This document shows, piece by piece, positions 1 to 34,810 of a stretch of 34,810 bases of DNA (the first letter of the stretch is position 1; every line of letters begins with the position of its first letter). The notes beneath the pieces are model-generated. The model searched no databases and was not told where the DNA came from. It saw only the letters and a list, made by a program, of their open reading frames with translations. This stretch comes from Flavobacteriales bacterium (GTDB lineage Bacteria; Bacteroidota; Bacteroidia; Flavobacteriales_D; Sanyastnellaceae), in NCBI GenBank assembly GCA_027491075.1, contig JAIXWX010000018.1:1-34810 (forward strand), written 5' to 3'. The position numbers and the translations under genes were made by a program.

Positions 1-371
<371 letters not shown>

Positions 372-403
372 TGTATAAAAACTCTATCAATATATCACCG
401 TTT

Positions 404-514
<111 letters not shown>

Positions 515-521
515 TTTAAAG

Positions 522-555
522 AACCCTCTCGTCTATGACGAGAGGGTTTTTTTTT
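522..555 (+). terminator. Intrinsic terminator of the rRNA operon
   Basis: An 11-bp perfect stem (522-532 with 538-548, core accctctcgt/acgagagggt) with a 5-nt loop is followed by an uninterrupted run of nine T (547-555). It sits 8 nt after the 5S gene and separates the rRNA operon from der. Confidence 0.95.
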
Positions 556-603
556 ACCCCTCCAATTCATAACGCATAACCGTATTTCGTTATCTTCAAC
601 CCC

Positions 604-1911
604 ATGAATTACACCGTAGCAATCGTCGGTCGACCTAATGTCGGAAAATCAACGCTCTTCAACCGCCTTACTGAATCCTCGGACGCTATCGTGGAACCAA
701 CCGCTGGCGTTACGCGTGATAGAAAATACGGTATCTCTTCCTGGGGAAACAAATCTTTCATTGTAATCGATACTGGCGGAGTGATTACTGACTCTGACGA
801 CCAATTCGAAAAAGATATCAATCAACAAGTTATGCTCGCCGTTGAAGAAGCTGACTTGATCCTTTTCGTCGTTGACGCTAGAGATGGTCTTACAGAATGG
901 GATCGCAATGCTGCTAAATTGCTCAGAAAAGCTAACAAGAAAATACTCCTAATTGCCAATAAAGTAGATACCAGTGATAAAGAATCTCTTGCCTCAGAAT
1001 TCTATGAACTTGGAATAGGTGAAGAAATAGTACCGATTTCTGCTAATAATGGCTACGGCACTGGTGAACTTCTGGATATTATGGTGCAAGATATTGAGGA
1101 GGATGAAGAGAATGAGGACTCGGAATTGCCGCGAATCGCAATCGTGGGGCGACCTAATGTAGGAAAATCAACGCTCATTAATACGCTACTGGGGGAAAAC
1201 CGAACCATCGTATCGGATGTGGCGGGAACTACAAGAGATTCGGTGGATACTGACTATAATGCCTTTGGAAAAAGCTTGATTCTTGTTGATACTGCGGGAC
1301 TTAAGAAAAGAAAAGCTCTGGAGAATGATATCGAATTCTATTCCAATATCCGTACGATAAAAGCAATTCGAGAAGCGGATGTCTGCATGCTTCTTATGGA
1401 TGCCACGGAAGGTGTTACTAAGCAAGACTTAACTATTTTCGGTGAAATCACTGAAGCCAATAAAGGTGTGGTGATTCTTGTAAACAAATGGGATTTATAT
1501 GAAAAAGACCACAAAAGTGTTCAGGTCTTTACAGAACTCATTAAGGAGAGGATCGCCCCGTTCACAGACGTTCCCATTTTCTTTACTTCGAATGTCACAA
1601 AGCAGAGGATATTGAAAGCACTGGAGAAAACAATCGAGGTGTATGAAAATAGATTACAGCGAATCTCCACTTCAAAACTAAATGATATAATGCTTCCTAT
1701 TATCAATGAAACACCTCCACCTATTGTGAAGGGAAAGGAGGTACGTATCAAGTTTGTCACGCAACTGCCAACTAAATCTCCCGCTATAGCCTTCTTTTGC
1801 AACACGCCTCAGAACGTGAAGGAGTCATACATTCGTTTTCTGGAAAATAAATTAAGAGAGAATTTCAATTTTTCTGGGATACCCGTTCGTTTGTATTTTA
1901 GACAAAAATAA
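604..1911 (+). CDS. der: Ribosome-assembly GTPase Der (EngA)
   Basis: Der is an essential cytoplasmic GTPase with two tandem G domains that helps late maturation of the 50S subunit. Both Walker A motifs are identical, GRPNVGKST at residues 9-17 and 182-190. The NKxD base-recognition motifs are NKVD (119-122) and NKWD (294-297). The C-terminal ~80 residues match the KH-like domain, ending in PVRLYFRQK. The length of 435 aa is typical. ATG 604 is the obvious start, because the first G domain begins within the first ten residues. It lies 48 nt after the rRNA terminator, so it needs its own promoter; no convincing TAnnTTTG box was found. The next gene starts 4 nt after its stop, suggesting cotranscription. 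Confidence 0.98.
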   Translation: MNYTVAIVGRPNVGKSTLFNRLTESSDAIVEPTAGVTRDRKYGISSWGNKSFIVIDTGGVITDSDDQFEKDINQQVMLAVEEADLILFVVDARDGLTEWDRNAAKLLRKANKKILLIANKVDTSDKESLASEFYELGIGEEIVPISANNGYGTGELLDIMVQDIEEDEENEDSELPRIAIVGRPNVGKSTLINTLLGENRTIVSDVAGTTRDSVDTDYNAFGKSLILVDTAGLKKRKALENDIEFYSNIRTIKAIREADVCMLLMDATEGVTKQDLTIFGEITEANKGVVILVNKWDLYEKDHKSVQVFTELIKERIAPFTDVPIFFTSNVTKQRILKALEKTIEVYENRLQRISTSKLNDIMLPIINETPPPIVKGKEVRIKFVTQLPTKSPAIAFFCNTPQNVKESYIRFLENKLRENFNFSGIPVRLYFRQK

Positions 1912-1915
1912 ATTC

Positions 1916-3313
1916 ATGGAAGTTCGTCGTTTCAGACGAAATAAACTTGTTGGGGTAGTTATCGCCTTCGGATTCGCCTGGATTTCTTGTCAGCACGATC
2001 CGCAGCGAGAACCATTCTTGCATGAGGATTACATTCAATCCGCATATTTTTCTGGAGGAACCACCACCGTCTTTGACGCATCTCCTAGCGCATTCACGAA
2101 GCCATTGAATAATTTGAGCCCAGAAAATCTTCAAAGATTTTTGCAAGGGGAGGCAATTTTTAATGGAGACTTCAACAATGTTGTAAATAGTCCTTTCTAT
2201 GGCCTAGGGCCTCAGTTTATTGAATCTTCTTGCGTGAACTGTCATGTTGGAAATGGCAGGGGAGCGCTGTCTTCTATTTCGCATCAAGGCTTGCTGCTGC
2301 GAATTAGTATGCAAGGAACTGACGGCTTTGGTGCACCTTTAGAAGTTCCTTTTTTTGGAACACAGCTACAAACAAACTCTATCAATAATTCACCCGCAGA
2401 GGGAGCTCTGGATGTTCTATGGGAATACCAACCCGTGGTTTTTCCTGACGGCTATAGTGTTGTACTCAAACAACCTTACTTCAGTATTTCAAATCCATAC
2501 CACCCGTTACCTGAATTTTACCTTAGAGGCGGAAGACATGCTGCACCAATTTTTGGATTAGGACTTCTAGAGGCAGTCCCTATTGCAACTCTGGAGAGTA
2601 TCGCCGATGAACCCGACCAGAATGAGGATGGTATTAGTGGTAAACTGAATTACGTTATGGACTTCCAGGTAAATGAATTGCGCCCTGGACTATTTGGTTG
2701 GAAGTCATCCAGTCCTGGTATACTTCAGCAAACGGCCGATGCGTTTCACCAAGACATGGGTATAACCTCACCGATTTTTCCACTCGAAAACTGTAACAAT
2801 CAATCCAATTGTCAAGGGGTTCAAGAAGGAATTGACATAGAAGGGGATTTGCTTAGCGATGTCGTTTTTTATTTAAGAACGTTGGCACCACCGGCAAGAA
2901 GAAACTTGGAGGATCCTTTGGTCCAGCTTGGTGGTCAACTTTTTGAAGAGTTGAAATGCGATAAATGCCATATTCCCGAACTTCAAACGGGTATTCATCC
3001 TATTGCTGAATTGTCTTTCCAAACCATCAGACCTTACACAGATATGCTCTTGCATGAATTAGGGCCTGGGCTTGGTGACGGTCGACCAGATTATCTGGCA
3101 GGAGCAAACGAATGGAGAACTCCGCCGCTCTGGGGTATTGGACTTACGAAAACGGTATTTCCAAACGCAGGCTTTCTTCATGATGGAAGGGCGGAAACCG
3201 TAGAGGAAGCCATTCTCTGGCATGAAGGAGAGGCCATTTTTTCAAAGCAGTCGTATTTGGAGTTGTCTTCTTCTCAAAGAGAAGCATTACTTCGCTTTTT
3301 AGAATCACTGTAA
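1916..3313 (+). CDS. Di-haem DUF1111-family lipoprotein (putative thiol oxidoreductase)
   Basis: Two CxxCH haem c attachment sites are visible: CVNCH at residues 106-110 and CDKCH at 348-352. The C-terminal part carries the conserved block TPPLWGIG, FLHDGRAET and WHEGEA, characteristic of the DUF1111/DHOR (di-haem oxidoreductase) family. The N-terminus is a signal peptide ending in a lipobox-like WISC (Cys about 25), so the protein is probably an envelope lipoprotein facing the periplasm or surface. Family members often sit beside imelysin-type iron-uptake genes or act as c-type electron-transfer proteins; no imelysin gene is visible here, so the substrate is unknown. It starts 4 nt after der and may be its operon partner. 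At 465 aa it is normal for the family. Confidence 0.88.
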   Translation: MEVRRFRRNKLVGVVIAFGFAWISCQHDPQREPFLHEDYIQSAYFSGGTTTVFDASPSAFTKPLNNLSPENLQRFLQGEAIFNGDFNNVVNSPFYGLGPQFIESSCVNCHVGNGRGALSSISHQGLLLRISMQGTDGFGAPLEVPFFGTQLQTNSINNSPAEGALDVLWEYQPVVFPDGYSVVLKQPYFSISNPYHPLPEFYLRGGRHAAPIFGLGLLEAVPIATLESIADEPDQNEDGISGKLNYVMDFQVNELRPGLFGWKSSSPGILQQTADAFHQDMGITSPIFPLENCNNQSNCQGVQEGIDIEGDLLSDVVFYLRTLAPPARRNLEDPLVQLGGQLFEELKCDKCHIPELQTGIHPIAELSFQTIRPYTDMLLHELGPGLGDGRPDYLAGANEWRTPPLWGIGLTKTVFPNAGFLHDGRAETVEEAILWHEGEAIFSKQSYLELSSSQREALLRFLESL

Positions 3314-3430
3314 TTTTTTTCTCATCATTTCGCCTGGAGTTACTCCCTCCACTTTTTTAAAGATTCGAATGAAGTAGTTCGGATCAGCAAAACCACTGGC
3401 GTAACAGACTAGGGTAATTCTAAGCCACAA
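3305..3430 (-). pseudogene. Remnant of an AraC-family regulator (C-terminal HTH fragment)
   Basis: Read on the minus strand, about 40 codons before a TGA at 3307-3305 translate to a typical second helix-turn-helix of AraC/XylS regulators, including CYASGFADPNYFIRIFKK followed by VEGVTPGEM. This matches the family consensus (A.xxGFxdxxYFxRxFKkxxGxTPxxyR). No start codon, first HTH or sensor domain lies upstream; an A/T-rich stretch and the terminator of the neighbouring gene lie there instead. The fragment overlaps the last codons of the di-haem gene by 9 nt. It is therefore the 3' stump of a deleted gene rather than a functional one. The 5' edge is where the similarity fades and is approximate. 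Confidence 0.75.
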
Positions 3431-3440
3431 AAAATAATCA

Positions 3441-3474
3441 AAAAAAAACGGCGGTCCCTAGAAACCGCCGTTTT
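3441..3474 (-). terminator. Terminator of the NIDO/T9SS gene
   Basis: The hairpin arms aaaacggcggt (3445-3455) and accgccgtttt (3464-3474) flank an 8-nt loop. On the minus strand the stem runs into eight T residues, and it lies 20 nt beyond the stop of the minus-strand gene ending at 3494. On the plus strand it is followed only by ttttc, so it may work weakly in both directions. Confidence 0.85.
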
Positions 3475-3493
3475 CATTAATCCTAAAAGAATA

Positions 3494-4789
3494 TTATTTA
3501 GCTATTCTGCCGCTGATCATTTGTCCGTTGACGCGAATAGTATAAACGTAGACACCTGAAGGCATCACGTTCATATTCACACCTTGCACCCAACGATCTG
3601 TTTGCATGATGTTTTGACCATTACTGTTATACAGAATGAATTGATCAACTTTCTTATCATCAAGTCCTTTGAATTGAAGAATGCCAGCGCTTAGATAACC
3701 TACTACATCAGATACTTCAGATTGTTTTACATTCACAGAGGTCGCATTGATTTCAACAGTGTATTCGAATGTTGAGGTCAAAGAAGGAACACCGTTATCG
3801 GTAACATGAATGTAGAATGTATAAATGCCATTCGGGGTTGAAGGAGAGATGACGATTGGGTATGAGAAATTATTCAAATCGCGTTCAGTAGCACCCCATC
3901 TGTCCTCTGCTAAAATACCATCGATCATTACCATTCCTACAATGCTATCGTTGGGATTGAAATAGCCAGAACTATCTACAAATTCGTATTCTAAGTCTTG
4001 TTCGATATCATCGAAGAAATAGAACATCAAGGTATCACCAGCTCCTCCGAAAATGGTATCACAGTAGTTGGATACATTGATAGGGAATTGGTTGGTGTTT
4101 ACGTTATTCGTAGAAAAAGTGATATTTGAATAATCTAGAAAGTCTACGTCATCGGGGTTTGCGTATGGACCGTCATAGGCTACTGCATTTTCGTTGAAAC
4201 GACCAATTTGAAGCGCATTTGATCCATCGCCAGCATTCGCACCCACTGTTGCTGCAGCTCCAGTAGACCATTGCATGTCTCCATAACAGAAACTTATATT
4301 GTGCCCGCTTGGAGTTAAGTCGCTCGTTCCGTCAGAAATGATGATTTGAAAATCATTGAGCTGATCGAATGACATTGGGAAGTAACCTACATTGTTGTAG
4401 CGAACCACCATCGCATTATCAGTCATTTTATAGTAAACTAAACCGCTTCCTGCTCCGCGAGTATCTACGTCAGCCCAGTAAGCAGAGATCATTGGGAACT
4501 GATTGATAGGGAAGCCGCTTGCATTGAATGTAAAGTATCCATTTCCGAAAGAAATGTTACCGTTGTTATTAATGAAAAGGGAATCATACGAGGTGCCATA
4601 CAAATTGAAATCAAATGGAATAGCAATTTCCTCTGTAAAGCCATCATCGTTTCTGTAATCCGGCGCCGTACCATTCGCAAATGGGACAACACTAAACGTT
4701 TCGTCAATAGCGAGCATGCAATTGCAATCTTGGGCAATTAAGCCTGCAGATAAAATACCCGCGCAAAACGTGAGTAGAATTTTTTTCAT
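3494..4789 (-). CDS. Secreted NIDO-like protein with T9SS C-terminal sorting domain
   Basis: The start is set at ATG 4789. The frame stays open 14 codons further upstream, but only 4789 gives a proper signal peptide (MKKILLTFCAGILSAGLIAQ, then DCNC). The N-terminal half resembles the NIDO extracellular domain: INNNGNISFGNG followed by MISAYWADVDTRGAGSGLVYY. A cadherin-like Ig segment follows (YTFYIHVTDNGVPSLTSTF). The last ~80 residues look like a type IX secretion sorting domain: FILYNSNGQNI, MPSGVYVYTIRVNGQ and a basic end. The protein is expected to be exported through the outer membrane and retained on the surface or released. The ligand is unknown. It stands alone between a terminator and a divergent rluF gene. 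Confidence 0.8.
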   Translation of the reverse strand: MKKILLTFCAGILSAGLIAQDCNCMLAIDETFSVVPFANGTAPDYRNDDGFTEEIAIPFDFNLYGTSYDSLFINNNGNISFGNGYFTFNASGFPINQFPMISAYWADVDTRGAGSGLVYYKMTDNAMVVRYNNVGYFPMSFDQLNDFQIIISDGTSDLTPSGHNISFCYGDMQWSTGAAATVGANAGDGSNALQIGRFNENAVAYDGPYANPDDVDFLDYSNITFSTNNVNTNQFPINVSNYCDTIFGGAGDTLMFYFFDDIEQDLEYEFVDSSGYFNPNDSIVGMVMIDGILAEDRWGATERDLNNFSYPIVISPSTPNGIYTFYIHVTDNGVPSLTSTFEYTVEINATSVNVKQSEVSDVVGYLSAGILQFKGLDDKKVDQFILYNSNGQNIMQTDRWVQGVNMNVMPSGVYVYTIRVNGQMISGRIAK

Positions 4790-4955
4790 AGTAAAGTTTG
4801 ATTTTTGGTTATAGTGGACAATAATAGCCAAAATATTTACACATCAGGGAATTAGACAAATGAAATTGGTTGCATGGCTGGGCTTAAAAAAAGACTTTTT
4901 TTTATTCTTAGAATGTGCAAATCCCTTTCAATCGGTTTTGTACTGCTTGTTCAAT

Positions 4956-4963
4956 TAGATTTG
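4956..4963 (+). promoter_or_regulatory. Putative -7 box of the rluF-like gene
   Basis: TAGATTTG fits the Bacteroidota -7 consensus TAnnTTTG and lies 29 nt before ATG 4993. A TTTG at 4937-4940 could be the -33 element, but its spacing (15 nt) is shorter than usual. Confidence 0.45.
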
Positions 4964-4992
4964 TATGAAGTTATTCTAAAATCTCCTTGAGT

Positions 4993-5853
4993 ATGCGTCT
5001 GAATAAATTTATTGCTGATAGTGGATATTGCTCTCGAAGGGAGGCAGATCGATACATTGAACAAGGTCGGGTGTTGGTAAACGGACGAAAGGCAGCCGTT
5101 GGTGATCAATTCAAGGAAGGGGATGAGATTAAAGTGAATGGCGTGATCTTAGAAGGACGTTCGAGTGATATTGTATTGGCATTCAATAAACCTGTTGGGA
5201 TTACATCCACCACAGATCCCTTGGACAAAACAAATATTATCGATTATGTGAATTACAGCGAGCGGATTTTTCCCATTGGAAGATTGGATAAGGATAGTCA
5301 AGGCTTGATTTTTCTAACGAATAATGGTGACCTGGTCAATAAAATTCTTCGCGCGGGAAATTCGCATGAGAAAGAGTATGTGGTTACGGTAGATAAACCC
5401 ATTACAGAAGACTTTGTAAAGAAAATGAGTGAAGGGATTCCCATTTTGGGCCAGATGACGAAAAAGTGTAAAGTCAAACAAGAGTCCCATCAGGTATTTA
5501 GAATTACGCTGATTCAAGGATTGAACAGGCAGATAAGAAGGATGACGGAATATTTAGGCTATAACGTCACAAAATTGGAGCGAGTTAGAATCATGCACGT
5601 GGATTTAAAAGGCATTCCACTGGGAGAATGGCGCGAATTGGATGAGGTGGAAATGACCAAGTTGAATAAGATGATCGAGAAAAGTAGAGGAGAGGCTAAA
5701 AAGAAGAGTAGCTCTGAGGCACCTTCCAGCTCCTCTTCAAAGTCAAGCTCCCATTCGAAACCAACGTCCAAACCAAAGCCGAAACCAAGGCACAAACCGA
5801 AGCCCAGTGTAAGCTCTTTTTCTAAAAATAGAAAGGACAAAAGGCGCAGGTGA
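4993..5853 (+). CDS. rluF: 23S rRNA pseudouridine synthase, RluF/RsuA family
   Basis: The enzyme converts a uridine in rRNA to pseudouridine; RluF of E. coli modifies 23S U2604. An N-terminal S4 RNA-binding domain ([20 protein letters not shown]) precedes the catalytic core with [10 protein letters not shown], where Asp99 is the predicted nucleophile. The motifs EKEYVVTV and [10 protein letters not shown], followed by [13 protein letters not shown], favour RluF over RluB/RsuA. ATG 4993 is preferred to the in-frame TTG two codons upstream. Residues from about 230 to the end form a Ser/Lys/Pro-rich, strongly basic, low-complexity tail, probably a flexible RNA-contacting extension. The exact target uridine is inferred from family similarity. 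Confidence 0.88.
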
Positions 5854-5907
5854 GATCAGCGCGCCTTTTGAATGCTTCTATTTCTTTCAATAATTTTCTT
5901 TTGAATC

Positions 5908-6861
5908 CTAAAACACCGCCTTCGCGATTTCGGCGGTGGATTTGGCTTTTCCCATGGTGTAATAATGTAACACAGGAACACCTGCGTCTTTTAATTCCTT
6001 GGATTGCTTGATACACCATTGTACTCCGACCTCACGCACCTCTGCATCGCTCTTGGCTTTCTCCACCATTTCTACTAATTCATCGGGCATATCGATGTGA
6101 AAATGATGGGGGATGACGCTCAACTGTGACTTGGAGGTCAAGGGCTTCAACCCTGGAATAATGGGCACGTCAATTCCAATGGCTTTGCATTTCTCTACAA
6201 AAGAGAAAAACTTAGCATTGTCATAAAACATCTGCGTAACGATGTACTCGGCACCGGCATCTACTTTCGCCTTCAAGTATTTTAAATCGGTGTTCAAATT
6301 GGGCGCTTCAAAGTGCTTTTCTGGATATCCGGCAACACCAATACAAAAGTTTGTTTTTTGAACGTCTTTTAAATCTGGATCTAAGTACTTTCCTTGGTTC
6401 ATCAATACCACTTGTTCTACCAATTCGGACGCATAGGCATGTCCTTCTGATTCTGGTTTGAAGCGGCCTTCACTTTTAATCGGGTCTCCACGCAAGACCA
6501 ACACATTGTCGATGCCTACAAAATTGAGATCGATTAAGGCATCTTCAGTATCTTGACGAGAGAAGCCGCCGCAAATAATATGTGGTACGGTATCTACGCG
6601 ATATCGGTTGGTTACAGCAGCACAGATTCCAACTGTGCCAGGCCTTTTCTTAACGACATGTTTTTCCAAAAGTCCATTTCCCGCATCGCGAAAAACATAT
6701 TCTTCTCGATGGTAGGTAACATCTACAAATGCGGGTTCGAAGGCCATCAGTTTATCCATGGTTTCAAAAATGGAGCTGATGTTTTGTCCTTTAAGTGGGG
6801 GAAGAATCTCTATGCTAAAGAGTGTTTTCTTGGCTTGATGTATATGATCTATTACTTTCAT
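5908..6861 (-). CDS. metF: 5,10-methylenetetrahydrofolate reductase
   Basis: MetF uses FAD and NADH to reduce methylene-THF to methyl-THF, the methyl donor for methionine synthase. Seen in the 317-aa protein are the N-terminal FSIEILPP, matching the family's SxEfFPP with its catalytic Glu; DVTYHREE; VLRGDPIKSEG; and EYIVTQMFYDNAKFF, a strong MetF signature. ATG 6861 lies 4 nt after the metH stop (6866), so the gene is translated from the same transcript as the split metH and falls under the SAM riboswitch upstream. It is the last gene of the operon, and a hairpin overlaps its stop codon. Confidence 0.95.
   Translation of the reverse strand: MKVIDHIHQAKKTLFSIEILPPLKGQNISSIFETMDKLMAFEPAFVDVTYHREEYVFRDAGNGLLEKHVVKKRPGTVGICAAVTNRYRVDTVPHIICGGFSRQDTEDALIDLNFVGIDNVLVLRGDPIKSEGRFKPESEGHAYASELVEQVVLMNQGKYLDPDLKDVQKTNFCIGVAGYPEKHFEAPNLNTDLKYLKAKVDAGAEYIVTQMFYDNAKFFSFVEKCKAIGIDVPIIPGLKPLTSKSQLSVIPHHFHIDMPDELVEMVEKAKSDAEVREVGVQWCIKQSKELKDAGVPVLHYYTMGKAKSTAEIAKAVF
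5910..5938 (-). terminator. Candidate terminator overlapping the metF stop
   Basis: On the minus strand the last metF codons form a 7-bp GC-rich stem, CACCGCC (5938-5932) with GGCGGTG (5920-5914), with an 11-nt loop, followed by TTTT that runs into the TAG stop. The T-tract is short, so strength is uncertain. It is the only hairpin seen between metF and the convergent rluF gene. Confidence 0.5.
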
Positions 6862-6865
6862 GGTT

Positions 6866-9538
6866 CTATAATATGTTTGGAGAAAGCCAACGTTGGGCTT
6901 CTTCTATGGTAATATCTTTCCGGCGTGCGTAATCGGTTACTTGATCTTCTGCAATTTTTCCTAAGCCAAAATACTTGGATTGTGGATGTGCGAAATAATA
7001 TCCACTGACGCTGGCCGCGGGATACATGGCCAATGATTCAGTGAGAATTATTCCTGTATTTTCTTCTACTTCGAGAAGTTTCCAAATAGTTTTCTTTTCT
7101 AAGTGATCAGGACAAGCAGGGTATCCAGGAGCAGGACGAATTCCTACGTATTCTTCATTGATGAGTTGATCGTTGCTGAGATGCTCTGTTGGTTGATAAC
7201 CCCAAAAATCCGTTCTCACCAAGTAATGCAGATACTCTGCCGCTGCCTCTGCAAGTCGGTCGGCCAATGCTTTTGCTAGAATGCTACTGTAGTCGTCATG
7301 ATTTTTTTCGAAAGGTTGAATGTACTCTTCTAGACCAAATCCTGCACTGACGGCGAAACAACCAATATGATCACCCATGCCTTTTGGCGCAATGAAATCA
7401 CTTAATGCAAAGTTGGGTTGACCAGTAGTTTTGGACGTTTGCTGTCGCAGCGTTCGGAAAATTTCATTTTTCTCAGGAAGAACTATGTCATCTTCTTCAT
7501 TGCTGTATGCTTCGAAAATACCCCACACTGCTTTGATTTTAAACGCATGTTTGTCTAGAATATCATTCAACATACGTTGTGCATCCTCAAACAATTGTGT
7601 AGCTTGTTCACCCACTACTTCATCTTTCAGAATAGCAGGGAATTTTCCATGCAATTCCCAGGTTTGAAAGAACGGAGTCCAATCGATGTATTCCGCAACT
7701 TTTCTTGGATCCAGTTCTAGCGCATGTGTTCCTTTTTTCTTTGGTGCGATAAGGTGATGGCTAGAAAAGTCGGCTTTGAATTTATTTTCTCTTGCATCAC
7801 TTAGTTTTCTAAGTGCTTTTTGTTGGTGATGCTTTTCGTAATTCTCACGAACTCCTTGGTATTCCTTTTTTATCTCTTGGAAAAATTTTTCTCGATCAAG
7901 TTCATTTTCGCTAATGAGCTGACTCATCACTGGAACAGCCCTGGATGCGTCAAGCACGTGCACAACGGTGTTGGAGTAGGCAGGTGCTATTTTCACCGCC
8001 GTATGAACTCTTGAAGTAGTAGCACCTCCAATCAATAGTGGAAGCTTCATGTTTCGGCGTTCCATCTCTTTTGCCACATAGATCATTTCATCTAGTGAGG
8101 GAGTGATCAATCCGCTCAAACCGATGGCATCTACATTTTCAGCAATAGCTGCTTCAAGGATTTTCTCCGTAGAAACCATCACTCCCAGGTCAATGATTTT
8201 GTAATTGTTGCAAGCAAGTACAACACCTACAATATTTTTTCCGATATCGTGAACATCTCCCTTGACCGTTGCTAGAAGTATTTTTCCCGCTCCTTTTGAG
8301 TTTTCCTTTTCTCCCGCAGCTTCTGATTCTGCGAGTAGATATGGTTCTAAAACGGCCACTGCTTTTTTCATTACTCTAGCGCTCTTCACTACTTGTGGCA
8401 AGAACATTTTTCCCGCACCGAATAAGTCTCCCACTATGTTCATTCCCGCCATCAAAGGTCCTTCAATGACATGAATGGGACGACCATATTTTAATCGAGC
8501 TTCTTCGGTATCTTCTTCTACAAAATCTAAAATCCCTTTTACTAAAGCATGCTCGAGACGCTTTTCTATGGTGTCACTTCTCCACGCAAGATCCTCTACT
8601 CTTTCTTTTCCCTTGATGGATTTGTTGGCGTCTGCATAAGCGAGCAAACGTTCGGTTGCATCGTCTTTTCTGTTGAGAAGTACGTCTTCAACGAGCTCCA
8701 ATAGTTCTTTTGGAATTTCATCATACACTTCTAATTGAGAAGGATTGACGATGCCCATGTCCATTCCATGGCGAATTCCATGATAGAGAAATGCACTATG
8801 CATAGCTTCTCTAACCTTATTGTTTCCCCTAAATGAGAATGAGACGTTGGATACACCCCCACTTACAAGCGCTCCCGGAAGATTTTCTTTAATCCATTTG
8901 GTAGCATGGAAGAAATCCAGCGCATTGTTCTTATGCTCTTCCATCCCCGTGCCCACAGGAAAAATATTTGGATCGAAAATGATGTCGTTCGGATGAAAAC
9001 GAACTTTGTCTACTAGAATTCGGTATGCTCTTTCACATATTTCTATTCTTCTTTCATAGCTGTCTGCTTGACCATTTTCATCGAAGGCCATTACGATTAC
9101 AGCTGCCCCGTATCTCTTTACCTTTTTAGCCTTTAAAATAAAATCTTCTTCACCTTCCTTTAAAGATATGGAGTTTACTATGGATTTTCCTTGAACACAC
9201 TTTAATCCCGCCTCTATGATTTCCCATTTCGAGGAGTCGATCATAATAGGTACTCTTGCGATATCGGGTTCGGAGGCGATGAGGTTTAAGAATCTTGTCA
9301 TCGCAGCAGCTCCGTCTATCATGGCCTCATCCATATTGACGTCGATGATCTGAGCACCGCCCTCAACTTGTTCTCTCGCGATAGTAAGTGCTTCATCGAA
9401 GTTTTGATTTTTAATAAGATCCAAAAACTTTTTAGATCCCGTTACGTTGGTCCGTTCCCCGACGTTAATAAAATTGGAGTCGCTTCTGGCAATAAGCCCT
9501 TCCAGTCCGCTTAGTTTAATTTTGAATTCCGTTTGCAT
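6866..9538 (-). CDS. metH: Methionine synthase, folate/cobalamin/activation part (split MetH, C-terminal gene)
   Basis: This gene encodes the pterin-binding, cobalamin-cap, B12-binding and AdoMet reactivation modules of cobalamin-dependent methionine synthase. [15 protein letters not shown] opens the folate domain. GDVHDIGKN carries the cobalamin-ligating His at residue 430 and is followed by the Rossmann B12 fold ([13 protein letters not shown]). The C-terminal activation domain shows [15 protein letters not shown] 9538 is chosen: it lies 1 nt after the TGA of the upstream gene and starts [14 protein letters not shown], while an ATG at 9565 would add nine residues inside the other gene. From 9538 the protein has 890 aa; with the 337 aa of its partner the sum is 1227 aa, the size of undivided E. 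coli MetH. Zinc/homocysteine residues are absent here and supplied by the partner. Confidence 0.95.
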
Positions 9539-9539
9539 A

Positions 9540-10553
9540 TCAGATGCTGATTGATTCAGCGGCATTTCTCGGTTTATATTTTTTCGCTACGTTGGCAATT
9601 GCGCGAATGTGATCTGGGGTCGTTCCACAGCAGCCTCCAACAATATTGACCACTTTTCTTTGCAAGTATTCTTCTATCAAGGACGCCATCTCTTCTGGGG
9701 ATTGATCGTAATGTCCCATCGCATTTGGCAGTCCCGCATTCGGATATGCACTTACCATGCAAGAGCATTCATCTGAAAGTACTTGTACGTAGGGCTTTAA
9801 TTGTTCTGCCCCTAAAGCGCAGTTGAATCCAATGCTCAATAAAGGAACGTGAGAAAGTGAGATATGAAATGCCTGCGCGGTTTGTCCACTCAGAGTGCGT
9901 CCACTGGCATCGGTAATCGTACCACTGGCCATTATTGGAACAACGATGTTTCTCTCTTCCAAAAGTTCTTCAATGGCGAAGAATGCGGCTTTTGCATTGA
10001 GCGTATCAAATATTGTTTCTACCAATAACGCATCTGCTCCTCCATCGAGTAGTCCTGCAGTTTGCTCTTTATACGCCTCAACGAGCTCATCAAATGTTAC
10101 ACCCCTGAATCCAGGGTCGTTTACATCCGGAGATAAAGACGCTGTTTTATTGGTTGGTCCAAGCGCCCCTGCAATAAATTTTGGGTTTTCTCTCCCGTAT
10201 TGGTTATAGAAACGTTCTCTCGCCCTTACAGCGCACTTGGCTGCTTCAACATTGATCTCGTAGGCAAGGTCTTGCATTTCGTAATCTGCGAGAGAAATTT
10301 TTTGAGCATTGAATGTATTGGTTTCAACGATATCCGCTCCCGCCTCGAAGTATTGAAAGTGGATGTCTTCAATAATTTGCGGTTGCGTAAGGCACAACAA
10401 GTCGTTGTTGCCTTTCACCAAGACCGAATGATTCTTAAAGCGATCACCTCTAAAATCCTCCTCGGTCAATTGGTGCCGTTGAATCATGGTGCCCATAGCA
10501 CCATCGAGTATTAAAATTTTTTTATGAGCCAAATCGGCCAGCTTAACAGACAT
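9540..10553 (-). CDS. metH: Methionine synthase, homocysteine-binding part (split MetH, N-terminal gene)
   Basis: This is the zinc-dependent homocysteine S-methyltransferase module of methionine synthase as a separate 337-aa protein. It starts with the typical [15 protein letters not shown]. It contains [15 protein letters not shown] and the three zinc ligands: Cys245 in GFNCALGA and Cys308/Cys309 in [13 protein letters not shown]. These match Cys247, Cys310 and Cys311 of E. coli MetH. It has no B12 domain and should work with the protein encoded immediately downstream (1-nt gap), either as a stable complex or as the isolated first half. It is the first gene behind the SAM-I riboswitch. Its ATG sits at the foot of an 8-bp hairpin, so translation start may be the regulated step. 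Confidence 0.95.
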
Positions 10554-10554
10554 A

Positions 10555-10583
10555 TCTGATAAAATTTAAATCGCATTATCAGA
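10555..10583 (-). promoter_or_regulatory. Hairpin at the metH start codon, likely riboswitch expression platform
   Basis: TCTGATAA (10583-10576) pairs perfectly with TTATCAGA (10562-10555), leaving a 13-nt loop; the ATG follows at 10553 after one base. No T-tract follows, so it is not an intrinsic terminator and would instead block ribosome access. Its arms repeat the GATAA/TTATC letters of riboswitch helix P1, so strand exchange with P1 is possible. The regulatory role is inferred. Confidence 0.55.
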
Positions 10584-10611
10584 AGCCGGCGAAATTCAAT
10601 GCATGAACTGC

Positions 10612-10719
10612 CTTTATCTCTTCTCGCCATTAGCGAGTTGGAATTGGCACCTTTTCTCTTCATTTGAGCCGGTTGCCAAGACATCATAGGGCCATTTCCC
10701 TCCGTCTTTCTTGATAAAG
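10612..10719 (-). ncRNA. SAM-I (S-box) riboswitch of the metH-metH-metF operon
   Basis: On the minus strand this 108-nt element has the S-box core in order: P1 5' strand CTTTATC (10719-10713), GGAGGGA, TGGCCC, GGCAACC, GGTGCCAATTCC, the P4 hairpin CTCGC/GCGAG, and P1 3' strand GATAAAG (10618-10612). P1 is a perfect 7-bp helix. SAM-I aptamers bind S-adenosylmethionine and usually switch off methionine/SAM genes. The operon encodes methyl-THF and methionine synthesis, so feedback by SAM is the expected logic. The distance to the ATG is 58 nt. The only hairpin in that interval lies at the start codon. Confidence 0.95.
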
Positions 10720-10724
10720 CGATG

Positions 10725-10732
10725 CAAAAGTA
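10725..10732 (-). promoter_or_regulatory. -7 box of the riboswitch/metH operon
   Basis: TACTTTTG on the minus strand matches TAnnTTTG exactly and ends 5 nt before the first base of riboswitch helix P1, so transcription would begin at or just before the aptamer. A TTTG at 10760-10757 could be the -33 element, but the 24-nt spacing is slightly long. Confidence 0.65.
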
Positions 10733-10769
10733 GTGATTTTTTTTTCATCTTTGACCCAAAACAGATCCA

Positions 10770-11765
10770 ATGAAAAAAATTCTACTCGTCTTACTTTTGC
10801 TGAATTCCTATTTCCTTGTTGCTCAAAACGAACCCACTGAGCCATTTTTTTTCTTTTTAGTGGACAATCAGCCATATGAGCCCTTGGTAAACTCCATTTC
10901 GCTTAACGATGGTATTCCTTATGATGATCCAGACTTTATTGTTCCAATCGGGTTTGACTTCAACTATTTGGGGGATGATTATGATTCTCTCGTCTTTGGT
11001 GGAATTGATGGATATGGTGCGGAATTGGTTTTCTTCAAAAGTATTCCTGGATATCCGATGCACCTTATCTCTCCGTACATGATGGATGTAATTGATGGAG
11101 GTGCGGACGGAACCGAGGCTTTATCAGATGTTCGTTATTGGCTGGAAGGAGACCCTGGCAATCGTACGTTCTTTCTAGAGTGGAGCAATGTTGGTTTTTT
11201 CAACGAAGACGAACCCTATTCGATGCGAATGAATTTTATGATGCGACTTTTTGAAGGCTCCAATGCTATAGAATTTCATTATGGACAAAGGAATGATTTG
11301 GACCATGATGTTATCACAGACTACGACGGTGTGCCGGTTGTATTTACCAAGAATGTTGATCAAAATGAAATGAGCTTGGAGAAAATGCAGGGATTGAGCG
11401 GCAATCCAGCCGACCCAACTCTTTTAGAATATCCTACTTTTCCTGATTTCTTGATGGCTACGCATCTTACGGAAACCCCAGCTGAAAACACAGTATATCG
11501 TTTTAACCCATATAGTGTGAACGTTGAGGAATCTACAAAAGAGGAATGGAAGGTATATCCAAATCCTGCGAGAGATCAAGTTTTTGTAGAGCTCCAAGAA
11601 GCATCGTTTATCACGCTATGGAATGCCACAGGAGAGAAAGTGTACGATCAAATGCACCCCGCTGGCTTTTCACCCATACAAGTGATCAACTTCTCAGAAG
11701 GCCTTTATTTCTTAAAGAAACAGAATGGTGAAAAGGAGCTTGTTAAAAAGCTCATTATAAACTAA
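10770..11765 (+). CDS. Secreted protein with T9SS C-terminal sorting domain, function unknown
   Basis: The 331-aa product begins with a clear signal peptide (MKKILLVLLLLNSYFLVAQ). The middle (residues about 20-245) has PIGFDFNYLGDDYDSLVFGG, reminiscent of the entry strand of the NIDO-like protein at 3494-4789, but no family is certain. The last ~80 residues are a T9SS type A sorting domain: VYPNPARDQVFVEL, ITLWNATGEKVYD, FSEGLYFLKK and the basic end KKLIIN. It should be exported by the type IX system. A near-consensus -7 box CATCTTTG at 10746-10753 lies upstream, divergent from the metH promoter. metK follows 41 nt later with its own -7 box. Confidence 0.8.
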   Translation: MKKILLVLLLLNSYFLVAQNEPTEPFFFFLVDNQPYEPLVNSISLNDGIPYDDPDFIVPIGFDFNYLGDDYDSLVFGGIDGYGAELVFFKSIPGYPMHLISPYMMDVIDGGADGTEALSDVRYWLEGDPGNRTFFLEWSNVGFFNEDEPYSMRMNFMMRLFEGSNAIEFHYGQRNDLDHDVITDYDGVPVVFTKNVDQNEMSLEKMQGLSGNPADPTLLEYPTFPDFLMATHLTETPAENTVYRFNPYSVNVEESTKEEWKVYPNPARDQVFVELQEASFITLWNATGEKVYDQMHPAGFSPIQVINFSEGLYFLKKQNGEKELVKKLIIN

Positions 11766-11777
11766 CCAATTGTCTAT

Positions 11778-11785
11778 TACATTTG
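11778..11785 (+). promoter_or_regulatory. -7 box of metK
   Basis: TACATTTG matches TAnnTTTG exactly, is followed by CGCCC, and lies 21 nt before the metK ATG. No convincing TTG is found 17-23 nt upstream. No SAM aptamer precedes metK. Confidence 0.6.
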
Positions 11786-11806
11786 CGCCCATAAAATTTA
11801 ATCTTT

Positions 11807-13066
11807 ATGTCATATTTATTTACTTCTGAATCGGTATCAGAAGGACATCCTGATAAAGTTGCAGACCAAATTTCGGATGCAATCATTGATCACTTTTTGG
11901 CTTTTGACCCAGAGAGTAAAGTTGCCTGCGAAACCTTGGTTACAACTGGTCAAGTGGTACTTGCCGGAGAGGTGAAGTCGAAGACTTACCTCGATGTTCA
12001 ATCTATATCTCGTGAGGTTATTAGAGAAATAGGCTATACCAAGAGTGAATATATGTTTGAGGCAAACTCATGTGGGATACTGTCCGCAATTCATGAGCAG
12101 TCACCGGATATTAATAGAGGTGTAGAAAGAAAGAAAAAAGAAGATCAAGGGGCTGGCGACCAAGGAATGATGTTTGGGTATGCCACGAAAGAAACGGATA
12201 ATTACATGCCGCTTCCTTTGGAGCTTTCTCACATGTTATTGAGAGAACTTGCTGACATTAGAAGAGAAGGAAAAGTGATGACGTACTTGCGTCCAGACGC
12301 GAAGAGTCAAGTGACTGTTGAGTATGGAGACAATCACCAACCCATTGGTATTAGTGCTGTAGTAATTAGTACACAGCACGATGAGTTTGATAAGGACGAG
12401 AAGAAAATGCTCGCGGCGATTAAAGCTGACGTGGAAAAGGTCCTCATACCTCGCATTTTAAAGAAGTTACCTACGCGTATTCAAAAGTTGTTCAATACAA
12501 AGTATGCACTCCATGTGAATCCGACAGGGAAATTTGTGATCGGTGGCCCACATGGCGATACTGGTTTGACAGGCAGAAAAATTATCGTAGATACCTATGG
12601 AGGAAAAGGCGCGCACGGTGGCGGTGCTTTCTCTGGAAAAGACCCTAGTAAAGTGGACCGCTCCGCTGCATACGCAACAAGACACATCGCAAAAAACCTT
12701 GTAGCTGCAGGAGTATGTGACGAAGTATTGGTACAAGTAGCGTATGCCATCGGTGTAGCCCGTCCGGTAGGTCTTTATGTAAACACCTACGGCACGGCTA
12801 AAGTGAATATGACTGACGGAGAAATCGCGCGCATCATAGACAAGATTTTTGATATGCGTCCTTATGCGATCGAACAACGTTTTAACTTAAGAACTCCTAT
12901 CTACAAGGAAACGGCTGCCTATGGACACATGGGTAGAAAATGTGTAGTTGCTACTAAAAAGTTTTCAGATGGCAATGGAAATAAGAAGTCCATTAAGGTA
13001 AAGCTATTCCCTTGGGAAGAGTTGAACTATGTTGCTGAAATTAAGAAGGCGTTTAAGATTAAATAA
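11807..13066 (+). CDS. metK: S-adenosylmethionine synthetase
   Basis: MetK joins methionine and ATP to form SAM, releasing phosphate and pyrophosphate, as a cytoplasmic tetramer using Mg2+ and K+. The N-terminal [20 protein letters not shown] holds the ATP/metal residues. [12 protein letters not shown] is the adenine/methionine-binding loop. [18 protein letters not shown] is the phosphate-binding signature. The length of 419 aa is close to the family norm, with a slightly longer C-terminal end as usual in this phylum. It lies near the riboswitch-controlled metH-metF operon but on the opposite strand. Its product SAM is the ligand of that riboswitch, so the region forms a feedback pair. It ends at a strong terminator. 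Confidence 0.98.
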
Positions 13067-13089
13067 AATTTACAATCGTTAAATTGTGT

Positions 13090-13120
13090 AGAGCCCTTTC
13101 CTTGTGAAAGGGCTCTTTCA
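13090..13120 (+). terminator. Terminator of metK
   Basis: An 11-bp perfect stem, agagccctttc (13090-13100) with gaaagggctct (13106-13116), has a 5-nt loop followed by ttcattta. It lies 23 nt after the metK stop. The -33-like TTG of the next gene (13102-13104) is in its loop. Confidence 0.88.
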
Positions 13121-13130
13121 TTTATATTCG
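13102..13130 (+). promoter_or_regulatory. Promoter of the Asp-box propeller gene
   Basis: TTG (13102-13104), an 18-nt spacer and TATATTCG (13123-13130) fit the Bacteroidota pattern TTG-N17-23-TAnnTTyG. The ATG follows 4 nt after the -7 box, so the mRNA would be almost leaderless. Confidence 0.5.
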
Positions 13131-13134
13131 AGCG

Positions 13135-15372
13135 ATGAGAAAGTGGATCATTGTTGTTATATTTTTTGTAGATACTTTGAGTGCATCGACTCAATCAAAC
13201 CTTGATACCATCGCGGTTGAAGAGTATTCTGGAGAAATTTTCTCAAAAAGAATAATCACTGAGAGAATTTCAATACTTCCAAATAAAGAGGAGGTGACAA
13301 AACAGTTGTCATGGAAATGGGAATGTTTGGGTCCGAATATTCAGCCAAAGGAATTTAATCCCGGCGGAAGGGCCTTGCCTGATTATTCCGTTGGCAGGGG
13401 AAATGGTACAGGTAGAATAAACTACCTGCATCGTCACCGCAGAAATGAATCAGTCTGGTGGGCATGTTCTCCAACTGGAGGTCTATGGCAGTCCTTGGAT
13501 GGTGGAGAAGTGTGGAGCATTGCTGGAACCGATGTTTTGGCTATCAGTGGTTGCTCTTCGGTAGCTTCTCATAAGAGAAAAATAGATAGATGGTGGATAG
13601 CAACAGGGGATGGAGACGACGTTTTTCAGTACTCTGATGGGGTTTGGTACACTGAAGACGGAGGCCAAACGTATGTTTCTATAAACGGTCATCAAGAAGG
13701 TTTTCAATTGCCTTTTGGTAATAAGGAGGATTTCTCCGGTCAAATTAGTGAAGTAGAAAGTGATATCAGAAAAAGGGACCGTTTGTATGCAGCAACAAAT
13801 AGAGGTTTATATCGCGCAGAGAAGGCCGACAAACCCAATGAGGTGATTTGGAATAAACTTGCGGATGGACATTTTTATGATGTTCAAATGAAGAAGGGAA
13901 AGGGAAGATCAAGAGATGTAATAGTCGCGTCTGGTGATGCACTGTGGATTTCTTTGAATGGCGGAAAAGATTGGGAGAAGGCACCTGATGCTCCAAGGCC
14001 TGGATTAGAAAAGTATGGGTTCGTGCGTATTACCACCCAATTGCATGAGCATTGGGAAGATAAATTAATGGCAGTCATTACTTGCACCGAATTGACCGAG
14101 CAACGTGGTCAGGGTGAGGCACTGTTGTTTTTTTATTTCTGGAAAGAAAAAAGATGGGAGTTGATTCGATCTCTAAAAAAAGAGATGAACAATATGATTC
14201 CGACGCGAGCCAGGGCTATTGCAATCAATCCTGTCAACGATCTACAAATACTGTGTGGGAATGTACAGCCTTTATTTTATAGCGAAAATGGAGGCATTCA
14301 GTTTAATCGAGTTGATCGCAATCAAATGCATGACGATTGCCATCATATACGTTTTTCTGAAGATGGGAAGACCATTCTCGCCTCTCATGATGGAGGTGTA
14401 AGCAGAAGTACCGACGGTGGACGAACATGGAAAAGCTCTGATATAGGAATTGGTGCAGCAAATATTTTCGGTGTAGCGAGTTCGCAAACGGTAAATCCTT
14501 CCTTTGCCTTTGGGGCCTACGATACCGGCGGAAATGTGCTCTGGGATTCAATTTGGTATCATGTAAGTTGGGGCGACGGATTTGAAAGCATCGTTCATCC
14601 AGAGGATAATCGCATCATGTTTACGACGATGCAAAATGGAACTATACTGAGAAGTGTTGACGGAACTAGTTTTGACACGGGAAGAAATCCATCGGGTGCA
14701 AAAACGGAATGGCATAGTTGGATTAGGATGCACCCAGTTTATTCAAACATGATCTTTTGTGCTGGAGAAAAACTCATGAGAAGTGTGGACATGGGGAATT
14801 CATGGCAATCTATTTTTCAAGTGGAGAAAATGGGGTCGAATTTGCGCAATGCATATCGATTCTTTCTTTCAGAAGACCATCCTGGAGTAATGTATTTGTA
14901 TGTATTAAACGATACTAAAATTGCTCCTGAAATTTGGCGCACTTTTAACATCACGGTTGAAAAACCTGAGGATATTGTTTGGGAAAAAGTTCAAGGCATT
15001 CCCAGAGAAGGCTGGATCATGAGCATTGCGGTGGATCCGTCCGACCCACATCGATTTTGGCTCTTATACGGCCATCAGGAACAAACTGGAAAGTTCTGGT
15101 ATTACGACGGGGAGCAATACACTGATCAAACAGAGAATTTAGGACGAAGTAAGTGTGAATCGATGGTGTTACAAAGAGGGCCTGAGAAGCGTTTGTATGT
15201 TGGTGGAAACTATGGCGTTTTTACTCGAAGAGAAAATGAAACGCAATGGACCTTACTCACAGGTCTGCCGGGTCTGCAAATTAAATCTATGGATATCAAT
15301 TACAGAGCCGGTAAGTTGGTCGTGGGCACCTTCGGGAGGGGGGTGTGGTGGGGCGACTTAATGAAGCGTTAA
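13135..15372 (+). CDS. Secreted sortilin-like/Asp-box beta-propeller protein
   Basis: The 745-aa protein has a signal peptide (MRKWIIVVIFFVDTLSASTQ). At least six Asp-box (BNR) motifs S/T-x-D/N-x-G-x-x-x-W/F are visible: SLDGGEVW, TEDGGQTY, SLNGGKDW, SENGGIQF, STDGGRTW and SVDMGNSW. This pattern is typical of VPS10/sortilin-like ten-bladed propellers and of many secreted Bacteroidota proteins annotated as glycosyl-hydrolase-like or WD40/YVTN/BNR-like. Asp-box motifs are structural and do not prove sialidase activity; no catalytic Arg triad could be assigned. Unusually for this group, it ends in VVGTFGRGVWWGDLMKR directly after the last blade, with no T9SS sorting domain. It converges on a lipoprotein gene 8 nt away. 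Confidence 0.78.
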   Translation: MRKWIIVVIFFVDTLSASTQSNLDTIAVEEYSGEIFSKRIITERISILPNKEEVTKQLSWKWECLGPNIQPKEFNPGGRALPDYSVGRGNGTGRINYLHRHRRNESVWWACSPTGGLWQSLDGGEVWSIAGTDVLAISGCSSVASHKRKIDRWWIATGDGDDVFQYSDGVWYTEDGGQTYVSINGHQEGFQLPFGNKEDFSGQISEVESDIRKRDRLYAATNRGLYRAEKADKPNEVIWNKLADGHFYDVQMKKGKGRSRDVIVASGDALWISLNGGKDWEKAPDAPRPGLEKYGFVRITTQLHEHWEDKLMAVITCTELTEQRGQGEALLFFYFWKEKRWELIRSLKKEMNNMIPTRARAIAINPVNDLQILCGNVQPLFYSENGGIQFNRVDRNQMHDDCHHIRFSEDGKTILASHDGGVSRSTDGGRTWKSSDIGIGAANIFGVASSQTVNPSFAFGAYDTGGNVLWDSIWYHVSWGDGFESIVHPEDNRIMFTTMQNGTILRSVDGTSFDTGRNPSGAKTEWHSWIRMHPVYSNMIFCAGEKLMRSVDMGNSWQSIFQVEKMGSNLRNAYRFFLSEDHPGVMYLYVLNDTKIAPEIWRTFNITVEKPEDIVWEKVQGIPREGWIMSIAVDPSDPHRFWLLYGHQEQTGKFWYYDGEQYTDQTENLGRSKCESMVLQRGPEKRLYVGGNYGVFTRRENETQWTLLTGLPGLQIKSMDINYRAGKLVVGTFGRGVWWGDLMKR

Positions 15373-15380
15373 TAGTCTTA

Positions 15381-16700
15381 TCATTTGTTATACATTACTT
15401 CAATGTACTGCATAGGCAAAGGGGCATCGATACTCGCTACTTCGGAAAAATCTGTCAGTGAAAGCGCTTTTATCTCTGAGTTGCTAAGCAGGATCCAGAG
15501 TCGATTAAAATATGTATCTTCTGCCCAATCCGTAAAATCATTCATTGTAGTAGGGCCCCCTACGACGTTGCCCGATGAGGTATATTTTCTTAAGCCGTCG
15601 GTGTGAAATACTACCATGTTCTGACCGCATTTTATAGAATGTAGAACAGCGGTGTTAGGAGCGAGACGAAAATTGGTCCACACGTTCATGTAAAATGCTT
15701 CTACCTCAAATATGCTTTGTGGATATTCTTCTTGTGGTTGATACACCCAGATGCGATCGTCGCTAATTGCCTCCATTTGGGTAATAGGAGAAAGCAAATT
15801 GTAGGTATCGATAAAAAATCCGCCAGCAGAATTGTACATTACTAACCGGTGAAGCGTGCCGATATCATTAGAACAATACACCAAAATTCTATCTCTTACA
15901 GCTACTACGTGTTTTGGGATAAATCCATCAGGAGCATCAATTACATACTGCGGATTTCCATTCGGGCGAACAACACGAATAGTTCCATCTTTACAGGCGA
16001 ACACATAGGATCCATCTTCGGGCATGATGTAGCTGTCATTCCATACGGGATTAATGCCATCAAACGGAAAAAAAGTGGTTCCCGTATTCTGACCTGAGAA
16101 TGGACTAAAGCCCTGAATTCCATCGTAGGTATTGCCCGGCACAACAAGGCTTTCAAAGCGTTCATTGTATTGCAAATCGTAACACGTAATATTCTTATTA
16201 AAAACATTACTCCAGCTGTTGTCAGAAGCAGAGAATAAATAAAAATTGGAGAAACCACTAAAAGCTTGGTGACTGGAAACAATGCCAAGGAATGTTTTAG
16301 GAAGCTCTTGATAAGAGAAGGTTTTTTTTTCAAAATCTTTATTGCCATCTTCATCAAATGCATAGCAAGCAAGAAAAAAATCTCCGCTTGGCATGTATCG
16401 ATCGTTCAGTTGTAAAGTGCCCTCAATGATTTTGTTTTTTGCATCTATACGAAAGGTTGGACCAGCTATCATTTGATTTCCAGAGAGGTCAATAATTGCC
16501 GTTTCTAACTTCTGTATATCAAAGTTGGCGGAAACGGAGATAGAAAATGATAAGACATCGTCGTATTCGTATGTTTCTTCGCTTGCCAATGATATTGAAA
16601 TATCCGCTAGGAAATCGCCCCTTTCTTTTTTACAAGAAAAAAGAGTGAGCGCAATAGCACTACTCAGGAAAAGGAGATATTTAGTTAATAACTCATGCAT
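15381..16700 (-). CDS. Lipoprotein with predicted beta-propeller, function unknown
   Basis: The signal peptide ends in the lipobox LFSC with Cys23, so the 439-aa product should be a lipoprotein. The KKERGD sequence after the Cys is not diagnostic of its final location. Residues ~30-125 look like an Ig/PKD-type beta domain (FSISVSANFDIQKLETAIIDL). The rest contains irregular repeated segments such as SYVFACKDGTIRVVRPNG, RDRILVYCSNDIG and DRIWVYQPQ, compatible with a 6-7-bladed propeller. I do not recognise a named family or catalytic residues. It is transcribed alone on the minus strand, convergent with the Asp-box gene. The 157-nt gap to dnaB contains the dnaB promoter. Confidence 0.7.
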   Translation of the reverse strand: MHELLTKYLLFLSSAIALTLFSCKKERGDFLADISISLASEETYEYDDVLSFSISVSANFDIQKLETAIIDLSGNQMIAGPTFRIDAKNKIIEGTLQLNDRYMPSGDFFLACYAFDEDGNKDFEKKTFSYQELPKTFLGIVSSHQAFSGFSNFYLFSASDNSWSNVFNKNITCYDLQYNERFESLVVPGNTYDGIQGFSPFSGQNTGTTFFPFDGINPVWNDSYIMPEDGSYVFACKDGTIRVVRPNGNPQYVIDAPDGFIPKHVVAVRDRILVYCSNDIGTLHRLVMYNSAGGFFIDTYNLLSPITQMEAISDDRIWVYQPQEEYPQSIFEVEAFYMNVWTNFRLAPNTAVLHSIKCGQNMVVFHTDGLRKYTSSGNVVGGPTTMNDFTDWAEDTYFNRLWILLSNSEIKALSLTDFSEVASIDAPLPMQYIEVMYNK

Positions 16701-16807
16701 GGACCACCGCCGAAACCTTCATTATGAGTTGTAAATTTATAACAATCAGGAGAATAAAATTTTTAACACATCCCGTTCATTACTCCCTTGTGAAGGCTTA
16801 AAATACA

Positions 16808-16839
16808 TTGGGAAGATAGAATACCCTCCGATAAATTTG
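16808..16839 (+). promoter_or_regulatory. Promoter of dnaB
   Basis: TTG (16808-16810), a 21-nt spacer and TAAATTTG (16832-16839) fit TTG-N17-23-TAnnTTTG. The ATG lies 18 nt downstream. The -7 box overlaps an in-frame TTG at 16837, which therefore cannot be the translation start. Confidence 0.75.
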
Positions 16840-16857
16840 CTATCCTTTTTTAGAAAC

Positions 16858-18453
16858 ATGCAAGAACAAGATAATCGACAAAAACGCCGCGACCGTATTC
16901 AGGGCATTCGAGACGCCATGAATCAAACAATGGGAGTGGAGCTGGGCAAGTTGCCACCACAAGCGGTTGATCTAGAAGAAGCAGTTCTCGGGGCCATGAT
17001 GCTAGAGCAAACAGCCTTGAATACGGTTATTGATATTCTCAAGCCAGAAAGTTTCTACAAAGATGCCCACGCGAAGATCTATTCTGCGATGATGGTGCTT
17101 TTCACCAAGGGCGAGCCCGTGGATATTTTAACGGTAACACATACCCTAAGAAAGGAGGGAACACTCGAACTCGTGGGTGGACCCATTTATATTTCTCAAT
17201 TGACGAACCGCATCGCCTCCGCTGCTAACATTGAGGTACATGCGAGAATCATTGCGCAAAAGTTTATTCAACGCGAATTGATACGCATCTCGAATGATAT
17301 TATCAGAGATGCCTATGAAGAATCATCCGACGTATTCGATTTGTTAGATAAAGCAGAGAACAACTTGTTTCAAGTAGCAGAGGGCAATATTCGCAAGAAC
17401 TACGATAAGATGAGTTCTCTTATAAAGTTAGCCTTGGATCAAATCGAAGCAGCGAGAGAAAACACATCGGGAGTAAGCGGGGTGCCCACTGGCTTTAATG
17501 CGTTGGATAGGGTAACCAGTGGTTGGCAGAATTCGGATATGATTGTTTTGGCTGCACGACCAGGTATGGGTAAAACTGCATTCGTCCTTTCCATGGCGCG
17601 CAACATGGCCGTTGAGTTTGGCAGAGGAGTGGCAATTTTTTCATTGGAAATGTCGAGTGTTCAGTTGGTCCAGCGTCTTATTTCTAGTGAGACAGAAATC
17701 GATGCAGAGAAGCTCCGAAAAGGGAATTTGGAAGAGCACGAGGTGCATCAATTGAATCAGCGTGTGGCTCGGCTTTCCGAAGCTCCAATATATATTGATG
17801 ATACGCCTGCATTGTCTGTTTTTGAATTGCGAGCAAAGTGCCGCCGATTGAAAGCACAATTTGGAATATCCATGATCATCATTGATTATCTTCAGTTGAT
17901 GACTGCGGGTGGCGATAACAAAGGAGGAAATCGAGAACAAGAAATTTCCACCATTTCAAGATCGATCAAACAAATTGCAAAGGAACTGGACGTTCCAGTG
18001 ATTGCTTTGTCGCAATTGTCGCGTCAAGTAGAAACTCGAGGCGGAGACAAGCGGCCGTTGCTGAGCGATCTTCGTGAATCAGGCGCTATAGAACAAGATG
18101 CAGATATTGTGGGCTTTATCTACCGTCCAGAATACTACGGGATCGATGTCGACGCTGATGGAAATAGTAATCATCAAAAGGCAGAAATCATTATTGCAAA
18201 GCATAGAAATGGATCTTTGGAAGATGTGCCTTTGCGCTTTATTGGAAAATTGGCAAAGTTTACCAATTGGGATGGATTTGATTTTGATAATCCAGGATAC
18301 AAAACTCCGATTCAAGCAAACACTGCATTTACATCCACTCCTGCCACTGGAGGGCAAGCTGGAGCAACCACCATCACGGTAGCCTCGAAGATCAATACCA
18401 TGCCAGATGATGACGAACCGTTTGGATTGGGCAGCGATTCTGTACCATTTTAA
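16858..18453 (+). CDS. dnaB: Replicative DNA helicase DnaB
   Basis: DnaB is the hexameric ring helicase that unwinds DNA ahead of the replisome using ATP. The N-terminal domain starts at LPPQAVDLEEAVLGAMM. The RecA-like C-terminal domain has Walker A ARPGMGKT (GMGKT at 236-240), Walker B IIIDYLQLM, ALSQLSRQVE and LSDLRESGAIEQDAD. ATG 16858 is preferred over an upstream in-frame TTG at 16837 because that TTG lies inside the promoter -7 box; the protein is then 531 aa. The C-terminus is an acidic linker ending DDDEPFGLGSDSVPF, resembling the SSB-type tip. No intein is present. It is followed 39 nt later by a gene with its own -7 box. Confidence 0.97.
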   Translation: MQEQDNRQKRRDRIQGIRDAMNQTMGVELGKLPPQAVDLEEAVLGAMMLEQTALNTVIDILKPESFYKDAHAKIYSAMMVLFTKGEPVDILTVTHTLRKEGTLELVGGPIYISQLTNRIASAANIEVHARIIAQKFIQRELIRISNDIIRDAYEESSDVFDLLDKAENNLFQVAEGNIRKNYDKMSSLIKLALDQIEAARENTSGVSGVPTGFNALDRVTSGWQNSDMIVLAARPGMGKTAFVLSMARNMAVEFGRGVAIFSLEMSSVQLVQRLISSETEIDAEKLRKGNLEEHEVHQLNQRVARLSEAPIYIDDTPALSVFELRAKCRRLKAQFGISMIIIDYLQLMTAGGDNKGGNREQEISTISRSIKQIAKELDVPVIALSQLSRQVETRGGDKRPLLSDLRESGAIEQDADIVGFIYRPEYYGIDVDADGNSNHQKAEIIIAKHRNGSLEDVPLRFIGKLAKFTNWDGFDFDNPGYKTPIQANTAFTSTPATGGQAGATTITVASKINTMPDDDEPFGLGSDSVPF

Positions 18454-18454
18454 G

Positions 18455-18462
18455 TATCTTTG
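18455..18462 (+). promoter_or_regulatory. -7 box of the gene at 18493
   Basis: TATCTTTG matches TAnnTTTG exactly, directly after the dnaB stop and 30 nt before ATG 18493. The nearest TTG is 25 nt upstream, longer than usual. Confidence 0.5.
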
Positions 18463-18492
18463 TTGTGGCCTGAAGGTTGAAAGGGCGTGGGC

Positions 18493-19752
18493 ATGAAAAA
18501 GACAGTTGTTGTTTTCCTTTTAAGTTTAATTTCTTATTTTTCTTTTGCTGGAAAAATTCTCATCCCTATGGATGAGTCGCAATCGAATCACCTCAAAGCC
18601 TATGGAATTGCTTTTTGGGTTTTAGAAAATAAAATTCCGATTGAATGGCTTTTGAATTATCGTGGTGGAAGTTTTCTAATTGACAATTACCCGGACATCA
18701 CAAAAGAATGTCAAATACGCGGTGTGGGCTTTCAAGTCATAGCCGATGTTCAGGCAGCTCAGATTTACAATGAAATCGCCGATCCCGAGGTGAACATGGA
18801 ACGTGTAAAATTAGAAGTGGCTCCAAAAATTGCAGTGTACAGCCCTCAAGGCAAACAACCCTGGGACGATGCCGTTACACTTGTTCTCACCTATGCAGAA
18901 ATTCCTTACACGGTTATTTATGACAAAGAGATTGTAAAAGGGGAGCTTCCGAAATACGATTGGCTTCACTTACACCATGAAGATTTTACCGGACAGTATG
19001 GTAAGTTCTATGCGAGTTTTAGAAATGCCGCTTGGTATCAAGAGGAGGTTAGACAACAAGAAGCACTTGCCACGGAACTTGGTTTTACAAAAGTTAGTGA
19101 AATGAAAAGAAAGGTGGCTCAAAACATCCAGGGTTTTGTGGTCGGTGGCGGTTTTCTGTTTACGATGTGCAGCGGTACCGATAGCTTTGATATTGCATTG
19201 GCCGCGCAAGAAGTGGATATTGTTGAAAGTGTATTCGACGGCGACCCAAGTGATCCTCAAGCACAGAATAAAATTGATTTTGTACAAGGATTTGCATTCA
19301 AGGATTATCGAATAGAAAAGAATCCAATGGTATATGAGTTTTCAAACATTGACGGTACCGATGATCATGGTAAGGTTGGTGAGTTAAATGACTTCTTTAC
19401 ACTATTCGATTTTAGCGCAAAGTGGGATATTATTCCTACTATTCTTACACAGAATCACACCCAGGTGATCAAAGGATTTATGGGGCAAACAACTTCATTT
19501 AGAAGCCAATTCTTGAAAAGTAATGTGACCATCATGGGTGAAATCAAAAGCATTAAGTGTTCCAAGTACGTCCATGGGGAATTGGGTCAAGGCCAGTGGA
19601 CCTACTACGGTGGTCATGATCCGGAAGACTATCGTCATTTGGTAGGCGATCCACCAACCGATTTAAATCTTCATCCAAACTCTCCGGGATATCGCTTGAT
19701 TCTTAACAACATTTTATTTCCTGCAGCAAAGCGAGAGAAGCAAAAGACATAG
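18493..19752 (+). CDS. Conserved secreted protein, often labelled asparagine synthetase B-like
   Basis: ATG 18493 begins a clear signal peptide (MKKTVVVFLLSLISYFSFAG); an in-frame GTG two codons upstream is less likely. The mature part starts KILIPMDESQSNHLKAYG, which I recognise from a Bacteroidota family commonly annotated asparagine synthetase B. The sequence does not support that name: there is no N-terminal Cys nucleophile after processing, no SGGxDS pyrophosphatase motif, and the protein appears exported. Other conserved-looking blocks are NYRGGSFL, PWDDAVTLVLTYAEIPY, WLHLHHEDFTGQYG, GGGFLFTMCSGTDSFDIAL and WTYYGGHDPEDY. The last blocks resemble a class-I-amidotransferase-like or DUF4159-type fold, but this is a guess. 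The true function is unknown. Confidence 0.72.
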   Translation: MKKTVVVFLLSLISYFSFAGKILIPMDESQSNHLKAYGIAFWVLENKIPIEWLLNYRGGSFLIDNYPDITKECQIRGVGFQVIADVQAAQIYNEIADPEVNMERVKLEVAPKIAVYSPQGKQPWDDAVTLVLTYAEIPYTVIYDKEIVKGELPKYDWLHLHHEDFTGQYGKFYASFRNAAWYQEEVRQQEALATELGFTKVSEMKRKVAQNIQGFVVGGGFLFTMCSGTDSFDIALAAQEVDIVESVFDGDPSDPQAQNKIDFVQGFAFKDYRIEKNPMVYEFSNIDGTDDHGKVGELNDFFTLFDFSAKWDIIPTILTQNHTQVIKGFMGQTTSFRSQFLKSNVTIMGEIKSIKCSKYVHGELGQGQWTYYGGHDPEDYRHLVGDPPTDLNLHPNSPGYRLILNNILFPAAKREKQKT

Positions 19753-19761
19753 TGTCTTCCT

Positions 19762-21693
19762 TTATTCGATCGCGCAGCGAATAATCTGATCTCCAATAAT
19801 CAAATTGTCAAGAACTTCCCAGCCATCGACCATTTCTCCGATTATGGTATATCTTCCATTCAAATGTGGAGTACTTTGGTGTGTAATGAAGAACTGGCAG
19901 CTTTCTGTATCTGAACCAGAGCTCGCTAAACCAACAGTTCCCTTATTATATGGATACGAAGAAAACTCACTAATAATCGGTTGATCTAAGCTTCCCATTC
20001 CTGTTCCTGTTGGACATCCACCTTGGGCAACAAAATTGGGAACAACACGATGAAAATATTTTCCATTGTAAAAACCTTGTTCTATCAAGCTCAGAAGCAT
20101 GATGGTGGAGATGGGAGCAAGGTCGGATCGGAGCTGAATAGAGATGTTTCCTTTACTGGTTTCCAAGCGAACGACTTTAGAGCGAGGTAAAAAATCATCC
20201 CAAGAAATGGGAAATCGAGCGGAGGCAATTAGATGCTGATCTTGAGTATTAAGTATTTGATTTTTTAAATCAATGATGTGGTTGTACACCTCAATATCCC
20301 GTGGCATGGTGAGTTTGGTTTGTTCATCTAGAGCCGCTTTAAGTAGAACGGTCGTTTCTTCAGCAGATAGTACTTTTTCTGAAATCAATGAAACCACAAC
20401 GTCAATGACCCCTGGATCATGTGTTTCCATGGCTCTTTGTATCGCTTGGGCGGCCGATATTGAACTTTTCCAACGCTTGTTTTTTACTTGGGAATAAATA
20501 GCATTTGAAGCAGCGTATCTAACGATCGGTGAAGGATCCAATAAACAAAGTTGAAGCAAATCATCGCTATGTTTATTGGAGTAGGCTAGGGCCTCTATAA
20601 AGAAGGTTTTTTGAATCTCATTGGAGGTGGCATGAAAGTCAGCTAAACATTGGTTGTCTGCATTTTGCTTTCCGATGCTAATTTGATAAGCATACCATGC
20701 ACCTTTGATGTAGGGTATTTCATTTTCGATGCTATCTGATGCACTTATATCGAGAACAATTTTATTCTCGGCCGCAATCTCCAGTGCTTTTCTTGAAATC
20801 TTAGGATGATTGGAGACGGCCAAGGCACTTAGCGTTTTCTTGTCCAGTGCATTCTTTTTTTCGAGCGCTTGCATCGCAGACCAGCGCGTTTTTACATTTA
20901 GCGTTGGAGTGGTAGCGATAGCTTTTATACGATTTAGGATATCAGGGGATGCTACTTTTCCAGCAGCTTGAATCACGAAAACTTTAACATCATCACTCCT
21001 TTCTATCTCAAGCCATTGTTCGATATAATCTTTATGTTGAAGCAAGTCATAATGCTCATACCCTGCGATTGCTTGAGCGAAAACTACACGCGTCTCTGGC
21101 TCGCATTTTAAGAGCATATATCGCATTCTTTCTATGAATTTGGGATAATGTATTTTTTTTCGGTTCAAGTTAAAGACAGACTCTGCATAAGCTCTGTAGA
21201 ACACGTCAGCATCGCTTCGGGCATTTAACAAGAAGCTTATAAAGGGTGAAATAATCTCCTCGGTATTTGGTAAATACTCTTCATTGTTTTTTTCGTTATA
21301 AAGCTTTGAACAAGCAACCATGCACGAGGCAAGAACTTCAATTTCTTTTTCATTTTGAAGCACTGATTCAAGTTCTTTTAAGTCTGTAGAATTGCCTATT
21401 TGTCCTAAAGCGAAACAGGCCGTGCTTCTCAATGCAGCATCCTCAGAAGTAAGAAGTTTTCGAAGTGGGGCAATCAAAGAAGTATCTGCGATGCTCGCCG
21501 CTGCTGAAGCGGCAATGAGTTGCAAGTCTGAATTAGTGGAACTAAGTGCTTTGACTATTTCTGGTATGTTTCTTTCGTAGACAAAGCGATGGAGTTCGCG
21601 ATGGCTTTCAGGATATACCGACTTCGACTTATTGAATGAACAACCAGTGAAGATGAGAGATAGTAAAGCAGAGAGTACAAGGACATGTTTCAT
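19762..21693 (-). CDS. HEAT-repeat lipoprotein with C-terminal cyclophilin peptidyl-prolyl isomerase
   Basis: The lipobox LIFTGC (Cys18) marks an envelope lipoprotein of 643 aa. Residues ~30-480 are alpha-helical HEAT/armadillo-like repeats, for example LRKLLTSEDAALRSTACFAL and LLDPSPIVRYAASNAIY. Residues 507-643 form a cyclophilin domain with FHRVVPNFVAQGG (catalytic Arg549, Gln557), SCQFFITH and PHLNGRYTIIGE, so the active-site residues are intact. Cyclophilins speed cis-trans isomerisation of prolyl bonds; here the repeats may hold client proteins in the periplasm or at the outer membrane. The start codon lies within an 8-bp perfect inverted repeat (21680-21698). It follows the SiaB-like gene by 17 nt and is probably cotranscribed. 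It converges on the gene ending at 19752. Confidence 0.88.
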   Translation of the reverse strand: MKHVLVLSALLSLIFTGCSFNKSKSVYPESHRELHRFVYERNIPEIVKALSSTNSDLQLIAASAAASIADTSLIAPLRKLLTSEDAALRSTACFALGQIGNSTDLKELESVLQNEKEIEVLASCMVACSKLYNEKNNEEYLPNTEEIISPFISFLLNARSDADVFYRAYAESVFNLNRKKIHYPKFIERMRYMLLKCEPETRVVFAQAIAGYEHYDLLQHKDYIEQWLEIERSDDVKVFVIQAAGKVASPDILNRIKAIATTPTLNVKTRWSAMQALEKKNALDKKTLSALAVSNHPKISRKALEIAAENKIVLDISASDSIENEIPYIKGAWYAYQISIGKQNADNQCLADFHATSNEIQKTFFIEALAYSNKHSDDLLQLCLLDPSPIVRYAASNAIYSQVKNKRWKSSISAAQAIQRAMETHDPGVIDVVVSLISEKVLSAEETTVLLKAALDEQTKLTMPRDIEVYNHIIDLKNQILNTQDQHLIASARFPISWDDFLPRSKVVRLETSKGNISIQLRSDLAPISTIMLLSLIEQGFYNGKYFHRVVPNFVAQGGCPTGTGMGSLDQPIISEFSSYPYNKGTVGLASSGSDTESCQFFITHQSTPHLNGRYTIIGEMVDGWEVLDNLIIGDQIIRCAIE

Positions 21694-21710
21694 GTCCTCA
21701 ATAATAGATA

Positions 21711-22292
21711 TTATTCGCCGTCCATCACGATTTCCATTTGGAAATATCCAAACAGTTCGTCAATTTCATGGATAGCATATTTTACTTCTTCTTTAGAACG
21801 CTTGGCGATTGTAAGCAGCCCGAGGCCAGCACCTCCCTTGTAGGTGAAGTCTTCATTACAAAGTGTTTCAATGAACATTTTGCGAAGCGAGTTCTTATCC
21901 ATGTGGACCAATTCAGCCATCTTCGTACTAAGGCGTTCTCTGTCAGATTGTAGGATGAGGTTGCCGCAGAATATTTTATAGTTGTTTTCTGCCTTTACTA
22001 CGACTAAGTAGCTGTGCATTCTTCCGTTGGCATCTTTTGCAGAGTGAAGAGCGATATTCTGAAGTACTTCTATTAACACGCTGCACACTCTGCGCATGAC
22101 TTGTCTTTTATCCCCCTGCTCAATGATTGTAGATTCCAAAATCTTGATTGTCGAGTCTACTTTAGGCTGGATAAAGTCACCGAAATGGCTCAAAAGGAGC
22201 GTCTCTGTTTCTGAATTTTCCAGAACAGACGCTACCACCGAGTGGTAGTGTGCCTGGATATCAGACAAAGATTTTCCGGTGATTACAGTCAT
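21711..22292 (-). CDS. SiaB-family (DUF6272) protein kinase-like protein
   Basis: The 193-aa protein resembles the SiaB/DUF6272 group, a GHKL-type ATPase fold related to anti-sigma-factor kinases. Visible are an N-box-like IEVLQNIALHS (Glu75, Asn79, His83) and the G-rich loop GGAGLGLLTIA (153 onward), which should bind ATP. In Pseudomonas, SiaB phosphorylates the small protein SiaC and, with the phosphatase SiaA, controls c-di-GMP signalling. Neither a SiaC/DUF1987 nor a PP2C gene is visible in this window, so the partner must be elsewhere. ATG 22292 is preferred over a TTG two codons upstream. A consensus promoter precedes it, and the HEAT/cyclophilin gene follows after 17 nt. Confidence 0.75.
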   Translation of the reverse strand: MTVITGKSLSDIQAHYHSVVASVLENSETETLLLSHFGDFIQPKVDSTIKILESTIIEQGDKRQVMRRVCSVLIEVLQNIALHSAKDANGRMHSYLVVVKAENNYKIFCGNLILQSDRERLSTKMAELVHMDKNSLRKMFIETLCNEDFTYKGGAGLGLLTIAKRSKEEVKYAIHEIDELFGYFQMEIVMDGE

Positions 22293-22323
22293 TGTCAACG
22301 TTCGTGTAATGATTTATTAATCG

Positions 22324-22354
22324 CAAATATACAAAAGATTCGACGAATAGCAAA
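22324..22354 (-). promoter_or_regulatory. Promoter of the SiaB-like gene
   Basis: On the minus strand, TTTG (22354-22351), a 19-nt spacer and TATATTTG (22331-22324) match the Bacteroidota consensus perfectly in both boxes and spacing. The ATG lies 31 nt downstream. The rest of the 254-nt gap 22293-22546 holds only the hairpin at 22476-22509 and no credible gene. Confidence 0.8.
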
Positions 22355-22465
22355 AAAATATTGACGAAACGAATTTTTTGTTAGCTAAAACCGTTGTTTA
22401 CGATGTTAAGCGTTCCAAAAATATCATTTTCCATGAACAAATTGAGAATATGCGAGAGGAGTTAT

Positions 22466-22509
22466 AAACAAAAGACCCGGAAGATGTACACGCTCTATAC
22501 ACTTCCGGG
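22466..22509 (-). terminator. Hairpin terminator of the WYL/small-protein operon
   Basis: CCCGGAAG (22476-22483) pairs with CTTCCGGG (22502-22509) and the stem continues TGTA/TACA past one bulged A. On the minus strand it is followed by GTCTTTTGTTTAT, a moderate T-rich tail, 37 nt beyond the stop at 22547. The plus-strand flank is less T-rich. Confidence 0.7.
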
Positions 22510-22546
22510 CCATTTTGTATGGTTAATTAATAAAGAAATACGCACA

Positions 22547-22792
22547 TCAACCGTTACTCAACATGCGAAACGAATTTTCAGGTAGAATAAACTGGCCGTC
22601 CTCCGGGCGACGGATCATTTGGTAGAACTCTTTGCATAAAAAATTTACAGGTCTTCTAAATGGGCGGTTTTCTAAGTAGCTTCTCCACACTTCCAACGCC
22701 AAACGCTTTGTTACATCCCAAGCATAAAGATTGTAGCCATTGGGTCTTTCGAAACTATCAATGTACTTTTGTACTTCTGGTAATGTATTCAT
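22547..22792 (-). CDS. Small hypothetical protein (81 aa) behind a WYL regulator
   Basis: I do not recognise this protein. ATG 22792 is preferred; the frame extends to a GTG at 22825, but that lies in the spacer after the WYL gene. The product starts MNTLPEVQKYIDSFERPNGY and is rich in aromatic and basic residues (YAWDVTKRLALEVWRSYL, NRPFRRPVNFLCKEFYQM). It is probably soluble: no signal peptide or membrane segment is visible. It lies 54 nt after the WYL regulator on the same strand and before a hairpin terminator, so the two likely form one transcript. Its reality rests on composition, position and the terminator rather than on homology. Confidence 0.55.
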   Translation of the reverse strand: MNTLPEVQKYIDSFERPNGYNLYAWDVTKRLALEVWRSYLENRPFRRPVNFLCKEFYQMIRRPEDGQFILPENSFRMLSNG

Positions 22793-22846
22793 TGTATCTA
22801 TCTTTAATTGAACGATACAAATCACCTGAAGTAGATTGTAAGGTAT

Positions 22847-23857
22847 TTACAACGACATTTTTTTTATTCGATTTTTTATTTCTGAAACCAATTTGGCAGG
22901 CTTAAGCACACGAACTGAGGGCCCGTGGCTCAGAATAAAAGCATAAAGTTCTTCTGTCAACAAGACGTCTAATTCGATAACCACTTCGTTTTCCGTTTCT
23001 ACGGACACCTTCTGAGAGGGGTGAATGGGTTGACTCATTAAAAAGCGACCTTTATATCTATCAAATGAAAGTTGGACTCGCTCTGGCTTTGATTGGTTTT
23101 CGGTAATCCCTATGCTGTGCTTAAAGATGACATCGGGATTAAAGTCGGGTTGAACTTTGAAGTGTTGTGTAGAAGCATCGATCTTCTCGATGCGCTCCAA
23201 GCCAAAAGTGGCGATTACAGATTTATCTGGATTGTATCCTATCATGTACCAGCGGTTTCCATATTCTTTCAATAAATAGGGATGAAATCGATAGGACTTG
23301 CTTTCATTTTCTTGAAACTTTTTATACTCGAAATTCAATTCAATTTTCTTTCGAATACAATCCAATATGATCCCCAGGTGTTCCCTTCCTTGAACTACAG
23401 ATGATTTCTCAAATTGAATAAATCGATCCAATGCTTCTTCATCGGGGCGGGGGGATATATTGACTCGGCTAATAAGCTTCTCAATAGAACTTTCATACTG
23501 CTTGAACAAGGGAACGGCTTTGAATTGATCAAGTGTAGCTATTGCAAAGCGAAGTGCTTGCAAATCATCTTCACCTAAAGAAAGCTCCGAGATACTGTAT
23601 TCCGGATCCTCATAGAAATAGCCGCCATGTGCCCTGCTGTAAGCAATGGGGGCATAATATCCCAGATCGCCTTCGTTCTTCATAGCCCAAATATCCTTGT
23701 CAATGGTGCTTAAACTTATAGCATCACCTCCGCTGCCATAAAGAGCTTCCTCACATGCTTCTCTTAGTGTTTCCCTACTGGGATGGGGCTTTGCAGAATT
23801 TCTCAAACAGCGATCGATAATGCGATATCGAAGTAATGCGTATTTATTTGCAGGCAT
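22847..23857 (-). CDS. WYL-domain transcriptional regulator
   Basis: The 336-aa protein has an N-terminal winged helix-turn-helix-like part (YALLRYRIIDRCLRN, then SLSTIDKDIWAM) and a central/C-terminal WYL domain. The eponymous motif appears as NRWYMIGYN with Arg202-Trp203-Tyr204-Met205, preceded by YRFHPYLLKEY. A WCX-like C-terminal part ends SHGPSVRVLKP. WYL regulators bind nucleic acid or nucleotide ligands and control stress, defence or metabolic genes, often their own neighbours. The gene is divergent from a lysozyme-like gene across only 41 nt that contain a 9-bp inverted repeat, a candidate operator. It probably leads a two-gene transcript with the 81-aa protein. ATG 23857 follows a TAATTTCG -7-like box. 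Confidence 0.88.
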   Translation of the reverse strand: MPANKYALLRYRIIDRCLRNSAKPHPSRETLREACEEALYGSGGDAISLSTIDKDIWAMKNEGDLGYYAPIAYSRAHGGYFYEDPEYSISELSLGEDDLQALRFAIATLDQFKAVPLFKQYESSIEKLISRVNISPRPDEEALDRFIQFEKSSVVQGREHLGIILDCIRKKIELNFEYKKFQENESKSYRFHPYLLKEYGNRWYMIGYNPDKSVIATFGLERIEKIDASTQHFKVQPDFNPDVIFKHSIGITENQSKPERVQLSFDRYKGRFLMSQPIHPSQKVSVETENEVVIELDVLLTEELYAFILSHGPSVRVLKPAKLVSEIKNRIKKMSL

Positions 23858-23871
23858 AAGAAAAAATGAAT

Positions 23872-23897
23872 TCCCGAAATTAACTTATATTTCGGGA
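23872..23897. promoter_or_regulatory. Inverted repeat in the WYL/lysozyme-like divergent promoter
   Basis: TCCCGAAAT (23872-23880) and ATTTCGGGA (23889-23897) are perfect 9-bp arms around an 8-nt spacer, filling most of the 41-nt gap between two divergent start codons. It could be an operator for the WYL protein. Alternatively the symmetry may arise from two face-to-face -7 boxes (minus strand TAATTTCG at 23882-23875). Confidence 0.6.
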
Positions 23898-23898
23898 G

Positions 23899-24591
23899 AT
23901 GAAAAGAAAGTGGATAAAACGTTTTGCTATTCTCTCCATTGGTCTGGTATTGGCCTTTATAGGCTATAGATATCGTTATGATCTCATCGATGTATACCGT
24001 GATTGGACGGGTTGGCAAATAGAAGAGAATCCTCGTCCGGAGGGCGTTTCTACACTAGAATGGGCAGAGATGAATTACAAAGAGGAGATGCTTGAACTTT
24101 CTAAAAAGTATGATGTGCCTTATGAATATCTAATGGCATTGCTTGTGCTGGAATGCAGTGGTGAACGACCTGCCGGGCATCGGTACGAACCCGGTATAAT
24201 GAAGAAACTTGAGAAAGTAAAAGCAGGAACGTACCGCAAGTTTGAAAACATATTTCCGCATGATTTGCAAGGATGTGACGATTCCTGTTTAGAAAATCTT
24301 GCCACCAGTTGGGGGCCTTTTCAGCTCATGGGCTACAAAGCCATTCCTCTTGGAGTAAACGTCTCTGAACTTCGAGATGAAGAAGAGGCCGCTGAAATTG
24401 GCGTCAAATGGATTGAACAAGAGTATGGCCATTTTCTCAAGAAGAAAAAATATAAGGATGCTTTCCATTATCATAATACAGGAGATCGTTTCCCGCTGAA
24501 TGGAAAATCAAAAACGCATCATCCGTATTACGTTTCGGATGGTCTGCGATACATGAAATATTTCGAAAAAAGAAAGGTCCTAGAAAATTAG
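23899..24591 (+). CDS. Membrane-anchored lysozyme-like/transglycosylase-like protein
   Basis: An N-terminal basic stretch and one membrane segment (residues ~8-23, RFAILSIGLVLAFIGY) anchor a ~205-aa periplasmic domain. It has lysozyme-superfamily features: VPYEYLMALLVLECSG, with a Glu in the position of the catalytic acid, and SWGPFQLMGYKAIPLG, like the SxxGxxQ block of soluble lytic transglycosylases. A CDDSC pair may form a disulfide. It probably cleaves or binds peptidoglycan; family assignment is by motif only. Its start is 41 nt from the divergent WYL gene with a palindrome between. Its TAG stop overlaps the TAA of the convergent DUF3127 gene within four bases. It has no strong homologue I can name. 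Confidence 0.6.
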   Translation: MKRKWIKRFAILSIGLVLAFIGYRYRYDLIDVYRDWTGWQIEENPRPEGVSTLEWAEMNYKEEMLELSKKYDVPYEYLMALLVLECSGERPAGHRYEPGIMKKLEKVKAGTYRKFENIFPHDLQGCDDSCLENLATSWGPFQLMGYKAIPLGVNVSELRDEEEAAEIGVKWIEQEYGHFLKKKKYKDAFHYHNTGDRFPLNGKSKTHHPYYVSDGLRYMKYFEKRKVLEN

Positions 24592-24938
24592 AAAGGCAAA
24601 TCGTCGGTCTCTCCATCATCCTCAATCGGTGTTGGAGGTGGCGGCATCAGACCCGCGCCTTCGTCTGATGAAGATGAAGCAGCAAGAGGTTCTATTTTCC
24701 AAGCGACAAGAGAGTTAAAATATTTCTCCTGCCATTCACGCCCGCGGATATCAAACAACACTTTCACAACATCTCCTGATTTTAATTGCGCAATTTGAGT
24801 TGCTTTTTCTTTGTGCATTTCAAAGAGAATAGGCTGTGGGTATTGCTCATTGGTGGTTACTACAAATTCTCTTTTTGTGAATCCGCCATTGAAGGATTTC
24901 TCTTCAAATATTTTTGTGATTTTACCTGTTACTTCCAT
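24588..24938 (-). CDS. DUF3127 protein, OB-fold-like with SSB-type acidic tail
   Basis: The 116-aa protein matches the DUF3127 family of Bacteroidota (MEVTGKITKIFEEKSFNGGF, then KREFVVTTNEQYPQPILFE, GDVVKVLFDIRGREW and FNSLVAWKIE). Residues 1-85 look like a single OB-fold. A disordered Ser/Pro-rich linker leads to an acidic end, EDDGETDDLPF, closely resembling the SSB tail DDDIPF that recruits replication and repair proteins. A nucleic-acid role is therefore plausible but unproven. It starts 4 nt after the flavin reductase stop and is the last gene of the nupC-purE-flavin reductase run. Its stop overlaps that of the convergent lysozyme-like gene. Confidence 0.82.
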   Translation of the reverse strand: MEVTGKITKIFEEKSFNGGFTKREFVVTTNEQYPQPILFEMHKEKATQIAQLKSGDVVKVLFDIRGREWQEKYFNSLVAWKIEPLAASSSSDEGAGLMPPPPTPIEDDGETDDLPF

Positions 24939-24942
24939 GTTT

Positions 24943-25833
24943 CTAATTGTTAAATGCTAAAAGTGTCATCCACGCTTCCTGAATTTTTCCCTCTTCGAGT
25001 AATTGTGCTGCACGTTCGTGCAAACGTTGTTCGAGCAAACTAGGGTTGTCTTCTAAATCAATGAATAAATCAGCGAGTTCTGTAAGCTTATACTCGTTGA
25101 CGCTGGTTTCATCAGGCAATGCTTCTACATTTCCGAGTTGACCTAAATTATTTCCAGTGAGAATTTTTGAAAAGCGGATATCGCTGGGTATTTGATCGAC
25201 TCCTATACCGAGTTTCGTATTGGGCTTTTCTACTTCAAATAGCCCGGGCTTCACTCTACAATACCAGTCGCCTCCAAGTCGAGCCACTTGATCGATTTTG
25301 AACGGATCTATGTTTCCATTTTGATCCAAGATGTCTTCTTGAATATGAATTCGAACTATTTCACAAATAACCAAGTTGCCTGCGCCTCCTTGGTTTCCAA
25401 GTTCTATTACTTGTTTTACGATACATTCCATCTGAACAGGCGATTCCTTGACTCGCGGAGGCTTTACAACTTCGGACGCGATGGGAGTTAGTCCAGATTT
25501 TATAAACTCATTTACTCCTTTGGGATATTCTACGCTGGAGAGCGACATCTGCTGCACCATATCGAAGTTTACGATATTGATGACGCATTCTGCAACTTCT
25601 TTTACGTTTTCAAAGGAGTGCTTCGTGGTATTGTCCCTGCCCCTTCTTGCTGGAGAAAATATCAAAGTCGGAGGGTTTGAACTAAAGACATTAAAGAAGC
25701 TAAAAGGAGATAAATTTACCTGTCCTTCTTTGTCAATAGTGCTTGCGAATGCAATTGGACGTGGTGCTACAGCGCCTAATAAATAGGAGTGTAGTTTTGG
25801 TACCGCTAATGAAGATGGATCTATACTCAACAT
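24943..25833 (-). CDS. Flavin reductase-like FMN-binding protein
   Basis: The 296-aa protein belongs to the flavin-reductase-like/split-barrel FMN-binding family: YLLGAVAPRPIAFASTID, GQVNLSPFSFFNVFSSNPP and ECVINIVNFDMVQQMSLSS are typical. Such proteins reduce or hold FMN and often serve as oxidoreductase components. About 90 residues after the core (from GLFEVEKPNTKLGIGVDQIP) form an extension ending in helices (LLEQRLHERAAQLLEEGKIQEAWMTLLAF). The substrate is not predictable. It lies 2 nt after purE and 4 nt before the DUF3127 gene, in a tight operon. Its membership with purE does not by itself imply a purine role. Confidence 0.85.
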   Translation of the reverse strand: MLSIDPSSLAVPKLHSYLLGAVAPRPIAFASTIDKEGQVNLSPFSFFNVFSSNPPTLIFSPARRGRDNTTKHSFENVKEVAECVINIVNFDMVQQMSLSSVEYPKGVNEFIKSGLTPIASEVVKPPRVKESPVQMECIVKQVIELGNQGGAGNLVICEIVRIHIQEDILDQNGNIDPFKIDQVARLGGDWYCRVKPGLFEVEKPNTKLGIGVDQIPSDIRFSKILTGNNLGQLGNVEALPDETSVNEYKLTELADLFIDLEDNPSLLEQRLHERAAQLLEEGKIQEAWMTLLAFNN

Positions 25834-25835
25834 GC

Positions 25836-26330
25836 TTATTCTATGATTCGTCCTTCGCTATCGAGTGATTGCATTACTTTTTCTTTCAGTCTTTGTTTAA
25901 ACTGAGCAATGCGCTGCAATAGATCATTGTCTGATGCTGCTACTATTTGAGCAGCCAAAATACCAGCATTTCTTGCTCCATCTAAAGCGACCGTGGCTAC
26001 AGGAACTCCAGCGGGCATTTGCAAAATACTCAATACACTGTCCCATCCATCTATTGAATTGGATGATTTGATGGGAACACCAATAACGGGAAGAGGAGTT
26101 AATGAAGCAGTCATACCTGGCAAATGGGCAGCGCCTCCAGCACCAGCGATAATCACTTTGAGTCCGCGATTTGCAGCCGATGAAGCGTATTCAAACATTC
26201 TTTCTGGAGTTCGATGAGCGCTTACCACTGTCACTTCATGTCCCACTCCAAGCTCATTGAGCACCTCTGCCGCTTGTTTCATCACGACGAGGTCGCTCTT
26301 GCTTCCCATGATAATGCCTACACTGATCAT
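25836..26330 (-). CDS. purE: N5-carboxyaminoimidazole ribonucleotide mutase, PurE
   Basis: Class I PurE moves the carboxyl of N5-CAIR to C4, giving CAIR in purine biosynthesis. The sequence shows [32 protein letters not shown] (with the catalytic His), [12 protein letters not shown] and [28 protein letters not shown], all hallmarks of bacterial PurE. At 164 aa it has normal length. Class I enzymes need PurK to make N5-CAIR; purK is not adjacent here. It lies 12 nt after a nucleoside-transporter gene, so purine synthesis and nucleoside uptake may be coexpressed. Confidence 0.97.
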
Positions 26331-26342
26331 TTTTTCTATGAA

Positions 26343-27581
26343 TTATTTGATTATTCCCGCAATAGTGGCCGAAAGATACGAAGCCAAGGTTCCGCATAGC
26401 AAGGCTCTCATGCCCAAAGCAGCTAAATCTTTGCGGCGGGAAGGTGCTAATTCTCCGATACCTCCTATTTGCATTCCAACGCTACTGAAATTGGCAAATC
26501 CACATATTGCAACACTCACGATTAAAAGTCCTTTTTCGGTGATAATAGGAGTGGTGGTGGTGGGGTCGGTTAAGTTTTTAAAAGCTACAAACTCATTGAT
26601 GGTGAGTTTCTGGCCAAGCAAGGTAGCAGCATTGCTCAAATCCGCCATAGGAACGCCCATGCACCAGGCAATGGGATAGAATATTTTTGCAAAAATCGCA
26701 TCCAATCCAAGACCTGGATAAATGAGTCCAAGTCCAGCGTTGATAAGGGCTACCAATGCAATAAACCCAATCAGCATGGCTATTACATTTAACGATATTT
26801 TCATTCCATCGGATGCTCCGTGACTTATGGCGTCAATGATGTTACTGTAAGAACTCTTCACCTCTAATTTCACGCGACCCATGGTTTCGCTTTCCTCTGT
26901 TTCTGGAAAAACGATTTTCGAAATCACCAATGCTCCGGGTGCAGCCATCAAACTTGCTGCGATTAAGTATTCCGCTGGAGCGCCCATCGAGGCATAAACG
27001 ATCAATATACCTCCTGCGATGCAGGCTAGGCTTCCGCTCATGCTGGCCAAAAGTTCACTCTTGGTCATCCCATTCAAATAAGGACGTATCATCACTTGGG
27101 CTTCTACTTGTCCAACGAAAGCGCTAGCAACATTGCTCAGTGCTTCTGCTCCGGATACTCTCATTACAAAATTCATTGCTTTTGCAATAACAGAAACGAT
27201 ACGCTGCATGATTCCAATGTGATAAAGCAAGGCAACCAAAACGGTCACAAGAATGATAGTCGCAGTGACGCTGAAGGCGAAAACGAAACCATTTACAGCA
27301 AAGTTCTCCGCTCCATTTTGGGTGGATACCATGATGTTTCCGAATACGAAAGCTGCTCCCTGACGGGCAAAACCTTCAATGCTTTCCATTCCATGTCCGA
27401 GTTGTTGAAAGAACCAAGTAACTTCAGGAATTCTCAATATCAATACGGCAATAATTATTTGCAGAACTATACCCGAGATGACAACTCTGTAGTTGATTTT
27501 CTTTCTGTTGTTAGAAAAGGCAAATGCAATAAGTAGAATAAGGATGATGCCCAGAATTCCGTGAAAACGTGAAAAGTCCAT
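26343..27581 (-). CDS. Concentrative nucleoside transporter, NupC/CNT family
   Basis: The 412-aa membrane protein has about ten hydrophobic segments and CNT signatures: FVFGNIMVSTQNGAENFAVN-like gate region, GMTKSELLASMSGSLACIAGG, FVGQVEAQVMIRPYL and the C-terminal ICGFANFSSVGMQIGGIG. CNT carriers import nucleosides with Na+ or H+; the specific ion and nucleoside preference is not decided here. It sits directly upstream of purE (12 nt), linking salvage and de novo purine supply. The start at ATG 27581 begins MDFSRFHGILGIILILLIAF, so the first membrane helix starts immediately. Confidence 0.92.
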   Translation of the reverse strand: MDFSRFHGILGIILILLIAFAFSNNRKKINYRVVISGIVLQIIIAVLILRIPEVTWFFQQLGHGMESIEGFARQGAAFVFGNIMVSTQNGAENFAVNGFVFAFSVTATIILVTVLVALLYHIGIMQRIVSVIAKAMNFVMRVSGAEALSNVASAFVGQVEAQVMIRPYLNGMTKSELLASMSGSLACIAGGILIVYASMGAPAEYLIAASLMAAPGALVISKIVFPETEESETMGRVKLEVKSSYSNIIDAISHGASDGMKISLNVIAMLIGFIALVALINAGLGLIYPGLGLDAIFAKIFYPIAWCMGVPMADLSNAATLLGQKLTINEFVAFKNLTDPTTTTPIITEKGLLIVSVAICGFANFSSVGMQIGGIGELAPSRRKDLAALGMRALLCGTLASYLSATIAGIIK

Positions 27582-27629
27582 GTACTAGTTTTGGTTAAAA
27601 AGGAATGCGGCAATATAGTAAAGTTGCTC

Positions 27630-28229
27630 TTAAGCCTGCTTTCTTTTGTTTATCTCGTCTCTGATACGACTGGCTTTTTCGTACTCTTCTTGCTCGAGTG
27701 CTTGATCCAACTGTTTTTGTAGGTCTTCGATACTAATTTGATTGGATTCGGAACTATCAAGAATTTCTAAAAACTCTTCACTGGAAATTTCACCTTCGCT
27801 TTCTGCCGCATCGGCTTCTTCGGGATTGATGCCTGCGGATTCTAAGATAAACTCTTCACAGAAAATAGGGCAGTTGAATCGCACGGCAATTGCGACTGCA
27901 TCGCTGGTGCGTGCATCGATTTCTGCAGTTCTATTTCCCAAGCGCGCAATGAGTTTTGCAAAGAAAATACCCTCTACTAAATTATAGATCAGTACCTCTT
28001 CTACATCAATATCAAATCCTTGAGCGAGATGCTTGAATAAATCATGCGTCAAAGGTCTGCTAGGACTCATTTTCTCAAGTTCTATGGCGATTGCTTGTGC
28101 TTCTACACCGCCGATTACAATGGGGAGTCTTCGGTTTCCATCTGCTTCAGCAAGAACCATTGCATACGCTCCACTGGTGCTTCCACTGGGGGCTATATCT
28201 GCAATTTGTAATTCTATTTTTCTTCCCAT
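27630..28229 (-). CDS. Bifunctional nuclease (DUF151) family protein with C-terminal UVR motif
   Basis: Residues 1-~135 form the BFN/DUF151 domain: PIVIGGVEAQAIAIELE, RPLTHDLFKHLAQGFDI and IDARTSDAVAIAVRFNCPIF are diagnostic. Plant BFN members have RNase and DNase activity; the bacterial role is unclear. After an acidic Glu/Ser linker, residues ~165-199 match the UvrB/UvrC (UVR) helical-hairpin motif (LDQALEQEEYEKASRIRDEI), seen in proteins that contact UvrC, ClpC or related partners. The combination is common in Bacteroidota. It is transcribed separately from nupC: a 48-nt gap and its own consensus promoter upstream. Confidence 0.9.
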   Translation of the reverse strand: MGRKIELQIADIAPSGSTSGAYAMVLAEADGNRRLPIVIGGVEAQAIAIELEKMSPSRPLTHDLFKHLAQGFDIDVEEVLIYNLVEGIFFAKLIARLGNRTAEIDARTSDAVAIAVRFNCPIFCEEFILESAGINPEEADAAESEGEISSEEFLEILDSSESNQISIEDLQKQLDQALEQEEYEKASRIRDEINKRKQA

Positions 28230-28262
28230 AATGTGTCCCGGACCTAATCTGCGTCGGTTTTA

Positions 28263-28295
28263 CGAAAATAGTGATGAATGGTTGTAAAATGCAAA
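28263..28295 (-). promoter_or_regulatory. Promoter of the bifunctional nuclease gene
   Basis: On the minus strand, TTTG (28295-28292), 21 nt and TATTTTCG (28270-28263) fit the phylum consensus in its TTCG variant. The ATG lies 33 nt downstream. The -33 box overlaps the base of the etfA terminator. Confidence 0.6.
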
Positions 28296-28326
28296 AAAGA
28301 GGTACCCCGACAGGATACCTCTTTTT
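28293..28326 (-). terminator. Terminator of the etfBA operon
   Basis: An 11-bp stem, aaaaagaggta (28294-28304) with tacctcttttt (28316-28326), and an 11-nt loop lie 9 nt beyond the etfA stop. Read on the minus strand it ends in six T residues. Confidence 0.88.
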
Positions 28327-28335
28327 ATTTATTGA

Positions 28336-29298
28336 TTATTTGGATGCGTTGTAAGCCTTTGCTGCTTCGATGAGTTTCGGTAAGACTTCGAAGGCATCGC
28401 CAACGATACCATAGTCGGCGGCTTTAAAAAACGGTGCTTCAGGATCCTTATTAATGACTACAATTGTCTTGGAACCATTTACTCCAGCGAGGTGTTGAAT
28501 AGCTCCACTGATGCCAATGGCAATGTATAAATTAGGACGGATAGTGATTCCTGTTTGCCCAACGTGTTCGTGGTGAGGGCGCCATCCAATATCGGAAACG
28601 GGACGTGAGCAAGCAGTTGCTGCTCCGAGCTCGTGAGCAAGCGTCTCAACAATTCCCCAATTTTCTGGTCCTTTTAAGCCTCTTCCGGCTGAAACGACTA
28701 AGTCAGCCTCCGGCAATGGAATTTCGCCTTCCTTTTCTTCAGACTTTACCTCTTTTACTTTTAATGTAGTATTTCCAAGGTCCGCTTGAAATGCCTCTAC
28801 CGGTGCGTCTTGTCCATCTGTTTTTACAGAGAAGGAATTGGGGAGAAGTGTTATCACTTTTTTGGAAGTAGTCACTTCTAATTCAGCAATCGCTTTACCG
28901 GAGAATACATTCTTCTTGATTTTGAATGCACCTTCAGAAGCGGGTAGGGAAGTAGCTCCTGGGATGAGTCCAGCGTCCAAGCGAGCCGCTACACGAGGCG
29001 CGATCATTTTCCCAGCGATATCGTGAGAGAAAATAATCACATCCGCATTTTGAGCCTGAGCAGCAGCTACCACCAAGCGACTCAGTTGTTGAGAGTCAGT
29101 GGTATGGACAGAGGAAGCATTCAGAACTTTTTGAGCTCCAGCTTTACCCAGACCACCGTCGCCTTGAAGAGTGCCAATGGTCAGCACCACTGAAGTAGTT
29201 CCACGTGAGGCAGCAATGGCTGCTCCGTATGATACCGCTTCTAAACTACTTTTTGGAAATTTGCCATGGTGGCTATCAGCATATATTAATACAGACAT
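28336..29298 (-). CDS. etfA: Electron transfer flavoprotein, alpha subunit
   Basis: EtfA binds FAD and, with EtfB, passes electrons from acyl-CoA and other dehydrogenases to the quinone pool. The C-terminal FAD-binding half is clear: VSAGRGLKGPENW, ACSRPVSDIGWRPHHEHVGQ, RPNLYIAIGISGAIQHLAG and FKAADYGIVGDAFEVLP. The N-terminal half is the adenine-nucleotide alpha-hydrolase-like fold. At 320 aa it is normal for group I ETF. It follows etfB by 17 nt in one operon ending at the terminator at 28293. Confidence 0.96.
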   Translation of the reverse strand: MSVLIYADSHHGKFPKSSLEAVSYGAAIAASRGTTSVVLTIGTLQGDGGLGKAGAQKVLNASSVHTTDSQQLSRLVVAAAQAQNADVIIFSHDIAGKMIAPRVAARLDAGLIPGATSLPASEGAFKIKKNVFSGKAIAELEVTTSKKVITLLPNSFSVKTDGQDAPVEAFQADLGNTTLKVKEVKSEEKEGEIPLPEADLVVSAGRGLKGPENWGIVETLAHELGAATACSRPVSDIGWRPHHEHVGQTGITIRPNLYIAIGISGAIQHLAGVNGSKTIVVINKDPEAPFFKAADYGIVGDAFEVLPKLIEAAKAYNASK

Positions 29299-29315
29299 AT
29301 CCTATAATTTTTTTA

Positions 29316-30056
29316 TTAAATCACTTTAGCTTCTTCATGCAAGATTCGGATAAGATCACCCGCTTGTTCCGCATCGATGTATTTGCAAGCACCTTTCGCA
29401 GGTGGCAAGTCATAGGAAACAAGTTTAGTAGAGGTTTCAGCAGCAAAAGCTGGAACCACTTGAAGTGGTTTGGTGCGGGCTGCCATAATTCCTCTCATGT
29501 TTGGTATGCGTTGCTCAGCCATGCCTTTTGCAGCGCTAAGGACAAAAGAACCGGTCACTTCAACCACCTCTAGTCCTCCATTAACTTCTCTTTCTAAAGT
29601 TGCTACTCCGGCATTAACGTCTAACTTCACGGCCAACGGAATGTAAGGCAAATCCAACAATTCGGCAACCATGCCTGGCACCACGGAACCATTGTAATTG
29701 ATGGTTTCTTTGCCACACATGATGATATCAAATCCTTTGTCTTTTGCGTATTCAGCAATTTGTTTGGCAACGTAAAGAGAGTCTGACTCTTGCGCATCGA
29801 TACGCACGGCGTCATCGGCACCAATGGCCAACGCTTTGCGAATGATCGGTTCGTAGTCTGCACCCCCAACGGACAGAATTGTGACGTTTCCGCCTTGTGC
29901 TTCTTTGATTTCCAAAGCCCTAACCAAGGCGTACCACTCATCGTAGGGATTTACAATAAACTGAACTCCGTTCTCATCAAACTTGGTGTTGCCTTCTGTG
30001 AACGCGATTTTGGATGTAGTATCAGGAGCTTTGCTGATACAAACGAGTATTTTCAT
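29316..30056 (-). CDS. etfB: Electron transfer flavoprotein, beta subunit
   Basis: EtfB partners EtfA and binds AMP in standard ETF. The 246-aa protein opens MKILVCISKAPDTTSKIAF and has FIVNPYDEWYALVRALEIKE, SVGGADYEPIIRKALAIGADDAVRI split by the usual loop, CGKETINYNGSVVPGMVAELL (the ETF-beta signature region) and MRGIMAARTKPL. It is first in the etfBA operon, with a TACTTTCG -7 box 27 nt before its ATG. It is divergent from pdhB, giving a shared promoter region of 97 nt. Confidence 0.96.
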   Translation of the reverse strand: MKILVCISKAPDTTSKIAFTEGNTKFDENGVQFIVNPYDEWYALVRALEIKEAQGGNVTILSVGGADYEPIIRKALAIGADDAVRIDAQESDSLYVAKQIAEYAKDKGFDIIMCGKETINYNGSVVPGMVAELLDLPYIPLAVKLDVNAGVATLEREVNGGLEVVEVTGSFVLSAAKGMAEQRIPNMRGIMAARTKPLQVVPAFAAETSTKLVSYDLPPAKGACKYIDAEQAGDLIRILHEEAKVI

Positions 30057-30083
30057 TCAAATGCTTGTTTATTATTCGGGATG

Positions 30084-30117
30084 CGAAAGTAATCAGTAAA
30101 CCATTTTATTGAGCCAA
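30084..30117 (-). promoter_or_regulatory. Promoter of etfBA
   Basis: On the minus strand, TTG (30117-30115), 23 nt and TACTTTCG (30091-30084) fit TTG-N17-23-TAnnTTyG at the upper spacing limit. The ATG lies 27 nt downstream. Confidence 0.55.
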
Positions 30118-30125
30118 GGTTTGCT

Positions 30126-30133
30126 TATTTTCG
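30126..30133 (+). promoter_or_regulatory. Putative -7 box of pdhB
   Basis: TATTTTCG fits TAnnTTCG, is followed by C as in several other boxes of this window, and lies 20 nt before ATG 30154. No well-spaced -33 box was found. Confidence 0.45.
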
Positions 30134-30153
30134 CAGCCTTATTTTATAACAAC

Positions 30154-31131
30154 ATGAGAGAGATTCAGTTCAGAGAAGCCATTTGCGAAGCTATGTCAGA
30201 GGAAATGCGTCGCGACGATCGTGTTTTTTTGATGGGAGAAGAAGTGGCAGAATATAATGGAGCATATAAGGCTTCTAAAGGTATGCTAGATGAGTTTGGA
30301 CCAAAAAGAGTGATTGACACTCCAATTGCCGAACTTGGTTTTAGCGGAATTGCAGTGGGTGCAGCAATGAACGGCCTACGACCAATCGTTGAGTTCATGA
30401 CTTGGAACTTCGCCATTCTTGCGGCAGACCAAATCATCAATTCCGCGGCTAAAATGTTGCAAATGTCGGGAGGTCAATTTCCCGTGCCCATCGTTTTTAG
30501 AGGGCCCAACGGACAGGCTGGTCAACTAGCGGCCACGCACAGCCAAAGTTTTGAAGCGTTCTATGCGCACGTTCCAGGACTTAAGGTAATCACACCTTCC
30601 AATCCTTACGATGCAAAAGGCTTATTAAAAGCAGCCATCCGCGACGAAGATCCAGTGGTCTTTTTTGAATCTGAAAAGATGTATGGTGATAAGGGAGAGG
30701 TTCCAGACGGAGAATTCATCATCCCAATTGGAGTGGCTGACGTGAAAAGAGAAGGTACGGATGTGACTATCGTTTCTTTTGGTAAAATAATGAAAACAGC
30801 TCTTGCGGGAGCAGAGGAATTGGCCAAGGAAGGAATTAGTGCGGAGGTAATTGATCTTCGAACCATCCGTCCTTTGGACATCGATACCATCATTAATTCG
30901 GTAAAGAAAACCAATCGACTTATCATATTGGAGGAAAGCTGGCCAGTGGCAAGCATCTCAACTGAAATTGCATACCGCGTTCAGCGCCATGCTTTTGATC
31001 ATTTGGATGCTCCCATACGTCGACTCACTCAAACCGATACCCCGTTTGCTTTTGCAACTACTTTGATTGAAGCAGCGCTTCCTCAAGTTAGTGACGTGGT
31101 GAAAACAGCGAAAGAGGTGCTTTATAAATAG
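30154..31131 (+). CDS. pdhB: Pyruvate dehydrogenase E1 component, beta subunit
   Basis: The E1 alpha2-beta2 enzyme uses thiamine diphosphate to decarboxylate pyruvate and acetylate lipoyl-E2. ATG 30154 gives MREIQFREAICEAMSEEM, the usual family start; an in-frame TTG at 30109 lies in the promoter region and is rejected. Seen are VFLMGEEVAEYNGAYKAS (ThDP-contact Glu), DTPIAELGFSGIAVGAA, RGPNGQAGQLAATHSQSFEA and the C-terminal domain LRTIRPLDIDTI and LEESWPVASISTEIA. At 325 aa it is typical. The alpha subunit and E2 genes are not adjacent. A branched-chain or acetoin E1 beta cannot be fully excluded, but pyruvate is the best fit. Confidence 0.9.
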   Translation: MREIQFREAICEAMSEEMRRDDRVFLMGEEVAEYNGAYKASKGMLDEFGPKRVIDTPIAELGFSGIAVGAAMNGLRPIVEFMTWNFAILAADQIINSAAKMLQMSGGQFPVPIVFRGPNGQAGQLAATHSQSFEAFYAHVPGLKVITPSNPYDAKGLLKAAIRDEDPVVFFESEKMYGDKGEVPDGEFIIPIGVADVKREGTDVTIVSFGKIMKTALAGAEELAKEGISAEVIDLRTIRPLDIDTIINSVKKTNRLIILEESWPVASISTEIAYRVQRHAFDHLDAPIRRLTQTDTPFAFATTLIEAALPQVSDVVKTAKEVLYK

Positions 31132-31135
31132 CCCT

Positions 31136-31143
31136 TATATTCG
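31136..31143 (+). promoter_or_regulatory. Putative -7 box of hppA
   Basis: TATATTCG fits TAnnTTCG, is followed by CGCCC as at metK, and begins 4 nt after the pdhB stop. The ATG is 47 nt downstream. No clear -33 box was found. Confidence 0.45.
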
Positions 31144-31190
31144 CGCCCGCAATTTTTATTAAACCATAAACCAATCATAATAATTATCTG

Positions 31191-33605
31191 ATGAATCAAA
31201 TGATTTACATCGTTCCGGCCTTGGGAATTCTTGGCCTGATCGTAATGGCCATCAAGTCTGCATGGGTATCAAAACAAGATGCAGGAAATGACCGCATGAA
31301 AGAAATCGCAGGTTATGTGGCGGAAGGCGCCATGGCATTTCTTAAAGCTGAATATCGCATTCTTGCCATTTATGTGGTAATTGCTGGTGCAGCATTAGGC
31401 TGGTTAAGTCAAATCGTAGAAACTTCCCACATTTTAATTGTAGTGGCATTTGTAATAGGTAGCTTCTTTTCTGCATTAGCAGGATTCTTCGGAATGCGCA
31501 TCGCTACGAAAGCGAACGTTCGAACCACTCAAGCTGCTAGAACTTCTTTAGCAAAAGCGTTGAAAGTTTCTTTTACTGGAGGTACTGTAATGGGACTTGG
31601 CGTGGCTGGACTTGCAGTTTTCGGACTTAGCATGTTATTCATATTGTTCTTCATGTCTTTCATGGACGGTAGTCTTGCAAATGGCGGTTATCAGAAAATG
31701 ACCACTGTCCTTGAAGTATTGGCGGGATTCTCAGTAGGAGCAGAGAGCATTGCTCTTTTCGCGCGTGTAGGTGGAGGTATCTACACCAAAGCGGCTGACG
31801 TGGGCGCTGACCTTGTTGGTAAGGTAGAAGCAGGTATCCCAGAGGATGATCCAAGAAACCCTGCGACCATCGCGGATAACGTCGGTGACAACGTGGGCGA
31901 CGTAGCCGGTATGGGAGCCGACTTATTCGGTTCTTATGTTGCTACCGTGCTTGCATCCATGGTATTGGGTAACTATGTTATCCGTGATTTCATGCTTGCC
32001 AACAACAATGCTTTGATACCAGATATGTTCGGTGGTATGGGACCCATTTATTTGCCGTTGTTTATCGCAGCGGTGGGTTTGCTCGCGTCCATTATCTCTT
32101 CTTATATGGTAAGAATTGGTAACAACGCAAAAGCAGATACCAATACTGTTCAAAGTGCTTTGAACTTAGGCAACTGGGCATCTATCATTATTTCGTTGAT
32201 CGCTTCTTATTTCCTAATCGACGTATGTCTTCCAGAACAAATGTCCATTCAAGTGTTCAATGCTGGTGAGTTTGGAATGATGACCACGAGCAGCATGAAC
32301 GTGTTTTGGGCGGTGTTGATAGGAATGTTTGTTGGTGGTGCTATATCTTATATCACTGAATTCTACACGGGGCTTGGTAAAAAGCCTGTTTTAGGTATTG
32401 TACAAAAGTCTGCAACTGGAGCAGCAACAAATATTATTGCAGGTTTGGGAACGGGTATGTTATCGACAGCGCTTCCTGTGATCTTGTTTGCTGGTGCAAT
32501 TTGGGGAGCCTATGCTCTAGCAGGGTTCTACGGAGTAGGTATTGCGGCATCAGCGATGATGGCCAATACTGCAATGCAACTAGCAATTGACGCCTTTGGT
32601 CCAATCGCAGACAACGCGGGTGGTGTAGCCGAGATGAGTGAACTTCCTGCTGATGTGCGTGAAAAAACGGACATCCTCGATTCGGTAGGTAATACTACTG
32701 CAGCTATCGGTAAAGGATTCGCCATCGCCTCTGCTGCTCTAACTGCATTGGCTCTATTTGCAGCTTATGTGACTTTCACAGGCATTAAAGGGATCAATAT
32801 TTTCGATGCGAAAGTGCTTGCTGCTTTGTTTATCGGAGGCATGATCCCAGTAGTGTTCTCTGCGCTTGCAATGAATAGCGTTGGTAAAGCAGCAATGGAC
32901 ATGGTCAATGAAGTGCGTCGCCAGTTCCGCGAAATTCCAGGAATTATGGAAGGAACGGCGAAGCCAGAATACGGTAAGTGTGTGGAAATTTCTACGAAAG
33001 CGGCTCTTCGCGAAATGCTTTTACCAGGTGTGATCACCATAGTGACTCCAATCATCGTGGCGTTCGTAATGGGAGCTGAGGCATTGGGTGCGTATATGGC
33101 GGGTGTAACTGTGAGCGGTGTGCTTTGGGCTATTTTCCAAAACAACGCTGGTGGTGCATGGGACAATGCAAAGAAGTCTTTTGAGAAAGGTGTAGAGATC
33201 GAAGTGAATGGAAAGAAAGAGATTTTCTATAAGAAATCCGATCCACACAAAGCAGCAGTAGTGGGTGATACCGTAGGTGATCCTTTCAAAGACACTTCTG
33301 GTCCTTCTATGAATATCTTGATCAAGCTTTCTTGCTTAGTTGGTTTGACCCTTGCTCCAATGTTGGGTCATGAAAAAGCAGAGGATAAGCTGAATCAAGA
33401 GAACAAAGTGGAGAACGTAGATGCGACCACCGTTACGAGCGTGGTGAACAATACCGTAGAGTATATTCCTGTTTCAGAAACGGAGGTGAAAATCATAAAG
33501 ACAAGTTCACGAATGGTGAACGAAAAGGAGGAAGTGACTACTTCATCCAGTGTTAGAGAGATGACCGAAGATGAGAAACTTAGATTTAACGCAAATCGTC
33601 AATGA
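31191..33605 (+). CDS. hppA: Membrane-bound, K+-dependent-type ion-pumping pyrophosphatase
   Basis: This integral membrane enzyme hydrolyses pyrophosphate and pumps H+ and/or Na+. The PPi/Mg-binding signature from Glu213 ([20 protein letters not shown] and on) and the C-terminal [20 protein letters not shown] are intact. [10 protein letters not shown] at 501 onward has Ala504 and Gly507 where K+-independent enzymes have Lys and Thr, so it is predicted K+-dependent. The H+ versus Na+ choice is not decided from sequence here. About 16 membrane helices are expected. After the last helix a 78-residue hydrophilic, charged tail (727-804; Thr/Ser/Val/Glu-rich) is present, which is unusual. Its stop overlaps the ATG of the YceI lipoprotein gene (ATGA). 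Confidence 0.96.
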
Positions 33606-34417
33606 AAAAAATAATTGCCATTGTGGTGGCTGCTGCTAGCTTAGCTTCCTGTAGCTCCCCTTCTTCGAATAACACTGCAAGTCTAGATGCTTGTGGATGC
33701 GCCAAATTGGTTGCCACAAATACCCAAGACCAAGACAGTAAAAAGAAGTGTGAAGAGAGTATCGCTAAAGATCAAGTTTTTGCTTTGGACTACCAGAAGT
33801 GTTTGATGGCTGCAGAAAGTGGTACAGACACAAGTAAAGTCAGCATTGGGCAACTGGATGCAGCGAATGGTTTGAATTTCCCTGCAGCTTCAGACGGGCA
33901 GTACAATTTCAACGCCTCCTCTGCGAAACTTGCTTGGATGGGGAAGAAGGTGACTGGTCAGCACATGGGAACATTCAATTTGAAAGATGGTTTTGTTGCT
34001 TTTTCTCAGGGAAATATTAGCGGTGGACAGTTCAATTTTGACATGAACTCCATCCTTGTTACCGACTTAAGCGGAGATGCCAAAGCTGACTTGGAAGGTC
34101 ATTTGAAAAGCGATGATTTCTTTGCTACAGCGAAGAATCCGTCCTCTTCATTTATCATTAAATCATCCAAACCAATCAACAAGCATCAGTTTGAAGTAAC
34201 CGGCGATTTGGTGGTGAAAGGAATTTCAAAACCGGCTACGATGGTCGTTTTAGCGGTTCCATCTGGGGATAAAAATTTGAACGTCAGCGGCGCTTTAAAC
34301 ATTGATCGCACGCAATACGATATCAAGTTCCGATCTGCAAAGTTCTTCAGTGATCTTGGAGATAAAATGATCGACGACAACTTCCTCGTGAAGTTTGACT
34401 TGCAAGGGTCGAAGTAA
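33602..34417 (+). CDS. YceI-domain lipoprotein with N-terminal Cys-rich module
   Basis: The lipobox LASC (Cys17) marks a lipoprotein of 271 aa. Residues ~25-75 contain four cysteines (DACGCAKL, KKCEES, YQKCLM), likely a small disulfide-bonded helical module. Residues ~95-270 are a YceI lipocalin-like barrel: AKLAWMGKKVTGQHMGTFNL, DLEGHLKSDDFFATAKNPSS, VTGDLVVKGISKPATM and IDRTQYDIKFRS. YceI barrels can bind polyisoprenoids or amphipathic lipids; the ligand here is unknown. The ATG overlaps the hppA stop by four bases (ATGA), so translation is probably coupled to the pump. A strong hairpin terminator follows. Confidence 0.9.
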   Translation: MKKIIAIVVAAASLASCSSPSSNNTASLDACGCAKLVATNTQDQDSKKKCEESIAKDQVFALDYQKCLMAAESGTDTSKVSIGQLDAANGLNFPAASDGQYNFNASSAKLAWMGKKVTGQHMGTFNLKDGFVAFSQGNISGGQFNFDMNSILVTDLSGDAKADLEGHLKSDDFFATAKNPSSSFIIKSSKPINKHQFEVTGDLVVKGISKPATMVVLAVPSGDKNLNVSGALNIDRTQYDIKFRSAKFFSDLGDKMIDDNFLVKFDLQGSK

Positions 34418-34433
34418 AAAATGAATAGAAACG

Positions 34434-34465
34434 AAAAAAGCCTTCTCATTGAGAAGGCTTTTTTT
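34434..34465. terminator. Bidirectional terminator between the YceI and T9SS genes
   Basis: A 14-bp stem (34434-34447 with 34451-34464, GC core gccttctc/gagaaggc) and a 3-nt loop are flanked by A on the left and T on the right. It can stop both the plus-strand hppA-yceI transcript and the minus-strand gene ending at 34511. Confidence 0.9.
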
Positions 34466-34510
34466 GTCAATGTGTAAGATATTAAAGCAACAATTAGAAT
34501 GGATTGATTC

Positions 34511-34810
34511 CTACCACTTCACCACCTTCGATGTATACCATCTTCCTCTACCATCATGGCACTTTATAGTGTAAATGCCTGCGGGGAGATACTGGAGGTC
34601 TAATTCAAATTGTTGGGTGTGCTTTAATTGGTCTTGGCTTACGAGAGCTCCTTGTAAATTGTAGAGGGAAACATTCCAGTTTCCGCTGGTTGGAAACTCG
34701 ATGGTAGTATGAGTGGACGCAGGATTGGGATACACGAGTACATCTTGTTGCTCTTCCCATTCTGTAATGCCCACGGCGCATCCAGAGACCAAGCAGCCCA
34801 AGCTATCCAC
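34511..34810 (-). CDS. C-terminal end of a T9SS-secreted protein (partial)
   Basis: The last ~99 residues of a larger protein are seen; the reading frame is open to the window edge, so the true start lies beyond 34810. The sequence contains GCLVSGCAVG, a linker EEQQDVLVYPNPA, and a T9SS type A sorting domain with VYPNPASTHTTIEFP, VSLYNLQGALV, LPAGIYTIKC and the end SKVVKW. The functional N-terminal domains are not visible, so the role is unknown. It ends 46 nt before the shared terminator. Confidence 0.85.
   Translation of the reverse strand: MDSLGCLVSGCAVGITEWEEQQDVLVYPNPASTHTTIEFPTSGNWNVSLYNLQGALVSQDQLKHTQQFELDLQYLPAGIYTIKCHDGRGRWYTSKVVKW

Follow-up and report, generated by a model that had tools for sequence, protein, structure and literature searches.

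How might a riboswitch control translation where there is no Shine-Dalgarno (SD) sequence to hide? Bacteroidota mostly lack one, and structure around the start codon tunes their initiation (according to excerpts of PMC6847099), so that riboswitch control of translation in these bacteria is an open point. The question arises at the metH leader of a Flavobacteriales bacterium (family Sanyastnellaceae, assembly GCA_027491075.1), which lies in a window of 34,810 nucleotides, by which we mean the whole stretch analysed (contig JAIXWX010000018.1, positions 1 to 34,810). An earlier note on this DNA had proposed a SAM-I riboswitch with a hairpin at the start codon as its expression platform. Following our analysis, we consider it likely that this leader is a SAM-I riboswitch by which abundant S-adenosylmethionine (SAM) shuts down translation of a split metH-metF operon, and that it works by an exchange of partners of the 5' strand of its P1 helix.

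The aptamer and its operon

A search with the covariance model of the Rfam SAM family (RF00162, cmscan), a check suggested by the earlier note, returned a match at 10720-10611 of the reverse strand, which scores 82.3 bits (gathering score 44.4, E 3.7e-18) and spans the whole model (1-108), in agreement with the complete S-box aptamer claimed at 10719-10612. It is the only RF00162 match in the whole 3.02-Mb genome, and the genes that follow it on the same strand belong to methionine/SAM metabolism (metH, metH, metF), as befits a member of this family. The downstream operon consists of a split methionine synthase, with metH in two ORFs, followed by metF (Table 1). The metH leader RNA probably senses SAM. 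A protein with a Por_Secre_tail domain adjoins the metH locus according to the domain search, and the SAM synthetase gene metK (11807-13066, forward strand), to which no SAM-I aptamer belongs, is divergently oriented at a distance of about 1.1 kb from the switch.

Table 1. Positions of the features of the metH leader and operon in the window
Feature	Position	Strand	Evidence
Promoter -7 box TACTTTTG, TAnnTTTG type, ending 4-5 nt before P1	10725-10732	-	Sequence
SAM-I (S-box) aptamer, RF00162, full-length	10611-10720	-	cmscan 82.3 bits, whole model
P1 5' strand CTTTATC, pairing with 10618-10612 in P1	10713-10719	-	Constrained folds
P1 3' strand GATAAAG	10612-10618	-	Covariance-model match, constrained folds
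Anti-P1 segment TCTGATAATGCGA	10571-10583	-	MFE and constrained folds, duplex, covariation in relatives
Alternative anti-P1 helix	10717-10712 with 10581-10576	-	Constrained folds; duplex p=0.010
Outer helix 5' strand GCCGGCT	10584-10590	-	Constrained fold
Start hairpin 3' arm TTATCAGA, ending 1 nt before ATG	10555-10562	-	Sequence, hairpin count, constrained folds
Outer helix 3' strand AGCTGGC, codons 4-6; AUG enclosed in 11-nt bulge (10554-10544)	10537-10543	-	Constrained fold
metH N-terminal part, homocysteine S-methyltransferase domain, 337 aa	9540-10553	-	PF02574, E 1.4e-95
metH remainder: pterin-binding, B12-binding, activation domains, 899 aa	6866-9565	-	PF00809, PF02607, PF02310, PF02965
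metF, methylenetetrahydrofolate reductase (MTHFR), 317 aa	5908-6861	-	PF02219, E 8.1e-69

The start codon in two predicted competing folds

As the earlier note had described, the metH ATG (10553-10551) is preceded at a distance of one base (10554) by a perfect 8-bp hairpin, in which TCTGATAA (10583-10576) pairs with TTATCAGA (10562-10555). Its arms do have letters in common with P1 (GATAA/TTATC), and no T run follows the hairpin in the window leader, both in line with that note, except that the gap between aptamer and hairpin measures 28 nt (10611-10584) and not the 29 nt given there. The sequence before the metH ATG contains nothing SD-like. Nor did a detector of hairpins followed by T runs find an intrinsic terminator between aptamer and metH in the window, which sets the leader apart from terminator-type switches and led us to reject a terminator platform of the Firmicutes kind; the comparison with Firmicutes SAM-I switches drawn in the note was misplaced, the genome being one of Bacteroidota, as the -7 box upstream of P1, the adjoining Por_Secre_tail protein and the titles of most of 80 named metH relatives indicate. 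We sampled 223 ORFs that start with ATG and are 180 aa or longer from 374 kb of the same genome (the window and 20 further stretches). Only three of them, metH included, possess a perfect Watson-Crick hairpin of at least 7 bp ending between -8 and +3 of the ATG; in nine the hairpin has 6 bp, and in the remaining 211 at most 5 bp. The window hairpin, a putative sequestor over the start region, also stands out against dinucleotide shuffles (p=0.01). Elsewhere in the window, the gene start of 23899-24591 (forward strand) carries a perfect 9-bp hairpin (TCCCGAAAT.../ATTTCGGGA), likewise ending one base before its ATG.

The 8-bp hairpin makes up half of the predicted start structure, as with P1 formed 10590-10584 pairs in addition with 10543-10537. 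The local fold of -37 to +24 has an energy of -17.2 kcal/mol; the local hairpin that is left once the 5' arm is taken away has -3.3 kcal/mol. In the minimum free energy fold of the window leader, P1 is not formed and its 5' strand is instead paired with the 5' arm of the start hairpin, a duplex with p=0.010 against dinucleotide shuffles. In the predicted ON state, the anti-P1 segment pairs with 10722-10709 (TCGC, TTATCA and GA, with one mismatch and one bulge), and nucleotides 10583-10576 are thus used twice, as part of this segment and as the 5' arm of the start hairpin.

The following sequence of events would result. At low SAM, the anti-P1 segment (10583-10571) would take the P1 5' strand, that is, the putative 5' end of the mRNA, and by this pairing prevent the start hairpin, making the AUG region easier to open. 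At high SAM, P1 would be held and the anti-P1 segment left free to fold back onto the bases just before the AUG, a closure which in the window may be assisted by the outer helix reaching into codons 4-6.

We folded the leader with and without P1, as proposed in the earlier note. The fold with P1 plus hairpin and the anti-P1 fold have energies of -55.7 and -56.3, -54.4 and -55.8, and -53.9 and -53.8 kcal/mol for transcripts starting at 10725, 10723 and 10721, respectively, and with the latter two starts an unconstrained fold that has the start hairpin and lacks P1 equals or beats both states. We therefore rejected these energies as proof, as they lie within about 1.5 kcal/mol of each other and depend on the assumed start. 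Opening the region from -12 to +15 costs 12.1 kcal/mol with P1 and 5.6 kcal/mol with anti-P1, as the scheme predicts, whereas the unpaired probability of -10 to +6 contradicts it in the window (0.51 with P1, 0.39 with anti-P1), because the AUG lies in a bulge in one fold and within a weak local hairpin (-3.3 kcal/mol) in the other. The opening cost, a footprint measure, was added after this contrary result.

Covariation and terminators among relatives

SAM-I matches were obtained in 42 of 60 relatives, in 57 of 114 genomes of the window's family and in 306 of 399 genomes drawn from the order. A cruder search by text pattern located the aptamer in 17 of 80 named metH loci, mostly of Bacteroidota by their titles with a few naming Proteobacteria; since the pattern is less refined than the covariance model, the other 63 loci should not be read as aptamer-less. 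From 129 parsed leaders, 15 without an identified metH start were dropped and 114 preceding metH were kept, the start codons being assigned by rule (the ATG before a DGAMGT motif) and not by annotation. Two of the contigs, L133 and L166, are titled Chryseobacterium gleum MAGs; these titles look mislabelled, as the leaders match the family genomes G016 and G069.

The detector found a terminator in 17 of the 114 metH leaders, four of them weak calls in Hymenobacter. All 17 belong to the 58 metH leaders from outside the family, and none was detected in the 56 family metH leaders, so that the search for terminators in relatives left the reading of the earlier note unrefuted. The 97 terminator-less metH leaders were reduced to 58 non-redundant ones (34 from the window's family, 24 from elsewhere), on which the comparisons below rest, and a terminator-type set was assembled from 20 leaders of any gene, leaving out the four weak Hymenobacter calls. 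Other families of the order do contain SAM-I leaders with hairpin-plus-T-run terminators. Furthermore, six family genomes have two SAM-I switches each, a terminator-less metH leader and a second, non-metH leader with a terminator (metH/second: L041/L020 in G003, L046/L019 in G007, L039/L007 in G010, L037/L023 in G013, L044/L017 in G026 and L036/L022 in G032); the gene behind the second leader is presumably one for a PLP enzyme of Cys/Met metabolism, which its start resembles. By eye, some terminator loops repeat P1-like letters.

For a swap test, the P1 5' strand of each of the 58 leaders was paired with its own post-aptamer region and with those of the other leaders. Pairing with the own region was far stronger (-9.89 versus -6.69 kcal/mol; z -11.3; 0 of 20000 permutations), beat dinucleotide shuffles at p<0.05 in 29 of 58 leaders, and was recovered separately in the 34 family leaders (z -6.5, reversed control -3.5) and the 24 others (z -6.8, control -0.8). 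Over all 58 leaders the reversed-strand control gave z -3.9, with 3 of 58 beating shuffles, which implies that common base composition explains part of the effect. The P1 3' strand, in contrast, gave no signal in the same leaders (z 0.2; 2 of 58 beating shuffles), and a second computation returned z -11.4 for the 5' strand and z -0.1 for the 3' strand. Among terminator-type leaders, the 5' strand reached z -1.7 in 14 preceding metH (2 of 14 beating shuffles), and in the set of 20 leaders of any gene both strands had z -0.9. The exchange between P1 and the start hairpin envisaged in the earlier note is supported for the P1 5' strand, which pairs with the 5' arm of the start hairpin, and not for the 3' strand; the classical exchange through the latter was discarded, as it shows no signal in the terminator-less leaders and none of significance in the 20 terminator-type ones.

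This complementarity is kept while the letters change. The exact complement of the six-base stretch n2n3n4GAA, half of it within P1, is present in 21 of the 58 leaders themselves, whereas swapped partners give 5.6 on average (0 of 20000) and pairings with differing letters 96 of 2790. Nine different trinucleotides (CAA, CGA, CGC, GAA, CCA, TTA, AAA, TAA and TAC) have retained their partners. The window leader falls outside this group of 21, whose complement is uninterrupted, because its anti-P1 helix contains the bulge, besides the mismatch.

The start hairpin also covaries, the outcome on which the earlier note had made its reading depend, strongly in the family and weakly elsewhere. Over the 58 leaders, pairing with -12 to +6 beats swaps with z -7.9, where the reversed control has -3.2 and the coding control +1.2. 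The 34 family leaders have z -6.9 (control -2.4) and the 24 others z -2.2 (control -0.8), and individually the pairing beats shuffles (p<0.05) in only 8 of 58. Within the family, though not outside it, pairing with codons 2-11 beats swaps as well (z -3.5). In several relatives (L010, L025, L047, L048 and L065-L067) the AUG itself falls within the 3' arm. An overlap of at least 4 nt between the 5' arm and the anti-P1 segment is seen in 43 of 58 leaders, a modest excess over the 33.2 given by random placement. Both alternative helices thus covary across relatives and, as they employ the same nucleotides, the putative antisequestor is mutually exclusive with P1 and with the sequestor. As a separate observation, a short linker hairpin often follows directly after P1 in family metH leaders (first 26 nt, mean z -1.59; 14 of 34 below -1.5).

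Access to the start region could be compared between states in those leaders that were usable, namely 26 of 34 family and 20 of 24 other leaders for -12 to +15, 19 of 34 and 15 of 24 for -15 to +20, and 33 of 34 and 21 of 24 for the unpaired probability. With P1 forced, opening of -12 to +15 cost more in 25 of the 26 family leaders and in 18 of the 20 others. As freeing any segment adds pairing, shuffled start regions served as the control: the mean difference was 4.87 for real versus 2.15 for shuffled regions in the family and 3.30 versus 1.81 in the others, and none of 20 shuffle sets reached the real value in either group, whereas for the window on its own the excess (6.5) was matched by 1 of 20 shuffles. 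The unpaired probability of -10 to +6 was lower with P1 in 28 of 33 family and 18 of 21 other leaders, with no difference in a control stretch.

Upstream of P1, the box TACTTTTG at 10732-10725 is what we take to be the Bacteroidota kind of -7 box. A characteristic -7 promoter element is spoken of in excerpts of PMC6847099. Of the 34 non-redundant family metH leaders, 33 have a TAnnTT[TCA][GA] box in the 50 nt preceding P1, where shuffles would give 4.3; in 32 of these the distance to P1 is 3-6 nt, and the median distance in the 24 non-family terminator-less metH leaders is 18.5. From the short spacing in the family we infer that transcripts begin with the P1 5' strand, and in the window transcription would start at about the first base of P1. 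In other leaders, the stretch between promoter and SAM-I aptamer holds a boxA-like motif, GTTC[ACT]TT, about 5-10 nt upstream of P1 (L002-L004, L006-L009, L016, L017, L019, L020, L022, L023 and others). Of the 20 terminator-type leaders 15 contain it (0.9 expected), as do 13 of the 24 terminator-less metH leaders from outside the family (0.8 expected), but none of the 34 family metH leaders has it in this position; the 16S leader of the window's own genome carries AAAGTTCTTTGAAATA 71 nt before the 16S start, and all 26 readable TPP leaders are devoid of the motif. A literature search on boxA, riboswitches and Bacteroidetes yielded no matching description, judged by titles and the openings of abstracts.

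Alternatives, known systems and significance

SAM binding, the direction of the switch and its action on translation are predictions from sequence, and other readings of the same leader must be weighed. The main rival places control at transcription, with the start hairpin, or Rho entering the untranslated leader, terminating when SAM is bound. Terminators do exist in SAM-I leaders of other families of the order and in the second leaders of the six family genomes, terminators without a U-tail may exist, as Barrick and Breaker cautioned (excerpts of PMC2258182), and Rho-dependent loss could follow from blocked translation. We nevertheless judge this rival unlikely, as neither the window nor any of the 56 family metH leaders has a hairpin followed by a T run by our detector, and in many relatives the 3' arm of the structure lies at or over the start codon, where a terminator would have no reason to be.

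A functional aptamer might also work by another route, for instance through the P1 3' strand or by direct occlusion, with the start hairpin as a fixed damper of translation. The near-equal energies of the P1 and anti-P1 folds in the window, which shift with the transcript start, and the weak conservation of the start hairpin alone outside the family would suit such a view, yet the P1 3' strand has no complementarity whereas that of the 5' strand is strong and accompanied by compensatory changes, which renders it rather improbable. Least of all do we favour that hairpin and complementarity arose by chance next to an aptamer that is a functionless relic. Taken one by one, no more than 8 of the 58 start hairpins do better than shuffles, and half of the family genomes (57 of 114) have no SAM-I match, but the aptamer is full-length and above threshold, the promoter has kept its position, the genes belong to the pathway and both helices covary, making a relic very hard to believe. 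The preferred reading hence continues to be translational control through the P1 5' strand.

In the terminator-type S-box of Bacillus subtilis, the P1 3' strand is the one used. The window leader resembles this switch (RF00162) in having a whole-model aptamer above the gathering score upstream of methionine genes, and differs from it in lacking an intrinsic terminator and in that the strand changing partners is the P1 5' strand. Closer in mode of action is SAM-I Xcc of the Xanthomonas campestris met operon, which acts mainly on translation and with SAM holds the start codon in a platform hairpin (excerpts of PMC7270179), as is predicted here. According to the same excerpts, however, SAM-I Xcc sequesters SD and AUG and its platform binds tRNA-fMet, whereas the window leader has no SD-like sequence. 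Translation attenuation has been predicted as the commonest mode outside Firmicutes, an assignment made by default in the absence of a terminator (excerpts of PMC2258182). The proposed logic is that of sequestor/antisequestor OFF switches, in which a ligand-stabilised P1 breaks the antisequestor and the sequestor forms (excerpts of PMC2258182 and PMC10907184); the sequestors described there cover the SD, whereas that of the window covers the start-codon region of an SD-poor mRNA, and its antisequestor strand would be the mRNA 5' end. Mutually exclusive pairing of P1 and platform is likewise shared with the P1-helix-regulated riboswitches of PMC11477058, whose third criterion, in the excerpts of that review, has the P1 3' strand form the exclusive structure. 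Leaders of the window type depart from it by using the 5' strand (z -11.3 and -11.4 versus 0.2 and -0.1), and a P1 switch run from the 5' strand thus falls outside the definition given in this recent review, as far as those excerpts go.

Translational SAM-I switches are already known, and one run through the P1 5' strand in SD-poor bacteria seems to add a new variant to them; the open-licence literature yielded no description of such a start-codon platform in Bacteroidota, a weak kind of absence. Whether we are dealing with a distinct SAM-I platform across Bacteroidota, in which the P1 5' strand switches, its partner doubles as the arm hiding an SD-less start codon, and in the window's family the strand would sit at the mRNA 5' end, seems to us an evenly balanced matter.

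The metH leader makes riboswitch control without an SD directly testable with a short, well-defined RNA, and the genomes with two SAM-I switches provide a natural comparison of one aptamer class with two platforms within single genomes. The layout in which a sensor strand trades partners at the start-codon hairpin is probably common to many Bacteroidota and differs from the textbook version. If the proposed mechanism is true, bacteria without SD-led initiation would have remodelled a standard switch so that it centres on the start codon, and its moving part would be the 5' end of the mRNA.
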